Below are positions 1 through 64,000 of a DNA stretch of 64,000 nt, piece by piece. The DNA lies in contig DATKXK010000009.1 of assembly GCA_035529075.1 (NCBI GenBank), forward strand, positions 1 through 64,000, written 5' to 3'. The position numbers were made by a program, and so were the translations under genes. The notes beneath the pieces were generated by a model. It saw only the letters and a list, made by a program, of their open reading frames with translations, did no database searches and was not told the origin of the DNA. The stretch is from Acidobacteriota bacterium (GTDB lineage Bacteria; Zixibacteria; MSB-5A5; GN15; FEB-12). Within the stretch, counting starts at the first letter, position 1. Every line of letters starts with the position of its first letter.

Positions 1-570
1 GTCCACAATTTCGCACTTTCCGATGAAGAGAACGAGCCAACCGGAGGTGGCGTGATTGTCGGCCTGACACCGCAAGCGAAGATGGGTTTTGACCGGCAGT
101 CCAACCGGGTCTATTTCGGAAAGAACAGCGACACGGTGATCCACTGGCTCGCCGGTGACGGGGGCAAGGTCGAGTCTTTTTCGTTCACCGGGGAACGGCG
201 ACCAGTAAGTGAGGCGGACAAGAAGAACCACTTCGCCAAGTTCGACATCCCGGAGGAACAAATGGCCCCGATGATCGGGGCGCTTCCTGACCAGATGGCC
301 TACTACAATCGAATCCAGGTTGTAGATAGTCTGGTGTACATGTTCAGTGCCGAAAGTATTAGTCACGCTCAGACAGGGCAGGTCGTCAATGTCTTTTCCC
401 CGGATGGTCGGCATCTGTACTATGGCCGAATTCAGGTGGAGGAAGGGTGGCATATCTATTCCGGCCCTGATAACCTGCAATTGGCCCATGGGTCTATTTA
501 CGCGGTGCAGGAGAACGACGCAGGAGACAAAAAAATCGTCAAATACAGGATAGTACTCCCTCGATCGTGA
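1..570 (+). CDS. C-terminal part of a six-bladed beta-propeller-like protein (partial)
   Basis: The reading frame is open from base 1, so the gene starts upstream and the GTG at 52 is internal. The visible 189 residues alternate short beta strands with aromatic and glycine turns, for example 'DRQSNRVYFGKNSD', 'VVNVFSPDGRHLYYGRI' and 'GSIYAVQENDAGDKKIVKYRI'. This matches the last blades of the extracytoplasmic 6-bladed beta-propeller proteins common in Bacteroidota and related phyla, which are usually lipoproteins of about 380 residues. The N-terminal signal sequence lies outside the window. No catalytic residues can be recognised and a role in ligand or protein binding is only inferred. It ends with TGA 75 bases before the next gene. 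Confidence 0.6.
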   Translation, partial: VHNFALSDEENEPTGGGVIVGLTPQAKMGFDRQSNRVYFGKNSDTVIHWLAGDGGKVESFSFTGERRPVSEADKKNHFAKFDIPEEQMAPMIGALPDQMAYYNRIQVVDSLVYMFSAESISHAQTGQVVNVFSPDGRHLYYGRIQVEEGWHIYSGPDNLQLAHGSIYAVQENDAGDKKIVKYRIVLPRS

Positions 571-644
571 GTTATCGGGCCGGTACAATCGGCGCGGGTC
601 AGCTTAGCGCTTACATTCATACAGTAGTAGTAAGGAGAAAATAG

Positions 645-1070
645 ATGGAAACAGATGATCAGAACCTCGGTTCAGATGCGACTGCTAAGCAGGACGAGAA
701 GGCAATTCTGGAGGTGATAGAGCAGTTCGCCGAAGGAATTCGCAAACTGGATCCACACCTGGTTTCCTCGGTATTTCATCCTAAAGCTCTGTCGTTCAGC
801 ATTACCCCCCGTGGTATTTGCATAGAACCCGTGGAAGCTTGGCCGGAGATACTCAGGAAGGCAAGGGAAGATAGCGATCACCTTTTCCGAGAGAAGTTCT
901 CAGTCCAGACTCTGAATATCGATATAGCCGGCACCGCGGCGAGCGCCAAGGTTGAGTGGGAATTCGAGAGCTCCAAGATTATAGACTTCTACAATCTTCT
1001 TGAAATGGAAAGCGGCTGGTTAATAACAAATCAGGTTTACGACACTTCTCCCCTGAGTAAAGTAGACTGA
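645..1070 (+). CDS. NTF2-like / lumazine-binding-like small protein
   Basis: A strong ribosome site (AAGGAG) lies about 7 bases before the ATG. The 141-residue product has the layout of a SnoaL/NTF2-like cone fold. An N-terminal helix ('AILEVIEQFAEGIRKLDPHL') is followed by 'VSSVFHPKALSFSI', a second helix and curved strands ending 'SGWLITNQVYDT'. The family includes Pfam 'putative lumazine-binding' proteins that carry no conserved catalytic set, so no reaction can be assigned. There is no signal peptide, so it is probably cytoplasmic. It is followed directly by repeat copy 1. The fold call is by pattern and the function is unknown. Confidence 0.65.
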   Translation: METDDQNLGSDATAKQDEKAILEVIEQFAEGIRKLDPHLVSSVFHPKALSFSITPRGICIEPVEAWPEILRKAREDSDHLFREKFSVQTLNIDIAGTAASAKVEWEFESSKIIDFYNLLEMESGWLITNQVYDTSPLSKVD

Positions 1071-1116
1071 ATAGCTTTGAAGCCCAATGCGCTGACCCAA
1101 TTGGGCCGAAAAAAAC

Positions 1117-1352
1117 GGTCACGATTTGGTCACAATACGGTGTAAATCCTTGTCCCACAACGCAAGTATGGGGGTTTACTTCGCCGAGTTCAGCATCTGC
1201 GACGCCCCCCGCCTCCACCAATTTAACTTATTACAATTCCACAACTTGCAAGCGGGACGGGAGTATTATACCCCCCACCCTTGCCTTTGTAAGCCTATAT
1301 CCCCCAATAACACCGAATAACGTGACAACGTATTGGTCACGATTCGGTCACA
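1117..1352 (+). repeat. Intergenic repeat copy 1 (236 bp, direct-repeat ends)
   Basis: The copy starts with GGTCACGATTTGGTCACA (1117-1134) and ends with GGTCACGATTCGGTCACA (1335-1352), an 18-bp direct repeat with one mismatch. It shares three blocks with copies 2 and 3. The left block runs through 'ACGGTGTAAATCC'. The central block, around 1155-1205, is 'GGGGTTTACTTCG...CAGCATCTGCGACG' followed by a C-run. The right block is 'ATCCCCCAATAACACCGAAT'. A G-run and a C-run flank the central block and could pair. It contains no credible gene. Confidence 0.85.
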
Positions 1353-1608
1353 GTGTCACGACGACACCCTCTCTTGATAATGGGTTGAACAGGACACGTT
1401 GTTGATTGTTGTTGAACGAGTCACCTCTAATGGCTAAGTTCAAACCGACGTCACCTGCTGTGGTTAGACAACAGGATCAGGGTACCGAGAAAATCCAAAA
1501 GAACCTCTGCGATTTGCGTGCCTCTGACGGTCGTTCTGGTTCGGTGACTCCCAGGTACGATTGCGTTGTGATTTGAGTCCGTCAAACTGTACGTAAGGAG
1601 AGAGAGTT
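1353..1608 (+). other. Intergenic stretch with a doubtful 48-codon ORF
   Basis: Between repeat copy 1 and the phosphotransferase gene there are 256 bases without a convincing gene. An ATG at 1430 opens 48 codons to a TGA at 1576 (begins MAKFKPTSPAVVRQQ). It has no ribosome-binding site and nothing in it is recognised. It could be a gene remnant. The last bases hold the ribosome site of the next gene. Confidence 0.3.
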
Positions 1609-2484
1609 TTGTCAAATAGCTCGGAGATTCTTCGACAACGTGTCCAGAGTATTATGCCGGACCTGGAGATAGAACAGTTCGAGGTGAACAACGATGGGTT
1701 GATAAACGATGTTGTGATCGTTAACGGGAAGTACGTTTTTCGGTTTGCGAAGACGAAGGAATATGCCGAGACTCTGATTGTAGAAACGAGAATCCTCGAC
1801 CTTATTCGATCCAAGGTTGGTGTGAACGTTCCGGCGCCAGAGTACCATGATACAGACTGTATGGTGTATCCATTCATTGATGGTGAACCCTTGCTCCTTG
1901 AGAAAATCAGGGCATTGGATGGTAGCGCTCAGGTTCATTTGGCCGAGGCGCTGGGAACGTTCCTTTTCAACCTGCATGCTGTAGATGTATCTCAGGTTGA
2001 ACCAGAGTTGCCTGCCACCTTGGCGCCGATCACACGTGACCGGTGGCTGAAGATCTACAGCAAAGTAAAAGAAACAGTCTATCCACTGCTATGGAAGCAT
2101 CAGGTGCGATGGGCTGAGGGTGTGTTCGATTGCGTGCTCGATAACGAGAGTTTCTTTGAGTACAAGCCGGCTCTGATTCACGGTGACCTCAGACAGTATC
2201 ATGTTCTTACGGACCGCAAAGGCTGCCAGATAACAGGCGTGATTGACTTCGGCGTGGCTGGAATTGGAGACCCGGCTTCAGACTTCGGAACCCTGATAAA
2301 CACCTATGGCGAGAGTTTCGTAGTCAAGATGAAGAACACCTATCCTGATCTGGAAGAGTTCATGCCGCGTGCGAGATTCTACGCTCAAGCGCTCGAGCTA
2401 CAGTGGGCCTGGTTGGGTCTCGAGTTCAAAGAGAACTTCTGGTTCATAGCGCACTTAGGTTGCGCAAGAGACATTCGTACCTAG
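1609..2484 (+). CDS. Aminoglycoside-phosphotransferase-like kinase (APH fold)
   Basis: TTG start with AAGGAG in front. The 291-residue protein has the choline/aminoglycoside kinase fold. The nucleotide-site strand is 'KYVFRFAKTKEYAETL' (putative ATP-binding lysine near residue 47). The catalytic loop is 'ALIHGDLRQYHVL' (HGD, residues about 189-191) and the metal-binding motif is 'GVIDFGVAGIGDPASDFG'. His replaces the usual Asn of the HGDxxxxN loop, as happens in divergent members. The substrate may be a sugar, aminoglycoside or other alcohol. The family includes resistance enzymes (APH(2'')) and metabolic kinases, and sequence alone does not decide. It stands alone between repeat copies 1 and 2, so a cassette-like acquisition is possible. 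Confidence 0.8.
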   Translation: MSNSSEILRQRVQSIMPDLEIEQFEVNNDGLINDVVIVNGKYVFRFAKTKEYAETLIVETRILDLIRSKVGVNVPAPEYHDTDCMVYPFIDGEPLLLEKIRALDGSAQVHLAEALGTFLFNLHAVDVSQVEPELPATLAPITRDRWLKIYSKVKETVYPLLWKHQVRWAEGVFDCVLDNESFFEYKPALIHGDLRQYHVLTDRKGCQITGVIDFGVAGIGDPASDFGTLINTYGESFVVKMKNTYPDLEEFMPRARFYAQALELQWAWLGLEFKENFWFIAHLGCARDIRT

Positions 2485-2596
2485 CGCGTATCCTGCGCCC
2501 GCAATTGGTATTGTCTGGCCCAGACGGTCATTTACTCTACCAAAGGCTGACACAGTCCGACTGCAGAATTTCCGATCAAATCTTTGCATGCAAAAC

Positions 2597-2826
2597 GGTC
2601 ACGATTTGGTCACAATACGGTGTAAGTCTCTGTGCCAGGATGCGAGTATGGGGTTTACTTCGCTGCGCTCAGCATCTGCGACGATTCCCCCCACCATATA
2701 GGCCTTTAGCATACAACAGCTTACTAAGGGAATGGGGGCTAAATAACCTTACCCTTTGGTTTGTAAGTGCATAGCCCCCAATAAGCCCGAATAGCGTGCA
2801 ACCATTATGGGCACGATTCCGTCACA
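2597..2826 (+). repeat. Intergenic repeat copy 2 (230 bp)
   Basis: The left end GGTCACGATTTGGTCACA (2597-2614) is identical to that of copy 1, and the first 32 bases match exactly. The right end (2809-2826) is a diverged version (GGGCACGATTCCGTCACA). The central block reads 'GGGGTTTACTTCGCTGCGCT' followed by 'CAGCATCTGCGACG' and a C-run. The right block is 'ATAGCCCCCAATAAGCCCGA'. The segment between the central and right blocks differs in sequence from copies 1 and 3. The orientation is the same as for the other copies. Confidence 0.85.
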
Positions 2827-3027
2827 ATGGAAAGACCGTCACAGAGACTCGGAGTGATTAAAACAAGCCACAGTAGCTGTGCCGAGGATCGCTATGTCAG
2901 AGAATCTCCGAGTGGACGTTCGTATGTCCAAAAGAGCGAACTGATTTCAAGGCTCTTTTCCCGGCAAAAGGAACTTTGTTTTTTGAATACCGTCCCTGAT
3001 TATGCTTGTGTTTACACGGAGGGATGA

Positions 3028-4884
3028 GTGAAATCCAAGTCTGTCCGTACAATCACAAGAAGCATACTACCCTGTGCCTTCATTCTTGCTGGTCCGTTGC
3101 TATCCTGTACGACTGAACCAACGGCGCAGCAGGTGCAGGAATGGTTGGTTGAATACCGTCAGGCGATTATCGCGGCTGACACGACCTCTATCCGCCGGCT
3201 ATGCAGCCCTGTTTCAACCGCGCAGCACGGTTTTTGGGAATCTATGCACATTGTCATCGGTAATATCGGGACTTTGGATGAGTTTCGTGACTTCGCTCAG
3301 AGGTACACTCCTTCCGTAACCGAAATCGAATCACGAGGGACGTACACTATCGTGTATTTCGATTGGATGCCTTTGCAGGGTGATCCTGATACATCCGCAA
3401 GTCCTATCCCGATGCACTATTATTTTGTACATGAGGGCGATCAACTCGTCCTGATCAATCCCATAGATATCCTGACACAGGATTGGCTGCACCACGAAGG
3501 TGACGTTTGTACTTTTCACTATTCTCCCCAAGCGGCTGACGGCGACGAGGTCTCGGCCATGCAAAGAATGGATTCACTGTGCAGCGACCTGGTGAAGCTG
3601 TTCCATGCGCCGGATGATTTCAGGACCGACGTTTATGTCACACCTTCAGGCCCAGAGTGCGGCGAACTGCTTCTTTACCCACCTGCCGGCGCATACGCTT
3701 GTATGCAACGAAATCTTGTGGTCACAACGTCGTTTATCAATCCGCATGAGCTGGTTCATTTACTCTCGACCGGAGGAAAGCGCGGGTTATTCATCAATGC
3801 CGCCTTTGGGGAAGGGCTTTGTGTGGCCCTCGGTGGAACATATTTTTCTCGACCCGAATTCGCCGTCGCCCAGGCAAGGAACATTGCCGCCAGTGACAAG
3901 TATATTCCGATTAGCGAGCTGCTGTTTCTTGACGATTCTTCGTTTCTGTCGAACAGCCAGGTCTGTTATCAGGAGACGGGTTCGTTTGTGAAGTTCCTTA
4001 TCGATAAATATGGGCTGCCTATGCTGAAGAGCTTACAGGAATGCAATGAGCAAACGGGAGACCTGGGGACCTGTATTGGATCGACGTATTCCGCGACTGT
4101 TGAAAAGCTTGAAAAACAATGGTATCATTTTAACGATAGTGCGAGTATCCCTGTTGTGGTTTCGGGCGACATTCCAGGTACCGCTGAACTTGTTGCTTCA
4201 GTTATAGACCCAACGGGTGACGATCACGGCGGCGGGGATTATTACTATCCGACAGATAGTCGGTTCGGCGACGGCTGTCTGGATATTACTCGATTTGAGG
4301 TCCGGGTAGATAAGGAGACGGTTTATTTTCAGGTTGAATTCAGAGACCTGGGAAAACCGGTGCTTGACGATTCTAATGGTCACACTGCGGTCCCGGGATT
4401 AACCGTTGGTATGAAACGAGGTGATGGTCATCTTCAGAGACAATACTCCGGAGTTCGCTTTGCGGACAGCAGTGGTATTGACTTGCGTCTGGATATAGGC
4501 CTGGGGATTGTAGTATGCGACAGCTATGGACAGGCAGTCTTCTCCTCGGGCACAATCCGGGACATCATTTCCGACTACACGGACAACACTTTGACTTTTG
4601 GTCTTCCTGTCGAATTAGTTGGAAACCCGAAGGCCGATTGGGGATTTTTCGCAGGTTCGATGCTCGTGACGGATTACGGTTTCGGGTTCCTGCGCAGCTT
4701 TCCATGCCCGGTCGAATCGCAGCCATCCGCATTCCGAGTCGGAGGGGCAAGCTCGCCACATGCAAGTCCATTTGTTGATTTGGTGTTACCCACGGGCGTC
4801 GAACAGATTGATTTATTCAAGGAGTACGACCCGCAAAGGGGCAAACCATTGATTGTACCGCTGGTCAGTAGTGTCACCAGATAG
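3028..4884 (+). CDS. Lipoprotein with HELVH metallopeptidase-like domain
   Basis: GTG start with GGAGG five bases in front. Residues 1-27 form a signal peptide with a lipobox (LLSC, Cys 27), so the 618-residue product is probably a lipid-anchored exported protein. The first third looks like a SnoaL/DUF-type module. At residues 240-244 'HELVH' matches the HExxH zinc motif, followed by 'NAAFGEGLCVALGG', where the Glu could be the third zinc ligand as in gluzincins of the peptidase MA clan. After about residue 390 comes a beta-rich domain ('CLDITRFEVRVDKETVYF') like the C-terminal carbohydrate-binding modules of secreted enzymes. Protease activity is inferred from the motif only. It lies between repeat copies 2 and 3. 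Confidence 0.65.
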   Translation: MKSKSVRTITRSILPCAFILAGPLLSCTTEPTAQQVQEWLVEYRQAIIAADTTSIRRLCSPVSTAQHGFWESMHIVIGNIGTLDEFRDFAQRYTPSVTEIESRGTYTIVYFDWMPLQGDPDTSASPIPMHYYFVHEGDQLVLINPIDILTQDWLHHEGDVCTFHYSPQAADGDEVSAMQRMDSLCSDLVKLFHAPDDFRTDVYVTPSGPECGELLLYPPAGAYACMQRNLVVTTSFINPHELVHLLSTGGKRGLFINAAFGEGLCVALGGTYFSRPEFAVAQARNIAASDKYIPISELLFLDDSSFLSNSQVCYQETGSFVKFLIDKYGLPMLKSLQECNEQTGDLGTCIGSTYSATVEKLEKQWYHFNDSASIPVVVSGDIPGTAELVASVIDPTGDDHGGGDYYYPTDSRFGDGCLDITRFEVRVDKETVYFQVEFRDLGKPVLDDSNGHTAVPGLTVGMKRGDGHLQRQYSGVRFADSSGIDLRLDIGLGIVVCDSYGQAVFSSGTIRDIISDYTDNTLTFGLPVELVGNPKADWGFFAGSMLVTDYGFGFLRSFPCPVESQPSAFRVGGASSPHASPFVDLVLPTGVEQIDLFKEYDPQRGKPLIVPLVSSVTR

Positions 4885-4963
4885 ACAGATGCCTTGAAAG
4901 CCCGTGAGTAGAATTGGCGATACGGCCTATTGAGTGTTTGCGGGTAGTATTGCCGAGAAAAAC

Positions 4964-5162
4964 GGTCACGACATGGCCACGATAAAGTGCAGGTCCCGGT
5001 GTCACGAAAGGCGTCGGGGGTTTACTTCGCTGCGCTCAGCATGTTCGACGATTCCCCCCACCTCCAAATCATTGTGCAGTAATAGCTTACCGAATATCTC
5101 GTTGCTATATCCCCCAATAACACCGAATAACGTGATATCATTTCGGTCACGATTTGGGCACA
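4964..5162 (+). repeat. Intergenic repeat copy 3 (199 bp)
   Basis: The left end (4964-4981) is diverged (GGTCACGACATGGCCACG). The central block (about 5015-5060) and the right block 'CCCCCAATAACACCGAATAA' are nearly identical to copy 1. The right end is GGTCACGATTTGGGCACA (5145-5162). The variable segment between the central and right blocks is shorter than in copies 1 and 2. It lies 83 bases before the first Ser/Thr kinase gene, in the same orientation. Confidence 0.85.
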
Positions 5163-5245
5163 GTTGAGCCAGCCCTTGTTTAGGTTGCAACGTGGAGCAC
5201 TCTTGCGTTTCTTGTGGGGCGATGCAAATATCCGAATGAGGATTC

Positions 5246-7858
5246 ATGCCCATGGCAGCAGATGAGTTACATGATGATCGGACACGGTCATTCATTGCCC
5301 TGACCTCGGGCGCCGTGGTTTCGCATTACAAGATCATCGAGAAGATCGGTGCCGGTGGAATGGGTGAGGTCTATCTGGCTGAGGATACTAGGCTCAAGCG
5401 TCAGGTTGCGTTGAAGTTTCTTCAGGCCCAGTTTGCCGCTAATCAGGAAATGAAAGCTCGCTTTACCCGTGAGGCACAAGCCGCCGCAACTCTCAAGCAT
5501 CCCAATATAGTCACTATCTACGAAGTCAGTGAGTATCAGGGACGGCCGTTCTTTGCCATGGAGTGTTGTGAAGGTCAGTCGCTTCGCGACATGATCAAGC
5601 AACAGAAGCTGACGCTGTCCCAGATTGCTGATCTGGCTCTACAGATCTGTGAGGGTTTGCAGGAAGCGCATGAGGCCGGTATCGTTCACCGTGATGTCAA
5701 ACCATCCAATATCATTCTGGATAAGAAAGGTCGACCGAAGCTGGTCGACTTTGGTTTGGCCACGATCCAGGGAGGCGAGAAACTCACCAGGAGTGGCTCA
5801 ACTCTCGGTACGATTGGGTATATGTCTCCAGAGCAGATCCAGGTCAAGAAGATTGATGAGCGTTCGGATTTGTTTACGTTTGGCGTTGTACTGTACGAAA
5901 TGATCACCGGCCGTTTGCTATTCAAGGGAGATACAGAGGCGGGGATCTTGCACTCGGTGCTGAATGACATTCCGGAGCCTCTGGCGCGATACAAGAGCGG
6001 CGTGTCAGCCGAACTGCAACAGATTGTATCCAAGCTCCTCGAAAAAGATCCTGCGCTTCGCTATCAGACTGCTGCCGGTGTGATAAGCGATCTCAAGCGT
6101 CTTTCCGTCCCCGGCAAGCCGATCGAGAAACGCAAGGCGGGTTTTTGGATGGGCGCATCCGTGGTCGTCGCGATTGTAGCCATCGCCGTGATCATTACCA
6201 CACTTTGGTTGGATAAGCGAACAAACAGAAAAACAGAAAACATCATGTTGGCGGTATTGCCATTCGAGAATCTGGGTGATCCAGAGGACGAGTACTTCGC
6301 GGATGGTATAACCGATGAAATCACGTCGCGCCTGGGCATGGTTCATCGCCTCGGTGTCATTTCCCGCACCAGCGCAATGCGATATAAGAACACTGACAAG
6401 ACGATTCCCCAGATCGGCGCCGAGCTTGGTGTTGAGTATGTGCTGGAAGGAACAATTTTCTGGGACAAGTCGAGCGACACTGACAGGGTACGGATAATTC
6501 CGCAGCTAATCGATGTGAAGAACGATGTTCACGTATGGTCCGACAAGATCGAGCGTCCACTAACGGCGTTATTTGCCGTACAGGCAGGAATCGCGACGTA
6601 TGTGGCGAAGGCGCTGGATATTACGTTACTTGAATCAGAGCGTCAGGCAGTCGAAGAGCGGTTGACTGAAAGCACAGAAGCGTACGACTATTATCTGCTC
6701 GGGCTGAAATACATAGACCGAAGTTTCAGTCGCGGCGATGTTGACGTTGCGCTCGAGTTGTTCGAGAAGGCGGTCGAGATTGATTCCAATTTCGCGTTAG
6801 CTTATGCCCGGCTGTCGAAAGCTCTCAGTTTGGTCTATTGGCTTCATGACGCGGATGCGCAGATTCAGGAAAGGGCCAAGCTGGCGCTCGACCGAGCTGT
6901 GGAACTATCTCCGGATGACCCCATGATTCACGAGGCCCTGGCCAATTACTATTACCGTTGCCATCGTGACTACGAACGCGCGCTGGAGGAACTCGCTCTG
7001 GCACAGTTGCGGTTGCCCAATAACTTCGAGATTTTGGGCACAATTGGTTACATTAAGCGTCGCCAGGGAAGGTGGCAAGAGTCAGTGGAGTACCAGGAGA
7101 AGTCGTTGGCACTTAATCCTCGCTCGCCCAGATACGCCTGGGACATCGGAGAAACCTATATGTGCATGAGGGATTATGAACTCGCCAATGAGTGGTTTGA
7201 TCGCGCAATTACTCTGGATCCGCACTGGCCCAGCGCCCATAACGCCAAAGCTTTTGTCCACCTTCTGCGCAAGGGGGATTATGCGGCGGCAAGTAGTGTT
7301 CTTGAGTCTGCCAGCAGGACCATTGATACTGAGAAACTTGTATACCTGTGGGCATCGCCTGATATTTTTTCCCGCAGATACCAAGCCGCCCTTGATCGTT
7401 TACCATCGGATGGCTTTTGGTCAACCCGAGGTCTGATCTACTACCTTATGGGCGACACCAGCAGGAGTGCTGTCTGCTATGATAAGGTGCGCCTGGCCTT
7501 GGAGCAGCAAACATCCATCGGTCGTGCCTACGATGGTCTCCGCGAGGCATCGCTCGGTGTAGTCTATGCCTACCTCGGTCGTGCGGAAGATGCGCTCAGG
7601 TTGGGAAGAAAAGCTATGGACTTGCTTCCGCTATCAGTTGATGCTCACCAGGGTTCTCGAATAGTGTTGCGGATGGCGTGGATTCATCTGGCACTTGGCG
7701 ATTATGACAGCGCGATCGATCTTCTCGATCAGTCACTGTCGATCCCATCAGAGCTTTCCGTGGCATATTTGCGGGGGCATCCTCTGTACGATCCTCTCCG
7801 CGACCACCCGCGGTTCCAGGCGCTGATCGAAAAGTACGAGAAGGAACATGGAACCTGA
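5246..7858 (+). CDS. Receptor-type Ser/Thr protein kinase with TolB/FlgO-like and TPR domains (kinase 1)
   Basis: ATG with GAGG four bases upstream. The 870-residue protein starts with a PknB-type kinase domain (about 28-290). It shows a glycine loop 'GAGGMGEVY', Lys 57 in VALK, HRD at 148-150 with 'KPSN', DFG at 168-170 and 'GYMSPEQ', so it should be catalytically active. A single membrane helix follows at about 302-322. A module beginning 'VLPFENLGDPEDEYFADG' comes next; this domain is usual in kinase and adenylate-cyclase fusions and is often matched to TolB_N/FlgO. About 400 residues of TPR repeats complete the protein. The topology suggests a cytoplasmic kinase and an external sensor. 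The 3' end overlaps kinase 2 by 11 bases, so translation is probably coupled. Confidence 0.92.
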   Translation: MPMAADELHDDRTRSFIALTSGAVVSHYKIIEKIGAGGMGEVYLAEDTRLKRQVALKFLQAQFAANQEMKARFTREAQAAATLKHPNIVTIYEVSEYQGRPFFAMECCEGQSLRDMIKQQKLTLSQIADLALQICEGLQEAHEAGIVHRDVKPSNIILDKKGRPKLVDFGLATIQGGEKLTRSGSTLGTIGYMSPEQIQVKKIDERSDLFTFGVVLYEMITGRLLFKGDTEAGILHSVLNDIPEPLARYKSGVSAELQQIVSKLLEKDPALRYQTAAGVISDLKRLSVPGKPIEKRKAGFWMGASVVVAIVAIAVIITTLWLDKRTNRKTENIMLAVLPFENLGDPEDEYFADGITDEITSRLGMVHRLGVISRTSAMRYKNTDKTIPQIGAELGVEYVLEGTIFWDKSSDTDRVRIIPQLIDVKNDVHVWSDKIERPLTALFAVQAGIATYVAKALDITLLESERQAVEERLTESTEAYDYYLLGLKYIDRSFSRGDVDVALELFEKAVEIDSNFALAYARLSKALSLVYWLHDADAQIQERAKLALDRAVELSPDDPMIHEALANYYYRCHRDYERALEELALAQLRLPNNFEILGTIGYIKRRQGRWQESVEYQEKSLALNPRSPRYAWDIGETYMCMRDYELANEWFDRAITLDPHWPSAHNAKAFVHLLRKGDYAAASSVLESASRTIDTEKLVYLWASPDIFSRRYQAALDRLPSDGFWSTRGLIYYLMGDTSRSAVCYDKVRLALEQQTSIGRAYDGLREASLGVVYAYLGRAEDALRLGRKAMDLLPLSVDAHQGSRIVLRMAWIHLALGDYDSAIDLLDQSLSIPSELSVAYLRGHPLYDPLRDHPRFQALIEKYEKEHGT

Positions 7859-7936
7859 CGACGACAAGACGCAGACTCACGTGGTCCTGACACAGGGCAC
7901 ACAGGTCGGTCACTACAAGATCATCGAAAAGATCGG
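7802..7936 (+). repeat. Junction repeat between kinases 1 and 2
   Basis: These 135 bases cover the last codons of kinase 1 ('DHPRFQALIEKYEKEHGT') and the first 30 codons of kinase 2. They recur at 10461-10595 with four mismatches, and the last 84 bases (7853-7936) are identical. The repeat spans a stop, the overlapping start and two coding frames. Confidence 0.9.
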
Positions 7937-10517
7937 TGCCGGTGGAATGGGTGAGGTCTATCTGGCTGAGGATACCGAACTGGGTCGTAAGGTAGCGCTC
8001 AAGTTCTTGCCGCCGCATTTGTGCCAGGAGGAAGACTGTCGGAAGAGGTTCAAGCGTGAGGCTCAGGCCGCCGCCAAACTGAGCCATCCCAACATCATTC
8101 ATGTCTACGAAGTCTCAGAGCATCAGGGCCGTCCATTCTTTGCCATGGAGCATGTTGAGGGCCGGTCCCTGCGGGAGTTTTCTGCTGAAAAAGACCTGCC
8201 TATCGAACAGATTCTTGAATTGGGTATCCAGATATGCGAAGGAGTGCACGACGCGCACGAAAAGGGCGTGACGCACCGGGATATCAAGCCATCAAATATC
8301 CTCATTGACTCACATGGCAGGGCGAAGATCGTCGACTTCGGTCTGGCATCCGTGGTAGGATCAGATCAGCTAACCAGGACCGGTTCCACTCTGGGTACGG
8401 TTGGCTATATGTCACCGGAGCAGGTGCAGGGGAAACCGATCGACCATCGCAGTGATCTGTTCTCGCTCGGCGTGGTCCTATACGAGTTGATTACCAAACA
8501 GAATCCGTTCAAGCGTGACAGTGAGGCGGCTACGCTAAAGGCGGTGAGTGATGACACGGCGCATCCCATGGCACGATATAGAGCCGATGTCCCGGATGGC
8601 CTGCAAGCTATCATTGACAAAGCCTTGGAGAAGGACGTCAAGACGCGCTACCAGCATGCGGACGGGATGCTGTCTGATCTCATGCGAATCAAACGGTCAC
8701 TGGAATCGGGGCAATCAGCAATATCAGTGTCGTCACCCGATCCCCATTTGAGGCAAACATGGTGGGGTGCAGGTGCTCTGATTGTCATTGTAGGCGTGGT
8801 TGCGGTCTTGCTAACCAAACCATGGAGCACGAAAACTGACGCAGATCGATCCGGGACGGTCATGCTGGCCGTGCTGCCCTTCGAGAACCTGGGTGATCCG
8901 GAAGATGAGTACTTTGCGGATGGTGTCACGGAAGAGATCACTACAAGTCTTGCGCGCCTGTCCGGTTTGGGTGTTATCTCGCGTACCAGTGCCATACAGT
9001 ACAAGGACACAGACAAGAGCTTGCGGCAGATCGGGAAGGAACTCAAGGTGGATTACGTCCTTGAGGGGACTATCCGCTGGGACAAGTCGGGAGCTAATAA
9101 CAGGGTGCGGATCAATCCGCAATTGATTCGGGTGGCTGATGACCTGCACCTGTGGGCAGACCGTTACGATGCTATCCTGATGGACATATTCGCAGTGCAG
9201 TCTACGATTGCTCGCGAGGTGGCCGCCGCACTTGACGTGGCGCTCTTGCAGTCAGAGCGGATAGGGCTCGCTGACCGGCCCGAGGTTGATCCTAAGGCAT
9301 ACGATTATTACCTGCGGGGCAAGCAGTATTTCTCAATAGCCCGCTACCGTCAGGATGAATTGCGGACCGCAGAGCAGATGCACCTCAAGGCTATTGAGCT
9401 GGCGCCCGCATTCGCTCCCCCTTATGCCGAACTCGGCGGCCTTTACACGGAGATACACTGGGATGGCATCGATACTACTCAGATAATACTAGATAGTGCC
9501 AAAGCACTCATTGATATTGCAGTCGGTCTGGCGCCCGAGTCCCCTGAACCCTACCAGGCACTCGGCTGGTACTACTACCACGGTCTGCATGATTTCGATC
9601 GTGCCCTCGACGCCTTTTCCACGGTGCTGCAACGACAACCAAACAACAGCCTTGCTATCGCCAGTGTGGCCTGGGTTGAGCGGCGACAGGGCAAGTGGGA
9701 GAAGGCAGTTGACGGCCTGCTCCGAGCTGTGCAACTGGACCCCCGAGAGCCCTGGTACTACCACGAGCTGGGCAATACCTACAATAGCAGTCACCGCTTT
9801 GAACAAGCTATTGTCAGCTATGAGCAGGCTATTGATCTCGAACCTGACAATGAATGGGCTTTTTTTGGAAAATCGTGGGCGGTACTAAACGCCACAGGTG
9901 ACCCGGAGGCGGCCCTGCAGGTGATTAACGAAGGCTTCGTCTTTAGTCCCCGTTCAGCTTCGCTCATTTTCTTGGCAGTCTATTGTAATCTCTGTACCGG
10001 CAACTACCAACGTGCGCTCGACCTGATGACCGGTCCAAAGGACGTTTTCTTATGGCAATACCAGGATGGAGTAGACTACTATTATATGAAGGGCATGACA
10101 TATGCACTGATGCAACAACCAGATGTGGCGCGTCCGTACCTCGACTCGGCCCGTATCATCATAGAAAGTATGGTCTCGACCGACCCGGATGTCGCTGCCG
10201 ATCAAAGTTACTTGGGTAAGATTTATGCGGCCCTCGGCCGAAATGCCGAAGCCATTGCCGCCGCACGGCGCGGCGTTGAATTGCTCCCGGTTAGTATCGA
10301 TGCCCTCGATGGCCCGGACCGCATTTGGGACCTGGCAACGGTATACACCCGCGTTGGCGAACGTGATCTGGCTATCGACCAGTTGGATTCCCTTTTCCTT
10401 ATTCCCAGCGAAGTATCCGTCAACTGGCTGAAGATTGCCCCGGAGTTTATCCCCCTCCGTGACCACCCGCGCTTCCAGGCGCTGATCGAGAAGTATGAGA
10501 AGGAACATGGGACCTGA
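7848..10517 (+). CDS. Receptor-type Ser/Thr protein kinase with TolB/FlgO-like and TPR domains (kinase 2)
   Basis: The ATG lies inside the end of kinase 1 (ATGGAACCTGA), with AAGGA just before it. The 889-residue product is a paralogue of kinase 1. The kinase domain has Lys 52, HRD 143-145 and DFG 163-165, all intact. A membrane helix at about 305-325 ('GALIVIVGVVAVLL') is followed by the same 'VLPFENLGDPEDEYFADGVT' module and a TPR array. Its last 18 residues are the same as those of kinase 1. Kinases 1 and 2 are therefore a recent tandem duplication with strong divergence in the TPR part, which would allow different ligands or partners. Targets are unknown. The stop overlaps the start of kinase 3. 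Confidence 0.92.
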   Translation: MEPDDDKTQTHVVLTQGTQVGHYKIIEKIGAGGMGEVYLAEDTELGRKVALKFLPPHLCQEEDCRKRFKREAQAAAKLSHPNIIHVYEVSEHQGRPFFAMEHVEGRSLREFSAEKDLPIEQILELGIQICEGVHDAHEKGVTHRDIKPSNILIDSHGRAKIVDFGLASVVGSDQLTRTGSTLGTVGYMSPEQVQGKPIDHRSDLFSLGVVLYELITKQNPFKRDSEAATLKAVSDDTAHPMARYRADVPDGLQAIIDKALEKDVKTRYQHADGMLSDLMRIKRSLESGQSAISVSSPDPHLRQTWWGAGALIVIVGVVAVLLTKPWSTKTDADRSGTVMLAVLPFENLGDPEDEYFADGVTEEITTSLARLSGLGVISRTSAIQYKDTDKSLRQIGKELKVDYVLEGTIRWDKSGANNRVRINPQLIRVADDLHLWADRYDAILMDIFAVQSTIAREVAAALDVALLQSERIGLADRPEVDPKAYDYYLRGKQYFSIARYRQDELRTAEQMHLKAIELAPAFAPPYAELGGLYTEIHWDGIDTTQIILDSAKALIDIAVGLAPESPEPYQALGWYYYHGLHDFDRALDAFSTVLQRQPNNSLAIASVAWVERRQGKWEKAVDGLLRAVQLDPREPWYYHELGNTYNSSHRFEQAIVSYEQAIDLEPDNEWAFFGKSWAVLNATGDPEAALQVINEGFVFSPRSASLIFLAVYCNLCTGNYQRALDLMTGPKDVFLWQYQDGVDYYYMKGMTYALMQQPDVARPYLDSARIIIESMVSTDPDVAADQSYLGKIYAALGRNAEAIAAARRGVELLPVSIDALDGPDRIWDLATVYTRVGERDLAIDQLDSLFLIPSEVSVNWLKIAPEFIPLRDHPRFQALIEKYEKEHGT

Positions 10518-10595
10518 CGACGACAAGACGCAGACTCACGTGGTCCTGACACAGGGCACACAGGTCGGTCACTACAAGATCATCGAAAAGATCGG
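10461..10595 (+). repeat. Junction repeat between kinases 2 and 3
   Basis: This is the second copy of the 135-base junction unit at 7802-7936. It covers the end of kinase 2 and the start of kinase 3. It ends at the glycine-rich loop codons, beyond which the kinase 2 and kinase 3 coding sequences diverge normally. Confidence 0.9.
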
Positions 10596-13524
10596 CGCCG
10601 GTGGGATGGGTGAAGTGTATCTTGCCCTTGATACAAAACTTAATCGCAAGGTCGCCCTGAAATTCCTGGCATATCACTTGTGTCAGGAGAGAGACTGCAG
10701 GGCCCGTTTCACACGCGAAGCCCAGGCGGCCGCGGGTCTGGATCATCCCAATATCGTTCCCGTACATGAAGTCAGTGAATATCAGGGTCGTCCGTATTTC
10801 GCCATGGCCGCGATTGACGGGCAGTCGCTACGGGAATACCTGTCGGGAAAGCAACTGTCAATTAAACGCGTACTCGAGTTGGGCATTCAAGTTTGCGAGG
10901 GTCTGCGGGCCGCACACGACAAAGGGATCATCCATCGGGATATTAAGCCGTCGAACGTGCTTATTGATGAACGTGGGAGGGCGAGGATTGTCGACTTTGG
11001 GCTGGCGACCGTCAGTGGTGCGGATCAACTGACCAAGACCGGATCGACCCTCGGTACTATAGGGTACATGTCGCCGGAGCAGGTGCGGGGTGAAGCGGTC
11101 GACTTCCGCAGCGATCTGTTCTCGCTCGGTGTTGTGCTGTACGAATTGGCTGCGCTGAAAGGCCCGTTCCAAAGAGATTCCGAGGCGGCGACCCTGCACG
11201 CCATCACGCACGAAACTCCGAAGCCGCTATCCAGTTGGCGTGCGGATGTTCCGAGCAGGCTCGAGAACGTCGTGAGCAGGGCGCTTGAAAAAGACAGCGC
11301 AAAACGTTACCAGTCTGCGGAAAAGATGCTGCTGGATCTCCGGGATCTGCGCAGGCAATTGTCGGTGACCGAGTCAAGAGCAGTCGATCTCAAGGCAGTT
11401 TGGCGTATCCTTAAGAAGCCGCGTGTCGCGATCCTTCTGACTGTCACTCTTGGCGCTGTGGCGGTAGCCATATTCTTGGGATATCAACACAGAATGAACG
11501 TGCGGGAGGCGGGAGCGCTCCTGCCGGACATTGAGCGGCTGGCCCAGGCAGAGGAGTACTGCCGGGCATTTGACCTGGCTGTGAGGGCCGGCGAGTATCT
11601 TCAGAATAATCCGAAACTAGACAGCCTGATGCCGGTAGTATCCGATATACTCTCTGTTAGCACGCAGCCCGAAGGAGCGCGAGTCTATCTGAAGTCGATT
11701 GCGTTTACGGAGAGTGAAGAACAGCAGGAGCGATATGTCGGTGTTACGCCCGTCAGTGACTTGCCCATCGCCCGTGTAGATCACATCGTACGGTTGGAGA
11801 AGGAGGGATATACCCCGCTGACCCGCCTTGTAACGAGTCGGCTGAACAGAATCGAGGGTTGGGCGTTCGGGTCATCCGCTAACAGTGTTCAGATGGAGAT
11901 CCGGTTGACTGAAGCGGGGGCAACCCCTGAGAACATGGTCTTCATTCCGGGAGGGGAATACAGACTGGTCGGATGGGGAGCGCCCTCGGCCGCCGAGGTT
12001 AATCTGGCGGGATTCTTCATTGATGAATACGAGGTAAGCAACGAATCATTCAAGGCCTTCGTCGATGCCGGAGGCTATTTGAGTGCGGAATACTGGAGGT
12101 TTCCCTTTACCAGGGATGGGGCAAATCTGACCAGAGAACAGGCCATGGGTTTTTTCAAGGACCGGACCGGTCTTCCCGGTCCGCGTGGGTGGATCAACCA
12201 GGTATACGCTGAAGGTCAGGGTAACTATCCGGTGACCGGTATCACCTGGTATGAAGCGGCGGCTTACGCCGAATTCGCCGACAAGAGCCTGCCTACCGCT
12301 TTTGAGTGGGAGATGGCCGCAAGAGCCGGCCAATTCACTCACACGTTTGGCGTAGTCATGCCCTGGGGATATATCGATCCCAATGAGACAGTGAAGATGC
12401 GGGCGAATTTTGAGGGGCGGGGACTATGTCCCGTTGACGCGTATGAATTTGGCATCAGTCCTTACGGTTGCTACAACATGGCCGGTAACGTCAAAGAGTG
12501 GTGCCGGAATCGATCGAAGGAAGGTTACGTGGTAACGGGGGGTTCCTGGGAGGATCCTGCGTATATGTTTGCCTATTACGGATCTGTCTCGGGTTTTCAC
12601 TCATCTGGCTCACTCGGATTTCGTTGTGTCCGCAACACCACGGATGATGACCGTGACCAGGGGGCATTCGCGTTCAATCCGGAGATGGCAATTCCTGCTC
12701 ATACGCCAATTGATCAGGAGACATTTCAGACCTTCTTGAGCCATTATCAGTACGATCGCAAACCGCTTGATGCTCGAGTCGTGGAAGTAGAAGAAACAGC
12801 GGATTGGGTCAGAGAGAAAGTGACTTTCAACGGCGTGAATGGTGATACCATCATTGCCTATATGTACCTTCCCCGGCAGGCGGCCGAGCCGTACCAGTGC
12901 CTGAGTTTTATTCCGGGGGCGAATGTGTTTTGGGCGTCGCCCGTTCCCTGGAACGCCGAATGGCTGCTTGCACCTCATATAAAGGCGGGACGAGCCGTAC
13001 TGGCGGTGGTGCCGAAAGGAGCAGTGGAAAGAGGATGGGGTCCCCATCACAGCGATCCCGACCTCCACACGGTGAAATACCGTGAGCAGATAATTCTCTA
13101 TGCGACGGAGTTCAGCCTGGGGCTTGATTATCTATCCGGCCGGAGCGACATAGACATGGGCAGAATCGCTTATGTCGGATTAAGCTGGGGCGCCGAGGAT
13201 GGCCCGATTTTCGTTTCTGTCGACAACCGATACCGTTCGGTTGTTTTTATTGGCGGTGGTTTCAGCGAATCAGATTCGCGAAAACTTCCCGAAGCGAATC
13301 CCATGAACTTTGCTCCATATGTTACTTGTCCGGTAATGCTCCTCAACGGAAAATATGATGAGACCACAACGTACGAGATTGAAGGTCGTGCCCTGTATAA
13401 TCTTCTTCCGGAGCCCAAGAGACTTGCCCTTCTTGAAGGTGGACATTGCCCGCCGCTGGAGGTGAGGGTCCCGGTCATCGAGAAATGGCTGAATGAGACC
13501 ATGGGGGCGGTCAGGCGCGAATAG
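10507..13524 (+). CDS. Ser/Thr protein kinase fused to PEGA, SUMF1-like and alpha/beta-hydrolase domains (kinase 3)
   Basis: The start is placed at 10507 by analogy with kinase 2 (MGPDDDK); an in-frame ATG at 10495 is possible. The kinase domain has HRD 143-145 and DFG 163-165 intact. A membrane helix follows at about 303-323, then a PEGA-like module ('VSTQPEGARVYLKS'). Next is a formylglycine-generating-enzyme/SUMF1 domain ('MVFIPGGEYRL' to 'GSLGFRCVRNT'). Last is an alpha/beta hydrolase with nucleophile elbow 'GLSWG', 'NGKYDE' and 'GGHCPP'. I do not see the paired catalytic cysteines of true FGE, so that domain is probably a binding module. The hydrolase appears to have a complete Ser-Asp-His set. 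It was presumably assembled by exchanging the C-terminus of the kinase 1/2 type gene. It is followed by repeat copy 4. Confidence 0.9.
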   Translation: MGPDDDKTQTHVVLTQGTQVGHYKIIEKIGAGGMGEVYLALDTKLNRKVALKFLAYHLCQERDCRARFTREAQAAAGLDHPNIVPVHEVSEYQGRPYFAMAAIDGQSLREYLSGKQLSIKRVLELGIQVCEGLRAAHDKGIIHRDIKPSNVLIDERGRARIVDFGLATVSGADQLTKTGSTLGTIGYMSPEQVRGEAVDFRSDLFSLGVVLYELAALKGPFQRDSEAATLHAITHETPKPLSSWRADVPSRLENVVSRALEKDSAKRYQSAEKMLLDLRDLRRQLSVTESRAVDLKAVWRILKKPRVAILLTVTLGAVAVAIFLGYQHRMNVREAGALLPDIERLAQAEEYCRAFDLAVRAGEYLQNNPKLDSLMPVVSDILSVSTQPEGARVYLKSIAFTESEEQQERYVGVTPVSDLPIARVDHIVRLEKEGYTPLTRLVTSRLNRIEGWAFGSSANSVQMEIRLTEAGATPENMVFIPGGEYRLVGWGAPSAAEVNLAGFFIDEYEVSNESFKAFVDAGGYLSAEYWRFPFTRDGANLTREQAMGFFKDRTGLPGPRGWINQVYAEGQGNYPVTGITWYEAAAYAEFADKSLPTAFEWEMAARAGQFTHTFGVVMPWGYIDPNETVKMRANFEGRGLCPVDAYEFGISPYGCYNMAGNVKEWCRNRSKEGYVVTGGSWEDPAYMFAYYGSVSGFHSSGSLGFRCVRNTTDDDRDQGAFAFNPEMAIPAHTPIDQETFQTFLSHYQYDRKPLDARVVEVEETADWVREKVTFNGVNGDTIIAYMYLPRQAAEPYQCLSFIPGANVFWASPVPWNAEWLLAPHIKAGRAVLAVVPKGAVERGWGPHHSDPDLHTVKYREQIILYATEFSLGLDYLSGRSDIDMGRIAYVGLSWGAEDGPIFVSVDNRYRSVVFIGGGFSESDSRKLPEANPMNFAPYVTCPVMLLNGKYDETTTYEIEGRALYNLLPEPKRLALLEGGHCPPLEVRVPVIEKWLNETMGAVRRE

Positions 13525-13530
13525 GACGAG

Positions 13531-13619
13531 ACGATCACAGCGTGGTCACAGTACGGTGCAAGTCCTTGTGCCAGAACGCGAGCAGGGATAATTCCGTGCC
13601 GCGTCACGATGGGCCCACA
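13531..13619 (+). repeat. Intergenic repeat copy 4 (89 bp, internal deletion)
   Basis: The left block aligns with copies 1 and 2 (GTACGGTGCAAGTCCTTGTG at 13551-13570, then 'CCAGAACGCGAG'). After a few bases comes CGTCACGATGGGCCCACA (13602-13619), which matches the right terminal repeat. The central and right blocks are missing. It begins six bases after the stop codon of kinase 3. Confidence 0.75.
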
Positions 13620-13933
13620 CAACACAATTACTTACGGTTGCGGCAGCAGATAAGCACCCCGCCGCTGCGCGCCTCAACTGTGATCAAGATCACCCCCAAG
13701 AGCGCCGAGCATTTCCTTTTGGGCGACCCGGCCAGGTACAGTAACCGGCGACGTAGGCCCTCATTGGTGCCCGGTCGGATGTCGTAGCAGCTCGGCCGCT
13801 TGCTTCCCACGGATGGGCGGCCGCACCTGATTCCCCGGACTGCCACAATCCCACCGCATCTACGCCGTGGAGAACATTATATTGCTTTTGCGGGGAAAGA
13901 TGGCTTGAAAACACGTGTAAACGGGAACTCTGA
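13620..13933 (+). other. Intergenic stretch with a CRP/FNR-like half-palindrome
   Basis: 314 bases without a credible gene between the repeat array and the ATP-grasp locus. TGTGATCAAGATCACC at 13679-13694 matches the TGTGA-N6-TCACA consensus in nine of ten positions. A TATATT at about 13879 could be a -10 element for the gene starting at 13934. Base composition becomes more GC-rich here than in the preceding genes, judged by eye. Confidence 0.4.
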
Positions 13934-14584
13934 ATGAGCCGATCGAGCAAAAGCAGGGCACTCATAGAAAATGCCCGGAAAAATCGCTTTGTCGGCCGGT
14001 TGTCCGAAGACGGTTGTCTGGTCAACCTGGCCGGGAACTATGACTACCTGCAGCTCCCGTATTACGTGTCTGAAGACTACGAAAACGAGGGCAAGCCGAT
14101 CCGGCCGACCTGCAAGGACATGATTGACGCCTATGTACCGCCTCTTTTCTTGGAGAAAGCCAGATTGGCCGGTGTCGCCGTTCCCGAGTTCTACATAAGC
14201 AACGGCTATTTCGAGCCGCCCGTCATTGTCGATCCCATCAATCCATTCACGTTGAAGGGGCGGGTGGTTCTCAAGCCGAGCCGGGCCAAGAGCATAGCGA
14301 AATCCCTGACACGCAACTACACCTATGCCGTGTGCTGCCAGGAGTTGCCGCATGGAAGTCAAATTGTCTACTTCAAGGCGATTCTCGGCTGGTGCGCTAT
14401 TGGCCGGTTCGGGCAACTTGCCAGGACCATCTGGGACGTGTTCAGCATTCCGGTGGCCCGGGTGCGAGCGATCAGAGTTGCCGATGACAAACTGCTGCTT
14501 AGTGATATTGGCCTGCTCCCGTTTGCCGACCTGGCCCTGCGGGAGATCGCGTACATTCAGGAGCGCGTGATATGGGGCAACTAG
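13934..14584 (+). CDS. RLAN-domain protein (RimK-like ATP-grasp N-terminal partner)
   Basis: The 216-residue protein ('GRLSEDGCLVNLAGNYDYLQ', then 'LPYYVSEDYENEGKPIRPTC') matches the RLAN domain described by Iyer and Aravind as the N-terminal module of RimK-like ATP-grasp enzymes. In many genomes it is fused to the ATP-grasp domain. Here it is a separate gene whose last 13 bases overlap the ATP-grasp gene in another frame. That gene has its own ribosome site, so the split looks genuine and not a simple frameshift. The domain's biochemical role is not known; a part in substrate binding or peptide tagging is inferred from neighbours. Confidence 0.8.
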   Translation: MSRSSKSRALIENARKNRFVGRLSEDGCLVNLAGNYDYLQLPYYVSEDYENEGKPIRPTCKDMIDAYVPPLFLEKARLAGVAVPEFYISNGYFEPPVIVDPINPFTLKGRVVLKPSRAKSIAKSLTRNYTYAVCCQELPHGSQIVYFKAILGWCAIGRFGQLARTIWDVFSIPVARVRAIRVADDKLLLSDIGLLPFADLALREIAYIQERVIWGN

Positions 14585-15450
14585 GCATCTACGTCGAGCG
14601 TTACACTATTTCGAGTTCGGACGAGATGAACTCGCTCATGCGTCTCAGTCAGGTGGGTCGCAGGCTGGGACATCGCGTGGATTTTCTGTTTCGTCCTGAC
14701 ATGTACAAGATACCAGAATACGACGCCATCTACATCCGCGCCTTAACCGACCCGCTGAACTCCGCCTACGTGGCGTCGAGGACGGCGGAGATGCACGGAC
14801 TGCTCGTCGTCGATGATCCTGACTCCATTCGCATATGTTGTGACAAAGTCAGCATGTACCGCCACCTGATGCGGCACGGCGTGCCTATTCCGGAGACGGA
14901 GATAATTGATGAGAATGAGATCAGCCTGGAACTGGGGCAGCGGCTCCTTGATCGGTTCGGCGATCCGGTGGTGCTCAAAGCTCCAAACAGCAGCTTCTCG
15001 ATGTACGTCGAGAAGGCATCCACACCGCGGGAGATCAGCACGATAGCAAGACGATTCCTGCGACGGTCCGACCGGGTGCTGGCACAGCGGTTTGTCAAGT
15101 CATCATTCGATTGGCGCGTAGGCACCCTTGGAGGCGAGCCGCTCTACGTGTGTCAGTATGTCATCCCGAAGAACAGGTGGAAAATACTGACCTACACCAG
15201 CGACGGTAAAGCGGCATATGGTCCCATAAGGCCCTTCCGCATCGCCGAGGCACCGGCGTTGCTGCTGCAGACGGCCGTGCAAGCGGCCAATGCGATCGGC
15301 CGGGGGCTCTACGGCGTAGATGTCAAACAGGTAGCGGATCAGTTCATCGTTATCGAGGTGAACGATAATCCTACCATCAACGCCGGCGAAGAGGACATGC
15401 TTGAGGGAGATCTGTACGAACGGCTGGTCAGACATTTATTAGCGTCGTGA
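14572..15450 (+). CDS. RimK-type ATP-grasp ligase
   Basis: ATG with AGGAG eight bases upstream, inside the end of the RLAN gene. The 292 residues show a preATP-grasp segment ('LGIYVERYTISSSDEMNSLM'), then 'DKVSMYRHLMRHGVPIPET', typical of RimK enzymes. ATP-binding lysine 'PVVLKAPNSS' and the metal-binding end 'YGVDVKQVADQFIVIEVNDN' with 'PTINAG' are present. Family members form amide bonds between a carboxylate and an amine, for example glutamate tailing of a protein or peptide. Context with an acyltransferase-peptidase fusion suggests formation and trimming of a peptide conjugate, but no precursor peptide was found next to it. Confidence 0.88.
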   Translation: MGQLGIYVERYTISSSDEMNSLMRLSQVGRRLGHRVDFLFRPDMYKIPEYDAIYIRALTDPLNSAYVASRTAEMHGLLVVDDPDSIRICCDKVSMYRHLMRHGVPIPETEIIDENEISLELGQRLLDRFGDPVVLKAPNSSFSMYVEKASTPREISTIARRFLRRSDRVLAQRFVKSSFDWRVGTLGGEPLYVCQYVIPKNRWKILTYTSDGKAAYGPIRPFRIAEAPALLLQTAVQAANAIGRGLYGVDVKQVADQFIVIEVNDNPTINAGEEDMLEGDLYERLVRHLLAS

Positions 15451-15454
15451 GATC

Positions 15455-16609
15455 ATGATGAACCGGCGAACCACCATCCGCCCGGCCGGCATCCACGATC
15501 TGAAGGATCTGCTCAGACTCGAGCATGCCGCCTTTGAAACGGATCGCTTCAGAGAAGACCAGATCGATTACCTTCTGACCCGTTCCCGTGCGACCGTGTT
15601 TGTGTTGGTGCGGAATTCGACCGTGGTAGGCGCGGCCTATATCCTGTGGAGAAAGTCGCACCAGGGCGCAAGACTTTACAACCTGGCCGTGGACCCGGCC
15701 TTCCAGGGGATGAAGTACGGCCTGAAATTGCTTCGGGAGTGTGAATTGGAGGCGGCCCGGCGCGATTGCCGCAGCATGACGCTGGAGGTACGCCGGGATA
15801 ACGAAGGCGCCATCAGGTTCTATGAGAAAGACGGTTTCGTAGTCGTTCGAAACCTGCCGGACTACTATGAAGACGGCATGGCCGGACTCAAGATGCGTAA
15901 GGAGCTGGACCCGGTGGCGAAGAAAAAGCTGAGGCTCGGCATTCCGTACCACGCCCAGACGCTCGATTTCACGTGCGGCCCCGCCTGTCTAATGATGGCG
16001 CTCAGGTACTTCTTCTCACGGATCGAACTGACCCGTACTCTGGAGATGCAAATCTGGAAGGAAGCCACGCTGATATTCATGACGTCCGGGTTTGGCGGCA
16101 CCGACCCGTACGGCCTGTCGCTCTCCACTGTCAAGAGAGGATTGGGTTGCCGTGTGATTATCTCGATGGACACCACGCCGATGCTGAGATCAGTACGTAT
16201 CCCGGTCAAGCGTGAGATCATGAAAATCGTGCACAACGACATGAAACGCCAGGCCCGGAAGCTGGGCGTGACCGGCGCCGTGTGCGAGTATGGCATCGAT
16301 GAGATCGTCTCAGCCCTGTTCAGAGGCTTGATTCCGGTGGCCCTGATCAGCACGTATCGGCTGACGGGCGATCAGGTACCGCATTGGGTTGTGGTTACCG
16401 GTTTTGACGCCGATCACGTGTATATCCATGATCCGGACGTGGCGTCCTACAGCGGGAACAGGTCGCGGGCCCGCCATCTGCGTATTGAGAAATCTGAGTT
16501 TCTGCGAATGAGTCGCTACGGCAAAGAGGCGTATCGGTGTCTTCTGCTGATCGGGCCACTACAGAAGCCTGACAGGTCAAGACCACGCTCCGGCCGCAAT
16601 GCGTCGTAA
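15455..16609 (+). CDS. GNAT acyltransferase fused to C39-like cysteine peptidase
   Basis: Starts four bases after the ATP-grasp stop. Residues 1-150 are a GNAT domain, with an acetyl-CoA motif region near 'LAVDPAFQGMKYGLKLL' and 'NEGAIRFYEKDGF'. Residues 160-375 are a papain-like C39 peptidase: Cys 174 in 'TCGPACL', His 310 in 'VPHWVVVTGF' and Asp in 'IHDPDV', so the catalytic set looks intact. There is no transmembrane or ABC domain, unlike bacteriocin exporters with C39. The same three-gene set (RLAN, ATP-grasp, GNAT-C39) is known from comparative genomics but, to my knowledge, its product is not established. Clearly one operon with the two genes before it. Confidence 0.88.
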   Translation: MMNRRTTIRPAGIHDLKDLLRLEHAAFETDRFREDQIDYLLTRSRATVFVLVRNSTVVGAAYILWRKSHQGARLYNLAVDPAFQGMKYGLKLLRECELEAARRDCRSMTLEVRRDNEGAIRFYEKDGFVVVRNLPDYYEDGMAGLKMRKELDPVAKKKLRLGIPYHAQTLDFTCGPACLMMALRYFFSRIELTRTLEMQIWKEATLIFMTSGFGGTDPYGLSLSTVKRGLGCRVIISMDTTPMLRSVRIPVKREIMKIVHNDMKRQARKLGVTGAVCEYGIDEIVSALFRGLIPVALISTYRLTGDQVPHWVVVTGFDADHVYIHDPDVASYSGNRSRARHLRIEKSEFLRMSRYGKEAYRCLLLIGPLQKPDRSRPRSGRNAS

Positions 16610-16685
16610 GCCTGTCCGCCACAATATAATACACCCCGGTCACACAGCGGGCCAGGCCCGAGACCCGTTTTCTCCTTAAAACCCC

Positions 16686-16734
16686 TTGACAACAACCACC
16701 GGATCGCCGATACTTGTTATGTGCATATGCACAT
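16686..16734 (+). promoter_or_regulatory. Promoter with a perfect 16-bp palindromic operator
   Basis: TTGACA (16686-16691), 17-base spacer and GATACT (16709-16714). A perfect palindrome ATGTGCATATGCACAT lies at 16719-16734, over the expected transcription start. The DUF134 start codon is 18 bases further. The placement suggests repression. A close match (13 of 16) lies at 24424-24439. Confidence 0.75.
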
Positions 16735-16751
16735 TACTAAGGGAGTTCTGA

Positions 16752-17099
16752 ATGCCGCGACCGAGGAAAAGACGATTTTGCCGACGATATCAGGCTGACA
16801 GAGTCTACAAGCCCCAGGGCATACCCCTGCGGCAGATCGATACGGTGGTGCTGGGGCTCGATCAGTTTGAGGCCATGCGTTTGTGTGACATCGAGCAGCT
16901 TGACCAGGAGGCGGCCGGCATGCGCATGGGCATTTCGCGCGGTACGGTACAACGGCTGTTATATCAGGGTCGCAAACAGCTTCTGGAGGCGATTCTGAAA
17001 AACTCTGCGGTAATCATCAATCTCAAAGAGAGTGAGGATCAGCATGCTGATATGCATTCCGTCAGGAGACGACGGGGGGATGGACAGCACCATTCATGA
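16752..17099 (+). CDS. DUF134 family DNA-binding regulator
   Basis: The 115-residue protein opens 'MPRPRKRRFCRRY' and has the DUF134 body 'IDTVVLGLDQFEAMRLCDIE', a sigma-like helix-turn-helix 'AAGMRMGISRGTVQRLLYQG' and a short tail. DUF134 proteins are small putative regulators often found beside NifX/NifB-like (dinitrogenase Fe-Mo cofactor family) genes, as here. The last 56 bases overlap the next gene, whose ribosome site is inside this frame, so the two are translationally linked. It may bind the palindrome in its own promoter; that is inference. An ArsR protein at 24458-24769 is the other candidate for the site. Confidence 0.88.
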   Translation: MPRPRKRRFCRRYQADRVYKPQGIPLRQIDTVVLGLDQFEAMRLCDIEQLDQEAAGMRMGISRGTVQRLLYQGRKQLLEAILKNSAVIINLKESEDQHADMHSVRRRRGDGQHHS

Positions 17100-17499
17100 A
17101 CACTTTGGATCGGCGCCGTATTTCACGTTGTATGATACCGAAACCGAGGAAATCAACGTGATTGAGAACCGTAATGCTCATCACAGTCACGGCACGTGTC
17201 ACCCCATGAGCCAGCTGGCCCGGTATCATATTGATGCCGTACTGTGTAGCGGCATGGGGCGGCGCGCCATCGAGGCGCTCAACGCGGAGGGAATCAGAAC
17301 CCTCGACACTGACGTTACCGCCACGAGGGAAGCCGTGAGAATGTTTTCCGAAGGGAGCCTGTCCGATATCGAGTCCGCACGTGCCTGTCACGGTCGCGGC
17401 CAGCGTTATGAGGGCACAACCGACCGCCGTGTGTGGGGCCGCGGGACGGGGCGTCATCAGGGAGCCGGGGACGGCCAACGGCATCGCAATCGTGGATAA
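17044..17499 (+). CDS. NifX/NifB-like dinitrogenase Fe-Mo cofactor domain protein
   Basis: ATG at 17044 is chosen over the GTG at 17032 because GAGGA lies five bases in front of it. The 151-residue product begins 'MLICIPSGDDGGMDSTIHEH' then 'FGSAPYF', the hallmark of the MTH1175/NifX-NifB family, with 'HSHGTCHPM' and 'DAVLCSGMGRRAIEALN'. The NifB/X fold binds iron-sulfur or Fe-Mo precursor clusters. Stand-alone copies in non-fixing bacteria have no settled role. No nif genes are in the window. The His- and Cys-containing loop could bind metal. The last bases overlap the GTG start of the thioesterase-like gene (GTGGATAA), making a probable three-gene operon. Confidence 0.88.
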   Translation: MLICIPSGDDGGMDSTIHEHFGSAPYFTLYDTETEEINVIENRNAHHSHGTCHPMSQLARYHIDAVLCSGMGRRAIEALNAEGIRTLDTDVTATREAVRMFSEGSLSDIESARACHGRGQRYEGTTDRRVWGRGTGRHQGAGDGQRHRNRG

Positions 17500-17917
17500 C
17501 CGCCTGCTTCAGACCCGGGCGTGCGCACACCCGGACTGCCCGCTTTGAAGTCCGGCCGACAGTCTCGGTCTGAGACTGAACATCGATGACTGCAGCGAGC
17601 GTGAAATATCAGCTCACGTCAATTGCCGCCGCGTGTTGCAAGGCTACCCCGCCATCCTGCACGGGGGAGTGGTTTCCCTGCTGCTTGACGGGGTGATGAC
17701 CAACTGTCTGTTTTCCGCAGGCATAACGGCCGTGACAGGACGGCTGGAGGTGCGCTACCTTCGTCCCGTCGCCATCGACCAGACTGTACACCTTTCCGCT
17801 CGCATTTTGAAATCCCGACGGACGCTGCATTACGTCGAGGCAGAACTGGTGCAGGAATCCGAGGTGAAAGTCACGGCCGTGGGCAGCTTTGTGGACCGTC
17901 GGGCCGCTTCGGGCTGA
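17492..17917 (+). CDS. Candidate selenoprotein: PaaI-type hotdog thioesterase with CxxU motif
   Basis: From GTG 17492, which overlaps the NifX stop, the frame runs to TGA 17917 with one internal TGA at 17546-17548 (codon 19). Read through, it gives 141 residues, the normal size for a PaaI-family hotdog protein. The protein shows 'CAHPDCPL-U-SPADSLGLRL', 'GYPAILHGGVVSLLLDG' (His 57, Gly 58, Gly 59) and 'LEVRYLRPV'. Homologues known to me have C-x-x-C followed by 'xxNPxGLxL' at this place, so the UGA replaces the second Cys. Homology continues on both sides of the UGA without a frame change. A SECIS-like hairpin follows. If UGA is read as stop, only the fragment from GTG 17633 remains, lacking this motif. 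The alternative is a nonsense-mutated pseudogene. The substrate is unknown; the family hydrolyses acyl-CoA thioesters. Confidence 0.75.
17546..17578 (+). promoter_or_regulatory. Bacterial SECIS-like element after an in-frame UGA
   Basis: UGA at 17546-17548. A perfect 7-bp stem (CAGTCTC 17560-17566 with GAGACTG 17572-17578) closes a five-base loop GGTCT (17567-17571). There are 18 bases between the UGA and the loop. In E. coli fdhF the loop also carries GGUCU and the distance is also 18 bases (recalled sequence). The bulged U of the fdhF upper stem is absent, which known bacterial SECIS variation tolerates. Confidence 0.75.
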
Positions 17918-18063
17918 CGGGAATAGCACGTCGTTCCATCTGAGAGCCCGAAACCGGCGACTTGCCATGGATATCGTTCGGGCGTATGTTCTTCCTCGTG
18001 GTCGCATTGTAACCCGTACTGCGGGACAAATGGCGGTTATTCGGAAACGACGCGGGGAGTGCG

Positions 18064-18699
18064 GTGGGCATTCGTGAACAAATGGAGCGAATATACCGGG
18101 ACATTCCGCCCGAGAGCATTCCCTGGAATCATCCCGACCCGCCTGAACTACTGGCTGAGGCTGTTCAAACCGGAAGGATCAAGCCCTGCCGGGCGGTCGA
18201 TCTGGGATGCGGGACGGGCAACTACGCCGTCTGGCTGGCCCGACAGGGATTTGATGTAACCGGAATCGACATCAGCAGTGAGGCCGTCAAACTTGCCGCT
18301 GACCTTTCCGCGCGGCAAGGCGTGTCATGCCGCTTTGTTGTCGCCGATCTGCTGGGCGATCTGAAGGAATATCACGCCGCCTTCGACCTCGCTTTCGACT
18401 GGGAGCTTCTGCACCACGTCTTTCCAAAGGATCGACCGCGTTACATTCGCAACGTCCACAGCCTGCTTGTGCCGCACGGCACGTATGTTTCGGCCTGCTT
18501 CAATGACGGGGACACGGCCTTTGGAGGAGTCGGCAAGTATCGCGATACCCCGCTAGGCACGACACTGTACTTCTCGTCACTGGAGGAACTCAAGGCCCTG
18601 TACACGCCGCTGTTTGACGTCGTCGAGTTGCGCACGGTCCAGATCCCCGGAAGGCCCAACCCGCACGTGGCCAATTTCGCCTGGTTAGAGCGGAAGTAG
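18064..18699 (+). CDS. Class I SAM-dependent methyltransferase
   Basis: GTG start with GGGAG five bases in front. The 211-residue protein has motif I 'AVDLGCGTGNYAVWLARQG', motif II acidic 'VTGIDISSEAV', motif IV 'FDLAFDWELLHHV' and a beta-rich end. The N-terminal 'SIPWNHPDPPELL' resembles the lid of TPMT-like and thiol/selenol methyltransferases, but also occurs in unspecific members. It lies 146 bases downstream of the candidate selenoprotein on the same strand. A role in methylating a thiol, selenium or a metalloid is possible but unproven. It is followed by a strong hairpin. Confidence 0.85.
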   Translation: MGIREQMERIYRDIPPESIPWNHPDPPELLAEAVQTGRIKPCRAVDLGCGTGNYAVWLARQGFDVTGIDISSEAVKLAADLSARQGVSCRFVVADLLGDLKEYHAAFDLAFDWELLHHVFPKDRPRYIRNVHSLLVPHGTYVSACFNDGDTAFGGVGKYRDTPLGTTLYFSSLEELKALYTPLFDVVELRTVQIPGRPNPHVANFAWLERK

Positions 18700-18725
18700 G
18701 GCCGAAGCGGGCGACCTGGACGGGC

Positions 18726-18752
18726 ACGGCAGAACCGCTTGGGTTCTGCCGT
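18726..18752 (+). terminator. Hairpin terminator after the methyltransferase gene
   Basis: Perfect 11-bp stem ACGGCAGAACC / GGTTCTGCCGT with loop GCTTG, followed by only two further T residues. It lies between convergent genes (methyltransferase and the GT-C protein), so it may serve both directions. Confidence 0.65.
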
Positions 18753-18826
18753 TTAGCAGCGGCTCCCGTACCCCCCATCCGAGTGTATCAGCAAACCTGG
18801 TCCGGGGGATTGCCAGGCCCGCACGT

Positions 18827-20629
18827 TCAATACATGCTTTTCCACATATCGGATGTATTGGCCAGCTCGATTGTGCTGTCACGCGGAAGCGCCGCTATAT
18901 TTAGGGGTTCGAATTGTCTGCCGTTCCAGCGCAGAAAGAGCCAGCGCGGATCATCGAGCGGACCGACCAGATCGAACCTAACGGCCAGGGCATCGCGTCC
19001 CGTAGCGGTGGTGCGGACAATCGTGGCGTCGAAGACCGGCGTATGGTATTGATCTCCCGCGGCCAGGGTCGGTTTTGTGCGCAGGATACGGGCGAACATG
19101 TTACCCAGCCAGCCGGAGCGGTCGGCCGAGATGACGAATGACGAATCACCGGTCTTCTCCAGTGTGAAAACGGCATTCGCGGAAGACAGCGTCCAGACGT
19201 CCTGCGGTTCCTCGGACAAGTAGTTGACGGCGTCCCACGTATACAAAGTCAGCATAAACCCCGACGTATTCAACAGCATGGTATGCCGGGGTTGATGTTC
19301 TTCGATGAACGGCATCGCGGTCCTCAAATCGGCCAGGGGCATTTCGAAACTCGGCCGGTAAGTCCAGGGCGCTGCGGTTGAGGCGAGAACGCCCGGAAGC
19401 AGGACACCCAGCACGGCAATCCAGCCAACCACGCGCGTGAAGCGTGGAAGCTGCGTGGCCGCCTGAACACCGCGCCGGGCAATGGGGGCGATCGTGGCCG
19501 CAACGGTTGCCAGCAGGATGGCGGCCGGGATCATGGGGAAATACAAAGCTCTTTCACTTGCATCGGCGGCCAGTTGCGGCAGCAGCGCCACAAGGTAAAG
19601 AATCATCGCCCACTGCACGAGCGGCGCGCTCCTGAACGGCCGGAGCGCGACCAGCCATACCAGGAAAAGCACCAACCCGGACACGGCCAGGGGTGCAAGC
19701 AGGTCGGGCCAGAACATCGTCAGCGACGGCGGGATGGGTGAGAAGGTGCCGGTCCACAAGACGGGGAGTTGCGTCACCAGGCGCGCGAGGTACCGGCCGG
19801 GATGGGCCAGCGGGTTGACGTAGACGAGGCTGTCGAATCCCCCCATGTCCAGCAGCCGGTACGTGATCAGGTAACCGCCGAGAACAACGACTGATGGCAG
19901 CCACGTTGACGGAGCTTTCAGAACTGTGATGAACCGGGATCGAAGTCCTCCATAGCGGGAGGAATCATCGGAGGATCCCGAGGGCATGAGGAAGCTCAAC
20001 AGTATCATGGCCAGCGGCGCCACCGAGGCGGATTCCTTGCAACCCATAGCCAGGATCAGCGCTGATAGAGATCCGGCCAGAGCGAGGGCTTTGCGACGGC
20101 GCAGCCAACTGACGTGGGCCAGCAGGGCCAGCATGATAAACTGTACGCAGAGCAGATCGGTAAAGCCGGCTATCCATCCAACCTGCATGCTGTGATCTTC
20201 GCAGGTGACGAAGAACAGTCCGGACAACAGCGCTAAGATCCTCCGGCCAGTTACACGCCGAACCAGCAGATACAGGCACATGGCAACACCGGCGTGCAGA
20301 AGGATCGAAAGCAGATGCAAGGGAAAAGCGTTTCTGCCGAAAAGGCTGATCGAGCCTTCGAAAACAAGACTCGGGATCGGCCGCCAGAAAACACCGGCGT
20401 CACCCGGATGGGTCCAGTCCTTCCACCAGGTGTTATCTATGAACGGCAACTGGTTTACCGACCACATGCCGTGCAACCGCGAAAACGGCCGGGGATCATT
20501 GTCCAGCAGGTTAAGGAAAATCAGGTCGTCGCCACTGAAGCCTCCCAGCAGATAGGGCCAGTTGAAAAAGAACGCGAGAAGAAACAGCAGCGCCAGGGCG
20601 TATACGGTGCGGGTTCTTGTAGACGTCAT
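18827..20629 (-). CDS. Multipass GT-C type glycosyltransferase-like membrane protein
   Basis: The 600-residue product begins with a membrane helix ('VYALALLFLLAFFFNWPYLL') and then 'GGFSGDDLIFLN', where the acidic pair after helix 1 is the usual catalytic site of GT-C (PMT/ArnT-like) transferases. About eleven helices follow, and then a soluble C-terminal domain from about residue 430. GT-C enzymes transfer sugars from polyprenyl phosphates at the outer face of the membrane. Donor and acceptor cannot be told. The ATG at 20629 was preferred; a GTG at 20641 is in frame. Neighbours on both sides are on the other strand, so it is a single-gene unit. Confidence 0.75.
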   Translation of the reverse strand: MTSTRTRTVYALALLFLLAFFFNWPYLLGGFSGDDLIFLNLLDNDPRPFSRLHGMWSVNQLPFIDNTWWKDWTHPGDAGVFWRPIPSLVFEGSISLFGRNAFPLHLLSILLHAGVAMCLYLLVRRVTGRRILALLSGLFFVTCEDHSMQVGWIAGFTDLLCVQFIMLALLAHVSWLRRRKALALAGSLSALILAMGCKESASVAPLAMILLSFLMPSGSSDDSSRYGGLRSRFITVLKAPSTWLPSVVVLGGYLITYRLLDMGGFDSLVYVNPLAHPGRYLARLVTQLPVLWTGTFSPIPPSLTMFWPDLLAPLAVSGLVLFLVWLVALRPFRSAPLVQWAMILYLVALLPQLAADASERALYFPMIPAAILLATVAATIAPIARRGVQAATQLPRFTRVVGWIAVLGVLLPGVLASTAAPWTYRPSFEMPLADLRTAMPFIEEHQPRHTMLLNTSGFMLTLYTWDAVNYLSEEPQDVWTLSSANAVFTLEKTGDSSFVISADRSGWLGNMFARILRTKPTLAAGDQYHTPVFDATIVRTTATGRDALAVRFDLVGPLDDPRWLFLRWNGRQFEPLNIAALPRDSTIELANTSDMWKSMY

Positions 20630-20641
20630 GATCTCACTCAC

Positions 20642-21082
20642 GTATCCAGGATTGACATCTATTCGGAAGAATGTTTGCTGACAGTTTTGCGGCCTTGTCG
20701 GGGGTGAAATGCAACAGGCTGTTTGCCATCACAAAAAGAAACGTCGTAGCGTTTTTCAGAACGGTAAGCCTCTTACTGTAGGAAACCGTCATACAATAGC
20801 AGCAGTGTGGTATCATAGCAACACCATAGCTTTGTGCCGATTGCCGAATTGAGCATGTACTGAGTGATTGAACAAGACGGGCGCCTGATGCCGCGAAAGT
20901 CGCTGGTCCGGCCGCGGCCATTGCCAACTAACTGCCTGCTACATAGTGAGTTACATGTATTCACGGGAATGCCAGATTTCCCGCACATGTGCACTTTTCG
21001 AGCCAAGTTATTATTACATATGAACTTACCAGGATTCCTGTCGGGTAACCGCCTGCGGAATCTGTTATTTTTATAGAAGTTT
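20642..21082 (+). other. Intergenic stretch without a recognised gene
   Basis: About 440 bases between divergent genes. It is clearly more AT-rich than its surroundings near its right end, where the promoter of the XRE gene begins. Open frames here are short and have no ribosome sites. ACATGTGCACTTTT near 20993 resembles part of the ATGTGCATATGCACAT palindrome at 16719 but lacks its symmetry. Nothing else was found. Confidence 0.4.
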
Positions 21083-21113
21083 TTGTTGTATTTGTACAAC
21101 ATATCGTTATATT
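21083..21113 (+). promoter_or_regulatory. Leaderless promoter with GTTGTA palindrome operator
   Basis: Perfect inverted repeat GTTGTA-TTTG-TACAAC at 21085-21100. A -10 element TATATT lies at 21108-21113 and TTGTTG at 21083-21088 can serve as -35. The start codon at 21120 lies seven bases after the -10, so transcription should begin at or next to the ATG and no ribosome site exists. The operator covers the -35 region, fitting autorepression by the XRE protein. Confidence 0.7.
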
Positions 21114-21119
21114 GCCCGT

Positions 21120-21380
21120 ATGAAGACCCGAAAGATATACAACAGAATCTCGGTGCTCAGAGAGGAACGCAACATCTCCAGAAAGGAACTGGCCGAGAAG
21201 ATCGGCGTCAATTTTCAGACGGTCGGTTACCTGGAACGCGAGGAGTACAACCCCAGCCTGGACCTGGCTATCAGAATAAGCGAGTTTTTCGGCCTGCCGA
21301 TCAAGATGATCTTCTCGACCCAACCGCTCAAACCATTGAGCCAGGAACTGCTTGAACGAAGCAAGAGAGAAAGGGAATAG
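21120..21380 (+). CDS. Short XRE-family transcriptional regulator
   Basis: The 86-residue protein is almost wholly one helix-turn-helix of the Cro/C1 type: 'ISVLREERNISRKELAEKIG', 'VNFQTVGYLEREEYNPSLDL'. It resembles the YozG-like regulators that precede a small membrane-protein gene. There is no ribosome site before the ATG; it is probably translated from a leaderless transcript. The downstream membrane protein starts six bases after the stop and is clearly co-transcribed. A dyad in the promoter suggests autoregulation. The signal is unknown. Confidence 0.85.
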   Translation: MKTRKIYNRISVLREERNISRKELAEKIGVNFQTVGYLEREEYNPSLDLAIRISEFFGLPIKMIFSTQPLKPLSQELLERSKRERE

Positions 21381-21385
21381 TCTAA

Positions 21386-21811
21386 ATGAGTCTGTCAATG
21401 TCAAGAGCGCACAGAAGAACGGGCATGGTGATCAACTACGCGGCGGTGGTCCTGGTGCTCGTTTTTGCGTACGTGCGTGGTATCGGGGGGTGGAGCGGGA
21501 TTGCAACGGTCCTGGAGATCGTCTGCCTGGTCGTGGCGCTGGTCACTTTCCTTCAGTACCACGTTCTTACCGGCCTTTGGAAACTCGTGCACACGAAGGT
21601 AGAGAAGCTCGACGAGCGGCAGATCCAGGTTACGCACGATTCGTTGAGACACTCGTACAGTATCTTTACGGTGATCTGCCTGCTGGTGCTGTTGTGGAAG
21701 TCGCTCTTCCAGGGATACGACCCGAACCTGATCATTGTTTTCGCCGCCCTGCTGTACCTGGCCCACACGCTGCCTTCGTCGATTGTCGCCTGGACAGAGA
21801 CAGAGGTCTGA
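21386..21811 (+). CDS. Four-helix membrane protein paired with the XRE regulator
   Basis: The 141-residue product has four hydrophobic helices in two pairs: about 15-30, 38-58, 88-106 and 113-130. A charged cytoplasmic-looking link 'TKVEKLDERQIQVTHDSLRH' lies between the pairs. The DERQ element followed by a basic stretch recurs in DUF2178/DUF3796-type membrane proteins encoded next to short XRE regulators in Firmicutes, Archaea and others. No enzymatic residues are seen. It may control the activity of the regulator or act as an envelope stress sensor; this is inference from gene pairing. Confidence 0.65.
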   Translation: MSLSMSRAHRRTGMVINYAAVVLVLVFAYVRGIGGWSGIATVLEIVCLVVALVTFLQYHVLTGLWKLVHTKVEKLDERQIQVTHDSLRHSYSIFTVICLLVLLWKSLFQGYDPNLIIVFAALLYLAHTLPSSIVAWTETEV

Positions 21812-21909
21812 GGGGCGGAATCGAGAGAATGGTGTAACACAGCCGCCTGCACCATGTAACATCCCGCCCGACCACGGTTGGCGGCCGGACTGTCCCGGCC
21901 GAAAAGTGA

Positions 21910-21938
21910 TGGACGCATCCCACCGGAGGGCGTATACT
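21910..21938 (+). promoter_or_regulatory. Sigma-70-like promoter of the VOC gene
   Basis: TGGACG (21910-21915), 17-base spacer and TATACT (21933-21938). The start codon of the VOC gene is 43 bases after the -10 element. Confidence 0.5.
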
Positions 21939-21981
21939 CATCAACATCCGGAGCAACCAACGTAGGAAGGAGAGAATCTCG

Positions 21982-22374
21982 ATGTCCAACAGTGAGTATG
22001 TGCATGGAACCTTCTGCTGGAACGAGTTGATGACGCGTGACGTCCCTGCGGGCGGGAAGTTCTATTCCGAGTTGTTCGGATGGCAGGCGGTTGACAGCGG
22101 CATGCCCGGCATGCAGTACACGATGTTCAAGATTGGGGACAAAAGTGCCGGAGGGATGATGGAAATGCCGTCGGAAATACCGAAGGAGGTCCCGTCGCAC
22201 TGGATGGCCTACGTGGCCGTCGATGACGTTGACGCGACGGCGGCTAAAGTCGAGGCACTGGGCGGCCAGGTCCTGCACGGGCCGGAGGATGTTCCGGGCG
22301 TGGGGCGGTTCTGCATTATCCAGGACCCGACCGGCGGTGTGGTGTCGGCGATGACAATGCACAGCGGGCAGTAG
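21982..22374 (+). CDS. VOC-superfamily (glyoxalase/bleomycin-resistance-like) protein
   Basis: ATG with AAGGAG upstream. The 130 residues contain one paired beta-alpha-beta-beta-beta unit: 'GTFCWNELMTRDVPAGGKFY' with 'SELFGW', then 'HWMAYVAVDDVDATAAKVEA' and 'CIIQDPTGGVV'. This is the form seen in the '27 kDa antigen'-like and glyoxalase-related VOC proteins. Usual metal ligands of glyoxalase I (His/Glu) are only partly present, so the reaction cannot be named. It has its own promoter and stands alone. Confidence 0.85.
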   Translation: MSNSEYVHGTFCWNELMTRDVPAGGKFYSELFGWQAVDSGMPGMQYTMFKIGDKSAGGMMEMPSEIPKEVPSHWMAYVAVDDVDATAAKVEALGGQVLHGPEDVPGVGRFCIIQDPTGGVVSAMTMHSGQ

Positions 22375-22566
22375 CCGCAGAAGTGTGTTTCCGTTACGGT
22401 CTTGTTTGAAACATGGTGGGGTTTTTCGGCTGCCTGCGGCGCGTTAGGAACCCAAGTTGTAATAGCGTTGTCTGCGCGGGCGGGCATTCTATTTCCTCAT
22501 TGCTATCGATCCGGCGGGATGCTATGGTAGCGCCTGGTGAGATCAATTGCGAAGGAGAACAAGAGC

Positions 22567-23538
22567 ATGCAAATCGGATGGGAATTGAGCGGCAGTAACA
22601 GCAGCCAACATCGCCGCGTGCGCACAGGGTCATCGCTGTGTGCGAGGCTCGTATTGCAGTGGGCGTTGTTCCTTCTGCTGATATGCGGCGGGTTCCTGAT
22701 ATCGTGCCAGAAGACTGACACAGCCGACAGATCTTCCGCAGCCGTCATCGACAGCGTAGCGTCGGAGGACGGGCTGATGGTCTACTACCAGGTGCAGGGA
22801 AGCGGCGATAGGGCGCTGGTGTTCGTGCACTGCTGGAGCTGTGACCGCGGCTACTGGGACGCCCAGACGTCAGAGTTTGCCAAGGATTACACGGTCGTTA
22901 CGGTCGATCTGGGTGGTCACGGTCAGTCGGGTCTGGGTCGCGAGGAATGGACGATGGGTTGGTTCGGCGCCGACGTGGCCGCCGTGGTCGAGAAACTCGA
23001 CCTGGAGAACGTGGTGCTGATCGGCCACTCGATGGGGGGAGCGGTCGTGCTCGAGGCGGCGCGGCGACTGCCCGGAAGGGTAGTAGCCCTGGTGGGCGTG
23101 GACACCTATCAGTCGTTCGGACAGAAGTTCACGCCGGAACAGATCGAGGGATTTCTGGCGGCGTTCAGGTCCGATTTCCCGGCCACAACCGAGCAGTTCG
23201 TGAGAAGCATGTTTCCGCCGACGGGCGACTCGTCACTGGTGAACCGCGTGGCCACCGATATGGCTGCGTCCCCGGATGAGGTCAGCATAAGCGCCATAGC
23301 AGACGTCCTGGCGTATGACTACGCTGAGGCACTGCGCGAAGTCCGCGTTCCGGTTCGTTGCATCAATTCCGACAGAGTGCCAACCGACGTCGAGGGGAAT
23401 CGTCAAGTGGCGGAGTCGTTTGACGTCGTCATCATGCCCGGCACGGGTCATTTCGTGCACATGGAGGATCCCGTTACGTTCAACCGGCTGCTTCGCCAGG
23501 TACTGAACGAGTTCCCGGGCGGCCCACCTGCCGAGTAG
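22567..23538 (+). CDS. Lipoprotein alpha/beta hydrolase
   Basis: The ATG at 22567 follows AAGGAG; a GTG at 22537 is less likely. After a basic N-terminus there is a hydrophobic signal segment and a lipobox (LISC), so the 323-residue enzyme is probably anchored in the envelope. The fold has 'VFVHCWSCDRGYWD' (oxyanion region), nucleophile elbow 'IGHSMGG', an acid residue near 'CINSDRVPTD' and His in 'GTGHFVHMEDP'. This is the epoxide-hydrolase/haloperoxidase-like branch of the superfamily. The substrate is unknown. It is followed by an 11-bp hairpin. Confidence 0.88.
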   Translation: MQIGWELSGSNSSQHRRVRTGSSLCARLVLQWALFLLLICGGFLISCQKTDTADRSSAAVIDSVASEDGLMVYYQVQGSGDRALVFVHCWSCDRGYWDAQTSEFAKDYTVVTVDLGGHGQSGLGREEWTMGWFGADVAAVVEKLDLENVVLIGHSMGGAVVLEAARRLPGRVVALVGVDTYQSFGQKFTPEQIEGFLAAFRSDFPATTEQFVRSMFPPTGDSSLVNRVATDMAASPDEVSISAIADVLAYDYAEALREVRVPVRCINSDRVPTDVEGNRQVAESFDVVIMPGTGHFVHMEDPVTFNRLLRQVLNEFPGGPPAE

Positions 23539-23630
23539 CAACGCAAGGCCCGGGACGGACGTGTGGTCGCCGGCCTGTCTAACGGTGAGTGTATTTTTCG
23601 GATCAGCGGCGTGACAGCCCCGGAAGATCA

Positions 23631-23657
23631 AAGGCCGGCCGACGAGCGGCCGGCCTT
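23631..23657. terminator. Perfect 11-bp hairpin between convergent units
   Basis: AAGGCCGGCCG-ACGAG-CGGCCGGCCTT. It lies 92 bases after the hydrolase stop (+) and 45 bases after the small-protein stop (-). The minus-strand exit reads TTTGATCTT, a weak T-run. It is probably a shared terminator. Confidence 0.6.
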
Positions 23658-23702
23658 CACTGGGACAGGGATAGTGTCGGACCGTCCGGAATATGACCGA
23701 TC

Positions 23703-23879
23703 CTACCTGAGAAACAATCGGTCGGTCGGGAAATCCTCGACTCCCGTAACAAGCCGGAGGAAGCTGCGAATGTCCGGACCCGTTTCCGGTCGCGCCGGGC
23801 GCAGACAGCAGTTGCTTGCGCACCTGTTCCGGACTTTGCGCGCGCCGGCATCTTCGCAGCACTGTGAGGTCTTTTGCAT
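23703..23879 (-). CDS. 58-residue cysteine-rich small protein
   Basis: GGGGAGGTG, nearly a full match to the anti-Shine-Dalgarno, sits six bases before the ATG at 23879, which makes translation likely. The product begins 'MQKTSQCCEDAGARK' and continues 'NRCASNCCLRP'. The five cysteines in the first 25 residues (two CC pairs plus one) could bind a metal or a cluster. The second half ('IRSFLRLVTGVEDF') may be helical. No family is recognised. It is the last gene of the ArsR-led small-protein unit, and a hairpin follows its stop. Confidence 0.55.
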   Translation of the reverse strand: MQKTSQCCEDAGARKVRNRCASNCCLRPARPETGPDIRSFLRLVTGVEDFPTDRLFLR

Positions 23880-24016
23880 TGGTCACACCTCCCCTCGTTG
23901 CCGTGGCACAGGCCGTCTCCCGGATCGGCTTGAGAACCGGCCTCCCCCGGCATCCTGAGGTTATCTGCATGAGGTCGCCGTAGTGCGACCTGTCGCCACG
24001 TTACGGCGCTTGACTT

Positions 24017-24048
24017 GACGCCCCCGGAATGCGCACTCCGGGGACGTC
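24017..24048 (-). terminator. Hairpin within the small-protein unit
   Basis: On the minus strand GACGT-CCCCGGA / TCCGGGG-GCGTC forms a stem of about 12 bp with one wobble pair and an eight-base loop. There is no T-run. It lies about 30 bases after the 22-codon ORF. It may be an attenuator or a 3'-end stabiliser. Confidence 0.4.
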
Positions 24049-24079
24049 TTCGCTGTCAAAGCGTACGGGCAGTTTTGTG

Positions 24080-24148
24080 TCATGCCCGGGACCGGCCTGT
24101 ACAGCCTTCGCCGCAATGGGCGATCCGCGGTGTCATGAATCGCTTCAT
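24080..24148 (-). CDS. Possible 22-residue peptide
   Basis: A perfect AGGAGG lies six bases before the ATG at 24148. The frame gives MKRFMTPRIAHCGEGCTGRS plus two residues, then TGA. It carries an H-C-x3-C motif. The strong ribosome site argues for translation and the short length argues against certainty. It could be a leader peptide, a metal-binding micropeptide, or the start of a frame broken by mutation. Confidence 0.4.
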   Translation of the reverse strand: MKRFMTPRIAHCGEGCTGRSRA

Positions 24149-24212
24149 GTCAAACCTCCTCTTTCAGGGTTCTCACGGTTCACTGGTTCGGTGTGCCGAA
24201 AGCTCTTGTCAG

Positions 24213-24383
24213 TCACGTCTTCTTTTCTTCCGGCTTGCAGCAGACTGTCGCCGTTTTGCCTGCCTCGGCCGACTCCGGAGTGCATATGCCGACACAGGCA
24301 TTGCCCAACTCTTTGCCGGTTACGTCGATTCGGAAACCCGTCTCGGTTCTGGTGATCGTAATGCAGGGCCGTTCCGTTTCCAT
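24213..24383 (-). CDS. 56-residue cysteine-containing small protein
   Basis: The ATG at 24383 follows AAAGGAG; an upstream in-frame ATG lacks such a site and lies across the operator. The product begins 'METERPCITITRTETGFRID', continues 'GNACVGICTP' and ends 'TVCCKPEEKKT'. A short beta-hairpin-like start precedes a C-x3-C and a CC pair, plausible for metal or persulfide binding. No family is recognised. It has its own TATAAT promoter overlapped by a palindrome shared with the DUF134-NifX operon. It is probably regulated by the ArsR protein just upstream. Confidence 0.65.
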   Translation of the reverse strand: METERPCITITRTETGFRIDVTGKELGNACVGICTPESAEAGKTATVCCKPEEKKT

Positions 24384-24419
24384 TTGCTGATCTCCTTTAT
24401 TTTTAGTAATGGCTATATC

Positions 24420-24441
24420 ATTATATGCACATATGCAGATA
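24420..24441 (-). promoter_or_regulatory. Promoter -10 and operator of the small-protein unit
   Basis: On the minus strand the -10 element TATAAT occupies 24425-24420. The operator-like ATCTGCATATGTGCAT (24439-24424) overlaps it. It matches the perfect palindrome at 16719-16734 in 13 of 16 bases. This suggests a common repressor. Confidence 0.6.
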
Positions 24442-24457
24442 TTTGTTTCAAAAAAAA

Positions 24458-24769
24458 TCATCCCCGGCTCTTTTTTTTCTTCCTGCCGTCCTTTACGGTG
24501 ACCTTCAGGCAGTCACAAAAGCCCGTGCAGCAACTGTTTACGGACTGTTTGTTGAGGCTGTAAAAGACATGCTGCCCCTCGCGCCGGTCGATAACGATAT
24601 CGGCCTCCCTGAGTATGGCCAGATGCCGGCTGGTGGCGGGCTGGGAAATGCCGATCCCCTTCGCTATCTCGTTAACCGTCATTTCCTTAGCTGAGAGCAA
24701 CGTGAGGATCTTGAGCCGCGAGGGATCCCCGAAGGCCTTGAAATACTTGGAAAATGTCTTCTCATCCAT
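24458..24769 (-). CDS. ArsR-family winged-helix regulator
   Basis: The start at 24769 (MDEKTFSKYF) gives 103 residues, the normal ArsR size; the upstream extension has no family similarity. The body 'FGDPSRLKILTLLSAKEMTV' and 'NEIAKGIGISQPATSRHLAI' is the ArsR HTH, and 'GQHVFYSLN' is the wing. The C-terminus has 'NSCCTGFCDCLKV', a C-C-x3-C-x-C cluster that is probably the metal or thiol sensor site. It is followed by the 56-residue Cys protein in the same direction. It probably controls the palindromic site at 24424 and perhaps its own promoter. Confidence 0.88.
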   Translation of the reverse strand: MDEKTFSKYFKAFGDPSRLKILTLLSAKEMTVNEIAKGIGISQPATSRHLAILREADIVIDRREGQHVFYSLNKQSVNSCCTGFCDCLKVTVKDGRKKKKSRG

Positions 24770-24831
24770 TCTCTGTCTCTTCGCCGATTCCGGGGCAGCC
24801 CCGGGGCTGATCCGGAGAATTACTGCATACC

Positions 24832-24853
24832 AATATATATATACGCAAATATA
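24832..24853 (-). promoter_or_regulatory. AT-rich promoter/operator region of the ArsR gene
   Basis: On the minus strand TATATTTGCGTATATATATATT lies 63-84 bases upstream of the start. It contains TATATT as a possible -10 and 'TTTGCGTATAT', which partly resembles the TGCATAT core of the operators at 24424 and 16719. A CCGGGG-CAG-CCCCGG hairpin (24790-24804) lies in the leader. Confidence 0.4.
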
Positions 24854-25095
24854 ACCGGGGGCAAAGCGCTTTTTTTCCATATTCTCCGGCCGGTTTCAAA
24901 GTTGGGGCATATGACAGGGATGAGCATTACATTGGTGTTACGATGGTGCCGGACCTCCGTGGTTAAGACGTACGCAGGTTCGGCCATGAGGTTGAGGATG
25001 AGTTCGAGGCGGAAGGGACAATGCCGCCGGCTGGCGGATTGTGGTCCGTGGGGGAATGGCAACGTCCGGACGGAGTTTGTAAGGACGGGTTACAG

Positions 25096-26283
25096 ATGGC
25101 GATGGTTTTGCTTGTGCTCGCGGCGGCAACTCTGCCTCTACTTCTTGCCGTAGCTTTCGAATTATGGCGGGGAAACCGCTCGACGGGCTTTCTGAAGGAC
25201 GTGTACCCGCAGAGGTTGCCTTCGCCTCCGCGCGTATCCGTGATCATTCCGGCACGCAACGAAGAGGAAAACATCGAACCGGCGCTGCGTTCCGTGCTCG
25301 ATCAGGATTACGGAAACCTCGAGATTATAGTTGTCGATGACCGTTCGACGGACCGGACATCGGCTATTCTGGGGCGCCTCAAAGAGTCCAATCTCTCGGT
25401 GAAACTGATTCGTGTGGATGAACTTCCGGCCGGCTGGCTGGGGAAAAACCACGCTCTGCAACTCGGGGCGCGGCAGGCGGGCGGCGCACTGCTTTTGTTT
25501 ACGGACGCCGATGTCGTGATGCACCGGTCCACCGTGAGCCGCGCGGTCGGGTATATGGTTACACATGAACTTGAGCATCTTGCCGTCTCGCCGGAGGTGA
25601 GGATGCCGGGCCTTCTCCTGCAGATATACGGCCGCGTTTTCAGCTTTTTCTTTGCCATGTATGCCAGGCCGTGGCAGGCCAGGGACCCCGCAAGCCGCGG
25701 TTATATCGGAATCGGCGCCTTTAACCTGATTCGTTCGGGCGTTTACCGGGCGGTCGGCGGACATTCGGCCATCGCGCTGCGGCCGGATGATGACATGAAG
25801 CTCGGCCAGTTAATCAAGCAAGCCGGGTATCGCCAGGAACTGCTCTTTGGCAGGGGCTTGATTGCCGTTCCATGGTACACGTCGATTGGTGCGCTGGCCC
25901 GCGGTATGGAGAAAAACGCCTTCGCCGCGGTGCAATACCGGGTGACGGGCATACTCGTCGTTACCGCCGGACAACTACTGTTCTTCGTGTGGCCGTTTCT
26001 GGGGCTGGGGCTGACAAGCGGCATCACGCAGGTCCTGAACGCCGGTATTGTCGCCGTGATCGTTTTCCTCGGCTGGGAGGGTGCGCCGTTCCATTTCGGC
26101 CGGCGGTGGCATAGCATCGGTTTCCCGGTCGGGACACTCCTTCTTGTATACATCCTCTGGCGATCCATGCTCAAGGCGCTGGTCACTCGGGAGATCCAGT
26201 GGCGTGGGACCACGTATTCACTGTCCGAACTGAGAGCCAACAGGGTCGACCGTAGCAGCAGCAGGCCCGACCGGCGCGCGTAA
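25096..26283 (+). CDS. Membrane-bound family 2 glycosyltransferase
   Basis: Start at 25096 (MAMVLLVL) with AAGGA upstream. An N-terminal helix is followed by the GT-A domain: 'RVSVIIPARNEEENIEPALR', 'IVVDDRSTD', metal-binding 'LLFTDADVVM' and 'ALRPDDDMKLGQLIKQAGYR'. Three or four C-terminal helices lie at about 285-370. The 395-residue layout is that of the hopanoid/carotenoid-type transferases (HpnB, CrtQ-like) annotated as GT2. It probably glycosylates a membrane lipid on the cytoplasmic face. The acceptor is unknown; no hopanoid or carotenoid gene is in the window. Confidence 0.88.
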   Translation: MAMVLLVLAAATLPLLLAVAFELWRGNRSTGFLKDVYPQRLPSPPRVSVIIPARNEEENIEPALRSVLDQDYGNLEIIVVDDRSTDRTSAILGRLKESNLSVKLIRVDELPAGWLGKNHALQLGARQAGGALLLFTDADVVMHRSTVSRAVGYMVTHELEHLAVSPEVRMPGLLLQIYGRVFSFFFAMYARPWQARDPASRGYIGIGAFNLIRSGVYRAVGGHSAIALRPDDDMKLGQLIKQAGYRQELLFGRGLIAVPWYTSIGALARGMEKNAFAAVQYRVTGILVVTAGQLLFFVWPFLGLGLTSGITQVLNAGIVAVIVFLGWEGAPFHFGRRWHSIGFPVGTLLLVYILWRSMLKALVTREIQWRGTTYSLSELRANRVDRSSSRPDRRA

Positions 26284-26495
26284 ACGGACGCTTCCTGCAC
26301 TTACTATGCCCGAGACCTGCCGTCGCCGGCCGTACGGTGCCGACCGGTTGAGCACGCACCTCAAATGCCCCATCTTTAGTTGACGAAGCGGAAAGAGGTC
26401 GCTTGTTTCTTCGATCACGACTACACTCAGATCGACATGTTTAAAGGTACCTTCGGAACACATCAAATCGGACCGGTTAGGCAAAGGAGTCCAAT

Positions 26496-27149
26496 ATGAG
26501 CGCATACGTTACCCCCGAAACGCTGAATGCACGAACAACCGCCTGGCTGGAGGAAATCGCTCCTTTCAATGAGCACAATATGCGACTGGACAAGGACACC
26601 TGCGCGCTCCTCGTTATTGACATGCAGCGGTTCTTCCTCGACCCGGAATCTCCGACGTACACCTGCGGGGGGGCCGCCATTCTGCCCGGTGTCAAACGCC
26701 TTGTGGCCGCTTTCCGAGCGGCTGACCGTCCGGTTATCTTCACGCGACACGTTCATCATCCGGCTCGACTTGATGCCGGTATCATGGAATGGTGGTGGGA
26801 CGGAATGTGCGTTGAAGGTAGCCCGGAGAGCGAACTCCATCCGGACGTGGAGCCCCTGGCTCATGAGAAGATCATATTGAAACATCGATATTCGGCCTTT
26901 TATAATACTGACCTGGAAACGGTTCTGCGCTGTCTGAATATTCGAGACCTCGTTATCAGCGGTATCATGACGAATATGTGTTGTGAATCGACCGCTCGAG
27001 ACGCCTATTACCGAGACTATCGGGTGTTTTTCCTGGCGGACGGGACCGGTTCCGTCAATGAGCAAATGCATCTGGCCAGCTTGCTCAATGCCGGCTTTGG
27101 CTTCGCGTATGTTACTACGGTGGCACGAATTACCGCTCAGATGGCGTGA
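26496..27149 (+). CDS. Isochorismatase-like cysteine hydrolase
   Basis: AAAGGAG lies six bases before the ATG. The 217-residue enzyme has the catalytic triad of the family: Asp in 'LLVIDMQRFFLD', Lys in 'ILKHRYSAFYNTDL' and Cys in 'SGIMTNMCCESTARDAYYRD', with the usual cis-peptide region before Cys. The family includes nicotinamidase, N-carbamoylsarcosine amidase and isochorismatase. The loop 'WWWDGMCVEGSPESELHPD' is typical of the uncharacterised branch, so the substrate is open. It is monocistronic. Confidence 0.9.
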   Translation: MSAYVTPETLNARTTAWLEEIAPFNEHNMRLDKDTCALLVIDMQRFFLDPESPTYTCGGAAILPGVKRLVAAFRAADRPVIFTRHVHHPARLDAGIMEWWWDGMCVEGSPESELHPDVEPLAHEKIILKHRYSAFYNTDLETVLRCLNIRDLVISGIMTNMCCESTARDAYYRDYRVFFLADGTGSVNEQMHLASLLNAGFGFAYVTTVARITAQMA

Positions 27150-27318
27150 CCATAGCCGACCGATACTCATTCTGCCGGACACTTTTCTCTTCAGGTAGAG
27201 CATTGATTTCCGGAACTTCCGGCAGAACCGGTGTCTCCTTTTTGCCGGCCTCAGGTGTCATTCAGGTTGACTGAGGACAGATATTTCAGGTGCGGGTTGA
27301 CGAACAAAGGAGGAAACG

Positions 27319-28347
27319 ATGAAGTGGCCGCACAGATTGTTCATACCGGCAATGTTGGCAGTGCTCGCCGTGACACAGGGGTGCCTGACACGCTCCGAAG
27401 AGATTACGGTCGACCGTGACGGCCGGGCTACAATCGTTGCAGAGTTCGAGGGAGAGGTCGATGATTTCGGCCCACCGATTTCCCTTCCGGCCGAGCCGGA
27501 CTGGGAAATCCTGTCGGACGTCATTGATTCCAGCGATGCCGACAAAATAGAGCGAAACCTCAAGGTGAGACGGGTCGTGCCGTACGGGGAGCCTCTGCCC
27601 GAGACGTATGCGACGGGCGAACGCGGCGACCCGAAGGCCAGCCTGCGGTTCCCTGGTGAAATCAGGTACTGGAAGGAAGGCGGGCGTACGTTCTATGAGT
27701 TCAAACGGACTTATCTTGCACGCAGGTATTTCCGGTTCAACGGGGAAGCCGAGTCGATGATGGACAAGGACCTCGAAAAACGCGTCCTGGAGAAGGGTAT
27801 ATTCGAGGTGTCAGAGGAAGACCGGACGAAGTACCTTGCGCTTCTCGCCCGGCAGGCACAACATCGTCAAAGAGAACTTCTTTCGGAGATTCTGGGCATG
27901 CTGGTTCTCGAGCATGGTCTGCCCGTTTCGGTCAAGGTGAACATCCAGCAGCAGGCCGAACCGTACATCGTTAACGCAATCACGCCCGCGAAGCTTCTCG
28001 CCGTGCTGGCCATGGATGAGGATTCCATAGGCGCAGAATTCGACAAGCTTGCCCGGGACCTGCAGCAGAGTTTCGCCGGGCTTGTCATGAGCGCGGCGGG
28101 CTCCGACCCGGCGGGAAGCGGCGCGAGGTTTGAGACCGCCCGGCGGGCCGTGGAACATGAGTATAAACTTACCGAGGCTCTCAACAGCAACGGGTTCGAT
28201 GTCCATGTGCGCCTGCCCGGCGAGATAGTCACGACCAACGGCGAGAGGGACAGAGAGAATCCCGGGGCGGTCGGCTGGACGTTTGGAGGAGAGGACCTGC
28301 ACGACCGCGACATCCCCCTGCACGCGCTGTCCGTCGTGGAGGACTGA
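27319..28347 (+). CDS. Lipoprotein upstream of an ECF sigma gene
   Basis: AAAGGAGG lies before the ATG. Residues 1-22 form a signal peptide ending in a lipobox (TQGC). The 342-residue mature part opens 'LTRSEEITVDRDGRATIVAE' and has a beta-rich first half, then a long helical part around 'RTKYLALLARQAQHRQRELL'. I recognise no family. Position directly before sigma factor and anti-sigma genes in the same direction suggests a role in envelope sensing or as a regulon member. Confidence 0.7.
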   Translation: MKWPHRLFIPAMLAVLAVTQGCLTRSEEITVDRDGRATIVAEFEGEVDDFGPPISLPAEPDWEILSDVIDSSDADKIERNLKVRRVVPYGEPLPETYATGERGDPKASLRFPGEIRYWKEGGRTFYEFKRTYLARRYFRFNGEAESMMDKDLEKRVLEKGIFEVSEEDRTKYLALLARQAQHRQRELLSEILGMLVLEHGLPVSVKVNIQQQAEPYIVNAITPAKLLAVLAMDEDSIGAEFDKLARDLQQSFAGLVMSAAGSDPAGSGARFETARRAVEHEYKLTEALNSNGFDVHVRLPGEIVTTNGERDRENPGAVGWTFGGEDLHDRDIPLHALSVVED

Positions 28348-28389
28348 AGGTGAGGGCCGGTCGATACAGGGTGTCAGTGGAGATTCAAC

Positions 28390-28902
28390 GTGGCTGAGGA
28401 CATAACCGAGGCAGTTCGTGAGTTTTCCGGCGGCGTGTTCCGTCTGGCCTGCCGGATCGTCTCTGACAGGGAAGAGGCTCTCGACCTCACACAGGAAGCG
28501 TTTGTAAGAGTCTTCCAGGGTCGCAGGAGCAGGGACGGCGGCAAACTGAAGGCGTACCTGTACCGCACGGCGTTCAATCTTGCGCTCAACAGCAAGAGGA
28601 ACCGACTGAGAAGGAATGCAGCAGAGGGTTCTCTTGCGGAAGCCGTTGCGGCGCAGGCTCCCGAGCAGCCGGACCGCGTGTTCGAGACCGCCGAGACGGC
28701 GTCCCGTGTCAACCGGGCCGTAGAGTCGCTGTCAGGCAGGCAGAGGGAGGCCGTAACGCTGAGATTCTATGCCGATCTTACGCTGGCCGAGGTTGCCCGC
28801 GTTATGGGCGTTTCACAGGGGTCGGTGAAAATCCACCTGGCCAGAGGTCTGCGGAATTTGAAGAAGTGTTTGCACGGTGCGATGGGAAAGGAGAGACTGT
28901 GA
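28390..28902 (+). CDS. ECF-type RNA polymerase sigma factor
   Basis: GTG start. The 170-residue protein has sigma region 2 ('FSGGVFRLACRIVSDREEAL', 'DLTQEAFVRVFQG') and region 4 ('LSGRQREAVTLRFYADLTLA', 'EVARVMGVSQGSVKIHLARG'). Size and lack of region 3 are typical of group 4 sigma factors. Its last four bases (GTGA) overlap the start of the anti-sigma gene. It presumably directs RNA polymerase to envelope or stress promoters. The target motif cannot be read from here. Confidence 0.92.
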   Translation: MAEDITEAVREFSGGVFRLACRIVSDREEALDLTQEAFVRVFQGRRSRDGGKLKAYLYRTAFNLALNSKRNRLRRNAAEGSLAEAVAAQAPEQPDRVFETAETASRVNRAVESLSGRQREAVTLRFYADLTLAEVARVMGVSQGSVKIHLARGLRNLKKCLHGAMGKERL

Positions 28903-29396
28903 GTTGCAGGCAGTACACGGATAAGCTGGCTTTACTGGCCACGGGTGATCTCGAGCCTGCCGAAAAGCGGGAGCTTGAGCAGCATTTGAAAGAGTGTTCG
29001 GCTTGCCGGGCCGAACTGGAAGAGTTGCGCGTGGTGGTTGCCATGTTTGAACCGGGGGGCGCCGACGGCCTGACGGAGATTGAACGGCTGCGGCTGGAAA
29101 ACGAGATATACCGCAAGCTCGCTGCACGCCCGCCCACCGGACTGAGCACGCAGAAAGCCTCCAGGGTGATCTCGACCTTGGTACGGATTGCCGCTGCCAT
29201 AGCAATCTTCGCTCTCGGGTACGCAGCGCACCCGTTGTTCACGGCACCCGGTCGGCCCGAAGCGTCGGTGGCGCAGCTCGTCGAGTCACGGGGCAGTATC
29301 CCGGAGAACTGGCAGGCATCAGCGTCGGGACTGAGGTTATCACCGAACGGGCTGCGCGCAATCGCCAGGGGCACGACGGCGCTGGCACCGCAGTGA
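28899..29396 (+). CDS. Zinc-finger anti-sigma factor
   Basis: GTG at 28899 with AAGGAG upstream, overlapping the sigma stop. The 165-residue product has the zinc-binding anti-sigma motif 'EQHLKECSACRAELEEL' (H-x3-C-x2-C) in its cytoplasmic part, with a preceding Cys near the start. A single membrane helix 'IAAAIAIFALGYAAHPLF' at about 93-110 is followed by a short external tail. This fits a membrane-held inhibitor of the adjacent ECF sigma factor. Confidence 0.9.
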   Translation: MSCRQYTDKLALLATGDLEPAEKRELEQHLKECSACRAELEELRVVVAMFEPGGADGLTEIERLRLENEIYRKLAARPPTGLSTQKASRVISTLVRIAAAIAIFALGYAAHPLFTAPGRPEASVAQLVESRGSIPENWQASASGLRLSPNGLRAIARGTTALAPQ

Positions 29397-29712
29397 GCAC
29401 ACCATCCACACTCGCCGACGGTGGTGGAGGGCTTCTTGGTGTTTATTACTCCGGCCGTTTAACGCGGTGAGGACGGTCTTTCCGTCCGCACGGTCTCCAA
29501 TCTCCTGAACGGAAACATTTGCACTTACTCCAGCCAGGTAAATGTCTTACATTAGGTCCACGCTGAGTCGTCGTCAGGGCTTTAGCAACCGGTTCTGATG
29601 GAAGACGGCTTCTGGCTGCGGTTCAGATCGCCGCCGTCGGCTGACAGACCAACGCGAACCTGAACGGCGCGAGCATACGGGTTTGATCGATTCTCAGCTT
29701 TAGGAGTCCGCT
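29397..29712 (+). other. Intergenic stretch with a short hairpin
   Basis: 316 bases without a gene. GGACGG-TCTTT-CCGTCC (29471-29487) is a perfect 6-bp hairpin without a T-run, 75 bases after the anti-sigma stop. TAGGAG near 29700 is the ribosome site of the next gene. No riboswitch pattern was recognised. Confidence 0.4.
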
Positions 29713-29916
29713 ATGGAGTGCAAACAGCAGCAGAATCTGGATGCCTGCAATTGCAGTTACGAGCCGTGCTCGCGCAAGGGTATGTGCTGCGATTGCCTGA
29801 GGTATCACCTGAGGAGCCGGGAACTGCCTGCATGTTGTTTTCCGGATGACGCTGAGCGAACGTACGATCGGTCGTTTCAGCATTTCGCGCGGCTGGTAGC
29901 TGAGCACAGATTGTAA
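29713..29916 (+). CDS. DUF6485 small cysteine-rich protein
   Basis: TAGGAG lies before the ATG. The 67-residue product begins '[20 protein letters not shown]', then '[12 protein letters not shown]' and '[20 protein letters not shown]', a pattern I know as DUF6485. Nine cysteines, arranged C-x8-C-x-C-x4-C-x5-CC-x-C and CC, suggest a zinc or iron-sulfur protein. Its function is unknown. The THEP1 NTPase gene follows 19 bases later, probably in the same transcript. Confidence 0.85.
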
Positions 29917-29935
29917 CCGTTCGCGTCAAGACGAG

Positions 29936-30466
29936 ATGGTCAAAACCAACGTTCTTATCACCGGCCTTCCGGGGGTGGGTAAGACGACCTTGATCAGGTC
30001 GCTGTGCCGGAGCCTGCGCTCACTTCATCCGGTCGGCTTCTACACCGAAGAGATACGGGAGCGCGGCGTCCGCCGGGGATTCGCGCTCGTGGGTCTGGAC
30101 GGCGCGAAGAGCGTTCTGTCGCACACGGATATTGCGAGCCCGCACCGAGTGGGCAAGTATCGTGTGGATGTCCCGGGGTTTGAAGAATTTCTCGACGGCA
30201 TGGGTTTGCTCGGCACGGCCGACCGGCTGGTGATAATCGATGAAATAGGAAAAATGGAGTGCCTGTCGGCCGGATTCAGAGACCTCCTCGACCGGCTGTT
30301 GAAATCGGAGAAGCTCCTGCTGGCCACTATCGCACTGAAGGGCGGCGGTATCATGGAGGCGACGAAACGGCGGCCCGACGCAGTCCTCTTCGAAATGACG
30401 CGACATAACAGGGATTCTCTGCATGCTCAAATTGTGGCCTATCTCGAACAGCACATCCTTCGTTGA
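29936..30466 (+). CDS. THEP1-family nucleoside-triphosphatase
   Basis: The 176 residues show Walker A 'ITGLPGVGKTTLIRSL', the family segment 'PVGFYTEEIRERGVRRGFAL' and Walker B 'LVIIDEIGKMECLS'. This identifies the THEP1/NTPase_1 family (archaeal and mammalian cancer-related NTPase), which hydrolyses NTPs slowly and whose biological role is open. The length is normal (about 175-180). It follows DUF6485 closely. Confidence 0.92.
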   Translation: MVKTNVLITGLPGVGKTTLIRSLCRSLRSLHPVGFYTEEIRERGVRRGFALVGLDGAKSVLSHTDIASPHRVGKYRVDVPGFEEFLDGMGLLGTADRLVIIDEIGKMECLSAGFRDLLDRLLKSEKLLLATIALKGGGIMEATKRRPDAVLFEMTRHNRDSLHAQIVAYLEQHILR

Positions 30467-30549
30467 CGGGCGTGCGCCCGGGGAAGGACCCGAATCCGGT
30501 CTTAGCTGAGGATGACGGTTTTCTCAACTGCGGGCACGGCAGGATTCAG

Positions 30550-30578
30550 TTGACTTAAGTCATGAGCTGACGCTATGT
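30550..30578 (+). promoter_or_regulatory. Possible promoter with TGACTTAAGTCA palindrome
   Basis: TTGACT (30550-30555) and, after 17 bases, CTATGT (30573-30578) make a weak promoter for the S9 peptidase gene. A perfect 12-bp palindrome TGACTTAAGTCA (30551-30562) overlaps the -35 and could be an operator. Confidence 0.4.
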
Positions 30579-30622
30579 ATTATCACTTCGTTTCGCAGAC
30601 AAGGTAGGGAGAATTGCGACAT

Positions 30623-32647
30623 ATGAGGCTGACCGTTATCCTGTTGATCGGCGTTATTGCCTGCCCGGGGCTCTCGGCGAGAACAATCACGTTTGACGAC
30701 CTGTACGGCCTTCCACGGTGCGAAGATGTGCAGATATCGCCGGACGGAGAGCGAGTCGTGTTTGTCCTGAATACGGCGGACCTGGGAAACAATACCAGCC
30801 AGAGCCACCTGTGGATCATGAGCGATGTCGGCGACGATCTGCGGCAACTCACGTTCGGGCCGTCGAGTAATTGGCACCCGCGATGGTCGAGCGACGGTCG
30901 GTCACTGCTGTTTCTCTCCGATCGCGGGGGCGATGACCAGGTATGGCTCCTGCCGATACAGGGAGGTGAGGCCGGGCAAGTTACAGACCTGGGCACCGGC
31001 GTGGAGGAATTCGCCTGCTCTCCGTCGGGCGACAACCTCATGCTCGTGTCCCGCGTCTTTCCGGACTGTCGGACCGACAGTTGCAACCGGGCTCGCCTGG
31101 CGTGGCAGGAGGAAAATCCTGAGCAGCCTCGGCTGTACGACCGTCTGCTGTTCCGCCGCTATGATCACTGGGATGATGGACGGATAAACAAGCTGTTTCT
31201 TACGCATCATTCGGGCAAGGCTCGTCAAATGCCGGTTGCCGGTCCGTTTGACGCGCCGACCTCCCTTCTCGGCGGCTACGGTGACTTCACTTTCTCCCAC
31301 GACGGAGAAGAAGCCTGTTTTTCCATGAGCGCCGACTCGATGCCGGCGGTGTGCGTAAACAACGACCTCTGGGTGGTCCGCCTGCCGGAGGGCGAACCGG
31401 TCAGGTTGACTGCCTACCCGGGTCAGGAAGTCTCGCCGCGGTATTCGCCGGACGGACGGTACCTTGCCTTCCACAAGACGGAGCGGGCCGCCTACGAGTC
31501 CGACCAGTATGACCTCGTGATTCGCAACCGGCGTGATTCCGGCGAGATAAACCTGACGTCGGCGTTTGACCGTTCGGTGGGCGAGTACGCATGGTCGCCG
31601 GACTCGCGTTATATCTATTTTGCCGCCATTGAGCACGGGTTCAGGAAGATCTGGCGGGTCGAAATCGAATCCAGCGGGATGGAGATGCTCCTTGACAGCG
31701 CGGTCTACGGTGACTTGTGCATGTCTCCGGACGGAAAGTACCTGGTCGTTCACAGATCGCTTCCCGACCAGCCGGGTGAGTTGTACCGGTTTGACCTGGA
31801 CACTCGCTCGTTGACTCGTCTGACCCGCTTCACGGACAACATAGCGGGCGAGCTGAAGATGAGCCGCGCCGACGACTTCTGGTTTGCCGGGGCGCTTGGT
31901 GACTCCGTGCAGGGTTTCATTACCACACCACCCGGCTTCGATCCGACCCGCACGTATCCGCTCGTGCTGCTCATTCACGGCGGACCGCAATGGTGCTGGC
32001 TGCGTGATTTCAACTATTACGGCTGGAATACCCAATTGGTGGCCGCCCAGGGGTACGTGGTGGTGCAGGTCAATCCCCACGGCAGTATCGGGTACGGCCG
32101 AACCTTCAAGGAATACGTGTCCGGCAACTGGGGAAAGGGAGATTTCGAGGACCTGATGAAGGGTGTGGATTACGTCGTCGACAACTTTGCGTACGTAGAC
32201 TCATCGCGGATGGCCGCTCTGGGACGTTCGTTTGGCGGTTTCATGGTCAACTGGATCTGTGGCCATACCGACAGGTTCACGTGCCTGGTCAGTGTTGACG
32301 GGACCAGCAATCACCTCAGTAACTACGGCTCAACCGATGAGTTGTGGTTCCCGGAATCGGAATTTGACGGCACGCCGTGGACGAACCGGCAGGAGTACGT
32401 GCGGTCATCTCCGCTGACGTACGCGGAAAGCTTCAGGACCCCCACCATGGTGATCCACGGGCAAGGCGATTACCGCGTTGACCTCAGCGAAGGTTTGCAG
32501 ATGTTCACGGCGCTTCAGAGGATGGGTGTGCCGTCCCGGCTTCTCTGTTTTCCGGACGAAGGCCACCAGGTGCAAAAGCTCGGCAACCTCCGCTACGTCT
32601 ATGAAAAGCAGTTCGAATGGCTGGCGCGATGGCTGACGCCCAGGTGA
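30623..32647 (+). CDS. Exported prolyl-oligopeptidase-family (S9) peptidase
   Basis: ATG at 30623 chosen over TTG at 30614 because it gives a normal signal peptide ('MRLTVILLIGVIACPGLSA'). Residues 30-420 form a WD/TolB-like beta-propeller ('CEDVQISPDGERVVFVLN', 'DGRYLAFHK', 'WSPDSRYIYF'). The alpha/beta hydrolase domain follows, with nucleophile 'ALGRSFGGFMVNW', Asp in 'VIHGQGDYRVD' and His in 'FPDEGHQV'. This is the S9C acylaminoacyl-peptidase type. The 674-residue length is normal. It probably degrades peptides in the periplasm. Confidence 0.92.
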   Translation: MRLTVILLIGVIACPGLSARTITFDDLYGLPRCEDVQISPDGERVVFVLNTADLGNNTSQSHLWIMSDVGDDLRQLTFGPSSNWHPRWSSDGRSLLFLSDRGGDDQVWLLPIQGGEAGQVTDLGTGVEEFACSPSGDNLMLVSRVFPDCRTDSCNRARLAWQEENPEQPRLYDRLLFRRYDHWDDGRINKLFLTHHSGKARQMPVAGPFDAPTSLLGGYGDFTFSHDGEEACFSMSADSMPAVCVNNDLWVVRLPEGEPVRLTAYPGQEVSPRYSPDGRYLAFHKTERAAYESDQYDLVIRNRRDSGEINLTSAFDRSVGEYAWSPDSRYIYFAAIEHGFRKIWRVEIESSGMEMLLDSAVYGDLCMSPDGKYLVVHRSLPDQPGELYRFDLDTRSLTRLTRFTDNIAGELKMSRADDFWFAGALGDSVQGFITTPPGFDPTRTYPLVLLIHGGPQWCWLRDFNYYGWNTQLVAAQGYVVVQVNPHGSIGYGRTFKEYVSGNWGKGDFEDLMKGVDYVVDNFAYVDSSRMAALGRSFGGFMVNWICGHTDRFTCLVSVDGTSNHLSNYGSTDELWFPESEFDGTPWTNRQEYVRSSPLTYAESFRTPTMVIHGQGDYRVDLSEGLQMFTALQRMGVPSRLLCFPDEGHQVQKLGNLRYVYEKQFEWLARWLTPR

Positions 32648-32684
32648 ACCACAGTAACCGGTGGTCAGGGCTGTCTATGACCAG

Positions 32685-33593
32685 TTAGCCCGATGATATG
32701 CCCGCGCCGTCGCGCTTCAGTGACACGTGCATCGGTGCCGCCCGGCCCTGCTTGTCTTCACCCATGTACAGGGTGACGTGCGGGAAGGGGATCTCGATAT
32801 TCTTTTCCTCGAAGACCTTCTTGAGGCGCCGGTTGAACTCTCTGGCAATGCGCCACTGCTTTATCGGCCTGGTGGTGGTGCGGGCCTTAATGATAAGCGC
32901 CGAGTCCGCGAACTGGTCAAGGCCGAACACCTCCATGGGTCTGAGGATGTCATCCCTGAACTGCGGGTCTTCCCGCAACTGTGCGTCGACTTCCTTGATG
33001 ATGGAGATAACCTCATCCACGTCCTCGCGGTAGGCAATTCCGATGTCAAAAACGTACTGGGAAAACTCTTTGGTCATGTTGGTGACGATGTCGATGTGGC
33101 CGTTGCGAACGTAATGCACGTTGCCGGCCAGGTCCCGCAGGACGGTCATCTTGAGGTTCACCTTCTCCACCAGGCCGCCTTTGCCCGCGATCTGGACGAC
33201 GTCTCCCACCCGGATCTGATCCTCAAGGAGAATAAAGAACCCGCTGATAACGTCCTGGACGAGGTTTTGAGCGCCGAATCCGACGGCCAGCCCGACGATC
33301 CCGGCGGCGGCCAGAATAGGCCCGATTTCGATGCCTACCTCTCCGAGAACCATGACCAGGGCCACGGCCAGGATGGTAACCGTCAAGAGGTGCCGTATCA
33401 TCGAGCTGAGGGTGTCGGCGCGCTTCTGCATCTCAACGTCGAGCTTCACCTTGCCGAAAACAGTGAGAAGCCGTCGCGACAGCCACTTCGCCGCACTGGT
33501 CGCCACCAGCGCGAGAACCAGAATGACGAAAATGCGCAGGCCGGTAGTGGTGAGCCATGCGACAAGCCGGTCGAGCACTGCATGAATGTCCAT
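32685..33593 (-). CDS. MscS-family small-conductance mechanosensitive channel
   Basis: ATG at 33593 with AAGGAG six bases upstream. The 302-residue protein has membrane helices at about 18-36 and 66-90 and the pore helix 'ILAAAGIVGLAVGFGAQNLV', followed by 'QDVISGFFILLEDQIRVGDV'. The MscS beta domain and C-terminal domain come next ('EKNIEIPFPHVTLYMG'). It opens under membrane tension to release solutes. It is convergent with the S9 peptidase and unlinked to its neighbours. Confidence 0.93.
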   Translation of the reverse strand: MDIHAVLDRLVAWLTTTGLRIFVILVLALVATSAAKWLSRRLLTVFGKVKLDVEMQKRADTLSSMIRHLLTVTILAVALVMVLGEVGIEIGPILAAAGIVGLAVGFGAQNLVQDVISGFFILLEDQIRVGDVVQIAGKGGLVEKVNLKMTVLRDLAGNVHYVRNGHIDIVTNMTKEFSQYVFDIGIAYREDVDEVISIIKEVDAQLREDPQFRDDILRPMEVFGLDQFADSALIIKARTTTRPIKQWRIAREFNRRLKKVFEEKNIEIPFPHVTLYMGEDKQGRAAPMHVSLKRDGAGISSG

Positions 33594-33909
33594 CACACTC
33601 TCCTTGCCAAGTGATTAGTCCTGCCGGACAGGCCTTACGTTCAACGCTGACCCCGCGGCCGGCAGCGACCGTCTCGCCGGACATGGGGTCGTTGAAACCT
33701 TCACGCGCCAATTTACGGCTGCCGCTTTTCAAACACAATGCAACATGCATGGCCTGTCGGCCCGCTCGAAAGCAGGACGTGAGCGACAGCCGGCCGGGCA
33801 GGCTCTGATCTCGAACCGGTGCCGATTGAATCTGCGTGCGGGAATGCCGGCCGTCAACGGCCGCTGCCGCAGCGGCGCCCGGGCGGGAAATGCAGCAGTA
33901 CCGTAAGAC
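33594..33909 (-). other. Intergenic stretch without a recognised gene
   Basis: 316 bases between the arsG-like stop and the channel gene, both on the minus strand. It should hold the channel's promoter near 33610-33700, but no clear -10/-35 pair stands out. No hairpin with a T-run was seen. Confidence 0.35.
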
Positions 33910-34602
33910 TTACAGCGGCAGGCCGAAGTCATACACGAGCGTGTAATACAGGCCGACCACGATGAAAACGAGACCGGTGACCCGCCGGGCCCAGAGCTCG
34001 AACTGGGTCAGCCTGTTGAAGGCCCTGCCAATGGAGTGCGCCCCGAAAGCAATCAGGATGGCGAATATGAACACGGGAAAGCCGGTCCCCAGTCCATACA
34101 ACGACGGGAAAATGAACCGCGATCCCTGTTTGACGGCCAGGGGAATAAGACTCCCGAAAAAGAGCGCCGCCGAGATCGGGCAGAACGACAGGGCGAATAC
34201 GATCCCCAGCAACAGGGCTCCCCAGAGTCCCCAGCCGGCAACACGCTCCTGAATTCTCCGGCTTATGCCCGGGCCGGCGAACTTCAGGCGCACTACCTCC
34301 AGCAGGAACAGGCCTGCCACTATCAGGACGGGTCCCAGGACCGCATTGATGTTGTTCTGCAGGAAGTAGGACAGTTCCGGCACGGACAGCAGGCTGGCCA
34401 CCAACAGGATGCCCAGAACCAGATAGACCAGCACCCGGCCGGCCATGTACATGAGGCCGGAGAGCAGGACGAGCGACGGGCTGTCCACGCGCTTGCCGAC
34501 GTACGAGATGGCGGCGATATTCGTGGCCAGCGGACAGGGGCTGATTGACGTGAGAATGCCGAGCCAGCAGGCGGAGGCGGCACCCAGCAGGAAGGGATCC
34601 AT
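33910..34602 (-). CDS. arsG: ArsG-family (CcdA/DsbD-like) transporter
   Basis: The 230-residue membrane protein has six helices in two related halves, each with a Cys-Pro motif: 'SISPCPLATNIAAISYVG' and 'ALSFCPISAALFFGS'. This is the pattern of the family annotated as aromatic aminobenzylarsenical efflux permease ArsG, itself CcdA/DsbD-like. Transfer of electrons across the membrane or efflux of trivalent aromatic arsenicals are the proposed roles. The ATG shares one base with the arsF stop (TGATG). It is last in the arsR-permease-thioredoxin-arsF-arsG operon. Confidence 0.8.
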   Translation of the reverse strand: MDPFLLGAASACWLGILTSISPCPLATNIAAISYVGKRVDSPSLVLLSGLMYMAGRVLVYLVLGILLVASLLSVPELSYFLQNNINAVLGPVLIVAGLFLLEVVRLKFAGPGISRRIQERVAGWGLWGALLLGIVFALSFCPISAALFFGSLIPLAVKQGSRFIFPSLYGLGTGFPVFIFAILIAFGAHSIGRAFNRLTQFELWARRVTGLVFIVVGLYYTLVYDFGLPL

Positions 34603-35123
34603 CAGCTTTTTCTCAAGTAAGCGCGAACCTCAGTCTCTACGTACTTCAGGAACGCCGCCTTGTCGCCGAGATACTGCCACACTCCCTGGAGGTTTTTCCA
34701 CCTCGCCTGCTCGCCGTTCACCACGTCTGAAATCACGAGCGATTTTGTATACAGCTGGTAGTCAACGATGTAGTGCTTGTTTTCGGGCTCGTCGGTGTTG
34801 ATGACCCGGAACTCCAAGGCGCCGGTTTTCAGTTCGTCTGCAAATCCCGTCTCGATGGCCTCCCGGGAGTACGCCTCGAGTTTCCGGCAGTTTGAGCACC
34901 GCCGGTTGCCGTGGAAATAATACGCTACCACGCTGGGCGAAACGGTATCGGGCTGTTTGCCCTGTGCCGTGTCGGTCGAGGCACCGGCTGAATCGGCCGC
35001 CGCCGATACTTCCTGAGTGGCCGGTGTTACCGGTTGCGGGTCCGGGTTGTCGGCCACAAGGTGCGATGCTCCGGCAAAGATCAGGGCAAGGACTATGGCT
35101 GCGACAGGTGACCAGGATCTCAT
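34602..35123 (-). CDS. arsF: ArsF-family thioredoxin-fold lipid/periplasmic protein
   Basis: AGGAG lies before the ATG. An N-terminal signal ('VAAIVLALIFAGASHLVA') and a low-complexity linker precede a thioredoxin-like domain with 'VVAYYFHGNRRCSNCRKLEA' (C-x2-C), the mark of the family named nitrophenyl compound nitroreductase subunit ArsF. 173 residues. With ArsG it probably forms a membrane-linked redox relay on the outer face. The arsE gene that accompanies arsFG in described clusters was not found here, although the small thioredoxin-like gene before it could take that place. Confidence 0.82.
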   Translation of the reverse strand: MRSWSPVAAIVLALIFAGASHLVADNPDPQPVTPATQEVSAAADSAGASTDTAQGKQPDTVSPSVVAYYFHGNRRCSNCRKLEAYSREAIETGFADELKTGALEFRVINTDEPENKHYIVDYQLYTKSLVISDVVNGEQARWKNLQGVWQYLGDKAAFLKYVETEVRAYLRKS

Positions 35124-35188
35124 ACCTTAGACTCCTCTCCATTTACTCACTATCTGTTCGAGGTCGTTTCTGCGAACGCGGCACGCGG

Positions 35189-35428
35189 CTACGCCGGCGC
35201 CAGGATTTTCTTGATCTCCTCGACCGACGGGACTTTACCGCTGACCTTGATATCGCCGTCCACGACGAGGGCGGGCGTCATCATCACGCCGAACGAGGTT
35301 ATCCGTTGAATGTCGGTGACCTTTTCGAACTCGCACTGCAGCCCCAGGTCTCTGGCGGCCTCCTGCGCGGCCTCGTATAGTCTCACACATCTGGCACAGC
35401 CCGGTCCGAGGATCTGGATTTTCGTCAT
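35189..35428 (-). CDS. Small thioredoxin-like protein (TM0996/MTH895 family)
   Basis: 79 residues, beginning 'MTKIQILGPGCARCVRLYEA', with the C-x2-C of the glutaredoxin-like TM0996/MTH895 family and cis-Pro region 'GVMMTPALVVDGDI'. Such genes often sit beside DUF318 permeases and ArsR regulators, as here: the permease ends 13 bases upstream. It is likely a thiol carrier or metal chaperone delivering to the permease or ArsF. Confidence 0.9.
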   Translation of the reverse strand: MTKIQILGPGCARCVRLYEAAQEAARDLGLQCEFEKVTDIQRITSFGVMMTPALVVDGDIKVSGKVPSVEEIKKILAPA

Positions 35429-35441
35429 CCTCTGGTTCCTT

Positions 35442-36740
35442 TCACGAAATTGCTCCGTATATCATGCCGGTGATGGTGGCCATCACCACCACCAGCGTCA
35501 CAAACGTCACTGTCTTTCTCGTACCCATCACGCTCCGGATGACGAGCATGTTCGGCAGCGACAGGGCGGGACCGGCCAGGAGCAGGGCCAGTGCGGGCCC
35601 TTTGCCCATACCGTTTCCTATCAGGCCCTGCAATATGGGGACCTCGGTAAGGGTCGCAAAGTACATGAACGCCCCGGCCACGGACGCGAACAGGTTGGCG
35701 CCGAGTGAATTGCCTCCCACCGACCGGCTGATCCATTCGGACGGAATGATGCCTTCCTGTCCCGGCCGGCCGAGAAGAACCCCGGCCACGACGACTCCGA
35801 TAAACAGCAACGGCAATATCTGTTTGGCGAATCCCCACGTTTGGTCGAACCACTCTTCGGTCTCGCCGCCGCTCTTGCCGGTGATGACGGACAGGCCTAT
35901 CACGGCGGCGGCGAACGGTATGAGCGGCTCGTGCGGAACGGTCAGCGCGAGAACGGCCGGCGGTGCCGTGGCTGCCAGTACTTTCCACCACCTCAGCCGG
36001 AACCAGATTACCAGCATGACGGCCAGAATAACGGCGACGGCGGATGTAATGACCCATTTGGACGAGTAAACGGCGTACCATAAACCTGACGTCGCCTCGG
36101 GCTTTCCCCAGTTGGCGAAAACGAGTATGGCCACCATGGCGGCAAAGTACAGGGCGTTCTGCCACAGGGATCGTTTGACTTGCGGCTCTTCAGCTCCGAG
36201 TTGTGCCTTCACTTTTTCGATCTCTTCGCGCCTGAAGAAGGCGTGCATCAGCAGGCCGATAACGATGCTGAAAACCACGGCTCCGACGGCGCGAGCCACA
36301 CCGAGTTGCAGGCCCAGGACCCGGGCGGTAAGGATGATGGCCAGGATGTTGATCGCCGGACCCGAGTACAGGAACGTGGTCGCGGGGCCGAGCCCGGCGC
36401 CCATGCGGTATATGCCCGCGAACAGCGGCAGAACGGTGCACGAGCAGACGGCCAGAATGGTGCCGGATACCGAGGCCACACCGTAGGCCAGGACTTTCCG
36501 GGCGCCCGCCCCGAGGTATTTCATGACCGACGTCTGACTGATAAAAACACCAATCGCGCCGGCGATGAAAAAGGCGGGGATAAGACACAGGATCACGTGT
36601 TCTCGCGCATACCACTTGACGAGCGCGAGCGCCTCCGAGATGGCGTTGTCAAAGCGCGTCTGGCCGACCGGAAGGTAAAAGCAGACCAAGAAAACGGCCG
36701 TAATCAGGGTGAGCGGTCTTAACTCGTTCTTCCAGTTCAT
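35442..36740 (-). CDS. DUF318-type permease (SO_0444 / ArsP-like)
   Basis: The start at 36740 (MNWKNELRPL) is placed just before the first helix; a GTG at 36812 is in frame. The protein has about ten helices in two repeats, and 'VLAVCSCTVLPLFAGIYRMG' with 'GPATTFLYSGPAINILA' is the signature of the permease family PF03773. The Cys-x-Cys in the first signature may bind trivalent metalloid. ArsP members export organoarsenicals, while other members have unknown cargo. It lies between arsR and thioredoxin genes. Confidence 0.88.
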   Translation of the reverse strand: MNWKNELRPLTLITAVFLVCFYLPVGQTRFDNAISEALALVKWYAREHVILCLIPAFFIAGAIGVFISQTSVMKYLGAGARKVLAYGVASVSGTILAVCSCTVLPLFAGIYRMGAGLGPATTFLYSGPAINILAIILTARVLGLQLGVARAVGAVVFSIVIGLLMHAFFRREEIEKVKAQLGAEEPQVKRSLWQNALYFAAMVAILVFANWGKPEATSGLWYAVYSSKWVITSAVAVILAVMLVIWFRLRWWKVLAATAPPAVLALTVPHEPLIPFAAAVIGLSVITGKSGGETEEWFDQTWGFAKQILPLLFIGVVVAGVLLGRPGQEGIIPSEWISRSVGGNSLGANLFASVAGAFMYFATLTEVPILQGLIGNGMGKGPALALLLAGPALSLPNMLVIRSVMGTRKTVTFVTLVVVMATITGMIYGAIS

Positions 36741-36816
36741 GTTGCTGTGCGGCTTCCGGTTCGCCGGTACGCCAATCCCTTTGTTAGCCTGTTCAACGCC
36801 CGGGTGCACCAAGGTG

Positions 36817-37143
36817 CTATAGCTTGCGAGCGAGGGCCTTCTGCTCCTTCGCCGTTGACTTGATCACGGTTTCCACGCAACTGAAGAAATTCAGCATGCA
36901 GGGCGTTCTCAGCCGGTAGTGTACCTGCAACCCGCGTTTTTCGTCCTCGATAATGCCGGCATTCTTCAAGACCGAAAGGTGCTTGGAGACCGTTGACGTA
37001 TCGGCCCCGATCATGTCGGTCAACTCATGGACGCACCTCTCCCGGCGGGAGAGTTCGTCGACTATGAAAAGCCGCGTCGGGTGGGCCATGGCCTTGATAA
37101 TTCGGGCCCGGGCTTCATAGTGGGCATATTTCCGTGGCTGCAT
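36817..37143 (-). CDS. ArsR-family metalloregulator of the permease/arsFG operon
   Basis: 108 residues: 'AMAHPTRLFIVDELSRRERC', 'VHELTDMIGADTSTVSKHLS', then 'VHYRLRTPCMLNFFSCVE'. Cysteines at 'RRERCVHEL' and 'TPCMLNFFSC' are candidate metal or metalloid ligands. A perfect operator overlaps its promoter. As first gene of the operon it should repress itself and the four genes downstream until an inducer binds. The inducer could be arsenic, antimony or another thiophile; this is inference. Confidence 0.9.
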   Translation of the reverse strand: MQPRKYAHYEARARIIKAMAHPTRLFIVDELSRRERCVHELTDMIGADTSTVSKHLSVLKNAGIIEDEKRGLQVHYRLRTPCMLNFFSCVETVIKSTAKEQKALARKL

Positions 37144-37169
37144 CGTCGGTTTCCCTTAACTTGAATTCA

Positions 37170-37207
37170 CTATTTGGCAATATAGCCAAATAGCCAGACA
37201 GGCGCAA
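37170..37207 (-). promoter_or_regulatory. arsR promoter with perfect 24-bp operator
   Basis: CTATTTGGC-AATATA-GCCAAATAG at 37170-37193 is a perfect 9-bp inverted repeat. On the minus strand its centre is the -10 element TATATT (37184-37179). TTGCGC (37207-37202) is the -35 at 17 bases. The start codon is 27 bases downstream. Binding would block RNA polymerase. Confidence 0.8.
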
Positions 37208-37318
37208 GCGGTTTTGAAACCGCCGAAGATCCTTTCTTGCAGGGCCGGGGCTGATTTCTTTGGCTCTTGACCCCCGCAGCCGGCCGGCCGTACCTTGTGG
37301 TGGAGCTTTCGGGCGTGT

Positions 37319-37744
37319 ATGGGACGGTTTGAATTCATTGACCACACGGCGGATATCGCGATCAAGGCGTATGGCCGGTCGCTCGAGGAAGCGTTCGCTG
37401 TCGCCGCCGAGGCGATGTTTGCGATCATTACGGACGGCTCTACAACAGTAGAGCCGGAAGAGGAGATATCTCTGAGCGTCGAGTCGCTCGACCGGGAGGG
37501 TCTGCTTGTCGGTTTCCTGTCGCAGCTGATTGTCCTGCACGAGGCTGACGGGTGGGTCTTCGGCAGGTTTCAGGTATCGCTCGAAGATGAACGTCACCTG
37601 ACGGCCGTGGTCCGCGGCGAAAAATATGTGCCCGAAAAGCATGGTCGCGGCACACAGGTCAAAGGTGTATCGTATCATATGATGGAGATCGTTGACGGCA
37701 CGCCGGCCAAACCCGGTTACGTCCAGGTGCTGTTCGACATCTGA
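37319..37744 (+). CDS. Archease
   Basis: The start at 37319 (MGRFEFIDHTADIAI) matches the family's N-terminus; an upstream ATG at 37295 adds eight unrelated residues. 141 residues with 'HTADIAIKAYGRSLEEAFAV', 'GVSYHMMEI' and the C-terminal acidic 'YVQVLFDI', whose last Asp is a metal ligand in archease. Archease activates RtcB RNA ligase by helping guanylylation and GTP use. The rtcB gene follows 50 bases later in the same direction. Confidence 0.92.
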   Translation: MGRFEFIDHTADIAIKAYGRSLEEAFAVAAEAMFAIITDGSTTVEPEEEISLSVESLDREGLLVGFLSQLIVLHEADGWVFGRFQVSLEDERHLTAVVRGEKYVPEKHGRGTQVKGVSYHMMEIVDGTPAKPGYVQVLFDI

Positions 37745-37794
37745 TCGAACCCCGCGGCCGGTGTGATTGAAATGTTCAGACACGGGAAGTGATT

Positions 37795-39273
37795 ATGGCC
37801 TGGCAGGGAAAACTCCACAAAGTCGGTGAGTGCCGGTACGAGATTCCAATGGACTACCAGAGCGAGTCGATGAAGCAGCACGGCCTGTCGATGCGGGTTC
37901 CGGGGCTGATCTATGCCGATGGGACGATGGTCGAAAGCATCACCGCCGACAACTCGCCCGACCAGGTGGCGCACGTGGCGACCCTGCCCGGCATAGTCAA
38001 GAACTCGTTTGCGATGCCGGACATCCATCATGGGTACGGCTTCGCCATCGGCGGCGTGGCGGCCTTCGATGCCGACGAGGGTGTTATCTCGCCGGGGGGT
38101 GTCGGTTATGATATCAACTGCGGCGTTCGCCTGATCCGTACAAGTCTGCACGCCGAAGACATCAAGAGCCGTCTGACGAAGTTGATCGATACCTTCTACA
38201 CCAACATTCCCTCAGGTGTCGGCGTGGGCGGGCGCGTGAAGCTCACGATCGATCAGATTGACGGCGTCCTGATAAACGGCGCGAGATGGGCCGTGTCCCA
38301 GGGATACGGATGGGAAGAGGACCTTGAGCGGATAGAAGAGAACGGCTGCATCGAAGGGGCCGACCCTTCGGTGGTGAGCCACAGCGCCAAGAAGCGGGGT
38401 GCACCGCAACTGGGGTCACTCGGCGCCGGGAACCATTTCCTCGAGATACAGCAGGTGGACCAGATCTACGATCCGGTCGCTGCCGCGGCGTTCGGGATTC
38501 TCGAAGTCGGGCAGGTGACCATTATGGTCCACACCGGGTCGCGCGGGTGCGGCCACCAGATCTGCACCGACTACCTTGACCTGATGCGTCACGCCAATCA
38601 GAAGTACAACATCCCCCTGGTGGATCGGGAGCTTTCCTGTGCGCCGGCTTCATCGCCGGAGGCACAGCGGTATTTTACGGCTATGAAGTGCGGTGCGAAT
38701 TTCGCGTGGGCGAACCGACAGATGATCACTCACTGGGTCAGGGAGTCGTTCGAACGGGTGATGCAGAAGTCGGCCAGGAGCCTTGAATTGCGGATGGTCT
38801 ACGACATTGCGCACAACATTGCCAAGCTCGAGGAGCATGAAGTGGGCGGTCGGATGCGGCGGCTGTACGTTCACCGAAAGGGGGCCACCAGGGCGTTCGG
38901 CCCCGGAAACCTGGTGCTTCCGGGCGACTACCGCGAGGTGGGCCAGCCGGTGTTGATCCCGGGGGACATGGGCACGGCCAGTTACCTGCTGGTCGGCACC
39001 GAGACGGCCATGAAGGAAACGTTCGGGTCTTCCTGTCACGGGGCCGGGCGATTGATGTCCCGCCGCCAGTCAATGAAGCAGTTCCCTGTCAGCGAGGTCC
39101 TGGAAAAGATGCGACGGAAGGGCATTTACCTCAAGGCAGCCAGCCGGCGGGGCATTTCCGAGGAGGCACCGGGCGTGTACAAGAACATCGACAACGTGGT
39201 AGACGTGTCTCACAGGTCCGGTATCGCCCGAAGGGTGGCCCGGTTCCGTCCACTTGGCGTCGTCAAGGGGTAA
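37795..39273 (+). CDS. rtcB: RNA-splicing ligase RtcB
   Basis: ATG at 37795 with GGAAGTG upstream. The 492-residue enzyme contains 'MPDIHHGYGFAIGGVAAFD', 'GVGYDINCGVRLIRT' (metal-binding Asp/Cys), 'GSLGAGNHFLEIQ' (Asn, His), 'VMVHTGSRG'-type 'TIMVHTGSRGCGHQ', and the C-terminal guanylylated His region 'SSCHGAGRLMSR'. RtcB joins 2',3'-cyclic phosphate and 5'-OH RNA ends using GTP and Mn2+, in RNA repair. The archease-rtcB pairing is common. There is no RtcR regulator beside it. Confidence 0.96.
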   Translation: MAWQGKLHKVGECRYEIPMDYQSESMKQHGLSMRVPGLIYADGTMVESITADNSPDQVAHVATLPGIVKNSFAMPDIHHGYGFAIGGVAAFDADEGVISPGGVGYDINCGVRLIRTSLHAEDIKSRLTKLIDTFYTNIPSGVGVGGRVKLTIDQIDGVLINGARWAVSQGYGWEEDLERIEENGCIEGADPSVVSHSAKKRGAPQLGSLGAGNHFLEIQQVDQIYDPVAAAAFGILEVGQVTIMVHTGSRGCGHQICTDYLDLMRHANQKYNIPLVDRELSCAPASSPEAQRYFTAMKCGANFAWANRQMITHWVRESFERVMQKSARSLELRMVYDIAHNIAKLEEHEVGGRMRRLYVHRKGATRAFGPGNLVLPGDYREVGQPVLIPGDMGTASYLLVGTETAMKETFGSSCHGAGRLMSRRQSMKQFPVSEVLEKMRRKGIYLKAASRRGISEEAPGVYKNIDNVVDVSHRSGIARRVARFRPLGVVKG

Positions 39274-39331
39274 CGAGCGGCCGTCGCCCGCACGTCTCCG
39301 GCAGGGCAGGCGGCAGTGTGTTCGCGGCCGA

Positions 39332-40231
39332 TTACTTTCCGAACAAAGCGTCCAGGGCACTCTTCAGTTCGGGGTGCATGAAACGGTAACCTGCCTCTAT
39401 CAGCTTCACGGGCACCGCCCGCGTGCTTGCCAGCAGGAGATCATCGGCCATCTCGCCCGAGATGAGCCTGAGGGCAAATCGGGGTGCTGCAAGCAGGGCC
39501 GGTCGGCCGAGCGCCTTTGCCAGCGCCCTGGTGAATTCCCTGTTTGTCACCGGATGCGGCGCCACCGCGTTGACGGCTCCGGACATGCTGTGACCGGACA
39601 TGGCGAAGTCGATTATCCCGATCAGGTCGTCGATGGCAATCCAGCTCATGTACTGCCGCCCCGTACCGAGTGTTCCGCCCAGCCCGGACTTGAACAGCGG
39701 CAGCAGTCTCGGCAGCACGCCGCCCCCAGTTGATAGAACCGTGCCGGTTCGGAGCCTGACTTCCCTGATGGAGGTGTGGGCGAGCGGCGCTGACGCCTCT
39801 TCCCATTCTCGTGTGACATCGGCCAGAAAGCCGTCCCCGGGGGTGGCATCCTCGGTCAGCTCTTCGTCACCGCGGTCCCCGTAATAACCCACGGCCGAGG
39901 CCAGGACCGCGACGGCCGGGGGATTGGCCAGTTCCTTCAGCCGGCTGCACAGCAGCGACGTGCCCCGAACACGGCTGTCACGGATGCGCCGTTTTTGCTC
40001 GGGCGTCCAGCGTTGAGCGGCCACGTTTTCTCCGGCCAGATGGATTACGGCGTCGAATCCCTCCAGCGGTTTCAACTCCAACAGGCCCGAGGTCGGGTCC
40101 CACATTACTGAACCCGGGACCACTGCCCGGCCGGGTCGAACCAGCCGCGTGATCTCGTGTCCCCGACCGGCCAATGACTTCACCAGCGCCGATCCGATCA
40201 ATCCGGTTGATCCCGAGACAAGAATTCTCAC
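39332..40231 (-). CDS. TIGR01777-family NAD-dependent epimerase/dehydratase-like protein
   Basis: GTG start. The 299 residues begin with a Rossmann motif 'RILVSGSTGLIGSALVKSL', then 'DAVIHLAGENVAAQRWTPEQ' with 'KRRIRDSRV', the clear mark of TIGR01777 (YfcH-like). 'VLASAVGYYGDRGDEELTED' and the DUF1731-like C-terminus 'SALDALFGK' complete the family. The reaction is unknown. It is convergent with rtcB and lies downstream of the peroxiredoxin gene with a 19-base gap, so the two are probably co-transcribed. Confidence 0.92.
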   Translation of the reverse strand: MRILVSGSTGLIGSALVKSLAGRGHEITRLVRPGRAVVPGSVMWDPTSGLLELKPLEGFDAVIHLAGENVAAQRWTPEQKRRIRDSRVRGTSLLCSRLKELANPPAVAVLASAVGYYGDRGDEELTEDATPGDGFLADVTREWEEASAPLAHTSIREVRLRTGTVLSTGGGVLPRLLPLFKSGLGGTLGTGRQYMSWIAIDDLIGIIDFAMSGHSMSGAVNAVAPHPVTNREFTRALAKALGRPALLAAPRFALRLISGEMADDLLLASTRAVPVKLIEAGYRFMHPELKSALDALFGK

Positions 40232-40250
40232 GTCCGCCCTCCTCGCCGGG

Positions 40251-40739
40251 CTACTGCGACAGCTCGGCCAGCTTTTCTTTCACCTCGTCGGCGTGCCCGG
40301 CGGCCTGCACATCACTCCACACGTATGCGATGGTACCGTCGGGCCTGATCAGAAACGTGCTGCGGGCAACCCCCATCATTTCTTTTCCATAGATCTTCTT
40401 GAGGCGCCAGGCGCCGTATTTGCGGAGGACGCTCTTGTCCTCGTCACTCAGGAGCGTCAGGTCCAGCTTGTGCTTGGCGGTGAATTTCTGATGGCTGGCG
40501 ACGGAGTCAGGTGAGACGCCCAGCACCACGGCGTTGAGTTTCTCGAAGGCCTTGATGCCTGCCGTGAAGTCGCACGCTTCGGTGGTGCATCCGGGCGTAT
40601 CATCTTTGGGGTAGAAATAGAGCACCACCCACTTTCCGGTGAAGTCGGTCAGCGAGACGTCGGCGCCGTCCTGGCCGGGCAGCGTGAAGTCCGGCGCGCC
40701 GGTACCCGCAGCGGGTATCTGATTATCCGATGTACTCAT
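40251..40739 (-). CDS. bcp: Thioredoxin-dependent peroxiredoxin (Bcp/PrxQ)
   Basis: 162 residues: 'APDFTLPGQDGADVSLTDF', 'VVLYFYPKDDTPGCTTEACD' with peroxidatic and resolving Cys four residues apart, as in Bcp/PrxQ, and 'STFLIRPDGTIAYVW'. It reduces peroxides, with electrons from thioredoxin. Start MSTSDNQI. It is followed by the TIGR01777 gene. Confidence 0.95.
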   Translation of the reverse strand: MSTSDNQIPAAGTGAPDFTLPGQDGADVSLTDFTGKWVVLYFYPKDDTPGCTTEACDFTAGIKAFEKLNAVVLGVSPDSVASHQKFTAKHKLDLTLLSDEDKSVLRKYGAWRLKKIYGKEMMGVARSTFLIRPDGTIAYVWSDVQAAGHADEVKEKLAELSQ

Positions 40740-40866
40740 CGTGGTCCTTTCTCATGTTTTGATAGCTCAGACGGGATCTGTAAGGTCTTAACACAATCAA
40801 GGCCGTGGTTGTTCACAAATCAAGCCCCGTGTTTTGCCGGGACGCGGGCCCGGCGTCGTGTCGGCG

Positions 40867-41979
40867 TCAGCCGACTCGCTTGTGGAAGCGTATCATGGAA
40901 AAGCTGAATATGACCGCGCCGAATACGATGAGCGCCCCGATCTCCGGCAGCAGGTCGACCAGGCCGGCCCCTTTCATCATTATACCGCGTATGATGCTCA
41001 TGAAGTAGCGCATCGGGTTAAGGTAGGTGATGCGCTGGATGAGCGGGGGCATGTTGCTGATGGGGGTGAAAAAGCCGGACGTCAGGATGGCGAAGATGGC
41101 GAAGAACCAGGCTAGGAACATGGCCTGCTGCTGGGTCGAGGTGATGGTGGAGAAGAACATACCCATCCCGAGCGTCGTGAGCAGGAAGAGGCCGGCCAGG
41201 GCAAACAGCAGCAACGGGGAGCCGACGAAGGGAATGCCGAACCACAGCACCCCGATCGTCAGGGCCAGCGTCGCCTCGAAAAGCCCGAGAATGGCAAAGG
41301 TGGTGAGCTTGCCCAGCAGGAGCGTGTGCACCTTTATCGGTGTGACCATCAGTTGCTCCAGCGTGCCCGTTTCGCGTTCGCGGACAATCGCCATCGACGT
41401 CAACATAACCGTCACCATCATCAACAGCGTGGCCACGATCCCCGGCACCATGTAGTTGACCGACTCCGCCTCCGGATTGTACAGGAACCGGTGTCGGATC
41501 TCCACGGGCGGACTCACGCCGGTCACCCTGCGGGAGTATCGGTTCACGATCTGGGCGCAGTACCCCAGGCCCGTACGGGCGGAGTTGGCATCCGCACCGT
41601 CGGCCAGAACACCCACCGTTACGCTGTCTCCCCTGGCAAGCCCGGACGAAAAACCGTTGGAGATGATAAGGGCCATTTCCGCCGAGCCGTCCTTGAAACG
41701 AGCGTCCAGATCCCAGACGGGAGTCGCCTCTCGCACGAACGCCTCTTCGGTCGGGAGAAAGTAGTCGCCGGCTTTCATGGCGCTGACCAGTTCCCGCGAC
41801 GTTCGGCTGCGGTCGAAGTCGTATACGTCGAGCGTGATGTTCTTGACGTCGACATTGACGGCATAGCCGAGGAGCAGGAGTTGCACGACCGGCATGGCAA
41901 AGATGATTCCCAGCATCTTGGGGTCACGCCAGACCTGGATGAATTCCTTGCGGATCAGGCCGAGGTACGCTCGCCGCAT
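40867..41979 (-). CDS. ABC-2 type permease (YbhR/YbhS-like), second
   Basis: 370 residues. One N-terminal helix ('MLGIIFAMPVVQLLLLGYAV') precedes a large periplasmic domain ('ITLDVYDFDRSRTSRELVSA'), then five C-terminal helices including 'QQAMFLAWFFAIFAILTSGF' with 'FTPISNMP', the ABC-2 signature region. It pairs with the preceding permease to form the membrane part of an exporter. It is last in a seven-gene operon and its start lies two bases after the previous stop. Confidence 0.92.
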   Translation of the reverse strand: MRRAYLGLIRKEFIQVWRDPKMLGIIFAMPVVQLLLLGYAVNVDVKNITLDVYDFDRSRTSRELVSAMKAGDYFLPTEEAFVREATPVWDLDARFKDGSAEMALIISNGFSSGLARGDSVTVGVLADGADANSARTGLGYCAQIVNRYSRRVTGVSPPVEIRHRFLYNPEAESVNYMVPGIVATLLMMVTVMLTSMAIVRERETGTLEQLMVTPIKVHTLLLGKLTTFAILGLFEATLALTIGVLWFGIPFVGSPLLLFALAGLFLLTTLGMGMFFSTITSTQQQAMFLAWFFAIFAILTSGFFTPISNMPPLIQRITYLNPMRYFMSIIRGIMMKGAGLVDLLPEIGALIVFGAVIFSFSMIRFHKRVG

Positions 41980-41981
41980 GA

Positions 41982-43088
41982 TCAGTCCACCCTCGTCTTG
42001 AATCTGCGTCCGGCCACTAGCAGCAGCGAAGCCATCAATACGACGAGCCCCAGGCCGTGAACGGCGAGAACGTCGGCGCCGGCTCCCTTGAGCATGATGC
42101 CTCGAATGATGGCCACAAAATACCTGGCCGGGATGAGATAGCTGACCGCCTGCAACGGTACGGGCATGTTTTTCACCGCGAATATAAAGCCCGACAGCAT
42201 TACGGACGGGAGCATGGTGGTCAGCAGGGCGATCATCATCGCCACCTGCTGCGTGGCCACGAGGGATGAGATCAGAATGCCGATTGAGAGCGCGGCGGCC
42301 ACGTAGACCAGACCGAATCCGAGAAGCAACAATGGCGCTCCGACAAAGGGCACGCCGAAGACGACCTTGGCAAAAACCAGAACCAGAATGCCGTCGAGCA
42401 GCGCGATCAGGATGTACGGGAGCAGCTTGCCGACGAGGATTTCCGACGGTCGGACCGGCGCCGTGAGAAGTTGTTCCATGGTGCCGGTCTCTTTTTCTTT
42501 GGCGATCGTGATTGAAGTCAGGAGCGCCGAGATCATCATCATCAGGATAGCCACCAGGCCGGGAACGAAGAAATGCGCCGATTTCAGGTCGGGATTGTAA
42601 AAGACGCGCGGCGAGATCATGATGCCCGGTACCGGCACACCATGTGGCACGCGCTCAAGCAGAAAATCCCGCAGGACAACGTTCGAATAGCTTTGCACCG
42701 CGGCCGCCAGGATGGCGTCCGAGCCGTCGATCGTCATGCCCAGCGTATGCTCCTCACCGTTTCCGAGCGCCTGCCCGAATCCCGGTTTGATGTAGAGGAT
42801 GGCGCTGGATCGGGCGGACCGAAGAATTGACTCCGGATCGAGCGGATCCACTGGAACTTTCGGCCTGCTGAAGTGCGGCGAGTTGTAGAAACTGCCCGTA
42901 AGGTCGCGGGATTCACGCGAGTGATCGAAATCGACAATGGATATGGTAACGTTCTCGATGTCCAGGTTGATGGCGTAGCCGTAGAGAAACGTCATCATGA
43001 TGGGCATGGCGATGACGATGATCAGGGAACGCACGTCACGCAGGATATGGAGGATTTCCTTGCGGACTATGAAGCGGATTCTATGCAT
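41982..43088 (-). CDS. ABC-2 type permease (YbhR/YbhS-like), first
   Basis: The start at 43088 (MHRIRFIVRKE) overlaps the ATPase stop by eight bases. The 368-residue protein has the same plan as its partner: helix 1 'LIIVIAMPIMMTFLYGYAIN', a periplasmic domain from about 45 to 170 and five C-terminal helices with 'VMLSGFIFAVKNMPVPLQAV'. The two permeases share the N-terminal 'RKE...RD' element and domain order, so they arose by duplication. Confidence 0.92.
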   Translation of the reverse strand: MHRIRFIVRKEILHILRDVRSLIIVIAMPIMMTFLYGYAINLDIENVTISIVDFDHSRESRDLTGSFYNSPHFSRPKVPVDPLDPESILRSARSSAILYIKPGFGQALGNGEEHTLGMTIDGSDAILAAAVQSYSNVVLRDFLLERVPHGVPVPGIMISPRVFYNPDLKSAHFFVPGLVAILMMMISALLTSITIAKEKETGTMEQLLTAPVRPSEILVGKLLPYILIALLDGILVLVFAKVVFGVPFVGAPLLLLGFGLVYVAAALSIGILISSLVATQQVAMMIALLTTMLPSVMLSGFIFAVKNMPVPLQAVSYLIPARYFVAIIRGIMLKGAGADVLAVHGLGLVVLMASLLLVAGRRFKTRVD

Positions 43089-43827
43089 TGCATTGGTCCT
43101 GAGACTCAATGAGGCTCACGAACATATCCTCGAGGGTGACGGCCCGGTGCTCTTTGACGAGTTCGAGCGGCTTGCCCAGCTCGATGATTCTCCCGCAGTG
43201 CATGATTGAGATCCGGCCGCAGTACTCCGCTTCGTCCATGTAGTGGGTGGTGACAAAGACCGTGACGCCCTCGTCGGCCAACTCGTAGAGGGTTCCCCAG
43301 AAGGTGCGGCGGAAGACCGGGTCCACGCCGGCGGTGGGTTCGTCAAGGAAGAGGATCTCGGGCCGGTGCAGCATCGCGGCGGCCAGGGCCAGTCGCTGTC
43401 GCCAGCCCACCGGAAGGGAACCCGCAGTCCTGTCAAGGAAGCCGTGAAGGGCCAGCCGGTCGGACAGGGCGGCCACGCGGCGATCGACGGTCGACCGGTT
43501 CAACCCGTACGCGGAGCCGTAGAAGCGCAGGTTCTCGCCACCGGTCAGGTCGGGATACAACGAGAACTTCTGTGACATGTACCCGATCGAGCGCTTTATC
43601 AGTTCAGGCTGCTTACGGACGTCGTACCCGGCCACCGTACCCGCGCCGGAACTGGGCATGAGCAGGCCGCAGAGCATGCGGATGACCGTTGTCTTGCCGG
43701 CCCCGTTGGCCCCCAGAAATCCGAAAATCTCCCCGCGCCGGACGGTCAGTGAGACGCGGTCAACGGCCGTAAACGTGCCGAATCGGCGGGTGAGATCGCT
43801 GATGCGCACGATCGTATTGTCAGTCAC
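43081..43827 (-). CDS. ABC transporter ATPase (YbhF second-half-like)
   Basis: 248 residues with Walker A 'GANGAGKTTVIRML', Q-loop 'YMSQKFSLYPDLTGGENL', Walker B 'ILFLDEPTAGVDP' and H-loop 'VFVTTHYMDEAEYCGR'. The signature is 'LPVGWRQRLALAAA' instead of LSGGQ, as in the second half of the fused ATPase YbhF. Here the two halves are separate genes. It overlaps its neighbours by 4 and 8 bases. Confidence 0.94.
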   Translation of the reverse strand: MTDNTIVRISDLTRRFGTFTAVDRVSLTVRRGEIFGFLGANGAGKTTVIRMLCGLLMPSSGAGTVAGYDVRKQPELIKRSIGYMSQKFSLYPDLTGGENLRFYGSAYGLNRSTVDRRVAALSDRLALHGFLDRTAGSLPVGWRQRLALAAAMLHRPEILFLDEPTAGVDPVFRRTFWGTLYELADEGVTVFVTTHYMDEAEYCGRISIMHCGRIIELGKPLELVKEHRAVTLEDMFVSLIESQDQCNA

Positions 43828-44738
43828 GAGGCGCCCTCCATCAACTGGATAAAGCGATCCTCGAGCGAGGGGTCGACGGCCGTGAGTTCGGCCACTTCAA
43901 CACCGATCCTGCCCAGGGCATCCACATAATTCCCAATGGCTTGGCCCGGGCCGATGTACAGGTGCAGGCCGGCGCCGAAGCGACGCCCCGTCAGGCCCTC
44001 TATGTGGTTCACCTGTTCGACAAGCCGCGTGGTCGGTTCGCGATCCAGGTAGAAGATGCGCCCGGTGAACTCGGCGGAAAGATCTTGCGGTGTTCCTTGT
44101 GTGAGTTTCCTGCCGCCCAGCACGAAGCAGGCGCGGTCGGCCCGGGCGACTTCGTCCATGTACGGTGTGCTGACAAGTACCGTCACGCCCTGGCTTCGAA
44201 GCGTAAGCAGGATCTCCCAGAACTGGCGCCGCGAGAGAGGGTCGACACCGGTGGTCGGCTCGTCGAGAATCAGCAGGCGGGGATCGTGGACCAGGGCGCA
44301 TGACAGGGCCAGTTTCTGTTTCATTCCTCCGGAGAGATCCGCCGCCCGACGGTCGGTGAACGGACCAAGGTTGGAGAACTCGTACAGCAGCTTCCTTTTT
44401 TGCCGATAGGCATCACCGGTGACGCCATAGATGCCGGCGTAAAAGACCAGGTTTTCTTCCACCGTCAGGTCGGGATACAGCGAGAACTGCTGCGGCATGT
44501 AACCGAGCAGCGGCTTTATGTGGTCGAATTGCCTGGTGACGTCGTGCTCGGCGATCATGGCCGTTCCGCTGTCGGGGCTGAGCAGTCCGCACAGGATGCG
44601 GATAAGGGTAGTCTTCCCGGAGCCGTCCGGGCCGACCAGGGCGAAAATCTCTCCCTGATGAACGTCAAGCGTGAACCGGTCGAGGGCGGCAACCTGGCCA
44701 TACGTCCGGCACAACTCCTGGGCCGACACGTAACTCAT
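43824..44738 (-). CDS. ABC transporter ATPase (YbhF first-half-like)
   Basis: 304 residues: Walker A 'GPDGSGKTTLIRIL', signature 'LSGGMKQKLALSCALVHDPR', Walker B 'LLILDEPTTGVDP', H-loop replaced by 'VLVSTPYMDEVARAD', where Ser-Thr-Pro takes the place of the usual His. A C-terminal extension of about 80 residues follows. The lost His suggests a degenerate catalytic site, with the partner ATPase supplying activity; inference. It overlaps the HlyD gene by four bases. Confidence 0.93.
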   Translation of the reverse strand: MSYVSAQELCRTYGQVAALDRFTLDVHQGEIFALVGPDGSGKTTLIRILCGLLSPDSGTAMIAEHDVTRQFDHIKPLLGYMPQQFSLYPDLTVEENLVFYAGIYGVTGDAYRQKRKLLYEFSNLGPFTDRRAADLSGGMKQKLALSCALVHDPRLLILDEPTTGVDPLSRRQFWEILLTLRSQGVTVLVSTPYMDEVARADRACFVLGGRKLTQGTPQDLSAEFTGRIFYLDREPTTRLVEQVNHIEGLTGRRFGAGLHLYIGPGQAIGNYVDALGRIGVEVAELTAVDPSLEDRFIQLMEGAS

Positions 44739-45622
44739 GGTATTTCCAGGGAGACGAATACCGGCATTCCCACTTTGAGCCGACGGTCGGTGTTGGGAAT
44801 CCTCACTTTGACGGCATAGACCAGACCCGCTCTTGATTCCGCCGTCTGCACGTTCTTGGGTGTAAACTCAGCTTCATCGGCGGTCCAGACGACCGTGCCG
44901 TCGTACTCACGGCCTCCGGTCTCGGTGCTGATCCTGGCGCCGGTGCCCGAAACCACATTGGCGAATGTCGCGGCGGGCAGGTACACTTTAACCCAGACAG
45001 TGTCAAGACGAACAATTTTGGCCACCGGCCTGCCAACGGCCAGCAGTTCGCCGGCATCGATGTACTTTTCGGTGACGGTCCCGGAGAGCGGCGCCAGTGG
45101 GTAGCAGTCTTTCAACTCGCGGGCAAAGCGGTCGATGTCGCTGTCGAGCTTCTTGATCTCGGCGTCGAGGGTTCTGACATTGGCGAGAGCCGCCTGCTTT
45201 GACAATACGGCCTGCGAATGCTCGAACTGGAGTTGTTCGAACTGCTTCTGAGTGGCGGTCCCCGATTTGAGCAGGCGGCTGGCACGCTCGAATTCAGACT
45301 TGGCGTACTCTTCGGCCTCGGTGGCCTGCTGCACCTTGATTCGAGCGGTCTCCAGGTTGGCCGTTGCAACCTCGCGCCCCGCCCGCATGGAAGCCATTTG
45401 CAGTTCAAGTCGGCTCCCGTCGATTACCAGCAGCGTGTCTCCCTCCTTCAGCGCCGTGCCTTCACCGAAGAAGACGGCCTGAATCTGCCCGGATGTTTCC
45501 GCCGAGACGATGACTTCATCGGCTTCGACCAGACCGGAACCGCCTGAGGAATCGCCCAGCCCGCCACACGAAACAAACGTGTACAGGACGGCAAGGGTGA
45601 TGATATTCTTCACATGGAACAT
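44735..45622 (-). CDS. HlyD-type periplasmic adaptor lipoprotein
   Basis: The start at 45622 (MFHVKNIITL) has GAGGT seven bases upstream and lies just after the tolC stop. A lipobox (FVSC) puts the 295-residue protein in the membrane as a lipoprotein. Order: biotinyl-lipoyl half 'EVIVSAETSGQIQAVFFGEG', a long coiled-coil hairpin (about 75-175, 'KVQQATEAEEYAKSEFERAS'), the second lipoyl half 'YPLAPLSGTVTEKYIDAGEL' and a beta-barrel. It links the ABC-2 permeases to TolC. Confidence 0.93.
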   Translation of the reverse strand: MFHVKNIITLAVLYTFVSCGGLGDSSGGSGLVEADEVIVSAETSGQIQAVFFGEGTALKEGDTLLVIDGSRLELQMASMRAGREVATANLETARIKVQQATEAEEYAKSEFERASRLLKSGTATQKQFEQLQFEHSQAVLSKQAALANVRTLDAEIKKLDSDIDRFARELKDCYPLAPLSGTVTEKYIDAGELLAVGRPVAKIVRLDTVWVKVYLPAATFANVVSGTGARISTETGGREYDGTVVWTADEAEFTPKNVQTAESRAGLVYAVKVRIPNTDRRLKVGMPVFVSLEIP

Positions 45623-45623
45623 T

Positions 45624-46922
45624 CTACATACCTCGTTCAAGTTCGTCCGAGCCGATGGCATAGTAGTACTCGGCAGCCGCGATATAGAAATTCGCCAGGG
45701 CGGCGGCCAAATTGGACTGGGCCGCCGTAAGGGTCGTCTCGATTTCCAGCAGCCGGTTGGAGGAGAGCAGTCCTTCCTTATGTTTCTCACAGGCGAGCCG
45801 GTAGCTCTCCGACGTGATTTCGTACTCGTCGCGAGCGGACAGGTACCTGATGTGGCTGAGTTTCAATTGCTCGTAAGCCAGTCGGGCCTGGACATCGAGT
45901 TGCTCGCCCAGTCGAGTACGCTCCCGCCTTGCCGCTTGAACGCCGTGAAAAGCCGCTGAGCGCCGTGACCGGTTCTTGAAGAGATTCAAAGACCATGACA
46001 GTTGGCCACCGAACGTGAAGTAATCGTTCCACGTATTGTTGAACCGATCAAGGTTGGGCCTGCCGTACGAGTACCCGGCAAAAGCCGACAGGTTCGGGAG
46101 GTATTCGGAGGCCGCAAGATCAACGCGGGACTCACTCAGGCGGATGCCGGCATCGGCGGCCAGAAGCTCGGGCCTGGTCGCCGGGACGGGTTGAGGCTCT
46201 TCCGGCAGCACGGGGGGACCGGGCCAGGTTGTGAGGTTTAACGGTTCACCCGGATCAAGCCCGAGAAGGACCAGCAGGCGAATTTCCGCCGACCGCCGTT
46301 CGATCAGGGCGCGCTCGTGACCGAACTGTGCCTGGGTCACGGCCAGTCGTGCTTGAAGAAGATCGACGGAATCGGCCGCCCCCGCCTTGTACATGGCCGT
46401 GATGTCCGTGCTGATTATCCTGGTGCGCTGTAACGAGGCCAGAGCGGTCTCGACAAGCCGATGTGCCGCCAGAAGGGTCAGATATTCCTTTCGGACCTGG
46501 TAGCGGACCCGATCGAGGCCGGCCAGCTCAAGGGCAACGTAGTAATCACGCGCAGAGCGGGCGCCGCCGATGCCGGCGCTTATTCGCCCGCCGGTGTAAA
46601 GCGGTACGCCGACGCGGATGTCCGTCTGGTAGGATTCCCTGGTGCCAATCTGACGTGAGAACGACGGGCCGGGCGAGAGGTCGATGTCGAGTGTAGCGAT
46701 GTCGTCAACGTACAGGGCAAGCGCGGTCAGGGACAGCGTCGGGTGTCTTTCAGCGAGAGCTGATTGCAGCGATTGCCGGGCCGCCTGAGTTTCGGCTGAG
46801 GCTTTCTTCAGCGCCAGAGAGTGCTGCTGGGCCAGTGTGAGCGCCTCCCCGAGAGACAGGTCACGGGCCGCCGCCGGCGTGGCGCCGATTATCAGCAGGA
46901 GAACCACAAGCACGTATCTCAT
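45624..46922 (-). CDS. TolC-family outer-membrane efflux protein
   Basis: 432 residues with a signal peptide ('MRYVLVVLLLIIGATPAAA') and two OEP repeats: 'DLSLGEALTLAQQHSLALKK' to about 205, then 'RPELLAADAGIRLSESRVDL' to the end. Helical hairpins and short strands ('FFTFGGQLSW'-like 'YFTFGGQLSWSLNLF') fit the TolC barrel. It starts inside the tetR stop (ATGA). It is the outer channel of the exporter encoded downstream. Confidence 0.94.
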   Translation of the reverse strand: MRYVLVVLLLIIGATPAAARDLSLGEALTLAQQHSLALKKASAETQAARQSLQSALAERHPTLSLTALALYVDDIATLDIDLSPGPSFSRQIGTRESYQTDIRVGVPLYTGGRISAGIGGARSARDYYVALELAGLDRVRYQVRKEYLTLLAAHRLVETALASLQRTRIISTDITAMYKAGAADSVDLLQARLAVTQAQFGHERALIERRSAEIRLLVLLGLDPGEPLNLTTWPGPPVLPEEPQPVPATRPELLAADAGIRLSESRVDLAASEYLPNLSAFAGYSYGRPNLDRFNNTWNDYFTFGGQLSWSLNLFKNRSRRSAAFHGVQAARRERTRLGEQLDVQARLAYEQLKLSHIRYLSARDEYEITSESYRLACEKHKEGLLSSNRLLEIETTLTAAQSNLAAALANFYIAAAEYYYAIGSDELERGM

Positions 46923-47572
46923 GGCTGCCTCGCTCTCATACCGTTCAGAAAGAGGTCGACCACGGCCTCTTTGCGTTCGCCGACAAACTGCTCGTGGTCA
47001 TCGATCTGCAGGACGCGGTCGATGATCGGGGCCAGGAAGTAGTAGCCGAGATTCATGGTCAGGAATGACGTTAACGCCTGGCGAGGATCCGCACGGCGAA
47101 ACCTGCCGGCGGCCGTTTCCTCGGCGAAGGTCTGCTGAATCGCCTGTGGCAGGCCGGACGCCGACATCAACTGTGCGATTCGGCCGATGACTTCCTCGGA
47201 CGGGCGGGCCAGCTCGCGCAGGACGAGGGAGCGGAATTCGTGCATTTCGGAAAATGTCTCGGCCCAGAAATCAGTTGCCGCCCGCAACGTGTCTTCAACC
47301 GTCTCCGGCTCGGCCAGTCGGCTCTTGAGTCGCTGGCTGATGATCTCGAAATGGTGCTCAAAGACGGCCTGGTAAAGCTGATCTTTCGAGTTGAAGTGGT
47401 AGTAAATCATCGCCTTGTTGACACCGGCGTTACGGGCAATCCGCTCCACTCGCGCCCCGGCCGGTCCGTGACGGGCAAACTCAGCCCGGGCCGCAATGAT
47501 GATTCTCTCGCGGGTGGAGAGGGACGGGCCGGTGTCAGGATCGAGCGGTAAGGGTGGTTTTGCATTGTTCAT
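46919..47572 (-). CDS. TetR/CecR-like repressor of the exporter operon
   Basis: 217 residues with the TetR HTH 'TRERIIIAARAEFARHGPAG' and 'ARVERIARNAGVNKAMIYYH', followed by 'FNSKDQLYQAVFEHHFE' and an all-helical ligand domain. E. coli CecR (YbiH) heads a similar ybhGFSR set, so homologous function is likely. Two operators lie directly upstream of its start and one overlaps the start codon. Confidence 0.93.
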   Translation of the reverse strand: MNNAKPPLPLDPDTGPSLSTRERIIIAARAEFARHGPAGARVERIARNAGVNKAMIYYHFNSKDQLYQAVFEHHFEIISQRLKSRLAEPETVEDTLRAATDFWAETFSEMHEFRSLVLRELARPSEEVIGRIAQLMSASGLPQAIQQTFAEETAAGRFRRADPRQALTSFLTMNLGYYFLAPIIDRVLQIDDHEQFVGERKEAVVDLFLNGMRARQP

Positions 47573-47633
47573 AACTAACCAGTAAGTTAAACTGACTTGT
47601 TAGTTAATATACGACTGTTGCAACTCGTGTCAA
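47572..47633 (-). promoter_or_regulatory. Exporter operon promoter with two tandem TetR operators
   Basis: Minus-strand TTGACA (47633-47628), 16-base spacer and TATATT (47611-47606). Immediately downstream are two adjoining palindromes: AACTGACTTGTTAGTT (47590-47605) and TAACTAACCAGTAAGTTA (47572-47589). Both share AACTnAC half-sites. The second touches the start codon. Confidence 0.8.
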
Positions 47634-47771
47634 GCGGTTTTCCTCCGCCTGGACAGACGCGTTTCCGGCTGGTCTTAATGATTTACAAAGCAATGAGTTA
47701 GGTATATTGACAGCCGGTAATTTGCGAGTATCAATTCCGTTTTCTCAGTTTCGACAAGCTTGGCTGCAGGC

Positions 47772-49826
47772 TTAGATCCATTTGCTGAAGTAAGCGAAAC
47801 CGTAACCCAGGTACACATACCGCACGAAACGGGCGGCCACCATGGTGACCAGAAACAGCAGTGCCGGGAACCGCTTGGCGCCGCAGGCTACGTACAGGAC
47901 GTCGCACGGTATCGGTGACGCCGTGCCCAGAAACAGGATCAGGGTCACGTATTTCTTCGACTTTCCCCGTGTCCAGGGGTGTTGGCGTATGTTGGGGAAA
48001 CGCTTTTGGACCCAGGGCCGGTCGGCGAAGTATCTGCCCAGCGAGAACGTGACGAATGATCCTAACGCCGAGCCGACGGCCATCACTGAAGCCAGCCGGA
48101 AGATATTATATCCCAGGGCGATTCCCAGCACGGCGTAGCCCCAGATCGGAAGGGCCAGCGGCGTCGAGGAAACGGCGGTCACCAGAAAGAGAATCACGTC
48201 CACCCACTGCTGGCCGTAGCGGGTCATCAGGTCGAGGCCGAAGGCGTTGATCGGCTCCTTGAACAATCCGACCAGTATGAGGCCGGTCAGGATTATTCCG
48301 ATGGTGATGACGACGGACGAGAGCCCGTTTTTCTCCTCCGGGCCGGGTTTGTCTTTTTCCTTCCTCACGGCCGCCTCATCAGCGGCCTGCGGTCTGAGCA
48401 TGTGGCCGTCCTGGATTTGCAGCACGCGGCCGTCTAGCGGACGGGCGGGCTGCCGGCCGGTCAGGGCCAGAATGGTCGGCACGAGGTCATAATTGTACAC
48501 GTAATCGTCTTTGAACGGTACGCTCAGGGCCAGGGGGACGAGCATGTGCTCACGGTGCAGGGAGCCGTGCGAGCTGTGGTGTTCCGGGTCCTCGTGCTGC
48601 AGGCGCAGATCGTACGACGGCTCGCTGCTGAGCACCACGTCGCCGCTTCGGGGGCTGGCCAGCAGCATGAACAGTTGGTTGACGGCGTCGGGATAGGTAT
48701 GAAAGTACGTCAGGCGAAACAACTCGTCGGCGGTAAAGGTGCCGGCAGGGTGCTCGCGCAACGGGTTGTCATCCTCGACGGTCACCTCGTACCGGCCGTC
48801 GTTTCGAACGGCCCGAAGGCGGCCCCGTTTACCGGCGAAGATTATGCCGTTCTCGCCCGCCCGGGCGGCAACGAACGAGACCCCGTCGGTGTTGACGAGC
48901 GTTCGAAACAGTCGGCCGATGCGTGAATCGTTCATCATCTCGTCGTACTGCCAGTGCGCTCCCCACTTCTCGCCGCGCTTGAAATAGATCTGTGCCATGG
49001 CGTTGCCGCTTTCCATGACGGCGCTGTCATGCCGGCTGCGGTACAGTTTCGGATAGTAGTAAGGGTTGAACTCATGAGCCTTGACCAGATCGACCAGCGG
49101 AATATGGACGGTGGTCGCCGAGAGGCCGTGATCGCTGACCACGGCGAGAATGGTCTCGTCGTAGGACCCGTTCTGCTTGAGCACGTCGGCAATGTTCCCG
49201 ACGGCGCGGTCAATTGTCTCGTAGGCGCCGACGGTCTTGTCGTGAAAGGGGGAGTACAGGTGCGAGTATTCGTCGATGCCGAAGAAGCTGGCGATGATGC
49301 AATGGCTGCCGGCGCGGATCCGCTCGATCACCAGGCGTTCGACCATCCGGTCAACGGGGTCCCAGTCGTCGCTGCCGTGGGCACGCACGATGCGATACAG
49401 CCGGCGTGCGATCAGCTTGTAGAGATGCTGGTTGGGGCAGTAATCGACCAACTCAAGGATGGAACTGGGCTTGTCGAAATACTCGAACAGGGAGATGGAT
49501 TTCTCCGGGTCCATGTCCCGGCCCAGCATGAGACCGCGAGGGCTATTAAGGCTGCGATGGCGGTAGACGTCTCGCCGCCTGGCGTCATGCGTGCGTCGGC
49601 ACAGCCAGCGATAGCCCGGTACGTTGGCCGTGCCCGGGTGAAGGCCGGATACGAACGGGATGTGCGCCGGCCCGGTGGTGCTCGGGAATACCGACAGCGC
49701 CGTGCGGTAGCAGCCCCGGTCAGTGATATGGGTCTTGATATTCGGCAGCCGGCCGGCTTCGAGCAACTGCTGGGTCAGGTCAGCTCGACCGCCATCCGCC
49801 ACCAGGACAATACATCGAGTGTACAA
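47772..49826 (-). CDS. Alkaline-phosphatase-fold phosphodiesterase fused to a VTT/DedA-like membrane domain
   Basis: The start is taken as TTG 49826 because AAAGGA lies five bases upstream and 'CIVLVADGGRADL', the first strand of the fold, begins just after it. An ATG at 49991 is in frame but lies only 40 bases from the divergent gene. Residues 1-480 form a type I phosphodiesterase/nucleotide-pyrophosphatase-like domain with metal ligands in 'VADGGRAD' (Asp), 'FPSTTGPAHIPFVSGLHPG' (Thr) and 'LAVVSDHGLSATTVH' (Asp, His). After a charged linker and a helix ('VVITIGIILTGLILVGLF') comes a VTT/SNARE-associated domain ('YAVLGIALGYNIFRLASVMA', 'LILFLGTASPIPCDVLYVAC'). It is probably a membrane-bound hydrolase of lipid-linked phosphodiesters; the substrate is unknown. 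Confidence 0.85.
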   Translation of the reverse strand: MYTRCIVLVADGGRADLTQQLLEAGRLPNIKTHITDRGCYRTALSVFPSTTGPAHIPFVSGLHPGTANVPGYRWLCRRTHDARRRDVYRHRSLNSPRGLMLGRDMDPEKSISLFEYFDKPSSILELVDYCPNQHLYKLIARRLYRIVRAHGSDDWDPVDRMVERLVIERIRAGSHCIIASFFGIDEYSHLYSPFHDKTVGAYETIDRAVGNIADVLKQNGSYDETILAVVSDHGLSATTVHIPLVDLVKAHEFNPYYYPKLYRSRHDSAVMESGNAMAQIYFKRGEKWGAHWQYDEMMNDSRIGRLFRTLVNTDGVSFVAARAGENGIIFAGKRGRLRAVRNDGRYEVTVEDDNPLREHPAGTFTADELFRLTYFHTYPDAVNQLFMLLASPRSGDVVLSSEPSYDLRLQHEDPEHHSSHGSLHREHMLVPLALSVPFKDDYVYNYDLVPTILALTGRQPARPLDGRVLQIQDGHMLRPQAADEAAVRKEKDKPGPEEKNGLSSVVITIGIILTGLILVGLFKEPINAFGLDLMTRYGQQWVDVILFLVTAVSSTPLALPIWGYAVLGIALGYNIFRLASVMAVGSALGSFVTFSLGRYFADRPWVQKRFPNIRQHPWTRGKSKKYVTLILFLGTASPIPCDVLYVACGAKRFPALLFLVTMVAARFVRYVYLGYGFAYFSKWI

Positions 49827-50031
49827 ACCAATCCTTTGGTCAGTGACTTTCCCGCTGGACTTACGGGCGCCGCAGTATAACTGCCGGTCCGGCAGCAGGC
49901 AATCGATTTGGATGGCCGGGTGATGCAGGTCCGTGCTGCCGTGGGCCCGGCCGGCCAGGGCCGGCAGTTCGGAAGGGCAAACAGTTGCCATGGGCGGCTT
50001 CGAGTGCTATTTTCCCGGCTGGCAGGTTCTC

Positions 50032-50685
50032 ATGCAATCCAAGATGATACGTATCCTTATCGCTGACGACCAAAGGCTGTTTCGCCGCGGCCTGGCCGCG
50101 CTTTTGGGGCAACAAGAGGGGGTCGAAGTGGCCGGCGAAGCCGCCGACGGCCGTGAGGCCGTGGAGCAAACGGCTCTCCTGAAGCCGGATCTCGTTATCA
50201 TGGATGCTCTCATGCCGGTGCTGGACGGCCTGGCCGCCTGCCGCCGTATTCGGAGTATGTACCCCGGCTCAGAGGTGTTGTTTCTTTCCGACCACCGGAA
50301 CGAGAATCATATGCGCGAAGCCTTCGAAGCCGGCGGGCGCGCGTACCTGCTGAAAGACTGCGAGTTTGAGGAACTGATATACGCCGTGAGGAAAGCGGCG
50401 GCGGGAGACTTTTATATTTCCGGACCGGCCAGCCAGGACATGGTGGCCGAGTATGTCAAACCGCTTGTCAAAGAGCAGCAGCCGGGCGGGATTATGACGC
50501 AGCGCGAGAAAGAGCTGTCACGTCTGCTGGCCGATGGATACTCGACCAGGGAAGCTGCGGAGGTATTGAATATCTCGCCGAAGACGGCCGAGACTCACCG
50601 GGCCTCAATCATGAAGAAACTCAGCGCCAAGAACGTAACGGACATCGTCAAGTACTGTATTCGCAACCACATCATTCAGCCCTGA
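50032..50685 (+). CDS. NarL/FixJ-type response regulator
   Basis: ATG at 50032, with CAGG upstream; the longer frame from 49933 is not supported. The 217-residue protein has a receiver domain ('MIRILIADDQRLFRRGLAAL', phosphoacceptor Asp in 'DLVIMDALMPVLDG', Ser in 'VLFLSDHRN', Lys in 'AYLLKDCEF') and a LuxR-type HTH ('LADGYSTREAAEVLNISPKT', 'AETHRASIMKKL'). All phosphorylation residues are present. No histidine kinase gene adjoins, so it is an orphan here. Divergent from the phosphodiesterase-VTT gene. Confidence 0.94.
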   Translation: MQSKMIRILIADDQRLFRRGLAALLGQQEGVEVAGEAADGREAVEQTALLKPDLVIMDALMPVLDGLAACRRIRSMYPGSEVLFLSDHRNENHMREAFEAGGRAYLLKDCEFEELIYAVRKAAAGDFYISGPASQDMVAEYVKPLVKEQQPGGIMTQREKELSRLLADGYSTREAAEVLNISPKTAETHRASIMKKLSAKNVTDIVKYCIRNHIIQP

Positions 50686-50768
50686 GCGCATGACCGGATG
50701 ACCGGAGCGGTTGTCCGTTCAGGACGCATTTAGGTACTTTTCCTCGTCAGAATGGGGTCTTATCCCTA

Positions 50769-50796
50769 TTGTCGGACTCGGGTTATTGCATAGATT
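50769..50796 (+). promoter_or_regulatory. Candidate promoter of gdhA
   Basis: TTGTCG (50769-50774), 16-base spacer, TAGATT (50791-50796). The start codon is 81 bases further, and AAGGAG lies six bases before it. Confidence 0.4.
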
Positions 50797-50856
50797 TACG
50801 GGATCGTATCGACCGCCCCGCGCAGCGGGAAGGTGCAAAACGACAGAAACGGCTAA

Positions 50857-52239
<1,383 letters not shown>

Positions 52240-52262
52240 GTCCGGCCTTTGCCCTTCCATAG

Positions 52263-52301
52263 CAAAACGGAGTGGCTTTCGGCCATTCCGTTTTGTATTT
52301 T
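52263..52301 (+). terminator. Intrinsic terminator of gdhA
   Basis: CAAAACGGAGTGGC / GCCATTCCGTTTTG, a 14-bp stem with one G-T pair and loop TTTCG (52263-52295), followed by TATTTT. It begins 24 bases after the stop codon. Confidence 0.85.
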
Positions 52302-52372
52302 GGCCGATATGGCCGTGCTATCCTCCGCAACCCGGCCCGGCAACTGTTCACTCGGAAACGCGGTAGGGAAGA

Positions 52373-55363
52373 TTGGACGAACAGGTAACAGGGCGTAAGT
52401 ACGTCCGCCGCTTCCAGGAATTCCAGGATCTCATGCGCTACCGCGTCAATGAGATTCTGCTGGTGTCCAGCCTGTACGACTCCTTTATCCTCGAGGAGGA
52501 CGGCCGCTTGCACGAGATGATCCTCTCCGAGTATATTGACCTTAATCTCTCCCACGCGCCCGGGTTGACGCGCGTCGCCAGCGGTGCGGAGGCGATCAGG
52601 ATGGCCCGCGAGCAGGATCGCTTTGACCTCATCATTACGACCATGAACCTTGGCGACATGAACGCCTTTGAACTGGCCGCGGGCATCAAGCAGGAGGATC
52701 TCAAGGTGCCGGTCGTGCTTCTGACGTACGACAACCGGGAACTGACCGAAATGACGTCCCGGTATGATGCCTCCGTCTTTGACAAGGTTTTCATATGGCA
52801 CGGGGACCATCGTATCCTCATCGCCATCATCAAGTACATTGAAGATCGTCAGAATCTCGACCACGACACGCGGTCCGTCGGCGTGCAGTCGATCATCGTA
52901 ATTGAAGACAACGTCAGCTTCTACTCGTCGTTCCTGCCGATGATATACACCGAGCTGGTCCGCCATACCCAGAATCTTATCTCCGAAGGCGTCAATATCT
53001 CGCATAAGCTGCTGCGCATGCGGGCCCGCCCGAAAATACTCCTGTGCTCTACCTACGAGGAGGCGTGGGCTTACTACAAGCGCTACGAAGACAGCGTTCT
53101 CGGCGTTGTAGCGGATATCGAATTCCCACGGGAGGGGCAGCTTGACCCGGAGGCCGGGATCCGCTTTGCCAAGGCGGTAAAGGCCCTGCACTTCGACATC
53201 CCCATTCTCCTGCAATCGGACTCGCCTCGGTTCAAGAAAGTCGCCCGGGAAATGAACCTGTCGTTCCTGATCAAGACCTCGCCGTTGCTGCTGCACGAAC
53301 TGAGCCGGTTCATGGAAGAACACTTCAGCTTCGGTGACTTTATCTTCCGCCTTCCTGACGGCAGCGAGGCGGGTCGGGCAACGGATCTGAAATCTCTCGA
53401 GGAGAAACTTCACACCGTTCCGGACGAGTCGCTGCTGTATCATTCCGAACGAAACCACTTTTCCAACTGGCTGAAAGCCAGGACGGAGTTCTGGCTGGCC
53501 CATAAGCTACGGCCCCAGCGGGCCAGCGATTATGCAACCACGGAGGAACTGCGCCGTTCGCTGATAGGTTCGCTGCGTGATTTTCGCCGGGAGCAGCAAC
53601 TGGGGTTGGTTTCGGACTTCGACATTCAGAGCTTTGACATAACCTCGAGTTTCGCCCGGATCGGTGGAGGCTCGCTCGGCGGCAAGGCGCGCGGGCTTGG
53701 CTTCGTGAACTCACTGCTGAGCAGCTACGGTATCCGCAACCGTTTTGCCGGCGTCCAGATCGGCGTTCCCGCGGCGGTGGTGATCGGTACCGACGTGTTC
53801 GATGAGTTCGTGGCGGGCAACCGTCTGTATGGCTTCGCTATCCAGTCGACTGACGACGAGGAGATATACCGGCGGTTTCTCGAGGCTCGGCTCCCCGAGG
53901 CGGTGATCAAGCAACTCCAGGAATTCCTGGAGGTCATCCGGTTTCCGCTGGCGGTGCGGTCCTCCAGTCTTCTGGAGGATTCCAAGTACCAGCCGTTCGC
54001 CGGCGTTTACAAGACGTATATGCTGCCAAACACCCACCGGGACATGACTGTCAGACTGGAAGAACTGGCTGCTGCAATCAAGCGGGTGTACGCCTCTACC
54101 TTTTCGCACCATGCCAAGAACTACATGCGGGCCACCCCCTACCGCCTCGAGGAGGAGAAGATGGCGGTGATTCTCCAGAGGCTTGTCGGCAACCGGCATG
54201 AGCGGCGATTCTACCCTGATTTCTCAGGCGTCGCCCGTTCGCACAATTTCTATCCGACACCGCCCATGTCCGCCTCCGACGGCATCGCCTCGGTCGCCCT
54301 GGGACTCGGCAAGACGGTGGCTGAAGGCGGCCTGGCCGTGCGCTTCTGTCCCCGCTATCCCAGGCACCTGATCCAGTTCTCGGACATCGAAAGCACTCTG
54401 GAGTACTCACAGAAACAGTTCTATGCCCTGGAACTGGAGAAACCGGACGGACGGCCTGATCTCAGCCGTGAGATTCAGTTGCGCAAGTACGGACTCGAGA
54501 CGGCCGAGATGGACAACACCCTGGCCCCGGTGGCGTCGACCCATTCGGCGGAAAACAATGCCGTGTACGACGGTCTGGCGCGCCCGGGCACGCGGCTGGT
54601 TACCTTTGCGCCAATCCTGAAGAACGGCCTGTTTCCCCTGCCGGAGATACTTCGCCTCTCGCTCGATCTGGGGAGCTGGGGCATGAGCTCACCGGTGGAG
54701 ATGGAGTTTGCGGTCAGTTACCAGGTCCCCGAGGGCCAGCCCAAGGAGTTTGCGCTTCTCCAGATGCGGCCGCTCGTCCAGAGCCGTGAGTCCGACGACG
54801 TCGACGTCGAAGGCATCGACCCCGGGGACTGCATCTGCCAGTGTTCGCAGGTCCTGGGCAACGGCCTGATTGACGGCATTCACGATGTCGTTATGGTGGA
54901 CACGGAGGCGTTCGAGCGTTCCCGGAGCCGTGAGGTGGCCAGGGAGGTGGGCATCTACAACGCCGTCCTTACCGACAAAGGCCGGCCTTACCTTCTCATC
55001 GGTGTCGGCCGCTGGGGATCCTCTGATCCCTGGCTGGGTATTCCCGTGGGCTGGGATGAGATTTCAGGTGCCCGTGTCATCATTGAAGCCGGTTTTGCCG
55101 ATCTGCGGGTCGTGCCGTCGCAGGGTTCGCATTTCTTCCAGAATATCACATCGTTCATGGTCGGCTACTTCTCGGTCGACATCGGCGACGGGTTTGTTGA
55201 CTGGTCGTGGCTGCTGCAGCAGAGGACCGCCAACCGGAAAGCATACACGCGCCACCTTTATTTCGACCAGCCGCTGGTGGTCAAGATGAACGGCCACCAG
55301 CATAAGGGTGTCATTCTCAAGCCGGGAGTTGTGAATCAGGCCGGAAATCAGTATTCCGAGTGA
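52373..55363 (+). CDS. Two-receiver PEP-synthase-like (PPDK N-terminal domain) protein
   Basis: TTG start with AGGGA in front. The 996-residue protein has a first receiver-like domain (about 25-150) whose phosphoacceptor position reads 'FDLIITTMNLGD', with no Asp at the strand end. A second receiver domain (about 170-310) is intact: acidic pair in 'SIIVIEDNVSF', Asp 248 in 'VVADIEFP', Ser in 'ILLQSDSP', Lys in 'FLIKTSP'. From about 425 comes a pyruvate-phosphate-dikinase N-terminal ATP-grasp domain ('GGGSLGGKARGLGFVNSL', 'FPLAVRSSSLLEDSKYQPFA'). The swivelling His and the PEP domain of true PPDK are absent. It is related to the 'PEP/pyruvate-binding' proteins of Bacteroidota. It may phosphorylate a partner under receiver control; inference. 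Confidence 0.88.
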   Translation: MDEQVTGRKYVRRFQEFQDLMRYRVNEILLVSSLYDSFILEEDGRLHEMILSEYIDLNLSHAPGLTRVASGAEAIRMAREQDRFDLIITTMNLGDMNAFELAAGIKQEDLKVPVVLLTYDNRELTEMTSRYDASVFDKVFIWHGDHRILIAIIKYIEDRQNLDHDTRSVGVQSIIVIEDNVSFYSSFLPMIYTELVRHTQNLISEGVNISHKLLRMRARPKILLCSTYEEAWAYYKRYEDSVLGVVADIEFPREGQLDPEAGIRFAKAVKALHFDIPILLQSDSPRFKKVAREMNLSFLIKTSPLLLHELSRFMEEHFSFGDFIFRLPDGSEAGRATDLKSLEEKLHTVPDESLLYHSERNHFSNWLKARTEFWLAHKLRPQRASDYATTEELRRSLIGSLRDFRREQQLGLVSDFDIQSFDITSSFARIGGGSLGGKARGLGFVNSLLSSYGIRNRFAGVQIGVPAAVVIGTDVFDEFVAGNRLYGFAIQSTDDEEIYRRFLEARLPEAVIKQLQEFLEVIRFPLAVRSSSLLEDSKYQPFAGVYKTYMLPNTHRDMTVRLEELAAAIKRVYASTFSHHAKNYMRATPYRLEEEKMAVILQRLVGNRHERRFYPDFSGVARSHNFYPTPPMSASDGIASVALGLGKTVAEGGLAVRFCPRYPRHLIQFSDIESTLEYSQKQFYALELEKPDGRPDLSREIQLRKYGLETAEMDNTLAPVASTHSAENNAVYDGLARPGTRLVTFAPILKNGLFPLPEILRLSLDLGSWGMSSPVEMEFAVSYQVPEGQPKEFALLQMRPLVQSRESDDVDVEGIDPGDCICQCSQVLGNGLIDGIHDVVMVDTEAFERSRSREVAREVGIYNAVLTDKGRPYLLIGVGRWGSSDPWLGIPVGWDEISGARVIIEAGFADLRVVPSQGSHFFQNITSFMVGYFSVDIGDGFVDWSWLLQQRTANRKAYTRHLYFDQPLVVKMNGHQHKGVILKPGVVNQAGNQYSE

Positions 55364-55421
55364 GTGCCTGTCGACCGCCCTCGGGCGGGCACGGGTACAA
55401 AGTTAAGAGGCAGACCACCGC

Positions 55422-56987
55422 ATGGATTCGACCAGACGGGCTCGCGCGTTTCATCCGCTCCTTTTTATGCTCTACCCGGTTCTGTACCTCTTTGCCCGGA
55501 ATGCCGATCTGTTCCGGTTTCGAGAGATCGTCGTGCCGTTGCTGTTCGTGCTGCTGCCGGCGATGGCGGCGTGGCTTTTGCTACGCCTGTTCGTCCGCGA
55601 CCCGCATAAGGCTGCTTTGCTGGTCTCCCTGGCAGTGCTGTTCTTCTTCTCCTACGGGCACGTGAAGAACGCCGTGCTGGCGCTAACGCCCGGTGACATT
55701 GTCCTGGGAAGAAACCGGTATCTCTTTCCGCTCCTCGGTGTCATGTTCCTTGCCGTCGTATACGTCGTCGTGAGGACTCGCCGGGCGGTCAGCAGGCTCA
55801 CGCCGCTTCTGAATGTGGCTGCGGTCATCCTGGTGGGCCTGTCGGTGGTGCAGATCGGGTATGCACGGCTGGCACGAAAGGCCGTTCCCGAGGCCGGGAT
55901 TGTTCGCCTCTCACCGCCTTCCGATCCGCAGGCGGTGCCGGACATCTACTACCTGATCCTTGACGGCTACGCGGGTGAGGACGTTCTGGCGGAGACGTTC
56001 AACTATGACAACAGCGAGTTTTACCGCCAGCTTGAGCAACGGGGCTTTTTCGTCTCCAGGAGCAGCCGGTCCAATTACTGCCGGACACTGCTCTCGCTGG
56101 CCTCTTCACTGAACTTGACCTATCTTGACAGCCTTGCGGGCTGGGACGCTTCCGACCGTTCGCCGCTCCTGCGCATGATCTGGAGCAGTCGGCTCGCCCG
56201 GAGCCTCAGGCTGGCGGGGTACAAGAGTGTTGTTTTCGCATCGCCGTTGCCGACTACCGAACGGGCGGCGGCGGAGGTCTATGTCGCGCCCCGGTGGTCG
56301 CCGGGCCAGTTAGGTAACGCACTGTTGAACATCACGCCGATTCCCGGTCTCCTGGCTCTGGCCTCGCCCGCTCTCTCGTCGCTGCAGTACGATTGGCACC
56401 GCCGGTCGTTGTTGTACACGTTTGACCATCTGGGTGACTGGGCTCGCTCGGATGAGCCGGTCTTTGTTTTCGCTCACATCCTGGCTCCGCATCCGCCGTT
56501 TGTTTTCGGCGCCGACGGGCGGGCGGTCAGCGCTGATCGGATGTTCTTCTATCACGACGGTGACGACTTCCTCAGGCTGGGGGGCACCTATGAAGAGTAC
56601 CTCTTGGACTATCCGTCGCAACTGGAGTACGTCAACGCGCTGACGCTGGCAGCCATCGATACGATTCTCGCCCGGTCGGTTCGCCCGCCGATCATAGTCC
56701 TTCAGGCCGACCACGGCGCCCGCATCCGGCCGGACAGCCTCGACTTCAACCCCGCGTATCACCGGCGGTTGTTCTCCATTCTCAACGCCCTCTACGTGCC
56801 GGACCCCTGCCTGCGCCTTTTGCGAGACGACCTGTCGCCGGTCAACAACTTTCGGGTCATCTTCGACCGCTACTTCGGCACCGAGCTGCCGTTGCTGCCT
56901 GATCGATGCTATTACTCGAGCTGGGAAGGGTTGTACGACTTTGTCGATGTCACCAGGGACGCACGGCCGGTTAATGCCGGGCCTTAG
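55422..56987 (+). CDS. Membrane protein with sulfatase/alkaline-phosphatase-fold domain
   Basis: 521 residues. Five helices occupy the first 150 residues, and an external domain follows: 'PDIYYLILDGYAGEDVLAET' (metal Asp), 'NYCRTLLSLASSLNLTYLDS' (the region of the nucleophile) and 'PPIIVLQADHGARIRPDSL' (Asp-His). The plan resembles LtaS/phosphoglycerol-transferase and phosphoethanolamine-transferase enzymes, but with a short catalytic domain. It probably modifies a surface glycan or lipid. The donor is unknown. It starts 58 bases after the previous gene. Confidence 0.82.
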   Translation: MDSTRRARAFHPLLFMLYPVLYLFARNADLFRFREIVVPLLFVLLPAMAAWLLLRLFVRDPHKAALLVSLAVLFFFSYGHVKNAVLALTPGDIVLGRNRYLFPLLGVMFLAVVYVVVRTRRAVSRLTPLLNVAAVILVGLSVVQIGYARLARKAVPEAGIVRLSPPSDPQAVPDIYYLILDGYAGEDVLAETFNYDNSEFYRQLEQRGFFVSRSSRSNYCRTLLSLASSLNLTYLDSLAGWDASDRSPLLRMIWSSRLARSLRLAGYKSVVFASPLPTTERAAAEVYVAPRWSPGQLGNALLNITPIPGLLALASPALSSLQYDWHRRSLLYTFDHLGDWARSDEPVFVFAHILAPHPPFVFGADGRAVSADRMFFYHDGDDFLRLGGTYEEYLLDYPSQLEYVNALTLAAIDTILARSVRPPIIVLQADHGARIRPDSLDFNPAYHRRLFSILNALYVPDPCLRLLRDDLSPVNNFRVIFDRYFGTELPLLPDRCYYSSWEGLYDFVDVTRDARPVNAGP

Positions 56988-57093
56988 CGCCGCCGGCGTA
57001 CATGGTACCGAATTCGGGCGGTAAGAGCGAACTTTTGGGGGGCGGGGGGCGTGAAGCGAGAGCGGGGGTGCTGACCGGGAGTGCGGTGAGCCG

Positions 57094-60000
57094 CTACGGC
57101 ACGACCATCAGCTTCCCTTTACGATCCCTGCCGGCAACGTACCACAGGTAGATACCGGTGGCGACCTCATAGCCCTCGGCGTTTCTGCCGTCCCACATCC
57201 AGTTGCCCGAGAGACCGCTCCTGGCCAGGACGGTGCCGCCCGAGACGGATTTGATGACGAGCTCGACCGGCTCGACCGGCAGGACAAACGTGACATGTCC
57301 CCCCTGGCTGAAGCTGACCGGGTTGGGATAGGCGTAGACAACAAGATTTTGCGCCTGAGACTCTGCTCCGAGAATGAGCACGGAGAACAGCGCAAAAGGC
57401 ATCCAGGATGAGTAAAGGGAGTCATCGCGGCTGCGCACTTGCCAGCCGTACGGCTGGCCGCGCTGGAGGATTCCCTCCGGGACCGTCCATCCCGTGACGT
57501 CCAGGTCCTCCGGGATGTCGGTGGCCGAGGCCAGCAGAACCGTGCCGTCTTCGTTGTACAGCCGGAATTCGTAAGTGAGCGAGTCTCCTTCCGGGTCGGC
57601 ACTGTTCTGGACGTACAGGGTCGGCGTGAGCGAGGTCACGATTTCACCGGGCAGGGGGCTGTCGATCGTGGGGACGGTCGGCGGCAGGTTGATGAATCCT
57701 GTCACCAAATTAAAACCCCTGGCTAGTGACCAGGGGCTGTACTCCGAGGAATCGTCGGCGATGGCCCGGCAGCGGTAGTAGTATACCAGCGAATTGGACA
57801 GGCCGGAAAACGTTGCCTGCGCCAACTCGTCGTAGCTGACGACGGTCACGGTATCGGCGCCCGTAAAGAAAGTGTCGGTGTCCAGAATGAACTCATAGAT
57901 GAGCGTCAGGTACGACGGAACCGTCCCGGCGAACAGGGTTGCCTCCCCCGCGATAGTATCCGCGATGATCGTGTCCATCGACGTGACCGGCGCCAGGATG
58001 CCGCGCGAGAAGCCGGAGGTATCGGCGATGGCGGAGGCGTTGCCCATCTCATCGAATGCCTTTACGGCGAAGTAGTAGAACTGTCCCGGCACCAGGCCGT
58101 CGACTATGCAGCTGTCCGGCTGGCCGCCGGTCGCCGGGGTCGGGGGGGTCGAAAAGTTGCGTGCGAAATACCAGTTGTACGCATCTATCGGTGTGGTGGC
58201 GTACTTTATGGCATAGTACGTGGCGGTTCCGGATGACCCGTCATCTCCGGTCGCCGTCCACGTCAGCCGAGTGGAGCCGAGTTCAGGCCCCGGAACGGCA
58301 CTCAGGTCCCTCACCGGTGACGGGGGTTCCGTATCGACAAGCGATGTGTCGCCCCATTCGGTATCCCCGGCGGTGTTCGAGAGCGTCAGCGTGCTGACGT
58401 ACTGGTTCCAACTGACCGTGAAGGGTATGGTCGTCGTGTCGCTTCCCCTGGCCGCTCCGAGCGTGTAATCGTTATACTGCATGGAATCAGCGGCATACCT
58501 GAACTCTTGCCAGTAGCGGGCTGTGCCGGTAGCTCCGCCGGTGGAACCGGTGCTGGTTACGAAGGCGGTATCACCGTAGGCGTTGACGGCCCATACGGCG
58601 GCATTCGAGACCAGCGAGTCGTTGTTCCCTTGCACGTAGATCCGCAGCGTTCGCTCGATGGCCAGGTCCCGTTCGCCGGCGTCGCCGCCGGTGTGCATGC
58701 GGATGGAGCCATTCGCTCTGACCGAGTCACCGGCCCGGCCGACAAACCAGAGGTCCCTGGCAATGTTACCCTGGGCTTCAAGGTCATAGCCGACATAGAA
58801 GACGTACTTGCCTATTCCAGCGTAATCCGTCTCGTCGAACTCGATGGTGTCCTCGTAGATGAACATCTGCTCGCACTTGCCCTGGGCGTCGTAGCCGGCA
58901 ATCTTGTAGATATTCTCGCACCCCTTGAGGTGGTTGTACCGGAAGTGGTTCCCGGCTCCTGTCCACGTGTAACCCTGGTCGTCCTTCAGTGCTACCCTTA
59001 CGCAACTGGCCCCCAGGCCCGGGTGAGTGCCGGAGAATTCCGCGTCAAGGGCCCTGACCTCGACGTAGTTGTTCTCCCAGACGCAGTTGCTGTCGGCGTC
59101 CGCGCCGGTGGCCCAGTCGCAGCCCTGGTCGGGGTAGGTTACGACCTCCAGACCGATGCCGTTAGGGCCGTAAGCGGTGTTGTTCGGGTTGGCGGTGTCG
59201 CCGACGGTTATGGTGATGTCGTTGTCAAAAATATGCACGTACCGGTTGTGGTAGCGCATCTTGATGCCCTTGGGGTTCATGTGACCGTAATAGGCGTCCC
59301 AGCCCCGGTGAACGTCAATCCGGTTACCGTATACCTTGATCGAATCGGTGGCCGTCCCCAGGCACGTCTCCAGCAGAATGCCGCCGTCGGCGCCGGCGTA
59401 GTTGGTACCCGCCAGCAGCAAGTTGTTGTATATCTCGGTGCCCGCCCACATCCGGCTGGCGAGAATGGTAAAACTGTTGGCTGCAGAATAGCAGACGCCG
59501 CCTGAGGGGTACGTATAGAAGTCATTTCTTGCGTCGACGGTTAGTGTGCAGTTGTAAATGTATGACTTGCCGCTTATGCAGAAGCCCTGGGCGGGGCAGT
59601 TGGCGACGGTCACATCATGTATCTTCCAGTGGTAGTCGTGTCCGGCATCGGACAGGGAGCCGACCCCCACGATGAGAACGGCTCCGTCGTACTGGCACCT
59701 GCTGTTGAATGCCGTAACGTCACTTCTCCACGTGCCGCCGTTAATCTCGACGTTGTAGGTCTTGTAGGCGCTCGATGGTGCACGGACAACGTGGCCGTTG
59801 TAGCCCTTGACCGTGGCGTCGAGGTTCTCGATGTAAATGTCTCGTCCGCCCCCGGAGAACAGACAGACGTTCCCGCTGACGGTGGTATCCGACGGGTTGT
59901 GCAACAGGGTGCCGCCGATGATCTTGATGTTGTACGCGCCGCTGACGCCGTCGCCGAAGAATCGGATACCGTAGTGCCCGTCGCCGTTGCCGGTGCCGAA

Positions 60001-60267
60001 TGAAATCGTGTCCGTGCCCAGGTACAGAACCACGTCATGCGCGCTGTTGCCGAACTGGATTCCGTCGGTGGCCGATGACAGGTGCGTTCCCGCAACGTAC
60101 AGCGTTTCACTGTAGTTTGTCCCGGCCTCGGTAACGGTGTACGGCAGTGATGTGATCGTATGGCTGCCGGCGACGGCGGGCGACGTCACCACAAGGAATC
60201 CGAATATCGTAAAGCCGAGGATTCTGACGCACGAGGTCAGCGTTTCTTCACTTCTTCTGAACGCCAT
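57094..60267 (-). CDS. Large secreted beta-helix / fibronectin III protein with FlgD-like C-terminus
   Basis: AGGAG lies eight bases before the ATG. Signal peptide ('ILGFTIFGFLVVTSPAVAG'), then a right-handed parallel beta-helix (about 40-500, turns such as 'YNIKIIGGTLLHNPSDTTVS' and 'WKIHDVTVANCPAQGFCISG'). Fibronectin III-like modules follow: 'PSPVRDLSAVPGPELGSTRL' and 'PPTVPTIDSPLPGE'. The end is a FlgD-Ig/secretion-tail type domain ('VVYAYPNPVSFSQGGHVTFV', 'ATGIYLWYVAGRDRKGKLMV'). 1057 residues. The beta-helix suggests a polysaccharide lyase or adhesin. I see no clear catalytic residues. The start overlaps the preceding gene by 20 bases. Confidence 0.85.
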   Translation of the reverse strand: MAFRRSEETLTSCVRILGFTIFGFLVVTSPAVAGSHTITSLPYTVTEAGTNYSETLYVAGTHLSSATDGIQFGNSAHDVVLYLGTDTISFGTGNGDGHYGIRFFGDGVSGAYNIKIIGGTLLHNPSDTTVSGNVCLFSGGGRDIYIENLDATVKGYNGHVVRAPSSAYKTYNVEINGGTWRSDVTAFNSRCQYDGAVLIVGVGSLSDAGHDYHWKIHDVTVANCPAQGFCISGKSYIYNCTLTVDARNDFYTYPSGGVCYSAANSFTILASRMWAGTEIYNNLLLAGTNYAGADGGILLETCLGTATDSIKVYGNRIDVHRGWDAYYGHMNPKGIKMRYHNRYVHIFDNDITITVGDTANPNNTAYGPNGIGLEVVTYPDQGCDWATGADADSNCVWENNYVEVRALDAEFSGTHPGLGASCVRVALKDDQGYTWTGAGNHFRYNHLKGCENIYKIAGYDAQGKCEQMFIYEDTIEFDETDYAGIGKYVFYVGYDLEAQGNIARDLWFVGRAGDSVRANGSIRMHTGGDAGERDLAIERTLRIYVQGNNDSLVSNAAVWAVNAYGDTAFVTSTGSTGGATGTARYWQEFRYAADSMQYNDYTLGAARGSDTTTIPFTVSWNQYVSTLTLSNTAGDTEWGDTSLVDTEPPSPVRDLSAVPGPELGSTRLTWTATGDDGSSGTATYYAIKYATTPIDAYNWYFARNFSTPPTPATGGQPDSCIVDGLVPGQFYYFAVKAFDEMGNASAIADTSGFSRGILAPVTSMDTIIADTIAGEATLFAGTVPSYLTLIYEFILDTDTFFTGADTVTVVSYDELAQATFSGLSNSLVYYYRCRAIADDSSEYSPWSLARGFNLVTGFINLPPTVPTIDSPLPGEIVTSLTPTLYVQNSADPEGDSLTYEFRLYNEDGTVLLASATDIPEDLDVTGWTVPEGILQRGQPYGWQVRSRDDSLYSSWMPFALFSVLILGAESQAQNLVVYAYPNPVSFSQGGHVTFVLPVEPVELVIKSVSGGTVLARSGLSGNWMWDGRNAEGYEVATGIYLWYVAGRDRKGKLMVVP

Positions 60268-61438
60268 CGCGGTCTCTCCTGTCTAAAGTTTCCTGCTCAT
60301 AAAGGTAGGGCTTCAGGACAAAATCCCTGAATTCATCAGGGTTGCCGTCATACCCGGCCTCTGCTGCTTTTACCACGTTGTAGGCCTCCCGGGCCGTCAT
60401 ATAGTGTAATCGGTATTTTATCCCGTCATTATACCGTTCCTCGACCTGCGTGAGCATGCCGTCCAGGCGCTCCCCGAGTATGTCGTCAAAAGCCCCGTCC
60501 CGCAGGTAAGCGCCGTGAGTAAAGGGCCGGATAAACACCCAGTTGGGCCGCCCCTGAACGTGCACGTCGGCCCTGAGCCACAGTTCAAACCGTTCAAACG
60601 AGGTCGGCACGTCGGGGTACAGGTTGCCGTCATCGATCACCGGGTGCGTTTTAAACCGCCAGTCGGACCAGTTGATCACCTGCGGGCCTTCCATAATCAT
60701 CAGCCCGCCTTCAGTGTCGGCCCGGCCAACCCGGCTCCGGGCGCCGGTATTATGGGATTTCGGCTTTTCCGGATCGTCCGCGGCATAGTAAATCTTGTTT
60801 ACGAGCGACGGCTGCGCCGTCTGGGTAAGGGCCGGGAAGGTGAAATCGGCGTAGCAACCCAGATCGAGCAGGATGTCGATTTCGTTGTTGACCCCGCAGA
60901 AATTGCCGTCGGAACGGGAGTTATCCAGCGCCCAGTTGCCGTGGATGAACCCGAAATAGGTGCTCCCGTCGGGCGTCCGAAGGGCTCCGTGAGCGCGCAG
61001 CGAGTCGATGCCGTCCCGGAACAGGCGGCGCACTGATGACGAATCGTCATTCCTGTGATGCAGGTGAACCTCGACTTCCCCGTACCCTTCACCGCACAGC
61101 CTCACCAGGCTGTCTACTTCCCACCCCCGGAAGGATTCGAGGGGGTAGAAAAACGTATGCTGGAGCCTGACACCGTCGGCGTCGACGTGCCCGTCGGCCA
61201 GCTTGCGGTAGTCCTGCATCCAGGTATTGACGATGTCGAGGTCTCCGCCGGGTTCCCAATGGTCGACGACGACGAAAATGATATCGGTCAGACCGTCCGT
61301 GTCGGCCCGAGTCGGGCTGTTGAAGGTATAGTCCCACAGCCAGAGGTGGTAGTTTCGCTGGTACGTCCTGTAACTCACGGCTCCAATGGCGGCGACCGCC
61401 AGGATAAGCACGACCAGCAGTATTGTTCGCTTCTTCAT
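60248..61438 (-). CDS. Polysaccharide-deacetylase-like exported protein
   Basis: The start at 61438 (MKKRTILLVV) follows AAAGGA; a longer frame to 61489 is less likely. An N-terminal helix ('ILLVVLILAVAAIGAVSY') precedes a domain with 'DIIFVVVDHWEPGGDLDIVN' (Asp and His as in NodB motif 1) and 'GEVEVHLHHRNDD' (H-x-H-H as in motif 2), then 'FGFIHGNWALDNSR'. This fits a NodB-like (CE4-type) metal-dependent fold, in a divergent branch. 396 residues. The downstream beta-helix protein overlaps by 20 bases, so both probably act on the same extracellular glycan. Confidence 0.7.
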   Translation of the reverse strand: MKKRTILLVVLILAVAAIGAVSYRTYQRNYHLWLWDYTFNSPTRADTDGLTDIIFVVVDHWEPGGDLDIVNTWMQDYRKLADGHVDADGVRLQHTFFYPLESFRGWEVDSLVRLCGEGYGEVEVHLHHRNDDSSSVRRLFRDGIDSLRAHGALRTPDGSTYFGFIHGNWALDNSRSDGNFCGVNNEIDILLDLGCYADFTFPALTQTAQPSLVNKIYYAADDPEKPKSHNTGARSRVGRADTEGGLMIMEGPQVINWSDWRFKTHPVIDDGNLYPDVPTSFERFELWLRADVHVQGRPNWVFIRPFTHGAYLRDGAFDDILGERLDGMLTQVEERYNDGIKYRLHYMTAREAYNVVKAAEAGYDGNPDEFRDFVLKPYLYEQETLDRRDRDGVQKK

Positions 61439-61811
61439 TCGATCCTTTGTCTTCCCTGATCCCGGCAGGGAACGCTTTTGCGTGTTCACCGGTCCAACGG
61501 CCCGACCGGGGCATGGTACGGATGTTCATACACCTTGTAAAGAACAGTTGGCAGGCCTGTATTGTTGCAAATAGCTTACCGGCCCGACAGAATACGCCGT
61601 GACGTATCCTGTTGCATAACAGTGCCTTAACAGGCACCCGGTCGGGCCTGGGCGGCATGGCCGATCAGTCATAGTTCAGAAACTGCACAGGGAATGGACG
61701 GCATTCATTGCCCTGCAGCAGGTTAGACCTCAGGTGACGACGGGAACACTGCGCATACAGTCCACACGTCGGCCGGACCCCCGTTTCTGACAAACCGCCG
61801 GCCAAAAAACT

Positions 61812-61840
61812 TTGACACCCCTGGTGCTTTCGTATATAGT
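61812..61840 (+). promoter_or_regulatory. Near-consensus sigma-70 promoter
   Basis: TTGACA (61812-61817), exactly 17 bases, TATAGT (61835-61840). Transcription should start near 61847, leaving about 80 bases of leader before the ATG at 61927. The region 61439-61811 holds no other gene. Confidence 0.8.
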
Positions 61841-61926
61841 CAAGTTATCAGTCACAAGTGCCCGCCCGACCACGAAGCCGGGAAACCGGTTCGCGAGCCG
61901 CCCGGCTTGACGGTGGGCCCAACCAC

Positions 61927-62646
61927 ATGAGATGGGAAATAGTAAAGATGACGAGTGAAAAGAGATCACGTTTCATTCAGTTCCTCTGGGGAAGCGCACT
62001 AGCCATCGTTTTTATCGCGGGCTTTGTTATCTGGGCCGAGACAGATCCCCGCAGCCTGGTCAGGGCGTGCCTGGAAGACGGTCCCATAGAGTACATCTCG
62101 GCGCTGCTGTTCGGTCTGACCTCGCTTGGCTTCGTCATTTTTATGGGGCGGAGCCGTTTCCTTCGACGGCGAACGGAATGGTGGCGCTACGTTTTCGTGA
62201 TATGCTGGGCGCTGCTGATGTTTGTTTTCATGGGCGAGGAGGTGAGCTGGGGCCAGCGCATTTTCGACTACGAGACGCCCGCGTCCGTGCGTGACAGCAA
62301 CGTGCAGGGCGAGTTCAACATACACAACTACCAGTACGTGGAGCACCAGAAGTATCGCCTTCTTTCGATCATGATGTGGGTAACGGGGTTTCTGCTTCCC
62401 GTGGTTGCCCTGGCCGGCCGGGGCAGACGCCTGTTTCAGAAGCTGGCTTTCCCCGTGCTGCCCATCGGCTATATGTTGTTATTCGTGGGCGGCTGGATAT
62501 TCGGGAAGTACTACTACAACATTCTTATGTACGATGCCTCGTCCGAGGTCAGAGAAATTTTGATGGCCATTGGCCTGTTCTGTTTCGCCCTGCACGGCGT
62601 CATCCGCCCGCGGGATCTGTTCAGGCTGGGCCCGGAGAGCGGCTGA
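61927..62646 (+). CDS. Six-helix membrane protein with EEVSWGQR motif
   Basis: Starts at 61927 or 61948 are both possible. The protein has about six helices ('FLWGSALAIVFIAGFVIWAE', 'YISALLFGLTSLGFVIFMG', 'YVFVICWALLMFVFMGEEVS' and others). After helix 3 it carries 'MGEEVSWGQRIFDYETP' and 'EFNIHNYQYVEHQKY'. I have seen the E-E-x-S-W-G-Q-R ... HN pattern in uncharacterised membrane proteins but cannot name a function. The acidic and His residues at the membrane face could form a metal site. It has its own strong promoter, near glycan genes. Confidence 0.7.
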   Translation: MRWEIVKMTSEKRSRFIQFLWGSALAIVFIAGFVIWAETDPRSLVRACLEDGPIEYISALLFGLTSLGFVIFMGRSRFLRRRTEWWRYVFVICWALLMFVFMGEEVSWGQRIFDYETPASVRDSNVQGEFNIHNYQYVEHQKYRLLSIMMWVTGFLLPVVALAGRGRRLFQKLAFPVLPIGYMLLFVGGWIFGKYYYNILMYDASSEVREILMAIGLFCFALHGVIRPRDLFRLGPESG

Positions 62647-62728
62647 CCGGACCACGGTTTTCCCTTTGCAATCTGATCCGGGGTTTCCGGCGACTTGGCC
62701 GGGAATCGCGGCCCGCCGGCTGAGCCGG

Positions 62729-63862
62729 TCAGTTGCGGTGCGTGATCTGCTCGTAATAGGTCTGGTGGTGGGCCAGCGTATCGGCCGTGTTATACTTCAG
62801 GAGGGCGTCACGGCGCGCCTTTTCACCCAGCCGGGAGGCCATCGCTTTGTCGGTGAGCAGTTCCCGGAGGGCACCGGCGAGGCTGGCGCCGTCCTCGACG
62901 GAGTAAAGCAGACCTGTTTCACGGTGCGTCACGGCCTCGGGGTTGCCGCCGACGTCCGAAGCTGCAACAGGCAGTCCCATCGCCATGTACTCGATCAGGG
63001 AATTGGAAAAGCTCTCGGATTTTGAGCACATCACGGCGATGTCGAACGCCGCCAGGCAGGGGATGACGTTGCTGTATCGGCCCACGAGCGCGAACCGGTC
63101 GGTCAGCCCGCGATTATCGATGAAGCGCTGATACTGATTTCGCTCAGGCCCCTCGCCGACGACGACAAACTTGATGTTGCTGAATTCGGGGCACAGGGCG
63201 GCGGCTGCCTCGATAAGCGATTCAACGTTCTTTACGGGCCGAAGATTGGCCAGCGCCCCAATGAGAGTTTCATCGTCGCCGATGCCCCACTCGGCACGCT
63301 GCCGCTGCCGCGCGCCCTCCGGCACGGACTCAAACGCCTGCAGGTCAAGGCCGTTGTGAATGACCTTCAGTTTCGCCGCGACGACGCCTTCGGTGGCCGT
63401 CGTCCACTGAGCGACAGCAGTTGAATTGGCCAGGTAGTGGTTCGTCCACCGCCTGAGCCGCCGCAGAATAAAACGGTGCATCCGGCCGTGCCGGTAGCCG
63501 ATGTTTCGCCGGCTGGATATGACGGTCCTGCAGCCGGCCAGGCGAGCTGCCAGGGTACCGAAGATGTTGCCATCGTCGAAAAACGTCTGGACGATGTCAA
63601 ACTGCTCCCGGCCGTGCAGCTGCCGAAAACGCCGCAGACCGCGCAGGCACTGTACACTCAGAAGGCTGGCCACGTCGAGCGTGGTGACGTCGAAAGGAAG
63701 CGATTGTCGGCCAAGCCAGTCGGAGTCACGCAGGCAGATCAGGAACGGCTTGAATCGGGTCTTGTCCAGGCCGTGCAGCAGCATCAGCAACTGCTTTTCC
63801 GTACCGGCCGAGGGCGTGACGATGGTGTCGATGACGTAAGCGATTTTGATCGGTCGTGGCAT
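62729..63862 (-). CDS. Family 4 glycosyltransferase
   Basis: 377 residues with the GT-B fold: N-terminal 'IKIAYVIDTIVTPSAGTEKQ', the linker 'VIHNGLDLQAFESVPEGARQ', 'IGALANLRPVKNVESLIEAA' and the donor site 'MCSKSESFSNSLIEYMAMGL' with 'PVAASDVGGNPEAV' (E-x7-E motif). It transfers a sugar from a nucleotide donor, probably in exopolysaccharide or lipid glycan assembly. The start is three bases after the stop of the next gene upstream on the minus strand, so it is part of a glycan operon that enters from the right edge. Confidence 0.94.
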   Translation of the reverse strand: MPRPIKIAYVIDTIVTPSAGTEKQLLMLLHGLDKTRFKPFLICLRDSDWLGRQSLPFDVTTLDVASLLSVQCLRGLRRFRQLHGREQFDIVQTFFDDGNIFGTLAARLAGCRTVISSRRNIGYRHGRMHRFILRRLRRWTNHYLANSTAVAQWTTATEGVVAAKLKVIHNGLDLQAFESVPEGARQRQRAEWGIGDDETLIGALANLRPVKNVESLIEAAAALCPEFSNIKFVVVGEGPERNQYQRFIDNRGLTDRFALVGRYSNVIPCLAAFDIAVMCSKSESFSNSLIEYMAMGLPVAASDVGGNPEAVTHRETGLLYSVEDGASLAGALRELLTDKAMASRLGEKARRDALLKYNTADTLAHHQTYYEQITHRN

Positions 63863-63865
63863 AGC

Positions 63866-64000
63866 TCAGGGAACCAGTTTTCGATATATCTCCGTCAATC
63901 TCTCGTACTGCAGGTCGAAACTGAATCGGTCGAGGACTCTCCGGCGGCCTCGTTCGGCGATCTGGGCGGCCGCCTTGGGTTCTGAGGCGGCGCGGACGAC
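63866..64000 (-). CDS. C-terminal end of another glycosyltransferase (partial)
   Basis: Only the last 44 codons are inside the window. 'PKAAAQIAERGRRRVLDRFS' and 'FDLQYERLTEIYRKLVP' is the usual end of a family 4 glycosyltransferase. The gene continues beyond base 64000. It stops three bases before the start of the glycosyltransferase at 62729-63862. Confidence 0.75.
   Translation of the reverse strand, partial: VVRAASEPKAAAQIAERGRRRVLDRFSFDLQYERLTEIYRKLVP

What the first reader, a model, noticed from the sequence alone, without database searches (positions are those of the whole stretch)
17492..17917. Candidate new selenoprotein: hotdog thioesterase with CxxU in place of CxxC
A PaaI-type hotdog frame runs from the NifX stop to 17917 with a single in-frame TGA at codon 19. 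Upstream 'HPDCPL' and downstream 'SPADSLGLRL' both fit the family, with the TGA exactly at the second Cys of the conserved C-x-x-C. The reading frame does not change. CxxU is a typical selenoprotein redox motif. I recall no hotdog thioesterase among the known bacterial selenoprotein families.
Basis: partly seen in the sequence, partly recalled or inferred. Interest (0 to 1): 0.93.

Follow-up and report, generated by a model that had tools for sequence, protein, structure and literature searches.

The report
Selenocysteine-containing hotdog thioesterase-like protein
A Zixibacteria genome has a thioesterase-like gene whose internal UGA "stop" almost certainly encodes selenocysteine in place of an otherwise invariant cysteine, which would make it the first selenoprotein with the hotdog enzyme fold that I could find.

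Summary
The finding holds up. The 142-codon frame at 17492-17917 has one internal TGA (codon 19, 17546-17548), encodes a 4HBT/PaaI-like hotdog protein, and the TGA falls on the second Cys of an invariant HxxCxxC motif. The genome carries full-length selA and selB, a tRNA-Sec with UCA anticodon, and selD. Both selD and a formate dehydrogenase gene also have in-frame TGA. Two further Zixibacteria MAGs of another genus have the same TGA. They also keep the same GGUCU-loop hairpin 18 nt downstream, with one compensatory base-pair change. Every other close homologue surveyed has CxxC, except one with CxxR. Downstream coding sequence is under purifying selection, so pseudogene, sequencing error and truncation are rejected. 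A May 2026 inventory of 119 prokaryotic selenoprotein families lists no hotdog or 4HBT family. The Cys relatives sit next to NifX (FeMo-co-type) genes and 4Fe-4S MinD ATPases in many phyla, so the protein probably serves a metal/Fe-S-cofactor pathway. My preferred mechanism is a redox-active CxxU pair on an acyl-CoA-thioesterase-type scaffold. The Sec assignment is very likely (about 0.95); its biochemical role is inferred. No selenium incorporation has been measured.

The parts
17492..17917 (+). Hotdog (4HBT) selenoprotein gene, 141 residues with Sec at residue 19; normal TGA stop at 17915-17917
   Evidence: Pfam 4HBT; AlphaFold pLDDT 94.4; Foldseek hits to CoA thioesterases
17546..17548 (+). 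Sec-UGA codon (codon 19)
   Evidence: TGA also in two other species; Cys in all but one other close homologue
17528..17548 (+). Codons of the H-x-x-C-x-x-U motif (His13, Cys16, Sec19)
   Evidence: C16 and C/U19 invariant in a 51-sequence alignment; H13 at least 90%
17560..17578 (+). bSECIS-like hairpin: stem CAGUCUC/GAGACUG, loop GGUCU at 17567-17571, 18 nt after the UGA
   Evidence: stem and loop kept in 3 species, one pair with changes on both sides
17660..17668 (+). Codons of the invariant His-Gly-Gly (H57-G59) of the hotdog active-site region
17687..17689 (+). Codon of invariant Asp66, candidate catalytic acid of the thioesterase
   Evidence: catalytic role inferred from THEM/PaaI-type thioesterases
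17032..17499 (+). NifX-like protein (Nitro_FeMo-Co domain), overlaps the selenoprotein gene; conserved neighbour
16752..17099 (+). DUF134 / sigma-70 region 4-like DNA-binding protein, first gene of the small operon

Best explanation
This is a selenoprotein of the hotdog acyl-CoA thioesterase superfamily. SelB carrying Sec-tRNA(UCA) reads UGA codon 19 with the help of the hairpin 18 nt downstream, giving a 141-residue protein with HxxCxxU in place of the family's HxxCxxC. It is probably co-transcribed with a DUF134 regulator and a NifX-type metallocluster protein, and acts in the same metal/Fe-S-cofactor process as its Cys relatives. I propose that Cys16 and Sec19 form a redox-active selenenylsulfide/selenol pair on the thioesterase domain, controlling or taking part in chemistry on a thiol(ester) substrate. 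UGA as Sec is strongly supported by comparative evidence; the gene-cluster link is shown by conserved neighbourhood; the redox role and substrate are inferred.
For: Machinery: selA (501 bits) adjacent to selB (313 bits), tRNA-Sec (68.6 bits; ARAGORN anticodon tca), selD with its own internal TGA; FdhA with TGA in ARI-U-HSS. Sec homologues: same TGA in G002 and G030, another genus, about 55% identity. Cys homologues: CxxC in all other close relatives except one CxxR. Selection: post-TGA dN/dS 0.37/1.64 and 0.38/3.33 (dS near saturation), no frameshifts. Hairpin: meets the published bSECIS rules (PMC13188914); loop GGUCU unchanged; AGU/AGA versus AGC/AGG is one compensatory, doubly synonymous change. 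Context: NifX within 3 kb in 47 of 80 loci, 4Fe-4S MinD ATPases in about 25, DUF134 in 15. The same gene also ends in TGA, so UGA is not globally reassigned.
Against: Only three Sec-form sequences from two genera of one family are known, so hairpin covariation rests on a single pair. The 61-nt region downstream is no more stable than shuffles (z = 0.13), and in L047 an alternative pairing is predicted to be more stable over 48 nt. No proteomic or selenium data. The redox role is not tested; CxxC could bind metal. One relative (L025) has CxxR, so the second residue is not absolutely required there, unless that is an error or a degenerate copy.
Confidence: 0.94

Rival explanations
1. The Sec reading is right, but the (H)CxxU motif is a metal or Fe-S cluster ligand (shared between subunits or with NifX/MinD partners), not a redox pair; the protein is a metallocluster-handling protein on a hotdog scaffold.
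For: Conserved neighbourhood with NifX and 4Fe-4S MinD ATPases; His13 and Cys72 are also nearly invariant; MrpORP, a fusion of a P-loop NTPase with the NifX-type domain, binds and transfers Fe-S clusters (PMC6345978); about 20% of selenoprotein families are predicted to bind atoms or chemical groups, mostly metals (PMC13188914).
Against: Sec replacing Cys at a purely structural metal site would be unusual (general knowledge); CxxC is also kept in the CFVCG paralogues, which lack His13 and Cys72.
Confidence: 0.35
2. The gene is a pseudogene, or the TGA is a sequencing/assembly error.
For: An in-frame stop inside a recognisable domain.
Against: Same TGA in three species from separate assemblies; purifying selection after the TGA; no other stop or frameshift; the only changed position is the invariant Cys.
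Confidence: 0.01
3. UGA terminates an 18-codon peptide, and a shorter protein starts downstream (GTG at 17633).
For: Open frame of 94 codons from 17633.
Against: That product would lose the first strands of the hotdog fold and the CxxC; the residues before the TGA are conserved across the Sec species (HPDC-L) and in Cys homologues that are continuous; hairpin and sel genes would be unexplained.
Confidence: 0.02
4. UGA is read through by a near-cognate tRNA or a reassigned code (Trp or Cys), not as Sec.
For: Some bacteria reassign UGA.
Against: The same gene ends in TGA; complete SelABCD set and dedicated tRNA-Sec; the position is exactly an invariant Cys, with a bSECIS-like hairpin.
Confidence: 0.02

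Closest known systems
Hotdog 4HBT / PaaI-THEM-type acyl-CoA thioesterases (Pfam PF03061; structures 2ov9, 4zrb, 2f0x/3f5o THEM2, 4gah THEM4)
   Same: Fold (probability 1.00, TM about 0.7-0.8), HGG and Asp of the active-site region
   Different: Solved relatives found here match mainly outside the N-terminal CxxC segment; none is named as a selenoprotein; substrate of this protein unknown
Bacterial CxxU selenoproteins (SelW-like, AhpD-like, CMD-like, GrdA; Table 1 of PMC13188914)
   Same: Sec at the second position of a CxxC-like motif, bSECIS directly downstream, SelB/tRNA-Sec decoding
   Different: Different, unrelated folds; no hotdog or 4HBT entry among the 119 families
CFVCG-type hotdog paralogue in the same genome (C14:293756-294160, L002)
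   Same: Same domain, CxxC at the same place
   Different: 31% identity, Cys not Sec, a separate clade with 100/100 support
NifX/ORP-MrpORP Fe-S and Mo-cofactor gene clusters of anaerobes (PMC6345978)
   Same: NifX-type (Di-Nase) proteins and 4Fe-4S P-loop ATPases beside the hotdog gene in many phyla
   Different: The cited MrpORP paper mentions no thioesterase; the hotdog protein's part is inferred from neighbourhood only

Membership tests
Bacterial selenoprotein | In-frame UGA followed by a constrained reading frame | tested here: met
   single UGA, dN below dS after it
Bacterial selenoprotein | Cys in homologues at the UGA position and UGA in at least one other species | tested here: met
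   CxxC in relatives; UGA in G002 and G030
[quoted passage not shown]
   5-nt loop GGUCU, 6-7 bp, 18 nt, core -10.2 kcal/mol in the window (-9.4 and -7.1 for the cores in L046 and L047; the last just misses the energy rule)
Bacterial selenoprotein | SelA, SelB, tRNA-Sec and SelD in the genome | tested here: met
Bacterial selenoprotein | Selenium present in the protein | not testable with these tools
   needs 75Se labelling or mass spectrometry
One of the 119 catalogued prokaryotic selenoprotein families | Domain and Sec motif listed in the inventory | tested here: not met
   no thioesterase, hotdog, PaaI or 4HBT entry
Hotdog 4HBT superfamily | Score above the Pfam 4HBT gathering cut-off | tested here: met
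   45.8 bits against 20.6
Hotdog 4HBT superfamily | Hotdog fold | tested here: met
   pLDDT 94.4 model; Foldseek probability 1.00
Hotdog 4HBT superfamily | Acyl-CoA thioesterase activity | not testable with these tools
   HGG and Asp66 are invariant, activity unmeasured
TIGR00369 domain / PaaI equivalog (TIGR02286) | Score above the curated cut-off | tested here: not met
   29.9 against 36.6 and 21.9 against 118.9 bits
Pseudogene | Relaxed selection, further lesions, or a lesion not shared with relatives | tested here: not met

The most novel reading that the evidence does not exclude
A new selenoprotein family, and the first on the hotdog fold: a CxxU-containing thioesterase-like component of a widespread NifX/MinD metallocofactor gene cluster, in which Sec makes a thiol-based redox or cluster-transfer step more efficient in anaerobic Zixibacteria.
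Probability: 0.85. Interest if true: 0.8.

Novelty: new variant of a known kind. Interest (0 to 1): 0.78.

Why it matters
It adds a fold and a presumed enzyme class (CoA thioesterase-like) to the selenoproteome. It also marks the N-terminal CxxC of many hotdog proteins as chemically important rather than merely structural, because Sec is generally found at reactive positions. The frequent neighbourhood with NifX and 4Fe-4S ATPases gives a testable entry to a largely uncharacterised metallocofactor pathway of anaerobes. Standard annotation would miss or truncate this gene.

Tried and rejected
Rfam scan of the window: no hits, so the hairpin is not covered by an Rfam family at the gathering score. 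Whole-region folding gave no excess stability; the short hairpin, not global stability, is the signal. Pseudogene, sequencing error, internal restart and general UGA reassignment were considered and rejected (see rivals). SelB presence does not separate Sec from Cys forms: 14 of 15 clade genomes, Cys forms included, have SelB over the cut-off, and the fifteenth (G002) has a partial match. So Sec use here is a lineage choice, not dictated by SelB. Literature searches for a selenocysteine hotdog or thioesterase protein gave nothing relevant. The groundwater selenoprotein study cited in the review as ref. 66 did not turn up in the library.

Full report
Observation. The frame 17492-17917 was read directly. 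It begins with a GTG overlapping the end of a NifX-like gene, has one internal TGA at codon 19 (17546-17548), and ends at a normal TGA. With the TGA read as a residue, the protein passes the Pfam 4HBT gathering score (45.8 bits) and is below the cut-offs for TIGR00369 and PaaI. An AlphaFold model built on an alignment of 51 sequences has mean pLDDT 94.4 and matches CoA thioesterases in the PDB (2ov9, 4zrb, THEM2).

The machinery. The genome (3.04 Mb, 21 contigs, 100% complete) has selA directly followed by selB on contig 14, a tRNA-Sec with UCA anticodon on the same contig, and a selD with one internal TGA in SCAG-U-ASKLGPG. A formate dehydrogenase alpha subunit also has its TGA in ARI-U-HSSTVA. 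So the organism almost certainly makes at least two well-known selenoproteins.

Homologues. A scan of 84,980 species genomes gave 145 relatives, of which the best 80 were kept and examined. All have Cys at this place except two, which have TGA. Among 132 held genomes of the phylum, only these two and the window's own have TGA. One relative of the same phylum, L025, has CGC (Arg) at the position. In a 51-sequence alignment Cys16 and Cys/Sec19 are invariant, together with His57-Gly58-Gly59, Asp66, Met69 and Thr82.

Selection. After the TGA, dN/dS is 0.37/1.64 and 0.38/3.33 for the window against the two Sec orthologues, with no frameshift or further stop inside the domain (dS is near saturation, so the ratios are approximate). 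This is a working gene read through the UGA.

Hairpin. A stem AGUCUC/GAGACU with loop GGUCU follows the UGA in the window and both Sec orthologues; the loop starts 18 nt after the UGA. One pair is changed on both sides (U-A to C-G) by two synonymous codon changes, Ser AGU/AGC and Arg AGA/AGG. Codons CTC, GGT and CTG are identical in all three. It meets the published bSECIS rules (PMC13188914), except that the isolated L047 core folds at -7.1 rather than -7.5 kcal/mol. Of 2183 TGA triplets in the window, 48 have a comparable stem of 6 or more pairs and only this one has a 5-nt GGT.. loop. From memory, the loop resembles the GGUC loop of E. coli fdhF; this was not tested. The weak points are stated: no excess stability of the larger region, and a competing pairing in L047.

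History. In a maximum-likelihood tree the three Sec proteins and one Cys protein (L064, genome G039) form a clade with 100/98 support. The Cys protein sits inside it (99/88). The simplest readings are a single Cys-to-Sec gain followed by one reversion, or two gains; the data do not decide.

Surroundings. The window order is DUF134 - NifX - hotdog. In L047 it is DUF134 - NifX - TrmO-like - hotdog; L046 lacks NifX there. Across the 80 loci, NifX lies within 3 kb of the hotdog gene in 47, the two 4Fe-4S MinD-type ATPases in 22-25, DUF134 in 15 and TrmO-like in 12. The records named include Planctomycetota, Verrucomicrobiota, Lentisphaerota, Krumholzibacteriota and Thermodesulfobacteriota. NifX-type domains and related ATPases bind Fe-S clusters in Desulfovibrio (PMC6345978). 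The hotdog protein is therefore probably a component of a metallocofactor process; what it does there is inferred.

Mechanism. Shown by comparison: UGA19 is decoded, and its only sensible meaning is Sec. Inferred: Cys16/Sec19 is a redox pair on a thioesterase-type scaffold (preferred) or a metal/cluster ligand (rival, 0.35). I could not inspect the model's coordinates, so no distance between Sec19 and the active site is claimed. The 0.94 confidence applies to the Sec assignment; the redox role alone I put at about 0.6.

Novelty. The May 2026 inventory of 119 families (PMC13188914), the nine families from deep-Sep (PMC12013277) and three literature searches contain no hotdog or thioesterase selenoprotein. 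Unpublished or unheld catalogues could still list it.

Noticed in passing
L003, L155, L009, L157, L164 (contigs 14, 11 and 6 of the window's genome): Complete Sec system with Sec-containing SelD (SCAG-U-ASKLGPG) and formate dehydrogenase (ARI-U-HSSTVA); standard annotation would probably break these genes.
   Followed up: yes
L064:4425-4811 (G039): Cys-form hotdog protein nested inside the Sec clade in the tree (99/88 support): a candidate Sec-to-Cys reversion in a genome that still has SelB.
   Followed up: partly
L025:1501-1893 (G078): Relative with CxxR (CGC) instead of CxxC; either a real loss, a degenerate copy or an error.
   Followed up: partly
L046-L125: HxxCxxC hotdog genes often sit beside NifX and 4Fe-4S MinD-type ATPases in many phyla: an apparently undescribed member of that cofactor gene cluster.
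   Followed up: partly
window 15455-16606: Single frame joining a GNAT acetyltransferase and a peptidase C39-like (DUF3335) domain, next to a RimK-like ATP-grasp protein (14572-15447): looks like a small peptide-modifying cassette.
   Followed up: no
window 10495-13524: Long frame that by eye joins a serine/threonine protein kinase, a formylglycine-generating-enzyme-like domain and an alpha/beta-hydrolase-like end.
   Followed up: no
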